A stretch of 34,535 nt of DNA. Origin: an uncultured Bacteroidota bacterium (GTDB lineage Bacteria; Bacteroidota; Bacteroidia; Bacteroidales; F082). The notes beneath the pieces were generated by a model that was not told the DNA's origin, searched no databases, and saw nothing but the letters and a program-made list of their open reading frames with translations. Positions 1-34,535 of this stretch are shown here, piece by piece (positions within the stretch are counted from its first letter, which is position 1; each line of letters begins with the position of its first letter). The position numbers and the translations under genes are program-made. Location: the NCBI GenBank assembly GCA_913055825.1, contig CAJXKB010000031.1, positions 1-34,535 of the forward strand. The letters are read 5' to 3'.

Positions 1-47
1 GATTTTGGTGAAACCGGAACAGCGTCCGGGTATTCTGTTTTGAGAAC

Positions 48-82
48 AAAAGTAAGGATTCTGATGAATTTCGCTTACTTTT
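48..82. terminator. AT-rich inverted repeat downstream of the glycosidase gene
   Basis: AAAAGTAAG (48-56) and CTTACTTTT (74-82) are perfect 9-bp inverted arms around a 17-nt loop, just past the stop of the leftward glycosidase gene. It could be a weak terminator, but the stem is AT-rich. The left arm also overlaps CAAAAGTA (47-54), which read leftward is TACTTTTG, a Bacteroidota -7 box that could serve a gene beyond the window edge. The remaining bases of 1-87 show no coding signal. Confidence 0.35.
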
Positions 83-87
83 CAATT

Positions 88-2265
88 TTAAAATTCAACA
101 AAAACAGGAACTCCGTTGAGATTGATCCATGTGGTTTTATATTGCACTTTAACAGAAATTTTATCATCTCCAAGTAAGGGGGTTATTTTGCTGATTTTTA
201 ATGAGATGGGCAATGAAATCCAGACTGGGGTAACGGAAACTTTTTTTACCGGCCGCCACACCATGAGGATTTCTTTCCCCGTGGAGAAATTCTTAAACAA
301 ATAGGCGTACGCTTCATTATCTTCTCTGACAATTTTATAAAAATGATACGGGCCCAGCGTTTGATATAAATGCTCAAAAGCGCTAAAAGCCAGTTTTTTC
401 CGGAATCCGGTTTTGTAAGAGCCACAAAGTCCCGAACGATTATGTAGAAACGAATCGTAATTTACATTGGCAAAATAGTACCAGTAAAAATTGTCGGCAC
501 CAAGCCGCCATAAAATCATAGCCATCCTTACCCCAAAAATAGCCTGTTGTTGTTCACTTAAACATTCTGAATGTGTGCAATTTTCACCACCTCCACCTGA
601 ATCATAGCCAAATTCGGTGACATAAATTTTTTTCCCGGGCATATTTATATCCCGGTAACGGGATAAATTAGCCATTGACCAAACGGCAGATCGCGGGTCT
701 TCCGGCATAACGGCAACCCTTTTCCCGTCTTTACGAAAAACGTAACTGTAAATATGTGTGTTTAGCCCGGCTATCCAGCGGGTGTTGTCCTGGGATAAAT
801 ATTTTGAAATATAATCATGGTTATCGCTTGCAGGTTTGTAAGCTTGTACGGCGCAAGGAAGTATTTTAACATTAGAAACCGAGTGAATTCCCTTGCTCAT
901 CCCTGCCAGTATTTTTTGATAAACAACCCCTGAGTAGTTCCAGGGTTCATTTCCGATTTCAATTTTATCAAGCAGGGGATGATCATTTTTGCCAAAATGT
1001 TGTCCGAACTTTTGCCCAAATACAAATGATTCCTCAAACGGATTTTTCCAAAGTGTATCCGGAAAATTATCTTCTTTAAAACTGAGCGTGGCATCAATGT
1101 GATAATCAAAAGTTTTCCAATAGCCATATTCCCTGTCCCAGTTTAGCCATTGATTGACCGGTGTGCCTTTTCCATCAGCCATCTGTTGATAATTCGGTAG
1201 ATGTTGCGGATTTTTCATGTCCCAGTCGAGCCTGTGATAAGTGCGCAATTGGCTGGTCAACATTCGGAACTTACCAGGGCCGGTTCCGGGTTTTAACCGG
1301 TCGGAATAAACACTGTAGCCCCATCCCCAAATGGTATTGATGCCAAATGCATGTTCGAAGTCATTTATAGAAACTTTTACCTTGGGCGGTTTTCCATAGG
1401 GTCCGTATCGATCATAAACTGCAAATTCCCATAAATTCGCTTTTTGATAGTCCTTTAGATTAAGGGTAAATACAATTTTTACGAATCGTGCATCAATCTC
1501 CTTTTTTAACGGGATTTGCAGATATGGGATGGCTTGCGGATTGAGATTTAAAAGAAACTGCCATTGATTTCCATCGAGGCTGGTATAAATCCGTATCTTC
1601 TGCACAGATTTGGAGTTCAGATGCCGGCTGGCAATCCATCCTATTTTTTGTACCCGGCCAAAATCGAGTTGAACAAATTCGACAGGGTATTTTTGTAAGG
1701 ATGCAAGTTCGTAAAGATCAAAAGATTGGTGGCTTTTTAGCAGAATTGTTGAAACATGATGTGGTGTTTGAAGCCGGAAATTGATGAGTTGAAATCTCTG
1801 TGTCGGCAGATACACTAAATGTTGAGGAGGGGCTTCTTTATATTGTACAGTTATTTCTAATGTGTCTGTGACGTCCGCTTTAAGCGTAATTAATTTTAAG
1901 GCTTGCGGATGAATGATTTGAAGCCGGAATATGCCGGTTTCTATTTTACTTTTGGTATTAGGATTTCCGTCAAAAGCAGCCTGTACGAATCCCTGATTGG
2001 GTATACTGCGAAAATTTTCATTATTGAGAAAAAAATTCATCCGTTTTTCAGCAACATAGTGAAAGGGCAGGGGGTTGTTTGATTCCCAGTACGTTTGTGG
2101 TTTGCCATCGGTTATTGCCTGAACGTTTTTTCCCGAGCTAACCGTAACGTTGGCCTCAAAAGGTTTTATTAAGCCTGCATCGGCTTGCCAATGCTGTGCA
2201 ACAATTTCTGTTGCCATACACAGGAACAAAAGTAAAAAGGCAATTAAATGATATTGTAATTTCAT
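88..2265 (-). CDS. Secreted discoidin-domain glycoside hydrolase (clan GH-A-like)
   Basis: Predicted exported glycosidase of 725 residues. I start it at the Met at 2265 because it opens a textbook signal peptide (MKLQYHLIAFLLLFLCMATE then IVAQ); the frame extends 12 codons upstream without adding one. After the signal peptide come two beta-rich F5/8-type (discoidin/CBM32-like) stretches, roughly residues 40-110 and 180-285, the second with the typical FVQLDFG and RFVKIVF strands. A TIM-barrel-like catalytic region follows, about 295-640. Two clan GH-A signatures are visible: IEIGNEPW with the presumed acid/base Glu440, and YVTEFGYD with the presumed nucleophile Glu551. A short beta domain closes the protein. 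Substrate cannot be read from sequence; a plant or algal polysaccharide is a guess. It stands alone, with no SusC/SusD pair beside it. The exact GH family is unassigned. Confidence 0.8.
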   Translation of the reverse strand: MKLQYHLIAFLLLFLCMATEIVAQHWQADAGLIKPFEANVTVSSGKNVQAITDGKPQTYWESNNPLPFHYVAEKRMNFFLNNENFRSIPNQGFVQAAFDGNPNTKSKIETGIFRLQIIHPQALKLITLKADVTDTLEITVQYKEAPPQHLVYLPTQRFQLINFRLQTPHHVSTILLKSHQSFDLYELASLQKYPVEFVQLDFGRVQKIGWIASRHLNSKSVQKIRIYTSLDGNQWQFLLNLNPQAIPYLQIPLKKEIDARFVKIVFTLNLKDYQKANLWEFAVYDRYGPYGKPPKVKVSINDFEHAFGINTIWGWGYSVYSDRLKPGTGPGKFRMLTSQLRTYHRLDWDMKNPQHLPNYQQMADGKGTPVNQWLNWDREYGYWKTFDYHIDATLSFKEDNFPDTLWKNPFEESFVFGQKFGQHFGKNDHPLLDKIEIGNEPWNYSGVVYQKILAGMSKGIHSVSNVKILPCAVQAYKPASDNHDYISKYLSQDNTRWIAGLNTHIYSYVFRKDGKRVAVMPEDPRSAVWSMANLSRYRDINMPGKKIYVTEFGYDSGGGGENCTHSECLSEQQQAIFGVRMAMILWRLGADNFYWYYFANVNYDSFLHNRSGLCGSYKTGFRKKLAFSAFEHLYQTLGPYHFYKIVREDNEAYAYLFKNFSTGKEILMVWRPVKKVSVTPVWISLPISLKISKITPLLGDDKISVKVQYKTTWINLNGVPVFVEF

Positions 2266-2333
2266 ATGACCGGGTAAAAATACAAAATGGACAGAAAACA
2301 TCCATACATTGACGGAATTCTTATATTTAGTGT

Positions 2334-2341
2334 TACTTTTG
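2334..2341 (+). promoter_or_regulatory. Candidate -7 box for rex
   Basis: TACTTTTG matches the Bacteroidota TAnnTTTG -7 consensus exactly. A TTG at 2309-2311 lies 22 nt upstream, slightly wider than the usual spacing. Transcription from here would give rex a leader of about 100 nt. No Rex-type operator was seen in 2302-2452, so autoregulation is not supported. Confidence 0.35.
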
Positions 2342-2452
2342 TTGGTGTTTTGAAACTGGCAATCCCGGTCATGTTTTTTTAATTACAATTGGGAAATTAT
2401 GCCAAATTTCAAATCTGGTTACATGAAGTTTTAAACAGAGGAATTTAAATTT

Positions 2453-3088
2453 ATGATTAACAATTTACCTGCCAACACAGTAGAGCGATTGAGTTTATAC
2501 CGCCGGATTTTACTCAATTTTCCCATTCAGGAAAAACCCAACATCCACTCCCATCAACTGGCACATTTGTTAAAAATTAATCCGGCACATGTCCGGCGCG
2601 ATTTGATGCTTATCGGTTTTACAGGTGATATCCACAAAGGATATGACATTCAAAGCTTGATTAAAAGCATTGGCCAGGCCATCGACTGTATACACATACA
2701 AAAAGTTGCATTTGTGGGGATTGGTGATTTGGGCCGTGCAGTGGCCGATTATTTTAACCATCAGGATGCTAAATTGAAAGTAGTAGCTACTTTCCGGATT
2801 AATGATGAACCAACTGTACAATTTCAGGATGTAAAATGTTACAACATTTCACGTATGAAACAAATCATGCGAAAAGAAAAGATTGAACTATGTGTGCTGG
2901 CTGTTCCTTCCTCTTTTGCAGAAGATATTTCCAAGGTTGTTATTGATTCCGGAGTAAAAGGGATTCTGAATTTCACCTCTGTACACCTGAAAGTTCCTGA
3001 TACCATTTATATCGAACATTACGATATGATCAGTAAGCTTGAAAAACTGGCCTACTTTACTAACAAAGACAATTGCCCTGGAAAATAA
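2453..3088 (+). CDS. rex: Redox-sensing transcriptional repressor Rex
   Basis: A 211-residue protein of standard Rex length. The N-terminal winged helix (about 1-75) carries the family signature AHVRRDL at 45-51 followed by GYDIQSL. A Rossmann domain follows with GIGDLG at 89-94, and the C-terminal hallmark ILNFTSVHLKVP is present with the swapped helix at the end. Rex proteins bind TTGTGAA-N4-TTCACAA operators and release DNA when NADH/NAD+ rises. A matching operator sits in the hox/hyp intergenic region, making those operons the likely targets. One oddity: the end of the second Rossmann strand reads ATFRIND, so Arg115 replaces the Asp found in the AFD/LFD motif of Rex proteins I know; this could alter NADH versus NADPH recognition. 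The gene is convergent with the hydrogenase operon. A few copies of Rex per genome are possible, so this may be a specialised paralog. Confidence 0.9.
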   Translation: MINNLPANTVERLSLYRRILLNFPIQEKPNIHSHQLAHLLKINPAHVRRDLMLIGFTGDIHKGYDIQSLIKSIGQAIDCIHIQKVAFVGIGDLGRAVADYFNHQDAKLKVVATFRINDEPTVQFQDVKCYNISRMKQIMRKEKIELCVLAVPSSFAEDISKVVIDSGVKGILNFTSVHLKVPDTIYIEHYDMISKLEKLAYFTNKDNCPGK

Positions 3089-3183
3089 GAAGCGGCCGTT
3101 ACTGATTTTGGTTAATCAAATAACAGGTTGATTATCAAACTATAGAAACCTGTACAAACTGTCCGGCAAACAGCAAGGCATGG

Positions 3184-3248
3184 GATGAATAATTGATAAT
3201 CGACGATCAACGATTTACGATTGACGATTGAAACAGAAAAAAATCACC
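3184..3248. repeat. Dispersed intergenic repeat, copy A, with tandem ACGATTN heptamers
   Basis: Contains four tandem heptamers, ACGATCA, ACGATTT, ACGATTG and ACGATTG (3203-3230), between GATGAATAATTGA and AACAGAAAAAAATCACC. The same order of blocks recurs at 19507-19576 with fewer heptamers. Both copies abut the stop codon of a leftward gene. The remainder of the rex/hydrogenase gap (3089-3183) shows only a weak TAATCAA/TTGATTA inverted repeat. Confidence 0.6.
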
Positions 3249-4256
3249 TCAATATTTATTATACCGTTCAAAATCGCGCTTCATATACTGGATTCGTTCA
3301 AAACTGGCTTCTGCCGTCTGGTAATCAAGTGATTTACCACGAAAATCATCAATTTTTTCAAAATGATGTTGTTGCATCCATTCCTTTAAACCTTTTAGCA
3401 ACTCGGCAATATATGGAATACCATTTTGATACAGCGTACTGCAAAGTTGCACGGCTTGTGCCCCCACCAACAGCTGCTTAACCACTCCCGTATAAAAATG
3501 AATTCCGGTGGAAGCCACCAAATCGCAATTGAGGTGATTTCCTTTCATCAAGGCAATCCACCGCAGGGGCAGGCTGGCTTCATCGGGTGATGAAAATTGT
3601 TCATCGGCCACCACTTTTAAACTGTCAATGTCGATATCGGGACGGAAGTAGCGGTTAAAAAGAACCAGGCCATCGATTCCATTCTCCACAAGTCGTGAGA
3701 CAATGGAACAAATATTTGTAAAGAAATGCCCAAGCTTGATGGAAACCGGGATACTCACTTCTTTCTTCACTTTTTTCAAAATATCCACATATAGATTTTC
3801 TATTTGCAAACTGTTCATGGAATTGTTGAACGGAAAAATAGAAATATTCAGCTCCAGGGCATCGGCACCGGCGGCTTCAATTTCGTGAGCAAATTTGGGC
3901 CAGCCTTCGGCACTCATACAATGAATGCTGGAGATAACCGGAATTTCCGTGTTTTCTTTCACCGTTTTTACAAACTGAATATATTTTTCCAGTTGTTCTT
4001 CTTTGGAAAGGTTTACCACCACTTCTTTGGCTTCCGGAAACCAGTAATAAGCTTCACTTTCTTTGCCGTTTTTCAGCCGGGCTTCCGATTGCAAAACCAT
4101 TTGCTCCTCAAAGATAGATTTTAGCACGATGGCCGATGCACCATAACTCTCACATTGCTTAATGGTTTCCAAGTTACCGGTAATCCTCGAGCTGCTGATA
4201 ATCAGGGGATTTTTCAGTTTCAATCCCATATAAGATGTTGATAAATCGATATTCAT
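3249..4256 (-). CDS. Dihydroorotate dehydrogenase-like flavoprotein, last gene of hydrogenase operon
   Basis: A 335-residue FMN-dependent TIM barrel related to class 1 dihydroorotate dehydrogenases (PyrD). Family features include the N-terminal MGLKLKNPLIISSSRIT strand, GADALELNIS, and a C-terminal phosphate-binding region around ASTGIHFYTGVVKQLLVGAQ. In class 1 PyrD the active loop after ELN is LSCPN with a catalytic Cys; here it reads ISIFPFN with no Cys, so true dihydroorotate oxidation is doubtful. It starts 2 nt after the maturation-protease stop, so it is almost certainly co-transcribed with the hydrogenase. Related DHOD-like proteins are annotated beside redox enzymes in other bacteria. 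A role passing electrons between the NAD(H)/hydrogenase system and an unknown substrate is inference. Confidence 0.8.
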   Translation of the reverse strand: MNIDLSTSYMGLKLKNPLIISSSRITGNLETIKQCESYGASAIVLKSIFEEQMVLQSEARLKNGKESEAYYWFPEAKEVVVNLSKEEQLEKYIQFVKTVKENTEIPVISSIHCMSAEGWPKFAHEIEAAGADALELNISIFPFNNSMNSLQIENLYVDILKKVKKEVSIPVSIKLGHFFTNICSIVSRLVENGIDGLVLFNRYFRPDIDIDSLKVVADEQFSSPDEASLPLRWIALMKGNHLNCDLVASTGIHFYTGVVKQLLVGAQAVQLCSTLYQNGIPYIAELLKGLKEWMQQHHFEKIDDFRGKSLDYQTAEASFERIQYMKRDFERYNKY

Positions 4257-4258
4257 AT

Positions 4259-4732
4259 TTAGTGATTTGAAGGTTGTAAATCGGACTGTTTGATTTGCTG
4301 TTTCAAAAATTGCATGGCAGCGTTTTTATTTTCCTGTGCCTTAGGGGTCAGGGTTTCCTTAAAATCCCATTCAAAGCCTTTGATATGAAGCAAATAGGTC
4401 TCGGGGCTTTTTTGAAACAAATCCTTGCACAAATAAAGTACATAGGCCGGTGAAACGGCATGCATGGTAAATTCGACACGGGCTTTCGCTGCATCTACTT
4501 TTGTAAAAGAAAACTGTTCAATGGGTTCTTTTGAAGCATCCACAAAAATCACACTTTCATAAGCCGAAATTTTCTCCGCATCTTCAATGTTGAGTTGGTA
4601 ATTGGAATCGGTATGGATATTTTTTATGTCTTCCTGTTCAATCCATCGCTGAAAATCTTCCACAAAAGAGGTACCCAGGCCGTCGTCCATGCGGCCCGGG
4701 TTACCATAACCATATAAAAGCGTCTTGACCAT
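4259..4732 (-). CDS. hoxW: [NiFe]-hydrogenase maturation endopeptidase (HoxW/HycI type)
   Basis: A 157-residue protease of the HybD/HycI/HoxW family, which removes a C-terminal peptide from the hydrogenase large subunit once nickel is inserted. The N-terminal GYGNPGRMDDGLG contains the conserved GxGNxxxxDDG with the first nickel-sensing Asp; VDAS and MHAVSP supply the later Asp and His positions. Its substrate should be the HoxH encoded immediately upstream, whose C-terminus has the cleavage context DPCLSCATH/ALG. Start and the hoxH stop share one base (TAATG), implying translational coupling. Assignment to HoxW rather than another member of the family rests on context. Confidence 0.9.
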   Translation of the reverse strand: MVKTLLYGYGNPGRMDDGLGTSFVEDFQRWIEQEDIKNIHTDSNYQLNIEDAEKISAYESVIFVDASKEPIEQFSFTKVDAAKARVEFTMHAVSPAYVLYLCKDLFQKSPETYLLHIKGFEWDFKETLTPKAQENKNAAMQFLKQQIKQSDLQPSNH

Positions 4733-6186
4733 TAGCTTTTCATTTTATGAGAGAGAATCTGATTTTGAGCATCAACCAAAGTCATTTCCAGCGGCATTTG
4801 TCCCAGGGCATGGGTGGCACAACTCAGGCAGGGGTCGTAGGCCCTGATGGCCACTTCCACGGCATTCATCATGGGTTCGGTAATGTCTTTTTGGCCATTC
4901 ATAAAAGCCTTTGCCGTACTATTGACTGCCCGGTTCATGGGTTCGTTGTTGTTGGTAGTCGAAACAATCAGATTCGCCATGGTAATAAGGTCGTTATCAT
5001 CTATTTTATAATGATGAAACAACGTACCTCGCGGTGCTTCAATTACTCCGACTCCCTCATGCTGTTTGGTGCCTTTTACCACCAAATCTTCATTTTGGAG
5101 ATCAGAATCATGAAGTAATTCACGGATAGATTCGGCAGCATAAAGCACTTCAATCAAACGGGCCCAATGATAATGCAGCGTCATGTTGTCGGGTTTGCCA
5201 TGAGTATAGGCTTTGTATTCTTCAAAAGCCTTTTGTGCCAGTGGCGTGGGGATAAAATCGCAAGTGTTCAAACGTGCCAGCGGGCCTACACGGTACCAGC
5301 CTTTTTCCTTACCGAGATGTTTTAGGTAGGGAAATTTCATATAACTCCAATTCCTGACTTCCTCCTCAATGTAATGGTTATAATCCTGACAATCTACATC
5401 ATCCAAAATTCTTTTCCCTTCAGCATCAACGGCACGCAACACCCCGTTGTAAATATCGAGTGCGCCGTCTTTACGTACAATGCTCAGGTGGTTGGATGGA
5501 AAATCAGCAAAATTATCCACCATTGCCTGGTTATTTTTATGATAATGTTTAAAGAAATCGAGGGCACCCAGCGACCAGTCTACCATTTTATCTGCATTCA
5601 GCGGGTCAGGCCCTTTCAGCAACTCATCACGTTCAGCAATACTCAGGTTTTTGTTTATCCCCCCGGGTACAGCACCTGTTCCGTGGATTTTTTTACCGGC
5701 CGTAAGCCGGATAACTTCCTGGCCGAATTTACGCATCATCACACCCTGTACGGCTAAATCACGGTTTTCCTGTGCCACGCCGACAATATTCCGCAAAGCG
5801 GGATCGCCATCAATCCCGAAAAGGAAATCAGGGGATGATAAATGGAAAAAGTGCAGCACATGCGATTGAAAAAACTGCCCGTAGTGCATCAGCCGGCGCA
5901 TTTTTTCACCGACTGCCGTAAGTCCGTCACCGGTACCCGCACCCACAATTACATCCAGCGCTTTGGAGGCTGCAATGTGGTGGCTTACCGGGCAAATTCC
6001 ACACAAGCGTTGTACTAATACAGGAGCTTCCCAATAGGGCCGGCCCTGCACAAAACGCTCAAAACCCCTAAATTCTACAATGTGTAATCGCGATTCTTTT
6101 ACCTGTGCCTCTTCGTCCATGTAGATGGTGACTTTTCCGTGGCCTTCCACGCGGGTTACAGGTTCTATGGTTATCTTTTTTGACAT
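4732..6186 (-). CDS. hoxH: NAD-linked [NiFe] hydrogenase large subunit HoxH
   Basis: The 484-residue catalytic subunit, splitting or forming H2 at a NiFe(CN)2CO centre. The N-terminal L1 motif RLCGICPVSHH provides Cys62 and Cys65; the C-terminal L2 motif DPCLSCATHALG provides Cys453 and Cys456. The DPCxxCxxH/ALG context is that of group 3d (bidirectional, NAD-coupled) enzymes. Cleavage after His459 would remove a 25-residue tail (ALG to KMKS) by the downstream protease. Length matches HoxH of the Cupriavidus and cyanobacterial enzymes. No Tat signal or membrane anchor is present on its partner HoxY, so the enzyme should be cytoplasmic. The gene lies 12 nt after hoxY in a tight leftward operon. 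Confidence 0.96.
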   Translation of the reverse strand: MSKKITIEPVTRVEGHGKVTIYMDEEAQVKESRLHIVEFRGFERFVQGRPYWEAPVLVQRLCGICPVSHHIAASKALDVIVGAGTGDGLTAVGEKMRRLMHYGQFFQSHVLHFFHLSSPDFLFGIDGDPALRNIVGVAQENRDLAVQGVMMRKFGQEVIRLTAGKKIHGTGAVPGGINKNLSIAERDELLKGPDPLNADKMVDWSLGALDFFKHYHKNNQAMVDNFADFPSNHLSIVRKDGALDIYNGVLRAVDAEGKRILDDVDCQDYNHYIEEEVRNWSYMKFPYLKHLGKEKGWYRVGPLARLNTCDFIPTPLAQKAFEEYKAYTHGKPDNMTLHYHWARLIEVLYAAESIRELLHDSDLQNEDLVVKGTKQHEGVGVIEAPRGTLFHHYKIDDNDLITMANLIVSTTNNNEPMNRAVNSTAKAFMNGQKDITEPMMNAVEVAIRAYDPCLSCATHALGQMPLEMTLVDAQNQILSHKMKS

Positions 6187-6198
6187 CTTTTTCTGGTT

Positions 6199-6747
6199 TT
6201 AATCAAATTTAATGACTTCGTAGGGTAAGTCCATTTCGTTTCCGGTAATCAAAGCATACAAGGCATTCCAGATTAAATCGGCCCTGGGAGGACATCCCGG
6301 CAGGTAATAATCTATTTTCACCACCTCGTGGCATGGGTAAACTTTATCTAACAAAATGGGTAACTCTTTGTCGTTGGGAATAATTTTTTCGGTATTCTCA
6401 CCCACGGTAACTCCATCAATATAAGCTTCCCGTAAGCACTCTTCTATGGGGATGCCATTGCGCATGGCCGGCAAACCACCCATGATGGCACATTCGCCCA
6501 ACGAAACCAAGATGTTGCAATTTTCACGGAAATACCTTAAAATCTCCACATTTTCACTATTACAACACCCTCCTTCAATGATGCCAATGTCCACCGGACG
6601 TGAAAACTTTTTGATATCGTCGATGGGCGATTTGTCAAATTCTACGAGTTCGATGAGATCCAAAATCCGTTCATCGATGTCAAGGATAGACATGTGGCAC
6701 CCAAAACAGCCGGCCAGTGATGTTGTTGCTATGATTTTTTTGTTCAT
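6199..6747 (-). CDS. hoxY: NAD-linked [NiFe] hydrogenase small subunit HoxY
   Basis: A 182-residue small subunit carrying the proximal [4Fe-4S] cluster that takes electrons from HoxH. Candidate ligands are Cys14 and Cys17 in GCFGCHMS, Cys86 in SLGECA, and Cys152 in the LPGCPPRADLIW motif. The short length, lacking the C-terminal two-cluster extension and the Tat leader of group 1 enzymes, is typical of HoxY, and homology to NuoB of complex I is expected. The start at 6747 lies 11 nt after hoxU and needs no alternative. Together with HoxH it forms the hydrogenase module that docks on the HoxEF-HoxU diaphorase. Confidence 0.95.
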   Translation of the reverse strand: MNKKIIATTSLAGCFGCHMSILDIDERILDLIELVEFDKSPIDDIKKFSRPVDIGIIEGGCCNSENVEILRYFRENCNILVSLGECAIMGGLPAMRNGIPIEECLREAYIDGVTVGENTEKIIPNDKELPILLDKVYPCHEVVKIDYYLPGCPPRADLIWNALYALITGNEMDLPYEVIKFD

Positions 6748-6758
6748 ATCTGCTTTTG

Positions 6759-7454
6759 TTAAGATTCAATTTTACTGCCAATGGGTTCTTTGTCGTATTT
6801 GCGTGTGCCAATGGGCTCGTGAAATCCCAGCTCTTTGTAAATAATGGAACCCACGGGGCAATTTTCCATGGCTTTTTTAGCCAGTTCATCGGTAATTTCT
6901 TTGCCCAATATTGGATCGAGTACCACGCGCAAATCTTTGCCCCGGTCTTCGTAAGCAAAGAAATGCCGGCCATCCTCATCTACAATGGTTTTCATGCATC
7001 GCTGACAAGCGATACAACGATTTTGTTCTTTGATAATTTTGGGACTGCTCGAATCAACCTCTTTCCGTGGAAAATCGTAAGGATAGCGTGGCACCATCAT
7101 TTTAAAGCGATAAGCCAGTGCCTGTAATTCGCAATTGCCGCTTTTCTCACAAGCCGGGCAAAAATGATTACCGCTTACAAAAAGTAGTTCTATGATACTT
7201 TTTCGGATGTCGTTCAGCTCATCCGTGTTGTTTTCAATGTCCATCCCATCGGCTACCGGAGTCGTACAGGAGGTCATCATGCGATGATTTATTTTTATGG
7301 TACAGATCCTGCACGCACCTTTGGGTTTTACCCCCGGCATATTGCAAAGCGTGGGAATAAAAACCCCATTTTCGCGGGCAGCCTCCACAATGGTTTTGCC
7401 CCTTTCGGTAATGATTTCCTGACCGTCTATTCTTATTTTAACTTGCTGATTCAT
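6759..7454 (-). CDS. hoxU: Diaphorase iron-sulfur subunit HoxU
   Basis: A 231-residue electron-transfer subunit homologous to the N-terminus of NuoG. Residues 1-75 form a ferredoxin-type [2Fe-2S] domain with Cys37, Cys48, Cys51 and Cys63. GNHFCPACEKSGNCELQ (95-111) is the HoxU-type cluster segment, with the NHFC variant of the complex I HxxxC motif. Cys147, Cys150, Cys153 and Cys199 make a further [4Fe-4S] site. The protein wires HoxEF to HoxYH. It lies 12 nt downstream of hoxEF and 11 nt upstream of hoxY. The family also contains the gamma subunits of other NAD(P)-linked hydrogenases, but neighbours and motif spacing favour HoxU. Confidence 0.93.
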   Translation of the reverse strand: MNQQVKIRIDGQEIITERGKTIVEAARENGVFIPTLCNMPGVKPKGACRICTIKINHRMMTSCTTPVADGMDIENNTDELNDIRKSIIELLFVSGNHFCPACEKSGNCELQALAYRFKMMVPRYPYDFPRKEVDSSSPKIIKEQNRCIACQRCMKTIVDEDGRHFFAYEDRGKDLRVVLDPILGKEITDELAKKAMENCPVGSIIYKELGFHEPIGTRKYDKEPIGSKIES

Positions 7455-7466
7455 ATCTTGATAAAT

Positions 7467-9347
7467 TTAAAAACTATGTAATGATGCCTTCCGGTGAGTA
7501 AATTTGGCTGAAGCCTGAATGGATTTCTCCAAATCGAATCCGGTATCAAAATCGGTTAAGCTTTGGATATACTGTTCGTACAGATGCCTGAAGTTAAAGA
7601 TGGAAGACAAAATGGGATTGCCTGCGGTTTGTCCCAGGCCACAACGGCTGGCCTTAAGTGTCTTTCCCCAGCTGAGCAGATCGTCGATATCTTTGCGGAC
7701 GCCATGACCATCAAGGATCTTCTGCAATTTGTTTTTCATGACAAAAGGCATGTTACGACAGGTGGAACACGAACCACAACTTTCCTCAATGAAAAAATCC
7801 ATAAAGTTCATCACTACATCTTTAAGCAAGTCGCGATGTTTATTGAAAATAATGATAGATCCCCCGGTGGGCAAATCGGAATAGCTCAACCTCCGGTCAA
7901 AGAACTTTTCAGCGATCATCATCCCTGAAGGTTTGTACCATTTCATCAGCTCGTTGCTGTTTAGGTTGTTAAAATCTTTTACTCCAATGAGCATTCCTGA
8001 CGGGCCTCCCACCTGGATAGCCTGAACTTCTTCAGCACCACACATCTCGATAACTTCTTTGATACTGGTACCCCATTCCACTTCGTAAATTCCCGGAAAT
8101 TTGCAATCGCCTGAGATACTTAGCAGCTTGGTGCCCAATGAGTCTTTAGTGCCAAATCCGGTATACCAGTCGGCCCCATGATATAAAATCTTAACTACGG
8201 TAGCAAGGGTTTCCACATTGTTTACAATGGTTGGATATCCCAGATAGCCTTTTTCCACAGGAAACGGTGGCTTGTCGCGAGGTTCTCCGCGTTTCCCTTC
8301 AAGCGATTCAATCAAAGCCGACTCTTCACCGCAAACATAAGCCCCGGCACCCAACTGAATGCGAATGTCAAAATTGAAATCGCTGATGCCGGCAACTTTT
8401 TTACCCAAAACACCTATCGCACGCATCTCGTCCAATTTGCGGTTTAAGAATTTCAGTAAATATTTATATTCATGTCGTAGGTAGAGCAAACCAATATCGG
8501 CACCCGTGGCATAAGCGGAAATCACCATTCCCTCAAATACCATTTCAGGGTATTCCGTCAACATCACCCGGTCTTTAAAAGTGCCCGGCTCGCCTTCGTC
8601 GGCATTACAAATAATCACCTTGTGTTCACCTTCTATTTTTCTCCCGAAACGCCACTTCAATCCCGTGGGGAATCCGGCACCACCCCTTCCGCGAAGGTTT
8701 GAAGCTTCTACTTTATGAATCACATCTTCAGGCGAAACATCTTTCAGCTTTGTTTTTAACACCTCATAAAAAGGGTAGTCCTTTTTCAAAATAATTGACT
8801 TTTTGCGAATGTGGTTATACACCATCGAGTGCACGTCAGGGTCGCTGTTGTTCCCATCTCCGTGGTTTTCATAAATTAAATCGTCCAATGCCTGGCCCGA
8901 TTTTAATCCCTTAATTAGTTCGTGAACACGGTAAGGTGTGAGGTTAGTGAAAATTTTTCCATTGATGATGGCTGCAGGATCCTGGTCGTTCATCCCAATG
9001 CAAGAAGTGTTGAACAAGCCGAATTGACCGTCTTCACTGACTTGGCCAAATTCAATGTCGCAATCCATTTCAAAAGCTTCTTTTACAGATTGCCTGTCGC
9101 GCATGACCGATGTAATACTGTTGTTTAGATAAATATTGTACCTGGCCAACGGCTTCATGGAAAAAAAATGGTAAAAACTGATGGTTTCCCTGATACTTGC
9201 CCCCGACTGGTTGAGTATTTTGGCAAGGGTATCCACCTGATCGTCACTGACATGATTTTGTACTTCATGCAGATCCAAAAGGATATCCATCAAGCGTGTG
9301 GGATCATTGTTATACCTGGCTGCAATTTTTTTTGTTAAATCCTTCAT
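7467..9347 (-). CDS. hoxF: NAD(H)-binding diaphorase subunit, fused HoxE/HoxF type
   Basis: A 626-residue fusion of a NuoE-like thioredoxin-fold domain (about 1-145) and a NuoF-like domain (about 175-600) that binds FMN and NAD(H). NuoF hallmarks are RGRGGAGFPTGLKW, CNADEGEPGTFKDR, GAGAYVCGEESAL and the [4Fe-4S] motif CGSCSTC with a distal Cys in SRCGLG. I choose the ATG at 9347, not the one at 9434, because a promoter-like box and a Rex operator fall between them and homology begins near MKDLTKK. In the NuoE-like part three of four [2Fe-2S] ligands are replaced: Asn75, Ser80 and Asn120, with only Cys116 kept, so this cluster is probably absent. I recall a similar cysteine loss in Cupriavidus HoxF. 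First gene of the hydrogenase operon; it oxidises or reduces NAD(H) in the cytoplasm. Confidence 0.93.
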   Translation of the reverse strand: MKDLTKKIAARYNNDPTRLMDILLDLHEVQNHVSDDQVDTLAKILNQSGASIRETISFYHFFSMKPLARYNIYLNNSITSVMRDRQSVKEAFEMDCDIEFGQVSEDGQFGLFNTSCIGMNDQDPAAIINGKIFTNLTPYRVHELIKGLKSGQALDDLIYENHGDGNNSDPDVHSMVYNHIRKKSIILKKDYPFYEVLKTKLKDVSPEDVIHKVEASNLRGRGGAGFPTGLKWRFGRKIEGEHKVIICNADEGEPGTFKDRVMLTEYPEMVFEGMVISAYATGADIGLLYLRHEYKYLLKFLNRKLDEMRAIGVLGKKVAGISDFNFDIRIQLGAGAYVCGEESALIESLEGKRGEPRDKPPFPVEKGYLGYPTIVNNVETLATVVKILYHGADWYTGFGTKDSLGTKLLSISGDCKFPGIYEVEWGTSIKEVIEMCGAEEVQAIQVGGPSGMLIGVKDFNNLNSNELMKWYKPSGMMIAEKFFDRRLSYSDLPTGGSIIIFNKHRDLLKDVVMNFMDFFIEESCGSCSTCRNMPFVMKNKLQKILDGHGVRKDIDDLLSWGKTLKASRCGLGQTAGNPILSSIFNFRHLYEQYIQSLTDFDTGFDLEKSIQASAKFTHRKASLHSF

Positions 9348-9377
9348 AAAACGGAGATATGGTTTAAAAAATTCATC

Positions 9378-9385
9378 TACATTTG
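9378..9385 (+). promoter_or_regulatory. Candidate -7 box for the hypFCD operon
   Basis: TACATTTG fits TAnnTTTG exactly and ends 2 nt before the Rex operator, so the transcription start would fall inside the operator. No good -33 TTG is visible at the expected distance. The leader to hypF would be about 85 nt. Confidence 0.45.
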
Positions 9386-9387
9386 CA

Positions 9388-9405
9388 TTGTTATTATTTT
9401 CACAA
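9388..9405. promoter_or_regulatory. Putative Rex operator between hox and hyp operons
   Basis: TTGTTATTATTTTCACAA matches the known Rex consensus TTGTGAA-N4-TTCACAA at 12 of 14 defined positions, with correct spacing and one perfect half-site. It sits between the divergent hydrogenase and maturation operons, directly bounded by TAnnTTTG boxes on both strands. A Rex gene is encoded about 6 kb away in the same locus. Binding would cover both predicted transcription starts. Confidence 0.7.
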
Positions 9406-9413
9406 CAAAAATA
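9406..9413 (-). promoter_or_regulatory. Candidate -7 box for the hoxEF-led operon
   Basis: Read leftward this is TATTTTTG, an exact TAnnTTTG match, directly abutting the Rex operator. The predicted start lies within the operator and gives a leader of about 50 nt to the ATG at 9347. The -33 element is weak. Confidence 0.45.
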
Positions 9414-9476
9414 ACTGTTTTTTTGTAAATTCATTAACAGCTATTGAATTTATAATGAATTTAAACTAATCAGCTT

Positions 9477-11744
9477 TTGAAAGAGGCCAGAGAAATATGG
9501 ATTAAAGGACTTGTGCAAGGGGTCGGATTTCGCCCGTTTATTTACAAACTGGCCTTACGCCATGGCCTGAACGGGCATGTTGAGAATAATAACCTCGGGG
9601 TGAGAATTGTGGTGGAAGGATTGGAAGAAAATATAAAAGCCTTTGTTCAAAACATTCAAAAAGAAGCCCCGCTGGCTTCTTCCATCGAAAGCCTGAATGA
9701 AATTGATATTCCGGCCAACGGGTTTAGTGACTTTAAAATTACCCCAAGCCGTTCGCTTTCAGGTGAAATTACTGAGGTAAGCCCTGATATCGCTGTTTGT
9801 GATGACTGCTTACGCGATATGAAAGTGCAATCTCACCGCATTGACTATCCTTTTATCAATTGCACAAACTGCGGGCCCCGCTTTACCATTACCCGGGCTT
9901 TACCTTATGATCGGCCCATGACCACGATGGCATCTTTTAAAATGTGCGGGCAATGTAACAAAGAATATTCCGATGTACTCGATCGTCGTTTTCATGCCCA
10001 GCCCATTGCCTGCGACACATGCGGACCACATTATTTTATGTGGGACGGAGGAAAAGAGATTGCCGATTTCGGGCCATTGCGGGACAAAACAGCCCATCTG
10101 TTGGATACCGGTAAAATATTGGCCATTAAAGGAATGGGTGGCTTTCATCTGGCCTGCAATGCGCTGGATGAGCAAGCTGTAAGCCGCTTACGCCGAAAAA
10201 AAAACCGTGAAGCCAAACCGCTGGCTGTGATGTTTCGCGATTTGGAACAGGTAAAAAAATATTTGCACATCAGTGAAGCAGAAGAATCGTTACTGCAAAG
10301 TTGGCGAAAGCCTATTGTTTTGTTAAAGCAAAAACTTGAGCTGCCCCTTTCACTGAGTCGTGGTTTAGATACGCTTGGCGTAGTGCTCCCATATATGCCT
10401 TTCCACTATTTATTATTTGAAAAATTGAAGACTCCGGCCATTGTGCTCACGAGCGGTAACCTTTCGGACGAGCCGGTTTTGATTTCAGATGAAGAAGCAC
10501 GCAAACAATTGGCCGGGGTAGCGGATGCTTTTGTTGGCTACAACCGTGAAATATACAATCGTGCCGATGATTCTGTGGCCATGGTGGTAAATGGAAAAAC
10601 AAGGCTGATCAGACGATCGAGAGGCTATATCCCGTCCCCCATCCGGCTGGAATTTGATGCCGAAGGCATATTTGCCACCGGCGCCGAGTTGGTGAATTGT
10701 TTTGCTATGGGTAAAGGGAAACAAGCATTGATGAGCCAGCATATCGGCGATCTGAAAAATCCCGGGACTTTAAGTTTTTATAAGGAATCCTTTGAGCGCT
10801 TTAAAGGACTGTTCAGATTTTCACCCCGGCAGGTGGTGGCCGACCTGCATCCCGATTATCTCTCTACCCGTTTTGCCGAAGATTTAAAGCTTCCGTTGGT
10901 GCAGGTGCAGCATCATCACGCACACATCGCCTCCTGCATGGCTGAACATGGGTTAGATGAAAAGGTCATCGGCATAAGTCTGGATGGCACAGGTTTGGGA
11001 ACCGACGGGAAAATTTGGGGTGGGGAAATCCTGATTTGTAACTTAAATACCTTTGAACGGCTTTCACATTTGGAATATATTCCGCAACCCGGCGGTGATT
11101 TGGTGACGCACGAACCCTGGCGCATGGCCGTTTCTTATTTGGTCCAATCGTTGGGAATAAACGAAACACAAAAATTGTATCCGGATTTATTCCCCGGAAC
11201 GAGCCAGGCAGCCTTTGAGACTGTGATGATGATGCTCGATAAAAAGTTAAACTGTCCCGAAACCAGTAGCATGGGCCGGCTATTTGATGCCGTGGCTGCT
11301 CTCACCGGCATTTGTCAGTTTTCGAGCTATCATGCTGAAGCCCCCATGCGGCTTGAATCGACTGTAACGGAAGGGGTATTTGGTGTCTATCCGTTTAAAA
11401 TCAGGGAAGGAGACATTTCGGTAATCCCCATGTTACAGGAAATTGTAAAGGATAAACTATCAGGAATTCCGGTCGGTATTATTGCTGCTAAATTTCATCA
11501 TACCGTGGTGAAAATGGTGGTAAAAGCGGTGCATCAAATATCCCGCCACAGCGGCCTAAAAAAAATTGTACTTTCGGGAGGTAGTTTTCAAAATAGAATT
11601 TTGTTGGAAAACATTGAAAATCAGCTTGTCGAAAAAGGACTTCGCGTGTTTGCACATGAAAAAGTCCCCTCTAATGATGCAGGTATTGCGCTGGGGCAGC
11701 TGGCCATTGCCGCCAAAAGAAGTGAAAATAGAAAAAGTGAGTAA
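9477..11744 (+). CDS. hypF: Carbamoyltransferase HypF, hydrogenase maturation
   Basis: A 755-residue HypF, full length. It makes the thiocarbamoyl group that becomes the CN ligands of the NiFe site, from carbamoyl phosphate and ATP. Domains in order: acylphosphatase (about 1-90, VQGVGFRPF); paired zinc-finger motifs, CDDC with CTNC and CGQC with CDTC (about 105-185); a YrdC-like domain (about 200-380, KGMGGFHLACNA); and a Kae1/TobZ-like C-terminal domain with QVQHHHAHIASC and GGSFQNRILLE. The start is TTG: an in-frame stop lies five codons upstream (9462), no ATG is available, and homology begins at once (REIWIKGLVQG). It heads a rightward hypF-hypC-hypD cluster whose promoter region holds the Rex operator. 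HypE, its partner, is not encoded in the window. Confidence 0.95.
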   Translation: MKEAREIWIKGLVQGVGFRPFIYKLALRHGLNGHVENNNLGVRIVVEGLEENIKAFVQNIQKEAPLASSIESLNEIDIPANGFSDFKITPSRSLSGEITEVSPDIAVCDDCLRDMKVQSHRIDYPFINCTNCGPRFTITRALPYDRPMTTMASFKMCGQCNKEYSDVLDRRFHAQPIACDTCGPHYFMWDGGKEIADFGPLRDKTAHLLDTGKILAIKGMGGFHLACNALDEQAVSRLRRKKNREAKPLAVMFRDLEQVKKYLHISEAEESLLQSWRKPIVLLKQKLELPLSLSRGLDTLGVVLPYMPFHYLLFEKLKTPAIVLTSGNLSDEPVLISDEEARKQLAGVADAFVGYNREIYNRADDSVAMVVNGKTRLIRRSRGYIPSPIRLEFDAEGIFATGAELVNCFAMGKGKQALMSQHIGDLKNPGTLSFYKESFERFKGLFRFSPRQVVADLHPDYLSTRFAEDLKLPLVQVQHHHAHIASCMAEHGLDEKVIGISLDGTGLGTDGKIWGGEILICNLNTFERLSHLEYIPQPGGDLVTHEPWRMAVSYLVQSLGINETQKLYPDLFPGTSQAAFETVMMMLDKKLNCPETSSMGRLFDAVAALTGICQFSSYHAEAPMRLESTVTEGVFGVYPFKIREGDISVIPMLQEIVKDKLSGIPVGIIAAKFHHTVVKMVVKAVHQISRHSGLKKIVLSGGSFQNRILLENIENQLVEKGLRVFAHEKVPSNDAGIALGQLAIAAKRSENRKSE

Positions 11745-11773
11745 AAATTATTATTTCATCAAAAACAGAAAAT

Positions 11774-12043
11774 ATGTGTTTAAGTATTCCGGCAAAAGTT
11801 GAAAAGATAAATGGAGAAACAGCCCGGTGTTCAGTGGGAGGTTCGACTTACGAAGCCAACTTACAACTGTTAGTGCACGAGCAGGTTCAAGAAGGCGATT
11901 ATGTGTTGATCCACACCGGTTTTGCCATTCAGAAGTTGGATGCGGAAGAAGCAAAAGCAAGTCTTGATACCTTTGCAGCTTTCAATCAACTGAACAACGA
12001 AATGGATGAAGAGGAAAAGAAGCTCAATAAAAGATTGATTTAA
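11774..12043 (+). CDS. hypC: Hydrogenase assembly chaperone HypC/HupF
   Basis: An 89-residue HypC. The mature N-terminal Cys2 in MCLSIPAKV is the residue that binds iron and the large-subunit precursor; the rest forms the OB-like fold (CSVGGSTYEANLQLL, EGDYVLIHTGFAIQKLD). HypC works with HypD to build Fe(CN)2CO and pass it to HoxH. The acidic, lysine-rich tail is typical. The gene follows hypF by 29 nt, and its TAA is directly followed by the hypD ATG, so the pair is translationally coupled. Confidence 0.95.
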   Translation: MCLSIPAKVEKINGETARCSVGGSTYEANLQLLVHEQVQEGDYVLIHTGFAIQKLDAEEAKASLDTFAAFNQLNNEMDEEEKKLNKRLI

Positions 12044-13126
12044 ATGAAATATATTGATGAATACCGCGATAAAGAGATTGCGCAATCGCTGGCAAAGCAA
12101 ATTGCGGAAATTTCTACCCGGCCGGTGAAGCTGATGGAAGTTTGCGGCGGGCATACAATGTCGATCCAAAAGTTTGGCATTCCCGGTTTGTTGCCCGAAA
12201 CTGTGGAATTAATTTCGGGGCCCGGCTGCCCGGTGTGTGTTACAAGCCGTAGTTATATTGACCGTGCCATCGCGTACAGTCGCCTTGATGATGTTATTAT
12301 CACCACCTATGGCGACCTTATCCGTGTACCTGGTTCATCCTCAACCTTGGAAAAAGAAAGAGCCAAAGGAGCCAACATTCAGGTTGTCTATTCCATTATG
12401 GATGCTTTGCTGGTTGCCAAACACAATCGCCGGAAAAAAATTGTTTTCCTTGGTATCGGCTTTGAAACCACTGCGCCCGGAACGGCTGCAGGCATATTAC
12501 AAGCCAAGGTGGCCGGCATCTTTAACTTCTACGTTTACAGTGCACACAAAGTAATGCCCCCGGCCATGGAAGCACTGATTGACGAAGGTGTCAAAATTAA
12601 CGGCTACATTGGGCCCGGCCATGTGAGTACCATCACCGGAAAGGGCATTTATGAAAACATCCCTAAAAAATACGGACTGGGTGTGGTAATCAGTGGTTTT
12701 GAACCTGTGGATTTGATGCAAACCATTTTGATGCTGGTCAGACAAATTGAAAACAACAACCCCAAGGTGGAGATTGAATATACCCGCGCTGTGAAACCCG
12801 AAGGCAATGTGAAAGCGCAGCAAATGCTCGATGAAGTTTTCGAACCGCGTGATGACTGGTGGCGTGGATTGGGCGTATTAAAAGATAGCGGACTGAAAAT
12901 TAAAAAGGAGTACGAACGGCATGATGCCGAAGTGATGATTCCCAATGTGGAAGTGGAACCTCTGGTGGAACCCAAAGGCTGTATTTGTGGAGCAATCCTC
13001 CGCGGAGTGCAAAAACCAAAGGAATGTCCTTTGTTCGGCAATGTTTGTACACCGCTCAACCCCGTTGGTTCGTGTATGGTATCCAGCGAAGGGGCCTGCC
13101 AGGCGTACTATTTGTACAATAGGTAA
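12044..13126 (+). CDS. hypD: Hydrogenase maturation protein HypD
   Basis: A 360-residue iron-sulfur scaffold on which the Fe(CN)2CO unit is assembled with HypC. Conserved segments are MEVCGGHTMSI, with the thiol-bearing CGGHT motif, GPGCPVCVTS, and the GFETTAPGTA region. The C-terminal cluster-binding region, starting near GCICGAILRG, holds the CPLFGNVC cysteines and a final GSCMVSSEGACQAYY. Nothing is missing for function. It ends the cluster, facing the convergent ABC transporter gene 36 nt away with no obvious hairpin terminator between them, only a short AAAGTTGGAAAAGTTGG repeat. hypA, hypB and hypE must lie elsewhere if the hydrogenase is matured. Confidence 0.96.
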   Translation: MKYIDEYRDKEIAQSLAKQIAEISTRPVKLMEVCGGHTMSIQKFGIPGLLPETVELISGPGCPVCVTSRSYIDRAIAYSRLDDVIITTYGDLIRVPGSSSTLEKERAKGANIQVVYSIMDALLVAKHNRRKKIVFLGIGFETTAPGTAAGILQAKVAGIFNFYVYSAHKVMPPAMEALIDEGVKINGYIGPGHVSTITGKGIYENIPKKYGLGVVISGFEPVDLMQTILMLVRQIENNNPKVEIEYTRAVKPEGNVKAQQMLDEVFEPRDDWWRGLGVLKDSGLKIKKEYERHDAEVMIPNVEVEPLVEPKGCICGAILRGVQKPKECPLFGNVCTPLNPVGSCMVSSEGACQAYYLYNR

Positions 13127-13162
13127 GAAAAAAGTACTTAAAGTTGGAAAAGTTGGTAAGAT

Positions 13163-14983
13163 TTAGTTGAACGTTTGTAATTGTTGAAGGCGTTTGTAAA
13201 CCCCTGCCAGGGTCATCAATTGTTGATGTGTTCCGCGTTCGACAATCTGGCCCTTTTGAATGACAACAATTTCGTCGGCATGTTGAATGGTTGAAAGCCT
13301 GTGGGCAATCACAAGGGTAGTCCGGCCTTTCATAATTTTTGACAGAGCATCCTGTACGAGGCGTTCGGCTTCGGTGTCTAACGATGAAGTGGCTTCATCC
13401 AGAATTAAAATGTCGGGGTTAGCGAGAACAGCCCGTGCAATACTGATTCGCTGACGCTGTCCGCCGGAAAGTTTTACCCCGCGATCGCCGATGTTTGTTT
13501 CGTATCCTTTTTCCATTTTTAAAATGAAATTGTGAGCATTGGCAATCATGGCAGCACGTTCCACATCCTCATAGCTGACATCCGACATGCCAAAAGCAAT
13601 ATTGTTAAAAACCGTATCGTTAAATAAAACACTTTCCTGCGATACGATTCCCATGAGCTTTCTTAAATCATTGATGCGGTAATCACGAAGGTCGTGTCCG
13701 TCCAGCAAAATCCTTCCACGGCTTGCGTCGTAAAACCGGGGGAGAAGATCGGCGATGGTGGATTTTCCTCCACCTGATTCGCCAACCAATGCAATCATTT
13801 TCCCTTTTGGTATAATGAGGTTGACATCTTTTAGGATGTTTTCTTTTTCGTATTTGAAAAATACATGTTCAAAACGAATCTCTTTTTCAAAATGTTGAAT
13901 GGGTAGTGCACCGGGTTTCTCTTCAATCACTTCTTCAGCATCAATCACTTCAAAGATGCGTTCGGCGGAAGCCAGCCCCTTTTGAATGTTGTAAAATCCC
14001 TGAGTGAATGATTTGGCGGGAGGGATAATTTGAGAAAAAACCACAATGTAGGTAATAAAATCGGCAGCCTGGATTTCAGGGTGGCTGGCGAGTACCATTT
14101 TACCCCCAAACCACAACACAACAACAATTACAAGTGATGATAAAAACTCACTCAACGGCGAAGATAAGTCGCGCCGGCGATATACTTTTACCTGCTTTTT
14201 CTGATAGGCCAGGTTTTCAGCACGAAATTTACTGTCGAAAAAGGAAATAGCGTTAAACCCTTTGATAATCCTTAAACCTGAAATACTTTCTTCAATAATG
14301 GCCAGTAGCCGTGCAAAACGTTGTTGTACATCGGTAGAACGCCTTCGAAGGCTCTTGCCAATGAGGCCGATAATTATCCCGGTAACGGGCAAAACAGCCA
14401 ATACAAAAAGAGTGAGTTTGGCACTCATACTGATCATAAATGCCAGATAGGCAATAATGGTTATTGGATCGCGAATAATAATCTCGATATAATTCATAAT
14501 GGAAGTTTCTACTTCCTGCACATCAGTAGTGATACGCGACAAAAGATCACCTTTTTTGTTTTTTGTGTAAAATGAAAGTGGCAAAACCAGCATTTTGGTA
14601 TACACATCATTGCGGATACCACGAATAGCCCCGGTGCGCACGCTGGCGATAAAATACATGGCAAAAAACCGCCCCAGGTTCCTGAACAGAAATGAAGCAA
14701 GAATAATCAGACAAATAAAAATAAGCGCCTGAATTTTTCCGCTGTGAATGATAATTTGGCTGATGTAATAATTCAGGAAGTTGAGGATGGAATGGGTCTC
14801 AAAGTGTAAAGTGGGCCTCTCGGTTACCAGTTTGTTGATGCCAAATAACAGGTTTAGAAAAGGTATTAGAAGTGCAAACGAAAACAGGGAGAAAAAAATA
14901 GTCAACAAGTTTGAAATTATATTCATCACTGCGGCAGCCCAATAGGGTAAAGCGTATGCCAGTGTCCTTGATAATTTTTTCAT
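13163..14983 (-). CDS. MsbA-like ABC transporter, fused permease and ATPase
   Basis: A 606-residue half-transporter of the ABCB/MsbA type that should function as a homodimer in the inner membrane, exporting lipid or hydrophobic compounds. The N-terminal 320 residues contain about six membrane segments (for example 15-45, 85-112, 160-185, 192-212 and 280-300). The ATPase domain has Walker A GESGGGKST (401-409), signature LSGGQRQR, Walker B ILILDEATSSLD and the H-loop IAHRLST. Neighbours do not reveal the substrate; lipid A core flipping is the default for MsbA homologues in this phylum, but multidrug export cannot be excluded. Divergent from folC. Confidence 0.85.
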   Translation of the reverse strand: MKKLSRTLAYALPYWAAAVMNIISNLLTIFFSLFSFALLIPFLNLLFGINKLVTERPTLHFETHSILNFLNYYISQIIIHSGKIQALIFICLIILASFLFRNLGRFFAMYFIASVRTGAIRGIRNDVYTKMLVLPLSFYTKNKKGDLLSRITTDVQEVETSIMNYIEIIIRDPITIIAYLAFMISMSAKLTLFVLAVLPVTGIIIGLIGKSLRRRSTDVQQRFARLLAIIEESISGLRIIKGFNAISFFDSKFRAENLAYQKKQVKVYRRRDLSSPLSEFLSSLVIVVVLWFGGKMVLASHPEIQAADFITYIVVFSQIIPPAKSFTQGFYNIQKGLASAERIFEVIDAEEVIEEKPGALPIQHFEKEIRFEHVFFKYEKENILKDVNLIIPKGKMIALVGESGGGKSTIADLLPRFYDASRGRILLDGHDLRDYRINDLRKLMGIVSQESVLFNDTVFNNIAFGMSDVSYEDVERAAMIANAHNFILKMEKGYETNIGDRGVKLSGGQRQRISIARAVLANPDILILDEATSSLDTEAERLVQDALSKIMKGRTTLVIAHRLSTIQHADEIVVIQKGQIVERGTHQQLMTLAGVYKRLQQLQTFN

Positions 14984-15009
14984 TTAAATGCGTGCGTTAA
15001 ACTAAAGTT

Positions 15010-15017
15010 CAAAGATA
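15010..15017 (-). promoter_or_regulatory. Candidate -7 box for the ABC transporter gene
   Basis: Read leftward this is TATCTTTG, an exact TAnnTTTG match 26 nt before the ATG at 14983. No clear -33 TTG is seen. It lies in the 86-nt divergent region shared with folC. Confidence 0.4.
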
Positions 15018-15057
15018 AAATGATTTCAATAACAGGATACATTTGGTAGAAAGATAC

Positions 15058-15065
15058 TAATTTTG
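15058..15065 (+). promoter_or_regulatory. Candidate -7 box for folC, close to a leaderless start
   Basis: TAATTTTG fits TAnnTTTG exactly and ends only 4 nt before the folC ATG, so initiation about 5-7 nt downstream would place the start at or within the ATG. No -33 TTG at 19-21 nt is visible. Confidence 0.35.
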
Positions 15066-15069
15066 CTCA

Positions 15070-16362
15070 ATGAATTATCAGGAAACCATCGAATGGCTTT
15101 TTGCGCAGTTGCCCATGTACCAAAGGGTAGGGCAGGCGGCATACAAAGCCGATTTGTCAAACACATTTGCCTTGTTGGGGCAGCTTGGCCACCCCGAGGA
15201 ACATTTTAATGTGGTTCATGTGGCCGGAACTAACGGCAAAGGCAGCGTTTCGCATATTATTGCTTCTGTTTTGCAGCAGGCAGGTTACAAAACCGGATTA
15301 TATACATCGCCACATTTGCGTGATTTCAGGGAACGTATCCGTGTAAACGGACAAATGATCCCTCAGGAGGCTGTGGTACGGTTTGTAGAGAAATATCGGC
15401 CCGGGTTTAATGAGATTAAGCCTTCTTTTTTTGAGATGACGGTGGGAATGGCTTATGATTTTTTTGCTGCTGAAAAAGTGGATGTGGCTATACTTGAAAC
15501 AGGTATGGGAGGCCGGCTCGATTCGACAAATGTCTCTCATCCGTGGGTTACGGTAATTACACATATCGATTTTGATCATACTCAATTTTTGGGAAACAGC
15601 CTGCCTGAGATTGCTGCTGAAAAAGCAGGAATTATCAAAGAGGGTGTCCCGGTTGTAATTGGACGCAGACAGACAGAGACCGCTCCCGTATTTGAAAAGA
15701 TTGCTGCTGAAAAGAAAAATATGCTCATTTATGCCGAAGACCATTTTGAGGTGAAACATATACATACCGGCGGCGAGCTGGAGAAGTTTTATGACTTTTG
15801 GTTTAATAATGAACTTTTTATGGAAAAGGTAAACAGCCCTTTGCTGGGCGATTACCAAGCGGAAAATATAGCTACTGCGCTCCAGGCTATTCAGGTCTTA
15901 CTGGAATCGGGGAAGATAACGATTGAACGAAATACGATTCGCAAGGGTTTTGAAAATGTTATTCATAATACCGGATTGGAAGGCCGGTGGCAAATAATGA
16001 AAACCAATCCTTTAACTATCTGCGATACAGGACATAATGTTGACGGGATTAAAATGGTGGTTAGCCAGCTAAAACGTATGAATATGCATAATTTACATTT
16101 TGTGCTGGGAATGGTTTCCGATAAAAATCACGAAGAAGTATTGAGCCTTTTGCCTAAGGAAGCCTCCTATTATTTTTGTCGTGCCGATGTGCCAAGGGCC
16201 CTGGATGCAGAAATCTTAAAAGAAAAAGCCTTTAAACAGGGACTTAATGGCCGTGTTTACCCGTCGGTGATGCATGCCTATCGTTCTGCGCTTAACAATG
16301 CAAGGACAAACGACCTGGTTTTTGTGGGTGGGAGTACTTTTGTGGTGGCCGAGGTAATCTAA
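15070..16362 (+). CDS. folC: Bifunctional dihydrofolate/folylpolyglutamate synthase FolC
   Basis: A 430-residue Mur-ligase-family enzyme that adds L-glutamate to dihydropteroate and extends the polyglutamate tail of folates in the cytoplasm, using ATP. The P-loop GTNGKGS spans 53-59, followed by LYTSPHLRDFRERI, the Mur-ligase ILETGMGGRLDSTN, and THIDFDHTQFLG. The C-terminal domain has the expected DTGHNVDGI. Length is normal and no key motif is missing. It is apparently monocistronic, between the divergent exporter and the ALDH gene. DHFS versus FPGS specialisation cannot be told from the sequence. Confidence 0.94.
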   Translation: MNYQETIEWLFAQLPMYQRVGQAAYKADLSNTFALLGQLGHPEEHFNVVHVAGTNGKGSVSHIIASVLQQAGYKTGLYTSPHLRDFRERIRVNGQMIPQEAVVRFVEKYRPGFNEIKPSFFEMTVGMAYDFFAAEKVDVAILETGMGGRLDSTNVSHPWVTVITHIDFDHTQFLGNSLPEIAAEKAGIIKEGVPVVIGRRQTETAPVFEKIAAEKKNMLIYAEDHFEVKHIHTGGELEKFYDFWFNNELFMEKVNSPLLGDYQAENIATALQAIQVLLESGKITIERNTIRKGFENVIHNTGLEGRWQIMKTNPLTICDTGHNVDGIKMVVSQLKRMNMHNLHFVLGMVSDKNHEEVLSLLPKEASYYFCRADVPRALDAEILKEKAFKQGLNGRVYPSVMHAYRSALNNARTNDLVFVGGSTFVVAEVI

Positions 16363-16433
16363 GTGTTTCACCTAAATTAATGGGATTACAGCCATAAAAA
16401 TAAAGCATCCTATGTTTTGAAAAGGGGTTTTTT

Positions 16434-16441
16434 TACCTTTG
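16434..16441 (+). promoter_or_regulatory. Candidate -7 box for the ALDH7 gene
   Basis: TACCTTTG fits TAnnTTTG exactly and lies 36 nt before the ATG at 16478. A TTTTG at 16415-16419 is only 14 nt upstream, too close for a standard -33. The box overlaps the earlier in-frame ATG at 16439, which supports the downstream start. Confidence 0.45.
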
Positions 16442-16477
16442 TGGCTCGAAAGTTATATAATCAAAAAAAATAATTCA

Positions 16478-18034
16478 ATGAGTATTAAACATGATAAAAG
16501 TGAGATTCTTGGTAAGCTGGGAATCAATACGGTGAATCCGGGTGTGAGTACCGGGACGCAATGGATTGAAACACAAGGAGACCTTACGGTATCTGTTTCT
16601 CCCATTGATGGTAAAGAAATTGCCAAAGTGCGCAATGCTACCCCGGACGATTATGAAAATGTAATCAAAAAAGCGGAAGCAGCATTTAAAGAATGGCGTA
16701 AGGTGCCTGCACCAATTCGTGGCGAACTGGTTCGTAAAATCGGGCTGGCTTTACGCGAAAACAAAGAATACCTCGGCGCTCTCGTTACTCTCGAAATGGG
16801 AAAAATCTATCAGGAAGGGATGGGCGAAGTTCAGGAAATGATCGATATCTGCGACTTTGCTGTGGGCCAGTCTCGTTTAATTAATGGTACAAATCTGCAA
16901 TCGGAACGTGTAAACCATCGCCTTTCAGAGCAATATCACCCGTTGGGAATTGTGGGTTTGGTAACTTCCTATAATTTCCCGGTAGCTGTGTGGGCATGGA
17001 ATTCAGCCCTCGCTATTGTGGCTGGCGATGTGGTGGTGTGGAAACCTTCATCAAAAACACCACTTACGGCTATTGCCACTCAACGTATCATCAGCAATGT
17101 TTTAAAAGAAAATAATGTGCCTGAGGGAGTTTTTAACTTAGTGATTGCAAAATCCTCGGTGATGGGCGATAACTTTCTTGGCGACAAAAGGGTACGCCTG
17201 CTTTCAGTAACCGGTTCAACTGCTGTTGGAAAACGCGTTGGCGGTATTGTTGGCAAACGACTTGGAAAAACTATTTTGGAATTAGGTGGTAATAATGCAG
17301 TAATTATTGCACCCAGTGCCGACATCCAAATGGCCGTAATGTCAACGGTTTTTGGTACTGTGGGTACGGCAGGACAGCGATGCACTACCACCCGTCGTGT
17401 GATTATCCACGAAGATATTTATGATGAAGTTCGTGATAAATTTATAGCCGCTTATAAAAATATTGTCCCCCGTATTGGAAATCCTTTGGATGAAGATTAT
17501 CTCGTAGGTCCGTTGATTGATAACTTTGCTGTTGATTTGTTTTCCAATGCTGTAAAACAAGTGCAGCAAGAGGGTGGTAATGTGCTTTTTGGCGGTGAAG
17601 TGTTATCCGGTAAAGGTTTTGAGTCGGGTAATTATGTGGTGCCTTGTATTGCCGAAGCGGAAAATCATTTTAAAATCGTTCAGGAAGAGACTTTTGCACC
17701 TATTGTATATTTTATCAAATACAAAGGAGATATCACCAATGCCATTGAAATCCAGAACGATGTTCCGCAAGGCCTTTCTTCGGCATGCTTTACCCTCGAT
17801 ATGCGCGAAGCCGAAACATTCTTGTCTTATGCAGGTTCCGATTGCGGTATTGCTAATGTAAACCTGGGAACTTCCGGTGCTGAAATCGGTGGCGCCTTTG
17901 GTGGCGAAAAAGATACGGGCGGTGGACGTGAGTCGGGTTCCGATGCATGGAAAGTGTATATGCGCCGCCAGACCAACACTATAAATTACAGCACTGACCT
18001 GCCCCTTGCCCAGGGAATAAAATTTGATGTGTAA
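16478..18034 (+). CDS. ALDH7-family aldehyde dehydrogenase (aminoadipate-semialdehyde type)
   Basis: A 518-residue NAD(P)-dependent aldehyde dehydrogenase of the ALDH7/antiquitin group. Members oxidise alpha-aminoadipate semialdehyde (in equilibrium with piperideine-6-carboxylate) to 2-aminoadipate in lysine breakdown. With the chosen start the catalytic residues fall at the classical positions: Glu268 in ILELGGNN and Cys302 in AGQRCTTTRR. The C-terminus is strongly ALDH7-like, with GGEKDTGGGRESGSDAWK and LPLAQGIKF. I use the ATG at 16478 because the -7 box lies over the earlier ATG at 16439. It is a single-gene unit ending in a strong hairpin terminator. No other lysine catabolic gene is adjacent, so the substrate is inferred from the family. 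Confidence 0.9.
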   Translation: MSIKHDKSEILGKLGINTVNPGVSTGTQWIETQGDLTVSVSPIDGKEIAKVRNATPDDYENVIKKAEAAFKEWRKVPAPIRGELVRKIGLALRENKEYLGALVTLEMGKIYQEGMGEVQEMIDICDFAVGQSRLINGTNLQSERVNHRLSEQYHPLGIVGLVTSYNFPVAVWAWNSALAIVAGDVVVWKPSSKTPLTAIATQRIISNVLKENNVPEGVFNLVIAKSSVMGDNFLGDKRVRLLSVTGSTAVGKRVGGIVGKRLGKTILELGGNNAVIIAPSADIQMAVMSTVFGTVGTAGQRCTTTRRVIIHEDIYDEVRDKFIAAYKNIVPRIGNPLDEDYLVGPLIDNFAVDLFSNAVKQVQQEGGNVLFGGEVLSGKGFESGNYVVPCIAEAENHFKIVQEETFAPIVYFIKYKGDITNAIEIQNDVPQGLSSACFTLDMREAETFLSYAGSDCGIANVNLGTSGAEIGGAFGGEKDTGGGRESGSDAWKVYMRRQTNTINYSTDLPLAQGIKFDV

Positions 18035-18044
18035 AATTAACCGG

Positions 18045-18076
18045 CCATCTTCCTTATTTGGGAAGATGGTTTTTTT
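18045..18076 (+). terminator. Rho-independent terminator after the ALDH7 gene
   Basis: CCATCTTCC (18045-18053) pairs with GGAAGATGG (18061-18069) around a 7-nt loop, followed by seven T residues. It lies 10 nt after the ALDH stop and only 22 nt before the next ATG. Confidence 0.85.
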
Positions 18077-18098
18077 ATAATCTTAAACAACTAAACCT

Positions 18099-19298
18099 AT
18101 GAATTTTAAATCGTTATCATTGTTGCTAACTGTTGTATTTGCCTTGAACTTTCAGGGTTTTGCTCAGGATAGCCTGCAAAAAAAAGCAGTAAAAGGCTAT
18201 CATTTTACTGATGAAGTGGTAGTTCCGCATACGCGGATTGAAAATCAATATCGCTCGGGAACATGCTGGAGTTATTCCACTGTTTCGTTTATCGAAGCCG
18301 AAGTATTGCGTACTACCGGAAAGGATGTAAACTTGTCGGAAATGTTTTGTGTGCGTCATACCTATTCTGACAAAGCCGTAAAATATGTTCGTTTGCACGG
18401 AAAAATGGAGTTCGGCCAGGGCGCTGAATCCGCTGATGTTTTCAGGGTAATCAATAAATATGGCATTGTGCCCCAGTCGGTTTATACAGGTCTGCAATAT
18501 GGCACCGATAAACCCGTACAAGGTGAAATGATGGCAGCCCTGAAGGGATTTGTGGATGCCATTGTGAAAAATCCGAACCATAAATTGACGCCGGTATGGC
18601 ATGAAGCTTACGATCGTATTTTGGATACCTACATGGGAAAATTGCCCAAAACCTTTACTTACAAAGGCAAAACCTATACCCCCCAATCTTTTCGCGATAT
18701 GCTGGGTTTAAATATGGATAATTATGAGGAGTTTACTTCTTACGAAGCACACCCTTATTACAAACCTTTCCCATTGGCTATTCCCGACAACTGGTTGTGG
18801 GCATCTACAATGAATGTCACTTTGGATGATATGATGGCGATTATCGACAATGCACTGCATAACGGTTACACTGTCGCATGGGGGGCCGATGTGAGCGACC
18901 GCGGATTTAACTGGAAAAAAGGCGTGGCAATTATTCCCAATCAGAAACCTAAATTGAAGGGAAGCGACCAGGCTAAATGGGAAGCCCTGAGCCAGCGTGA
19001 GCAGCAAAAAGAGTTGTATAGCTTTGATTCTATCGTGGAAGAAGTTACCGTAACCCCAAAAATGCGCCAGGAAAATTATGATAATTATAAAGTTACCGAT
19101 GATCATGGCATGTTGATAGTTGGCATTGCCCACGATCAAAAAGGTAATAAATACTACAAAATCAAAAATTCCTGGGGAACCGACCAAAAATACAAAGGTT
19201 ATTTCTACGCATCCAAAGCTTTTGTGGAATTGCAAACGCTAAGTATTGCTGTGAATAAGGAAGCAATTCCTAAAAAAATTAAAAAGGAATTAAAATAA
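18099..19298 (+). CDS. Exported C1B-family cysteine aminopeptidase (PepC/bleomycin hydrolase-like)
   Basis: A 399-residue papain-superfamily peptidase with a signal peptide (MNFKSLSLLLTVVFALNFQG then FAQ), unlike the cytosolic PepC of Firmicutes. The catalytic triad is visible: Cys56 in RSGTCWSYS, His336 in DDHGMLIVGIAH, and Asn357 in KIKNSWG. The oxyanion Gln normally preceding the Cys segment is plausibly Gln50 in ENQYRSGTC. The C-terminus ends in KKIKKELK, so self-trimming of the amino-terminal end of substrates, as in PepC, is not obvious. Probably periplasmic or outer-surface peptide trimming. The promoter is unclear, since the preceding terminator is only 22 nt away. Confidence 0.9.
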   Translation: MNFKSLSLLLTVVFALNFQGFAQDSLQKKAVKGYHFTDEVVVPHTRIENQYRSGTCWSYSTVSFIEAEVLRTTGKDVNLSEMFCVRHTYSDKAVKYVRLHGKMEFGQGAESADVFRVINKYGIVPQSVYTGLQYGTDKPVQGEMMAALKGFVDAIVKNPNHKLTPVWHEAYDRILDTYMGKLPKTFTYKGKTYTPQSFRDMLGLNMDNYEEFTSYEAHPYYKPFPLAIPDNWLWASTMNVTLDDMMAIIDNALHNGYTVAWGADVSDRGFNWKKGVAIIPNQKPKLKGSDQAKWEALSQREQQKELYSFDSIVEEVTVTPKMRQENYDNYKVTDDHGMLIVGIAHDQKGNKYYKIKNSWGTDQKYKGYFYASKAFVELQTLSIAVNKEAIPKKIKKELK

Positions 19299-19307
19299 TA
19301 TTTTTTT

Positions 19308-19453
19308 GGGCACCGGCCGGGCTATCCGCTTGTAGTCCTCGCCGGAAGGCCTTTTCGGCTATTGCTAAGTGTAAAGCTCCCTTGTCGCTTTGCCCTTAGC
19401 AAGCCTCAATATGCCTTCCGCCTGCGGGCTACCGCTCCTATCCCTGGTGCAAG
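19308..19453. repeat. GC-rich hairpin-forming intergenic element
   Basis: A roughly 146-nt GC-rich block in an AT-rich gap. The ends GGGCACC and GGTGCAAG are inverted; inside, GCCGGAAGGC (19341-19350) mirrors GCCTTCCGCC, and TTGCTAAG (19362-19369) mirrors CTTAGCAA (19395-19402), giving a nested long stem. GGGCTATCCGCT and GGGCTACCGCT recur directly near the two ends. It resembles structured repeats common between Bacteroidota genes. A purine-rich stretch of GGTGAAA/GAGAAG micro-repeats follows to about 19490. Nothing in 19299-19506 looks coding. Confidence 0.6.
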
Positions 19454-19506
19454 GTGAAAGGGTGAGAAGATGAGAAGGTGAAAAAATAAAAGCTATAAAG
19501 GCAGAG

Positions 19507-19576
19507 GATGAATAATTGACGATCAACGATTTTCAATTGGAACAGAACAAAATCATCCAATTATATTTATCGTTAG
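19507..19576. repeat. Dispersed intergenic repeat, copy B
   Basis: GATGAATAATTG, then ACGATCA and ACGATTT heptamers, then TTGGAACAGAACAAAATCATCC. This is the same block order as 3184-3248 but with two heptamers instead of four. It abuts the stop of the leftward ORF at 19577. Confidence 0.6.
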
Positions 19577-19948
19577 TTATGGCATATTGTCACTGAGAAT
19601 CAAACCTATATCATTTCTAAAGACATCACTAGAAATTAAAATAGATAGATTTACCTGTTTTGTAAAACCATATAATTCGTTGATATTAACGGTTCTGATT
19701 AATAGATGATTTACCTTAAGTTTACCGAATTCTGTTTTTATAATAACATTCTCAATAACTACTGATTTTCTTTTATTAAGTTTTTTAGCAATTGTAGAAT
19801 AAGCTTGAACATTTTTGCCTTTTAAAAGTAAATGAATCTGTTTTAGATTTGAAAAATACCCGTAAACGATTTCACTTTTAGCAAAGTTTGACTTATCTAA
19901 AGACTTAAAATTATAGTTTATTGCTGACACTATATAAATAGGACTCAT
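19577..19948 (-). CDS. Hypothetical protein, AT-rich orphan ORF
   Basis: A 123-residue basic protein that I do not recognise. It has no signal peptide or membrane segment, and is rich in Lys, Asn, Ile and Val. A central stretch (AYSTIAKKLNKRKSVVIENV) could be a small helix-turn-helix-like or mixed alpha/beta region, but this is not a firm match. Base composition is clearly AT-richer than the housekeeping genes around it, like the rest of the 19.5-20.6 kb segment. It opens near a degenerate -7 box (TCAATTTG) and may be a remnant of a mobile island. A chance ORF cannot be excluded. Confidence 0.45.
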   Translation of the reverse strand: MSPIYIVSAINYNFKSLDKSNFAKSEIVYGYFSNLKQIHLLLKGKNVQAYSTIAKKLNKRKSVVIENVIIKTEFGKLKVNHLLIRTVNINELYGFTKQVNLSILISSDVFRNDIGLILSDNMP

Positions 19949-20016
19949 AACAAATTGATTAGAAAAAACGACGAAAATTATGAAACTTCAATTATATTTT
20001 GATATTTTAGCAAAAA

Positions 20017-20035
20017 TGTGAGACAGCGTCTCACA
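20017..20035. promoter_or_regulatory. Perfect inverted repeat, operator-like
   Basis: TGTGAGAC-AGC-GTCTCACA is a perfect 8-bp inverted repeat with a 3-nt spacer. It lies 11 nt before the start of the broken DUF1016 gene and about 70 nt before the leftward orphan ORF. It has no T-run, so it looks more like a dimeric protein-binding site than a terminator. Confidence 0.5.
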
Positions 20036-20046
20036 AATTGAATGAT

Positions 20047-20527
20047 ATGGGTAAATTACAGAAAAATACAGAATATAATGAACTTGTTGAAAAAATAGGT
20101 TACGTTTACGATAAAGCAAAAAGCAATAATCAATAATCTGCAAAAATTTTTGCTTGAATTAGGAAAAGGTTTTGCATTTATCGGCAAACAGCAAAGAATT
20201 ACATTAAACAATAGACACTATAAAGTTGATTTGGTTTTTTATCACACAAAATTGAAATGTTATGTTCTAATTGACTTAAAGATTGGAGAAGTTGAACACG
20301 AACATATCGGACAAATGAAATTATATCTTGGGTATTATGAGAAAGAAGTAAATGATAAAAATGATAATCAACCTATTGGAATAATATTATCAGAAGAGAA
20401 AGATGATATTATGGTAGAATATGCAATGTTGAATGATAAAGCTAAACTAATTGTTTCAAAATATCAATTGTATTTACCGGACACAGAGGAACTAAAGAAA
20501 AAAGTAAGAGAAATAATTGAAAGATAA
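20047..20527 (+). pseudogene. DUF1016/YhcG-family PDDEXK nuclease, internally deleted remnant
   Basis: Reading from the ATG at 20047 gives MGKLQKNTEYNELVEKIGYV then YDKAKSNNQ and a stop at 20134-20136. This resembles the opening of DUF1016 proteins (YhcG/PDDEXK nuclease family). In another frame from about 20126 the text resumes as INNLQKFLLELGKGFAFIGK and continues through the family's C-terminal nuclease domain (VDLVFYHTKLKCYVLIDLKIGE, where D, D and the K of the Lys-containing motif are present) to 20527. The N-terminal helical domain, around 200 residues in intact relatives, is missing. The junction carries two tandem copies of CAATAAT (20124-20137), consistent with a deletion at short homology. 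A shorter product from the TTG at 20150 (125 residues) could still be made. YhcG homologues are linked to restriction or defence loci. Confidence 0.75.
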
Positions 20528-20692
20528 CAGATGGTAATAAAAAACATACTGCATGCCGCAATTAGTTGTAAATATGAAAGTTAATACACAAAATAAACAT
20601 GGTTGTAACTTGAAAAATAATCGTTTCAAAATGCGCACCCACCATATTCAAACCATTAGTCATAATTTGAACAAGACACTGCAAACAAGGAA

Positions 20693-21145
20693 ATGACAGC
20701 ATTAAAACTACATTCAGGAAACATAATTGATATCTTTTCGGCAGACACTGAAACAGAACTTAAATTGCCATTTGTAGATGAAGGAATTTCAGCAGGTTTT
20801 CCTTCTCCTGCTTTGGACTTTCTTGACCTGACAATTGACCTGAACAAGCATTTAATAAAACATCCGTCTTCAACTTTTTACGGAAGAGTAAAAGGTTTTT
20901 CGCTAAAAAATGCAGGAATTTCTGACAACGATTTGCTGATAATTGACCGAAGTATAGAACCAACAAACGGCAAAATTGCCGTTTGTTATATTGACGGTGA
21001 ATTTACAGCCAAACGTTTAAAGGTGGAGAAAAAACAAGTTTGGTTAATGCCCGAAAACGAAGACTATCAACCCATAAAAATTACAGAAGATAACGAATTG
21101 ATAATTTGGGGCATTGTTACTCACGTCATTAAAAGTTTTTTGTAA
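20693..21145 (+). CDS. umuD: UmuD-like polymerase V accessory peptidase
   Basis: A 150-residue LexA/UmuD-family (S24) self-cleaving protein. The cleavage site is Ala34-Gly35 in ISAGFPSPA, equivalent to CGFPSPA of E. coli UmuD. The catalytic pair is Ser70, within GFSL where GDSM is usual, and Lys107 in GEFTAKRL. RecA-stimulated cleavage would yield UmuD', which pairs with UmuC to form a translesion polymerase. Its stop TAA is followed directly by the umuC ATG. No N-terminal DNA-binding domain is present, which separates it from LexA. The upstream 165 nt (20528-20692) show no gene and no clear promoter. Confidence 0.93.
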   Translation: MTALKLHSGNIIDIFSADTETELKLPFVDEGISAGFPSPALDFLDLTIDLNKHLIKHPSSTFYGRVKGFSLKNAGISDNDLLIIDRSIEPTNGKIAVCYIDGEFTAKRLKVEKKQVWLMPENEDYQPIKITEDNELIIWGIVTHVIKSFL

Positions 21146-22405
21146 ATGTTTGCTCTAATTGACTGCAATAATTTTTACGCTTCGTGCGAAAGAGTTTTCC
21201 GCCCGGATTTGAATGGAAAACCTATTGTTGTTTTGTCAAATAATGACGGTTGCGTAATTGCAAGAAGCAATGAAGCCAAAAATTTAGGCATTCCAATGGG
21301 AGCACCCGCATTTGAATACGAAAAGCTTTTCAATCATCATAAAGTTCACGTTTTTTCAGCAAACTTTGCTTTGTATGGCGATATGAGCAACCGGGTTATG
21401 ACAATACTTTCGGACTATTCGCCCCAAATGGAAATTTACAGCATTGACGAGAGCTTCTTAAAACTCAAAGGTTTTGATCTGTTCAATTTGCAATCATATG
21501 GAGAAGAAATGCGAAAAAAAGTAACTAAATGGACAGGAATACCAATTAGTGTAGGCATTGCACCAACAAAATCACTTTCAAAACTCGCCAACCGAATTGT
21601 GAAAAAATATCCCGAACAAACAAAAGGTTGTTACATTATTGACAGCTATGAAAAAAGAATAAAAGCCCTAAAATGGCTCAAAATAGAAAACGTTTGGGGA
21701 ATTGGTAGACAACACACAAAGCGTTTGCAAGCACAAAACGTGTTTACAGCTTACGACTTTACTCAACTTTCAGACGATTGGGTTAAAAACAATTTGACAA
21801 TCGTAGGTTTGCGTTTAAAACACGATTTACAAGGTATTCCAACGCTTGACTTGACAGAAGCGCAAATGAAAAAGAACATTGCAACAACACGAAGTTTTGA
21901 AACCAACTACACCAAATTTGAAGAATTAGCTGAACGTGTAAGCACTTTTGCAAGTTCGTGTGCAGAGAAATTACGCAAACAAAAGTCGTGTTGCAATTCG
22001 TTAATGGTTTTCATTCACACCAACGGACACCGAAAAGATTTACCGCAATACAGCCGAAACATTGTTGTAAAATTGCCATTCGCAACCAATTCAACCATTG
22101 AATTATCGGGTTTTGCTTTAAAAGCATTGAAGAAAATATTTAAAGACGGTTATGCTTACAAAAAGGCAGGAGTAATCGTTCAGGATTTTACACCTGAAAA
22201 CAGAATACAACAAACACTTTTTGATAATCGCAACGAGCGACACATTCCGTTAATGCAAACAATTGACAAATTAAATTTGCAATTCGGACAGCAGAAAATC
22301 CGCCTTGCTTCGCAAGACACAAAGCGGGTTTGGAAAATGAAGCAACAAAAATTGTCGCCACACTATACAACAAATTTAAATGACATTATAACAATTAACG
22401 TGTAA
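21146..22405 (+). CDS. umuC: UmuC-like Y-family translesion DNA polymerase
   Basis: A 419-residue Y-family polymerase of normal UmuC length. The palm carries the metal ligands Asp6 ([16 protein letters not shown]) and Asp101-Glu102 (YSIDESF). [15 protein letters not shown] and the helix-hairpin-helix region near [13 protein letters not shown] are intact, and the C-terminal UmuC-specific region is present. Error-prone bypass of DNA lesions with UmuD' and RecA is the family role. Codon use is AT-richer than in the flanking M1 peptidase and C1B peptidase, and the operon sits in an island with a broken nuclease gene, so acquisition by transfer is likely. A structured repeat follows directly. Confidence 0.95.
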
Positions 22406-22419
22406 TTATGTATTTTCAC

Positions 22420-22550
22420 AGCAAACATCGGCTATAGAGAATGCGGTCTGACTGCTTAAAAATGAAGATATTGCAACTAAATAAAATACGGTAGGCAGAC
22501 AAGAAAGCGGCTTCGAAATCCCGCACTTGCCATAGCCCAAACCGTTAGAT
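22420..22550 (+). repeat. Long imperfect hairpin after umuC, attC-like but unproven
   Basis: Starting 15 nt after the umuC stop, GGCTATAGAGAATGCGG (22430-22446) is roughly complementary to CCCGCACTTGCCATAGCC near the right end. GTTAGAT (22544-22550) fits the integron core GTTRRRY; the left end AGCAAAC fits RYYYAAC at only 5 of 7 positions. Length (131 nt) and position directly behind a gene suit an attC, but no integrase is present. The rest of 22551-22672 is AT-rich and non-coding. Confidence 0.35.
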
Positions 22551-22672
22551 GGTTCTATGCTGAAAATTGATTTGACTTTAAACAACCTCAATAAATTTTA
22601 GCCGTTGGCACTTCGCCGTACGAAAAATTGTTTATTTTTCACAAGTTATTTTAACAACCAAAACCTTAAAAA

Positions 22673-24649
22673 ATGAAAAAACAATTTTTATCTGCTTATT
22701 TCTTTCTGCTATTGTTTATGTATAGCATGCAATGTATAGCACAACAAGCTGCTTACAATCCCCGCAAGGCCTTCGATCCGTTTTTCAACCACCAGTCAGG
22801 AACACAATACAGAAGTGCCGACGGACAGCCCGGCCCCGGCTACTGGGTCAATCGCACCGATTATAAAATCACTGCACGCTTAGACACGGTACGAAAAACA
22901 ATCACTGCCAAAGAGATTATTACTTACACCAATAACAGCCCCAACAATTTACATTTTTTATGGATTTTACTTGACCAAAACCGCTACACCAAAAATTCAA
23001 AAAGTGCAGCAGTATCGAAACAAATATTTAATCCTAATCGATTTATCGGAGGCTTTAACATCCGGTCGGTGGAAACTGGACGTAATGGAAAATTTTCAGA
23101 AGTCCCTTTCATCATCAACGATACACGACTGCAAATTCGCTTGTCCCACGTGTTGGGAGCAAAAGGCGGGAAGATGGACATTCGGATAAACTACACCTAC
23201 AAGATTCCACCTAAAGGCAATGGCCGTAACGGATGGATGAATACCAAAAACGGCGCTATTTTTGAAATAGCTCAGTGGTATCCGCGAATGGCCGTATATG
23301 ATGACCTCGCAGGTTGGAACATCCTTCCTTTCTTAGGTGCGGGAGAATTTTTTCTGGATTATGGTAATTTTGATATTTCTATGGATGTTCCGGGAGATCA
23401 AATTGTTGCGGCACCTGGAAATCTAAAAAATCCCGGTGACGTATTGACAAAAAAAACACTTCAGCGCCTGAATAAAGCTCGCGAAAGTGATAACACAATC
23501 AGCATCCGGAAGAAAAATGACCTGAATAATTCTGCCTCACGTCCATCGGGTACAAACCGTCTGATCTGGCATTTTATTATGAAAAACAGTCGCGATTTTT
23601 CCTGGGCAAGTTCAAAAGCTTTCCTTTGGGATGCATCTAAAATAAACTTACCCAATGGCAAAGTAGCACTGGCACAAGCTTTTTACCCTGTGGAAAGTTC
23701 AGGAAAAACAGCTTGGGACCGTGCTGCAGAATATTTAAAAAATAGTGTGGAAATATTTTCCAACCAGTGGTTTACGTATCCCTATCCCACAGCTATTACA
23801 GTGGGTGGACCCGTTGGCGGAATGGAATATCCCGGCATTGTGTTTTGCCACTGGCGTGCTAAAGGCCCGTCGTTATGGATGGTTACCAACCATGAAATAG
23901 GGCACTCATGGTTTCCTATGATTGTGGGATCCGACGAGAGGAGAAATGCATGGATGGATGAAGGAATGAATACTTTTATAGATATTTATGCCACAGCTCG
24001 TTTCAATCATGGTGAGTTTGCACCTAAAAGCGACCATGAATACAACCCCAAAGGCGGTAGCCCGGCCCGCGGAATTGTCCCCCTTATGCTTGACAAAGCA
24101 GCTCCGCCCATGATGACTTATGCCGATGGAATTCCCGGAAAATATTCGCACCCTTTGGGTTATTACAAGTCGGCCTTGGGCCTGGTCATGCTTCGCGAGT
24201 ACATCTTGGGGCACGATCGTTTTGATTATGCTTTCAAAACCTATATCAGACGTTGGGCATACAAACATCCTTCACCACAAGATTTTTTCAGGACAATGAA
24301 CAATGCTTCCGGAGAAAATCTAAACTGGTTCTGGAAAGGTTGGTATGTGAAAAAATGGATGTTAGACCAGGCCGTAAAAGATGTTCAATATGTTGATGGA
24401 GATCCGGCGAAGGGTGCACTCATTACCCTCGAAAACAAAGATCAATTGGTAATGCCCGTCACCGTTGAAATCACACAATCGAACGGCAATTCGGAAAAAA
24501 TTAAACTTCCTGTCGAAATTTGGGAACGTAGCGGTACTTACAAATTCCACTATCCATCTTCTACAAAAATTACATCGGTAGTGGTTGACCCCGACAAAAT
24601 GCTTCCCGACGTAGATGATAAGAACAACTACTGGCCGCTAAAACACTAA
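22673..24649 (+). CDS. Secreted M1-family zinc metallopeptidase
   Basis: A 658-residue gluzincin with a signal peptide ending near YSMQCIAQQ. The M1 beta-saddle domain occupies roughly 60-320. The catalytic domain holds GGPVGGMEYPG (the GxMEN-like exopeptidase motif) and HEIGH (407-411) with the third zinc ligand Glu430 in WMDEGMN, giving HExxH-x18-E. A C-terminal beta domain of about 80 residues follows, less than the ERAP-like region of long M1 enzymes, as is usual for the Bacteroidota group. It acts as an aminopeptidase on peptides in the periplasm or outside the cell. It is monocistronic; the presumed terminator lies about 260 nt downstream. Confidence 0.92.
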   Translation: MKKQFLSAYFFLLLFMYSMQCIAQQAAYNPRKAFDPFFNHQSGTQYRSADGQPGPGYWVNRTDYKITARLDTVRKTITAKEIITYTNNSPNNLHFLWILLDQNRYTKNSKSAAVSKQIFNPNRFIGGFNIRSVETGRNGKFSEVPFIINDTRLQIRLSHVLGAKGGKMDIRINYTYKIPPKGNGRNGWMNTKNGAIFEIAQWYPRMAVYDDLAGWNILPFLGAGEFFLDYGNFDISMDVPGDQIVAAPGNLKNPGDVLTKKTLQRLNKARESDNTISIRKKNDLNNSASRPSGTNRLIWHFIMKNSRDFSWASSKAFLWDASKINLPNGKVALAQAFYPVESSGKTAWDRAAEYLKNSVEIFSNQWFTYPYPTAITVGGPVGGMEYPGIVFCHWRAKGPSLWMVTNHEIGHSWFPMIVGSDERRNAWMDEGMNTFIDIYATARFNHGEFAPKSDHEYNPKGGSPARGIVPLMLDKAAPPMMTYADGIPGKYSHPLGYYKSALGLVMLREYILGHDRFDYAFKTYIRRWAYKHPSPQDFFRTMNNASGENLNWFWKGWYVKKWMLDQAVKDVQYVDGDPAKGALITLENKDQLVMPVTVEITQSNGNSEKIKLPVEIWERSGTYKFHYPSSTKITSVVVDPDKMLPDVDDKNNYWPLKH

Positions 24650-24689
24650 CCTGATTAATTCATAAACTACTATCAATGGTTGAATTTTA

Positions 24690-24815
24690 CCCCGTCCTTT
24701 AGGGCGGGGGCTATAAAAATCAACATCTTGAAGGCTTTAGCCATTAATCATTAAAAAAATTAACAGCTAAAGCCACCTTTCCTTTTGAACATCAATCCCG
24801 GCCTAAAGGGCGGGG
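24690..24815. repeat. BIME-like composite of paired GC-rich hairpins
   Basis: The 304-nt gap 24650-24953 has no gene. It holds hairpin 1, CCCCGTCCTTTAGGGCGGGG (24690-24709); an inverted pair GGCTTTAGC (24733-24741) and GCTAAAGCC (24766-24774); and hairpin 2, CCCGGCCTAAAGGGCGGGG (24797-24815). The outer hairpins are near-inverted copies of one another, so the whole unit is roughly palindromic, as expected for REP/BIME-type intergenic elements. Confidence 0.6.
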
Positions 24816-24904
24816 CAAAAGTGTATATTCAAACAAAATTTATGAATTAACCAGGTCGAAACCGTTAGGTTATTTTGTTATAATTCCTAAGGCATTGTTA
24901 CAAA

Positions 24905-24939
24905 CTAAAAAAGGCTCACCAATAGCGAGCCTTTTTTAG
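24905..24939. terminator. Bidirectional rho-independent terminator
   Basis: CTAAAAAAGGCTC (24905-24917) and GAGCCTTTTTTAG (24927-24939) form a perfect stem with an A-run before and a T-run after. Terminates both the rightward M1 peptidase gene and the leftward ornithine aminotransferase gene. Confidence 0.9.
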
Positions 24940-24953
24940 TTGATTAACATCTT

Positions 24954-26177
24954 TTATTCAAAAGACAAGATTGATTTTTTAATGATTGCAATTGCTTTCA
25001 TCAATTCTTCTTCGCTGATTACCAAAGGCGGTGCAAAACGGATGATGTGGTCGTGGGTAGGTTTGGCAAGTAAACCGTTTTCGGCCATTTTGATACAAAC
25101 ATCCCATGCTGTTTTACCGTTTTTCGGACGGATAATCACTGCATTGAGCAAGCCTTTTCCACGAACTAACTCAATCATTTCGGAGTTGATTTTTTTCATC
25201 TCCTCACGGAAAAGTTGTCCTAATTTTTCAGCACGCCCGGCCAGTTTTTCTTCTTTTACCACTTTCAGGGCAGCTACGGCAACGCGGGCAGCCAAAGGAT
25301 TACCACCAAATGTAGAACCATGTTCGCCCGGTTTGATGGTCAGCATAATATCATCATCGGCCAAAACTGCCGAAATAGGGTAAGCACCCCCCGACAAAGC
25401 TTTACCGAGAATCAAAACATCAGGGCGGACACCCTCATGATCACAGGCAAGTAATTTCCCTGTGCGGGCAATACCAGTTTGAACCTCATCGGCAATAAAC
25501 AACACATTTTTAGCTTTACACATGTCGTATGCCTTTTTCAAATAACCTTCCTGCGGTACCATTACACCAGCTTCCCCCTGGATAGGCTCAACCAGAAAAC
25601 CAGCCACATTGGGGTCTTTCAAAGCTTCAGACAGGGCATCCAGATTGTCATATGGAATTGTGATAAAACCTGGCGTATAAGGGCCGAAATCCTTTTTGGC
25701 TTCCGGGTCAGTTGACATGGAGATAATGGTAATTGTACGGCCATGGAAATTATTGGCACAAACAATTATTTTAGCCTCATTTTCAGGAATCCCTTTTTTG
25801 GTATAAGCCCACTTGCGACAAAGTTTTAAAGCGGTTTCATCGCCTTCCGCACCCGAATTCATGGGAAGTACCTTATCATATCCAAAATAATCGGTAATAT
25901 ATTTCTCGTAAACTCCGAGTGTATCATTGTAAAATGCACGGGAGGTGAGGGTTAATTTTTGAGCCTGTTCAGTAAGGGCTTCAACAATTTTGGGGTGACA
26001 ATGACCCTGATTTACAGCCGAATAGGCGGAAAGGAAATCGAAGTATTCTTTACCTTCCACGTCCCAGACTTTGGCACCTTTGCCTTTGGCCAGTACCACC
26101 GGAATCGGATGATAATTATGTGCGCCATAGCGATCTTCCAAATCCATGGCCATTTTTGAAGTAAGTTTTTCTGACAT
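24954..26177 (-). CDS. rocD: Ornithine--oxo-acid aminotransferase
   Basis: A 407-residue class III PLP-dependent aminotransferase that transfers the delta-amino group of ornithine to 2-oxoglutarate, giving glutamate-5-semialdehyde and glutamate. The Schiff-base lysine is Lys259 in [12 protein letters not shown]; the cofactor-phosphate motif is [13 protein letters not shown] and the Asp partner lies in [10 protein letters not shown]-terminal [13 protein letters not shown] and internal [11 protein letters not shown] match ornithine aminotransferases rather than acetylornithine enzymes, though specificity within class III is not certain from sequence. Length is normal. It is transcribed alone; a -7 box overlapping a 12-bp palindrome lies about 50 nt upstream. 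Confidence 0.92.
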
Positions 26178-26220
26178 TTCTAAATCATTTTAAAAAGTTA
26201 ATAAAATGAATAACATTTAT

Positions 26221-26234
26221 CCTTTGCAAAGGTA
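26221..26234 (-). promoter_or_regulatory. Candidate rocD -7 box overlapping a palindrome
   Basis: Read leftward, 26234-26227 is TACCTTTG, an exact TAnnTTTG match, and CCTTTGCAAAGG (26221-26232) is a perfect 12-bp palindrome overlapping it. A factor bound there could control rocD. No well-spaced -33 was seen; a TTTG occurs 25 nt upstream. Confidence 0.45.
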
Positions 26235-26310
26235 TGCGTTTAAATTTATTAAAATAATTCAAACTAAGATTTAAGGGTTTTACGTAGTTGCTCCAATCAC
26301 GAATGAGAAA

Positions 26311-27387
26311 TTACAGTAGATGCCTAAACGGCAGTAACAACCATTCAAAGAATTTTTCTATGGGCGGCCGGTCTTCCCAAGTGCTGTAAACGAAAGGGAT
26401 ACTGGCTTTCATGGTTTTAGAAAAATGATCTTCGATTTGATGGCTAATGTGATATTCGCTGCCAAAAAGCATGATTTCGAACATGTAACGGAAACTACGA
26501 TAATCAAAATTGGATGAACCCACACCAAAGAACTTTCTGTCAACCAATATCAGCTTGGCATGCAAATTATTAGGCTCGTAAAACAAAAAACGAATACCCT
26601 TTTTATGTAAAGGCCCGAGATATTTGTTTCGTAAAATATCAACCAGGTTCACGTCTGATTTCCGGGGCATAATCACAACCACATCAACGCCGCGCTGCGT
26701 GGCGTCCATGAGCGCCTTACGAAACATGAACCCCGGTAAAAAATATGGTGTCTCAATCCAGATTGATTCACCGGCTTTTTTGATCAAACGGATAAACTTA
26801 TCGCTGATCTTCTTTTTGGCAATCATCGGTACATCACGAACAATTTCAAAACCATTTTTCTTTTTGGGCAACGTGTAATACGCTTTACTGAAAAAATAAC
26901 GGTTATAAATTTTAAAATCCTGGAGAAATAATTTTTTAAAAATAGGACAAATATCACTTTCCATCCGCAAAACGGATTCACGCCAATTTAAATTATAACC
27001 GGTCAGGTTTGATGATCCGATGTAAGAGATTTTATTATCGATAAGCAACAGTTTCCGGTGATTACGCCGGTGGCTTCTCGTAAAAAAGTCGAAATTATAT
27101 TTAATCTTTTTAAAAAAACGAACCTCACCTCCGGCCTGGATTAAAGGCTCAAAAAAACCGGACCGCGTAGTGCCGGCACCCCAATAGTCTATTAACAGTT
27201 TTATTTCGACACCTTTTTTGGCCATCCTGGTAAGCATATCTCGAAAGCGTTCGCCTATCACATCATGACCAATGCGGAAAGTTTCTATATAAACAAAGGT
27301 TTTTGCTTTCTCAATATCCTCCAGCATCGACTGATAATATTGAAACGGATCGGAAAACAGGTGATATTTTTCTTCCAAATTTACCAT
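26311..27387 (-). CDS. Phospholipase D-superfamily protein, cardiolipin synthase-like
   Basis: A 358-residue PLD-type phosphatidyltransferase without the N-terminal membrane helices of ClsA, hence ClsB-like in layout. Two HKD motifs form the active site: His110/Lys112/Asp117 in HRKLLLIDNKISYIGSSN and His276/Lys278/Asp283 in HAKLILVDRKFFGVGSSN. The family joins phosphatidyl groups to make cardiolipin or hydrolyses phospholipids at the inner membrane. It begins 23 nt after the TPR gene stop and probably shares its transcript. An RNase- or nuclease-like PLD function is possible but less likely given the two full HKD domains and GSSN spacing. Confidence 0.85.
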   Translation of the reverse strand: MVNLEEKYHLFSDPFQYYQSMLEDIEKAKTFVYIETFRIGHDVIGERFRDMLTRMAKKGVEIKLLIDYWGAGTTRSGFFEPLIQAGGEVRFFKKIKYNFDFFTRSHRRNHRKLLLIDNKISYIGSSNLTGYNLNWRESVLRMESDICPIFKKLFLQDFKIYNRYFFSKAYYTLPKKKNGFEIVRDVPMIAKKKISDKFIRLIKKAGESIWIETPYFLPGFMFRKALMDATQRGVDVVVIMPRKSDVNLVDILRNKYLGPLHKKGIRFLFYEPNNLHAKLILVDRKFFGVGSSNFDYRSFRYMFEIMLFGSEYHISHQIEDHFSKTMKASIPFVYSTWEDRPPIEKFFEWLLLPFRHLL

Positions 27388-27410
27388 GCTATCATATAAT
27401 CAAATTGTTA

Positions 27411-28838
27411 TCAACCTTGCTCTTTGTTGTTTTTCACTTCCGAATTGGCCCGTTTAAGCCTAAAATAAAAAAACAAAGCAATAATTACTGCAATAAATGC
27501 CAGGGAAATAATCGTCAATAATACATACAGCCTGCGCAGTTCGCGCAACTGATTCAGGCTCTTTTGTTCGAGGTTTTGGTCTTTTTTAATTAGTTGTTTT
27601 ACTTTATACCGGGTTTCCAATTCAGCAACCTGGGTTTTCAGTTTTGCTTCAGCCAGGGTATCCCGGTTTGTTTCATACAAATTATAATATTTGTTGAAGT
27701 GTCCGTACTCGCCCAGTGCAGCATAACTTTTAAACAAGTTTTTATAATTATCGTTTATGTATTCTTTCAACCCAATTGCTTTTGCAAGTGCCAGGCTACG
27801 CAAATATTTATCCAAAGCTGCTTTATGTTTACCGGAAGCTTGCAAAACTAACCCCCAGTTATAATAAACCAGGCATTGGCCCGACTTGTCTTCCAGGTTA
27901 TTATAAATTTTCAGGCTCTCCCTGAAATAGGTTTCAGCCATCGATAAATTATCCATGTGGCCATACAAAACACCCAGGTTGTTTTTTACCAAAGCCACCC
28001 CTACTTTGCTTCCAATATTGATTTTCATTTGTAAAACTTTGTCGTACAAAAGCAGTGCTTTTTTATATTTTTTGGTATGTTCGCTATAAATATCTGCCAT
28101 ATTGTTCAACACGCGTGACAAATTTCTCACGTCGCCGGTTTTCGAATAAATATCTTGCGATTTCTGAAGAAATTCAATAGCTTTTGGAAAGTCCATTAAC
28201 TGATTGTAAATCACTCCTATATTTAGATAAGCCATACCTATTCCGTCCAGATTGTTGATGGTTGAGAAATGGTTGAATGCCTGGAAAAAGTCATCCAGCG
28301 CATCGGCATATTGTTTTCTGTAATAATTAATGTTGCCAATGTTTAGCAGCGAAGTAGCCATACCTTTTTCATTTTTCAATTCTTTTTCAATTTCAAACGA
28401 TTCCTTATAATACTTATAGGCTTCGTCATATTTCGACCATGCATCATACACTAATCCGATATCATTCACACAATCCGATATTCCTTTTTTATTATTTGCC
28501 GCTTTAAAAAACGCATATCCTTTTTTAAAATATGATAATGCTTTTGGGGTCTTTCCCAACAGATAGTAACTTACTCCCAACGATTTAGATGCTAACCCGG
28601 CCAGCGAATCAGAATGGATCTTTTCCGCCAAATTAATGGCCCGGATTGCATAATTTTCACAATCGCTCAACGAAACACTACGGTTGAGTTCGGAAAGTTT
28701 AATAAGTATCATTACTTTTTCAGCACCTTTTGCCCGTTGCAAATGGTTTTGTAAGCTATCAATAATTTGTGTTTCACCGGCCACGGTAACTAATGGAAAT
28801 ATTAAACCAAAAATGAGGATGTAGAATAAATATTTCAT
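27411..28838 (-). CDS. TPR-repeat membrane protein lacking an output domain
   Basis: A 475-residue protein with a signal peptide (MKYLFYILIFGLIFPLVTVA). About eight tetratricopeptide repeats span roughly 60-385, with the consensus signs GLVYDAWSKYDEAYKYYKES and IGVIYNQLMDFPKAIEFLQK. A coiled-coil-like stretch (about 395-437) leads to one membrane helix near 438-460 (LYVLLTIISLAFIAVIIALF). This is the sensor half of a common Bacteroidota architecture in which the helix leads into a histidine kinase, LuxR-type HTH or cyclase. Here only about 15 residues follow the helix before the stop, so the cytoplasmic output is missing. Truncation or a stand-alone scaffold are both possible. It is followed by the PLD gene. 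Confidence 0.82.
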   Translation of the reverse strand: MKYLFYILIFGLIFPLVTVAGETQIIDSLQNHLQRAKGAEKVMILIKLSELNRSVSLSDCENYAIRAINLAEKIHSDSLAGLASKSLGVSYYLLGKTPKALSYFKKGYAFFKAANNKKGISDCVNDIGLVYDAWSKYDEAYKYYKESFEIEKELKNEKGMATSLLNIGNINYYRKQYADALDDFFQAFNHFSTINNLDGIGMAYLNIGVIYNQLMDFPKAIEFLQKSQDIYSKTGDVRNLSRVLNNMADIYSEHTKKYKKALLLYDKVLQMKINIGSKVGVALVKNNLGVLYGHMDNLSMAETYFRESLKIYNNLEDKSGQCLVYYNWGLVLQASGKHKAALDKYLRSLALAKAIGLKEYINDNYKNLFKSYAALGEYGHFNKYYNLYETNRDTLAEAKLKTQVAELETRYKVKQLIKKDQNLEQKSLNQLRELRRLYVLLTIISLAFIAVIIALFFYFRLKRANSEVKNNKEQG

Positions 28839-28846
28839 GATAGCAG

Positions 28847-28854
28847 CAAATTTA
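28847..28854 (-). promoter_or_regulatory. Candidate -7 box for the TPR/PLD operon
   Basis: Read leftward this is TAAATTTG, an exact TAnnTTTG match ending 8 nt before the TPR-gene ATG, so the transcript may have almost no leader. No convincing -33 TTG was found. Confidence 0.35.
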
Positions 28855-28939
28855 GGAATTCAAATTGAGTATTCATAAGAAATAGCGGGATATCTTTTAT
28901 TCTAAACTTTAAGTTAAAAACACGGTTTCAAAATATACA

Positions 28940-28970
28940 TTCGGAAACGGCCATAGTTTCTGTATCTTTG
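28940..28970 (+). promoter_or_regulatory. Promoter for yicC-gmk operon
   Basis: TTCG (28940-28943; consensus TTTG) and TATCTTTG (28963-28970; exact TAnnTTTG) are separated by exactly 19 nt, the standard Bacteroidota spacing. The ATG lies 17 nt after the -7 box. This is the best-formed promoter in the window. Confidence 0.6.
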
Positions 28971-28987
28971 TCCTTAAATTATTTTAT

Positions 28988-29860
28988 ATGATTAAATCAA
29001 TGACCGGCTATGGTAAAGCCGAAGCAGAATTAAAAAACAATATTTTTAGTATAGAGATCCGGACGCTGAACAGTAAGCAGATGGATATTAACATGCGAAT
29101 TCCCCAAATCTTTAAGGAGAAAGAAATTGAGTTGAGAAGTATGGTGTCGAAACTGCTACAAAGAGGAAAAGTTGATTTTAGCATTAGTAGAAATGACCAA
29201 AAGCAATCCAGTCCTCTAAAACTCAATAAATCAATTGCTAAACAATATTTTACCGAATTGAATAATCTTGCCGGTGAATTGGGCCAGGAGTCAGATAACC
29301 TCTTGGCTGTCGTCAGTAGGCTTCCTGATGTTTTTTCTGCAGAAGAAGAGCAATTGGGAGCCCATGACTGGCAATTATTGCAGACGGCCGTAGAAGAAGC
29401 TATCTTCAACGTAAACACTTTCAGGACACACGAAGGAAGTATTTTGGAAAAAGATTTTCGTTTACGAATTGATAAAGTATTAAAATTGCTCCAACAGGTT
29501 CCGGAATATGAAACTGCACGTATCGACCGCATTCGTGAAAGAATAGAAAAAAGTCTCGAAGAAAATTTAACCAATCTCAAATACGATAAAAACCGCTTGG
29601 AACAGGAAATTATCTTTTACATTGAAAAACTGGATATAACCGAAGAAAAAGTACGATTAAAAAAGCACTGTGACTATTTTTTGGAAGTTCTCGATTCAGA
29701 AGAAATTGTGGGCAAAAAGCTGGCTTTTGTAACACAGGAAATTGGACGCGAAATTAATACTCTGGGTTCAAAAGCCAACGATGCATCTTTACAAAAACTT
29801 GTGGTATTGATGAAAGACGAATTGGAAAAAATAAAAGAACAAATGCTGAATATTTTATAA
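28988..29860 (+). CDS. yicC: YicC/YloC-family endoribonuclease
   Basis: A 290-residue YicC-family protein. The N-terminus MIKSMTGYGKAEAEL and a C-terminus rich in EIGREINTLGSKANDA are the two most conserved parts of the family; the middle is helical and charged. Members are reported as endoribonucleases that trim small RNAs in E. coli, and the gene is commonly found next to gmk. Here its TAA is immediately followed by the gmk ATG, so the two are coupled. A good promoter precedes it. Confidence 0.93.
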   Translation: MIKSMTGYGKAEAELKNNIFSIEIRTLNSKQMDINMRIPQIFKEKEIELRSMVSKLLQRGKVDFSISRNDQKQSSPLKLNKSIAKQYFTELNNLAGELGQESDNLLAVVSRLPDVFSAEEEQLGAHDWQLLQTAVEEAIFNVNTFRTHEGSILEKDFRLRIDKVLKLLQQVPEYETARIDRIRERIEKSLEENLTNLKYDKNRLEQEIIFYIEKLDITEEKVRLKKHCDYFLEVLDSEEIVGKKLAFVTQEIGREINTLGSKANDASLQKLVVLMKDELEKIKEQMLNIL

Positions 29861-30439
29861 ATGGAAAGATCAAAACGAAAAGGTAAACTACTTATTTTTT
29901 CTGCTCCCTCGGGATCAGGGAAAACAACGCTGGTGCATTATTTAATGAGGCAATTTCCCCAACTGGCATTTTCGGTTTCGGCTACCAGCCGGGCACCGCG
30001 TCCCGGAGAAAAAGACGGGAAAGATTACTTTTTTTTAACTGTGGAGGAATTTAAGAAAAAAATTAAAGAAGGAGCTTTTGTAGAGTGGGAGGAAGTGTAC
30101 GACAATCAGTTTTACGGCAGCCTGAAATCGGAAGTCGAACGCCTGCAAAAGGATGGTAAAACAGTGGTTTTTGATGTGGATGTAAAAGGCGGGCTAAACA
30201 TAAAAAAAATATTTGGCGACGAGGCGTTGGCTGTTTTTGTGAAACCTCCGTCAATAGGAATTCTTGAACAAAGGTTACGTAACCGTTCTACCGAGGATGA
30301 AACCAGTATCAGAAAAAGAATTGACAGGGCAACCTATGAATTGAAATTTGAAAATCAGTTTGATGTTGTGATAATAAACGATGAACTTGAAAAAGCAGAA
30401 CAAGAGAGCGTGAAACTTGTAAAAGCTTTTCTTGGATAA
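29861..30439 (+). CDS. gmk: Guanylate kinase
   Basis: A 192-residue P-loop enzyme that phosphorylates GMP to GDP with ATP in the cytoplasm. The P-loop is SAPSGSGKTTL near residues 14-24, followed by the GMP-binding SVSATSRAPRPGEKDGKDYFFL and EGAFVEWEEVYDNQFYG. Length and order match bacterial Gmk. It is translationally coupled to yicC. The next gene begins 25 nt on, suggesting a longer operon running to nadD. Confidence 0.96.
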   Translation: MERSKRKGKLLIFSAPSGSGKTTLVHYLMRQFPQLAFSVSATSRAPRPGEKDGKDYFFLTVEEFKKKIKEGAFVEWEEVYDNQFYGSLKSEVERLQKDGKTVVFDVDVKGGLNIKKIFGDEALAVFVKPPSIGILEQRLRNRSTEDETSIRKRIDRATYELKFENQFDVVIINDELEKAEQESVKLVKAFLG

Positions 30440-30464
30440 AACAACCGAATCAAATTTTTAGCAT

Positions 30465-31469
30465 ATGAAAAAAATCATCTTACCTGCCTACAACAAAAAT
30501 ATCCTCAGGGCTATTTACAGCCTAAAGGTTGTGGATGATAAATTACCACAACCCGGTAAGGATGAGGTGCTTATTAAGGTTCATGGTGCGCCTTGTAACC
30601 CATCGGACATTGCTTTTATGGAAGGAGGTTATAATGTAGTGAAAAGCCTCCCGGCAGTTCCCGGTTTTGAAGGTTCGGGGCGTATTATTGATGCCGGCGA
30701 AGGAGCCGAACATCTTATCGGAAGCAAAGTGAGTTTTTTCGGCCAGGCCGATTGCGATGGAAGTTGGGCCGAATACGTTTGTGTCAACAAAAATGAAATG
30801 GTGGTACTTGACAATGCCATGGATATGGACCAGGCTGCCTGTTTCGCTGTTAATCCTTTTACGGCAAGAGGGTTGCTTGATATTGCCCTGCTTCGTAATA
30901 ATCGAACAGTCGTCCAGAACGCAGCCGGTGGACAGGTTGCCACTTTCGTTCGCCAAATGGCCGGGGAACTGAACATACAGGTGATTGATATCGTCAGGAA
31001 ACGGGAGAGTATGGAAACACTGCTAAAAAACGGGGCTCAATATGTTTTATTGGAAGACGACGAACATTTTGATAAAAAGCTATCTGAATTGTGCCTGAAA
31101 CTTGATGCCCGCCTGGCTTTTGATGCAGTAGGTGGCTCACTTTCGGGTCGTATTTTCAATGCCATGCCCGATAATGCCGAGTTAGTGGTCTATGGAGGGC
31201 TCTCCACCAAGGCCATTTCAGGAGTCTCAACCATGGATCTGATTTTTAATGACAAAGTCATCAGTGGATTTAACCTGCCTGCCTGGCGTCAACAACTGGA
31301 TGATGACTATTTTGATGAAATTTCGCACGAAATGCAACAGCAATTTATACAAAAGAATTACCAAACCCGCATTCAGGGCAGTACCGGCTACGAAAATATT
31401 GTAAAAGGGTTAACAGGCTATATCCGTAAAATGAGTGAAGGGAAAATACTAATCAAACCAAAAGTGTAA
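30465..31469 (+). CDS. MDR-superfamily zinc-independent oxidoreductase (quinone/enoyl reductase type)
   Basis: A 334-residue medium-chain dehydrogenase/reductase. The N-terminal GroES-like domain has GAPCNPSDIAFMEGGY and GFEGSGRIID; the Rossmann domain has NAAGGQVATFVRQMA, a variant of the usual GxGxxG loop. Catalytic zinc ligands of alcohol dehydrogenases are not evident, pointing to a quinone-oxidoreductase or trans-2-enoyl reductase-like group using NADPH. Substrate unknown. It interrupts the gmk-nadD neighbourhood often seen in the phylum, with spacings of 25 and 26 nt that suggest co-transcription. Confidence 0.82.
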   Translation: MKKIILPAYNKNILRAIYSLKVVDDKLPQPGKDEVLIKVHGAPCNPSDIAFMEGGYNVVKSLPAVPGFEGSGRIIDAGEGAEHLIGSKVSFFGQADCDGSWAEYVCVNKNEMVVLDNAMDMDQAACFAVNPFTARGLLDIALLRNNRTVVQNAAGGQVATFVRQMAGELNIQVIDIVRKRESMETLLKNGAQYVLLEDDEHFDKKLSELCLKLDARLAFDAVGGSLSGRIFNAMPDNAELVVYGGLSTKAISGVSTMDLIFNDKVISGFNLPAWRQQLDDDYFDEISHEMQQQFIQKNYQTRIQGSTGYENIVKGLTGYIRKMSEGKILIKPKV

Positions 31470-31495
31470 AATCATATAAATTACCGGCTAATTTA

Positions 31496-32086
31496 ATGGA
31501 AACAAAAAAAATAAAAACCGGACTGGTCTTTGGATCATTTAACCCCATACATACCGGGCATTTAATTCTCGCCAATTATATGGCCGGATTTACCGATCTG
31601 GAAGAAGTCTGGCTGGTGGTTTCGCCCCAAAATCCGCTCAAACCAAAATCCGGTCTTTTAGCAGATTATCACAGATTGGCATTGGCTCGCCTTGCTGTGG
31701 AAGATCACCCGCATTTGAAGGTAACCGATATTGAATTTAAAATGCCTAAACCATCTTATACTATTGACACACTCACGTGGCTAAGCGAAAAATATCCCAA
31801 ACATAAATTTATCCTGATTGGCGGTACTGATAATTTTAAACATTTCCATAAATGGAAAAATTACGAGGCCCTGCTCAGCCAATATCAGTTGTACGTTTAT
31901 CCACGGCCGGGATATACCTTGGGCGCATACGAAAATCATCCGAATATCAGGCAGTTTAATGCGCCCCTGCTTGAAATTTCTTCCAGTTTCATCCGCCGGG
32001 GCATTAAAGAAAAAAAAGACATGTCGTTCTGGATGCCCGAAAAAGTGTATAACTATATCCTGGAAATGCACTTTTACGAGAAATAA
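31496..32086 (+). CDS. nadD: Nicotinate-nucleotide adenylyltransferase
   Basis: A 196-residue nucleotidyltransferase that converts nicotinate mononucleotide and ATP to deamido-NAD, a step in NAD synthesis. It shows the HxGH motif in FGSFNPIHTGHLI (His19 to His22), and the ISSSFIRRGI motif near the C-terminus. Length is normal for bacterial NadD. Its presence in the gmk/yicC cluster agrees with the phylum's gene order. The ATG at 31496 is preceded by an A/T-rich leader without strong Shine-Dalgarno. Confidence 0.94.
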   Translation: METKKIKTGLVFGSFNPIHTGHLILANYMAGFTDLEEVWLVVSPQNPLKPKSGLLADYHRLALARLAVEDHPHLKVTDIEFKMPKPSYTIDTLTWLSEKYPKHKFILIGGTDNFKHFHKWKNYEALLSQYQLYVYPRPGYTLGAYENHPNIRQFNAPLLEISSSFIRRGIKEKKDMSFWMPEKVYNYILEMHFYEK

Positions 32087-32127
32087 CTATTCCGATAATA
32101 TTTTCATCAACCACCGGCACCATTAAA

Positions 32128-32412
32128 CTACTGATACGGATCCGTAGTAGGAATTACATAATACAGTCCGGTGCGTGGGTCTTTATAAAACTTATTATAA
32201 CCATTGATGCTTTCAATATTGGCGTTCACCGAACCCTTAATAAACACCGTATTGTCAACATCCACCGAGCCGCTGACTTGCATGGTCGAATCAACTGCAA
32301 TTTTTTGAGGCGCCAGTTGGGGAATGATGCCGGCATTTTGAAAAACGATAATCCAAATTCCCACAACAATTAACACAAGTGAGGTTTTAATAAAACGTGT
32401 ACTTATTTCCAT
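32128..32412 (-). CDS. Small single-pass membrane protein of unknown function
   Basis: A 94-residue protein with one N-terminal membrane helix (about 8-30, TSLVLIVVGIWIIVFQNAGI) and a short beta-rich tail containing QVSGSVDVDNTVFIKGSVNA and ESINGYNKFYKDP. I recall similar SVDVDNT/INGH-type small proteins in other Bacteroidota but know no function. Convergent with nadD, 41 nt apart with no hairpin between. On its own strand an exact -7 box TATTTTTG lies at 32447-32440, giving a leader of about 20-25 nt. Confidence 0.7.
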   Translation of the reverse strand: MEISTRFIKTSLVLIVVGIWIIVFQNAGIIPQLAPQKIAVDSTMQVSGSVDVDNTVFIKGSVNANIESINGYNKFYKDPRTGLYYVIPTTDPYQ

Positions 32413-32482
32413 GGCATTTGTTTTTTTTGTCTTTCAAAAATATTGAAAAAAATGATACACGGCTTTCATGCCCCAAAATTCA

Positions 32483-32490
32483 TATATTTG
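32483..32490 (+). promoter_or_regulatory. Candidate -7 box for the antiporter gene
   Basis: TATATTTG fits TAnnTTTG exactly and lies 89 nt before the ATG at 32580. No -33 TTG is seen at the usual distance. The leader would be about 80 nt with no recognised riboswitch. Confidence 0.4.
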
Positions 32491-32579
32491 TAACGAAATA
32501 AAGTGACAGGATACTACGAAGTAATTTTGTTACATTCCTTACCTCAAGAGTAAATTACAATAAAACAAACCATCAAATA

Positions 32580-34475
32580 ATGACATTGTTGAGTCTCTCA
32601 TTCCATTTCAATTATTTTCCATTACTTATTGTAATTGCATTGGCATGGCTTGCACCTATTTCACTTTCGTTACTAAAGTTAAAAAAAGTTCCTTCTGTTA
32701 TTCTCGAAATTGTATTGGGATTTATTATTGGCCATTATTTTATGACCAATCACAATACCGACAGCTATCATATTTTAGAATTTCTTGCTCTTTCGGGCTT
32801 TATCTTTTTAATGTTTTTAGGTGGATTGGAAATTGATGTGGATCAGATTGTTTCATCATTTCCAAAGAAAAAGATCAATTATTCCGGATTTATTAAAAAC
32901 CCACTGCTGGTTGGTTTCAGCCATTTTGTTGTAGCCATTATCTTATCATATTTTGGAACTTTACTTCTTTCTTATTTTGTGGATATTCCCCATTACTGGT
33001 ATTTTAGCCTCATCATGGTAACCACCTCTGTGGGTATTGTGCTCCCCATTTTGAAAAACCGCGGAGAGCTTTTGAGCCGGTACGGCCAAATGATTATCAT
33101 TGCTGCTGCGGTGGCAGATATTTTTAGTATCATTTTGTTTACATTCACCGCTTTTACCATTCGCAATGGCTTTAAAATTGAGTTGTTATATATTCCCCTT
33201 CTCTTTCTGGTTTTTTATATTTTTTACCGGCTGAGCGAGCGCTTAAAGCATCTGATCATTTTAAAAAGATTGTCGTACCAGCTGGCACATGCAGCCTCAC
33301 AAATACAGGTACGCAGCACCGTTTTGCTTATACTTGTTTTTGTAGTTATTGCCCAATATATTGGTGAAGAAGTTGTCTTGTTAGGGGCTTTCCTCAGTGG
33401 TTTACTTATGTCGACCATGTTGCACAAGCAGCGTTCCGTTCTCTTGATAAAGCTTGATGGGATGGGCTACGGCTTTTTTATTCCCATTTTCTTTGTTATG
33501 GTAGGAATGGGATTCGATGTTGGTGCTTTTAAAGAATTTGATAGCTCATTGATTATTTTTCTGATTCTCCTTTTGGTTATTTTGCTGGCAGTCAAAATTA
33601 TACCTTCCATTATTTGGGTGCGTTTGTTTGGAAGACAAAAAGCACTTGCAGGAGGATTTCTCATGTCATCACGCCTGAGCCTGATTATTGCAGCTTCTGC
33701 CATCGGCCTGAAATTGGGTGTGATTACGCCAGGTATAAATGCCAGTTTTATTCTTATGGCTGTTCTAAGTTGTTTAATATCACCTGTTTTGTTCAACTGG
33801 ATATATCCGGTCAATATCACCGAAGGAGGAAAAACTGTCATTGTAGGCGGAAGCAGTACCGCTGTATTATTAGCACGAAGGATGAGTGTCCATGGCAAGA
33901 AAGTTATTATTATTGAAAAGGACCGTCAACGATATCAGGAAATTAAAAACAAAGGTATTAATGTTGTGAATGGTAACGGAAATGATCCGTTAGTTTATAC
34001 TAACCTGCATTTAACCGATAATAATTATGTAGTGGTAGAAACTGGTGATGATAAACAAAATTTTAAAGTAGTCAATCTTTTACGCAACAATTTGTTACAC
34101 GAGCGCGTCATTACCAGGGCTTGTAAAATGCCTTGTATGGAAAAACTCCATAAAACAGGTGTTGAGTCCATTGATGTGCATCGCATTGTCGCAACAGCTA
34201 TCGAAAACCTCATTTTGCGACCTGCCACTTATCATGATATCGTAGAATCCTTTGAGAACTTTAGTGTGGAAGAAATTATTATTACAAATAAAAATTTTGA
34301 AAGCAAACATATTAAAGAAATACCCTTCCATGGCGATGCAATTTTGATGATGGTAAAACGTGGAAACGAAATCTTTATCCCACACGGAGAAACATATTTT
34401 CAACTTGGTGACATACTGCATGTGTTTGGTACACAAACAGCTCTGGACGACACGCGCAGCAAAGTACAAGTGTAA
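32580..34475 (+). CDS. CPA2-family cation:proton antiporter with RCK domain
   Basis: A 631-residue monovalent cation/proton antiporter-2 family protein of Kef/NapA type. About twelve membrane segments occupy residues 10-395, including LEIVLGFIIGHYF and the helix with ADIFSIILFTF that carries a conserved Asp of the ion site. The cytosolic part begins near 413 with KTVIVGGSSTAVLLARR, a TrkA-N (RCK) Rossmann fold that binds nucleotide, and ends in a TrkA-C domain (about 545-631). It likely exchanges K+ or Na+ for H+ in the inner membrane, gated by nucleotide. After the stop, 34476-34535 holds only a weak AAGCT/AGCTT repeat. Confidence 0.9.
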   Translation: MTLLSLSFHFNYFPLLIVIALAWLAPISLSLLKLKKVPSVILEIVLGFIIGHYFMTNHNTDSYHILEFLALSGFIFLMFLGGLEIDVDQIVSSFPKKKINYSGFIKNPLLVGFSHFVVAIILSYFGTLLLSYFVDIPHYWYFSLIMVTTSVGIVLPILKNRGELLSRYGQMIIIAAAVADIFSIILFTFTAFTIRNGFKIELLYIPLLFLVFYIFYRLSERLKHLIILKRLSYQLAHAASQIQVRSTVLLILVFVVIAQYIGEEVVLLGAFLSGLLMSTMLHKQRSVLLIKLDGMGYGFFIPIFFVMVGMGFDVGAFKEFDSSLIIFLILLLVILLAVKIIPSIIWVRLFGRQKALAGGFLMSSRLSLIIAASAIGLKLGVITPGINASFILMAVLSCLISPVLFNWIYPVNITEGGKTVIVGGSSTAVLLARRMSVHGKKVIIIEKDRQRYQEIKNKGINVVNGNGNDPLVYTNLHLTDNNYVVVETGDDKQNFKVVNLLRNNLLHERVITRACKMPCMEKLHKTGVESIDVHRIVATAIENLILRPATYHDIVESFENFSVEEIIITNKNFESKHIKEIPFHGDAILMMVKRGNEIFIPHGETYFQLGDILHVFGTQTALDDTRSKVQV

Positions 34476-34535
34476 TTAAGTAACCTCAGCTCGGCCTAAG
34501 CTTTGCTCACAGCTTCAGATAATTATATTCTAGAC

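Follow-up and report, generated by a model that had tools for sequence, protein, structure and literature searches.

The DNA analyzed here, referred to as the window, is a stretch of 34,535 nucleotides from an uncultured Bacteroidota bacterium, corresponding to contig C31 of a source genome of 3.1 Mb in 145 contigs. One gap (9348-9476) separates two divergent runs of genes, the hox genes on the minus strand and hypF with hypD on the plus strand. The genes that concern this analysis are:

2453-3088, plus strand: Rex paralogue of the clade termed Rex1, in which Arg replaces the NAD-binding Asp at residue 115; profile matches, tree and alignment
3249-4256, minus strand: dihydroorotate dehydrogenase (DHODH)-like protein, last of the hox gene run; NF005741, over cut-off
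4259-4732, minus strand: hydrogenase maturation protease; TIGR00072, over cut-off
4732-6186, minus strand: [NiFe] hydrogenase large subunit (hoxH position); NF041785, E 1.6e-118, under its cut-off
6199-6747, minus strand: hydrogenase small subunit (hoxY position); NF045875, E 1.5e-35, under its cut-off
6759-7454, minus strand: hoxU-like diaphorase subunit; NF005745, E 6.7e-54, under its cut-off
7467-9347, minus strand: hoxEF, a NuoE-NuoF (HoxE-HoxF) fusion, hydrogenase diaphorase; NCBIfam matches under curated cut-offs
9477-11744, plus strand: hypF, carbamoyltransferase, with a TTG start; TIGR00143, over cut-off
12044-13126, plus strand: hypD; TIGR00075, over cut-off

As in the HoxEFUYH NAD-linked bidirectional hydrogenase, diaphorase genes, hydrogenase genes and a protease gene occur together. 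In contrast to that system, HoxE and HoxF are fused, and the large and small subunits best match Vhu-type models, under curated cut-offs. The hoxEF reading frame extends to an ATG at 9434, but homology in relatives begins at 9347 or no more than a few residues away, and the two operator sites described below are therefore treated as intergenic.

A search for hoxEF gave 59 rows (58 loci and the window), with carriers among Bacteroidales, Bacteroidetes, Bacteroidia, Marinilabiliales and some Chlorobiota MAGs. Removal of L031, a copy of the window, and of duplicates, defined as rows that repeat an earlier row exactly over 500 bases around the start of hoxEF, left 38 distinct loci. The operator counts refer to the 31 of these, window included, in which a neighboring hypF was detected; among the other seven, six were inspected separately and L028 starts within hoxEF. 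These relatives share ancestry, with seven near-identical pairs of gaps among the loci. Within the gap of the window, the following elements were assigned:

9378-9385, plus strand: predicted hypF promoter -7 box TACATTTG (TANNTTTG), present in eight of the nine congeneric loci and in four of the other 22
9388-9405, no strand: candidate Rex operator, site A, TTGTTATTATTTTCACAA; 13/14 to the family consensus YTGTKAANNNNTTMACAR, matrix rank 1 in the window
9406-9413, minus strand: predicted hox promoter -7 box TATTTTTG (TANNTTTG), with its offset from site A unchanged in 30 of 31 loci
9423-9440, no strand: candidate Rex operator, site B, TTGTAAATTCATTAACAG; 13/14 to YTGTKAANNNNTTMACAR, matrix rank 2 in the window
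9449-9465, no strand: site C, TTTATAATGAATTTAAA, palindrome TTTAnA-N5-TnTAAA, conserved in 31 loci

Sites A and B are 18-bp inverted repeats close to the Rex operator form TTGTGAA/TTGTTAA-N4-TTCACAA/TTAACAA, and each agrees with TTGTTAANNNNTTAACAA at 12 of 14 specified positions. Within both sites, GTTAA and GTGAA are interchangeable as half-sites, the GTGAA form being that of the Staphylococcus aureus Rex consensus (PMC2883068). An earlier note, made from the letters of the window, had described a site TTGTTATTATTTTCACAA at 9388-9405 with 12 of 14 matches to TTGTTAANNNNTTAACAA, with TACATTTG on the plus strand (9378-9385) ending 2 nt to its left and TATTTTTG on the minus strand (9413-9406) abutting its right edge. 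All of this is borne out on reading the sequence; the note's count of a single Rex operator, on the other hand, is corrected to two, as site B, of equal score, lies 35 bp from site A.

When the gap (9348-9476) was shuffled 5,000 times with dinucleotides preserved, 17 shuffles contained any site of at least 13, which, along with the conservation in relatives, sets site A apart from chance; a pair of such sites at a spacing of 33-36 bp arose in 0 of 5,000. With a Rex matrix built from 42 sites outside the window's genus, position 9388 ranks first in the window (16.5 bits) and 9423 second (15.4 bits). Since 2 of 20 shuffled windows have maxima of at least 16.0 (16.0 and 19.7), chance could reach the matrix scores taken alone, and the weight therefore lies on pairing and conservation. 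Likewise, a loose pattern search of the window with two mismatches gave 35 matches against 24.7 expected, which is not telling alone. A third Rex site considered at 9332-9349 (12/14) was rejected, as it overlaps the hoxEF start codon, ranks eighth by the matrix and has no counterpart of at least 11 at the same place in most relatives; L011, L013 and L049 carry different weak matches left of site A. The third- and fourth-best matrix matches in the window lie at 3109-3126, just past the rex stop codon, and at 21628-21645, within an impB/mucB-like gene, and are probably due to chance.

The earlier note had named conservation in related hox/hyp intergenic regions as a way to check its site. Site A scores 13 or 14 of 14 against YTGTKAANNNNTTMACAR in all 31 loci with divergent hypF and hoxEF, and the pair, with both sites at 12/14 or better, recurs at 33-36 bp in 29 of the 31, compared with 0 of 3,100 shuffles over all loci. 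The two exceptions, L009 and L015, have a site B of 11/14. Among the six loci lacking a detected adjacent hypF, four have the pair at 35-36 bp before hoxEF, so that the pair tracks the hox promoter; in the other two, L025 and L026, the Rex sites are 89 bp apart.

The sequence TAnnTTTG at -7 is given as the consensus of the sigma-ABfr-type Bacteroidota promoter (PMC7366714), and the boxes and transcription starts were assigned by this consensus. The predicted hox -7 box abuts site A in every locus except L015. Site A spans the predicted hox start, while site B lies over the predicted -33 region, such that the two sites bracket the hox promoter and overlap its elements. In the window's genus, site A also spans the predicted hypF start, as the plus-strand box to its left is present in all of the nine congeneric loci other than L052. 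An alternative plus-strand box, 77-79 bp to the right of the start of site A, is found in none of these nine loci and in 18 of the 22 others. Given that the left box is mostly restricted to the genus and the right box is found in most other loci, the position of the hypF promoter seems to have shifted around operators that remained in place. The proposal of the earlier note that both starts fall within site A holds for this genome, and its suggestion that one dimer could block both operons fits the window's genus (8 of 9 loci), though not most other relatives, with the left hypF box in 4 of 22.

With a probability of about 85%, the gap is a bidirectional control region in which two Rex operators bracket the hox promoter and a rise in NADH lifts repression by Rex. 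A Rex dimer at site B would cover the -33 region and a dimer at site A the transcription start, with the -7 box lying between them. When NAD+ is plentiful, Rex would occupy both sites and keep RNA polymerase off. When NADH rises, Rex would leave, the hydrogenase and the Hyp maturation proteins would be made, and electrons would be discharged as H2; the cell thus probably makes the hydrogenase when NADH builds up. In the window's genus, where the hypF start would have moved into site A, two -7 boxes face each other across one operator and a single dimer could shut off both promoters; in most other relatives, hypF would be served by a separate box to the right, past sites B and C. Rex control of the hydrogenase region is, at the level of sequence comparison, well supported. 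A point against it is G011, a genome with a Rex of the Rex1 type alone, in which the gap between hypF and hoxEF has no site of at least 13.

Beyond the hox region, the exact motif has 57 sites in 10 relatives (14 of them hox sites) compared with 3 control matches, the control being matches of the reversed pattern. In 19 other relatives, per-genome counts give 90 sites compared with 5 control matches, resulting in 147 compared with 8 over 29 relatives, hox sites included in both figures. Forty stretches were examined, which hold 41 of the 43 non-hox sites from the 10 relatives (two G001 sites were left out). By eye, from the first residues of the neighboring genes, a redox, fermentation, nickel or rex gene adjoins the motif in 27 of the 40. 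These neighbors include genes for methylmalonyl-CoA epimerase, methylmalonyl-CoA mutase, gcvP, glutamate dehydrogenase, acetyl-CoA synthetase, a biotin carboxylase-like protein, P5C dehydrogenase, NqrA, a succinate dehydrogenase cytochrome-like protein, a flavin-dependent NAD reductase-like protein, a DHODH-like protein, a nickel transporter, a NikR-like protein and rex itself (G009 and G016). In the other 13 stretches, no redox gene was recognized beside the motif by eye; five share a porin-like gene and eight were unplaced. In the window's own genome, the motif with one mismatch gives 30 matches against 20 in the control, which is weak genome-wide evidence there; of its two exact sites, one is at a methylmalonyl-CoA epimerase-like gene and the other at a carboxyltransferase gene, ten genes near the motif matches of this genome having been named by Pfam. 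In a congener, two exact motifs 34 bp apart (L140, G002:C1:1125186-1125237) precede a gene that by eye is NikR-like, an arrangement that suggests redox control of nickel regulation.

At least one Rex is encoded in all 37 genomes checked, comprising hoxEF carriers and a few others. Of 59 rex places found, all but G033:C55 could be aligned, and the tree of these 58 divides into a housekeeping clade of 35 and the Rex1 clade of 23 with support of 100/100, albeit with long branches for G011_C67, G000_C17 and G017_C75. The housekeeping Rex of the window's genome is encoded on contig C17, with a Rex-type site at its own gene. In this clade, a site of at least 12/14 starts no more than 125 nt before the rex start codon in 33 of 35 cases (G023 and G001 being the exceptions), and in 27 of 35 a motif copy starts 17-31 nt ahead of it. 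Within 250 nt upstream of the rex1 genes, none of the 23 has a site of at least 13 and one has a site of 12; the window's rex1 has none of at least 12 in the same range. Among the 11 rex1 neighborhoods examined, out of 23 rex1 genes, nine have a nickel transporter-like gene upstream in the same direction (by eye). Eight of these nine transporter-like genes have a site near their start, of 14/14 in G017, G024, G035, G057 and G043 and of 13/14 in G010, G047 and G063, with none in G016. The absence of a site directly before rex1 therefore says little, and the notion that Rex1 is not autoregulated was dropped because genes upstream of rex1 bear these sites.

In L294-L299 and L306, rex1 comes after a nickel transporter-like gene that has a Rex motif close to its start, and an outer-membrane barrel-like gene separates the two in some cases; beside the window's rex the transporter is missing. 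The gene divergent from the transporter-rex1 pair in G043 and G063 resembles, by eye, the gene at 88-2301 of the window (F5/8 type C), suggesting that the window may have lost a nickel transporter beside its rex.

Twenty-seven genomes were matched by contig to the 31 loci, L019, L021, L022 and L023 being loci without a matched genome. Rex1 is present in 16 of the 27 and a housekeeping Rex in 26; the remaining genome, G047, has no detected housekeeping Rex in an assembly that is 88% complete. The 11 genomes that carry the operator region and lack Rex1 have assemblies 86-98% complete and include G054, a member of the window's genus. The earlier note had proposed redox control by the Rex encoded at 2453-3088. 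The Rex-type operator, on the evidence of the motif, its neighbors and the sites at rex genes, is upheld, as is the joint control of hydrogenase and maturation genes; the choice of the local Rex as regulator is not, since its clade is missing from 11 of 27 genomes, whereas the housekeeping clade is represented in 26 of 27. The simplest candidate for the regulator is the housekeeping Rex encoded on C17; Rex1 may read these sites as well.

Like canonical NADH-sensing Rex, the protein encoded at 2453-3088 has the Rex domains (NF003995, 173.4 bits with a cut-off of 126; PF06971 and PF02629, over cut-off), and Rex1 retains GxGxxG and the equivalents of Thermotoga maritima Tyr100 and Asp191. For T. 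maritima Rex, the contacts to the ADP part of NAD are described as including Asp115 and Lys120; Tyr100' and Asp191 have roles in switching, and Arg48 and Lys49 read DNA (PMC8836258). By sequence alignment, the window's Rex has Arg115 and Pro120, and thus lacks the combination of Asp115 and Lys120 expected of an NADH sensor, while the five solved Rex aligned there have Asp115. Of the 23 proteins in the Rex1 clade, 22 have Arg and one has Lys at position 115, and Lys120 is absent from 22; in the housekeeping clade, Asp115 and Lys120 are each present in 35 of 35. Asp115 is also found in all 29 Rex from other families of the order, among the matches listed, which are 43-48% identical to the window's Rex; 52 of 119 genomes (the window's included) had a match. 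The recognition helix is altered as well, with Asn43, Ala45 and His46 in Rex1 compared with Thr43, Val45 and Gln46 in housekeeping Rex, though Arg48 and Arg49 are kept in 23 of 23 Rex1.

Arg at such a position is often seen in NADP-binding Rossmann proteins. On this ground, Rex1 could tentatively be viewed as a hydrogenase- and nickel-linked paralogue with a rebuilt pocket, sensing NADP(H) or no longer sensing NADH, with operators in common with the NADH-sensing housekeeping Rex; from sequence comparison this is conceivable, if doubtful. If true, a single pair of hydrogenase operators would report on two pyridine-nucleotide pools. The S. aureus Rex is described as unresponsive to NADPH (PMC2883068).

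A further possibility is that Rex1 is the main reader of the operators and a dedicated hydrogenase repressor. Its proximity to hox in several relatives, the sites in eight of the nine transporter-rex1 arrangements (by eye) and the retained Arg48 and Arg49 would agree with such a role, as would G011, whose only Rex is of the Rex1 type and which has a single exact motif, 130 nt ahead of a hydrogenase small-subunit-like gene. However, with 8 control matches per 29 genomes this single site could be chance. Together with the 11 genomes lacking Rex1, including the congener G054, the divergent residues at positions 43, 45 and 46 and the absence of a site of at least 12 within 250 nt before the window's rex1, this makes a leading role for Rex1 rather unlikely.

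The palindromes could also be used by another type of protein, or act as RNA. CRP/FNR-type regulators can bind similar palindromes, and TGTGA-N6-TCACA resembles their sites. In addition, a Crp-like motif is reported for ArcR of S. aureus (PMC2883068), which counts for a regulator of this family in place of Rex. Nevertheless, the motif copy 17-31 nt before the start codon of most housekeeping rex genes and the presence of Rex in every genome checked argue against it. So does the main operator form at these loci, TGTTAA-N4-TTAACA, which we take to be a Rex-type form, and control by a CRP/FNR-family protein is considered very improbable. Even less likely, and barely credible, is that the inverted repeats act as hairpins in RNA leaders rather than as protein sites. 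In the window's genus, sites B and C would sit in the hypF leader if transcription starts within site A. However, as site A straddles the predicted starts, each transcript would include no more than a portion of it. In addition, the predicted hypF transcript would begin beyond sites B and C wherever the right-hand box is present (18 of 22 loci), and the motif recurs at unrelated promoters.

The proposed control of the region by Rex, through two operators around the hox promoter, has counterparts in other phyla. The Rex of Caldicellulosiruptor bescii represses NiFe and FeFe hydrogenase genes (PMC6391272), and S. aureus ldh1 has two Rex sites (PMC2883068). The Rex regulon of Firmicutes and Thermotogales (for example C. 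bescii, S. aureus and T. maritima) shares with the present one an 18-bp repeat of the TTGTGAA-N4-TTCACAA type, an autoregulated rex, and hydrogenase and fermentation targets (PMC6391272; PMC2883068; PMC8836258). The system here differs from that regulon in its Bacteroidota promoter boxes (TAnnTTTG), in the divergent arrangement of hypF and a diaphorase-linked NiFe hydrogenase, in the almost constant spacing of sites A and B (33-36 bp) around the promoter, in its propionate-pathway neighbors and in a second Rex clade. Searches of an open-access library showed no title or abstract on Rex control of hydrogenase in Bacteroidota or on an NADP(H)-sensing Rex, which is weak evidence of absence as subscription papers were outside the scope. 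With these findings, a Bacteroidota family would join the groups in which Rex governs [NiFe] hydrogenase, and its operator pair is defined precisely enough for testing. Furthermore, the position of the hypF promoter can be seen to change around apparently fixed operators, and a Rex clade with a changed NAD pocket is singled out in which cofactor switching can be tested.

In site C, the remaining element of the gap, 11 of the 12 named bases are invariant over the 31 loci, and the first base is kept in all but one. It is also present in loci without the right-hand hypF box and, by eye, without a detected adjacent hypF. Its center lies about 55-60 bp upstream of the predicted hox start, and it probably either binds a different regulator, perhaps an activator or a metal-responsive one, or forms an upstream part of the hox promoter. 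Over 13 genomes and both strands, the pattern has 34 matches, at least 7 of which are hox sites, compared with 2 for the control, and by eye no coherent set of neighbors was seen in 30 loci. The palindrome TTTAGA-N5-TCTAAA (34 sites compared with 6 control matches in 10 genomes) was considered as a relative of site C and not linked to it, as it occurs near SOD-like, MarR-like and acyl-CoA dehydrogenase-like genes (by eye, 18 loci). In two congeners (L259 and L260), TTTAGA-N5-TCTAAA stands 35 bp before a MarR-like gene and is a possible autoregulatory site.
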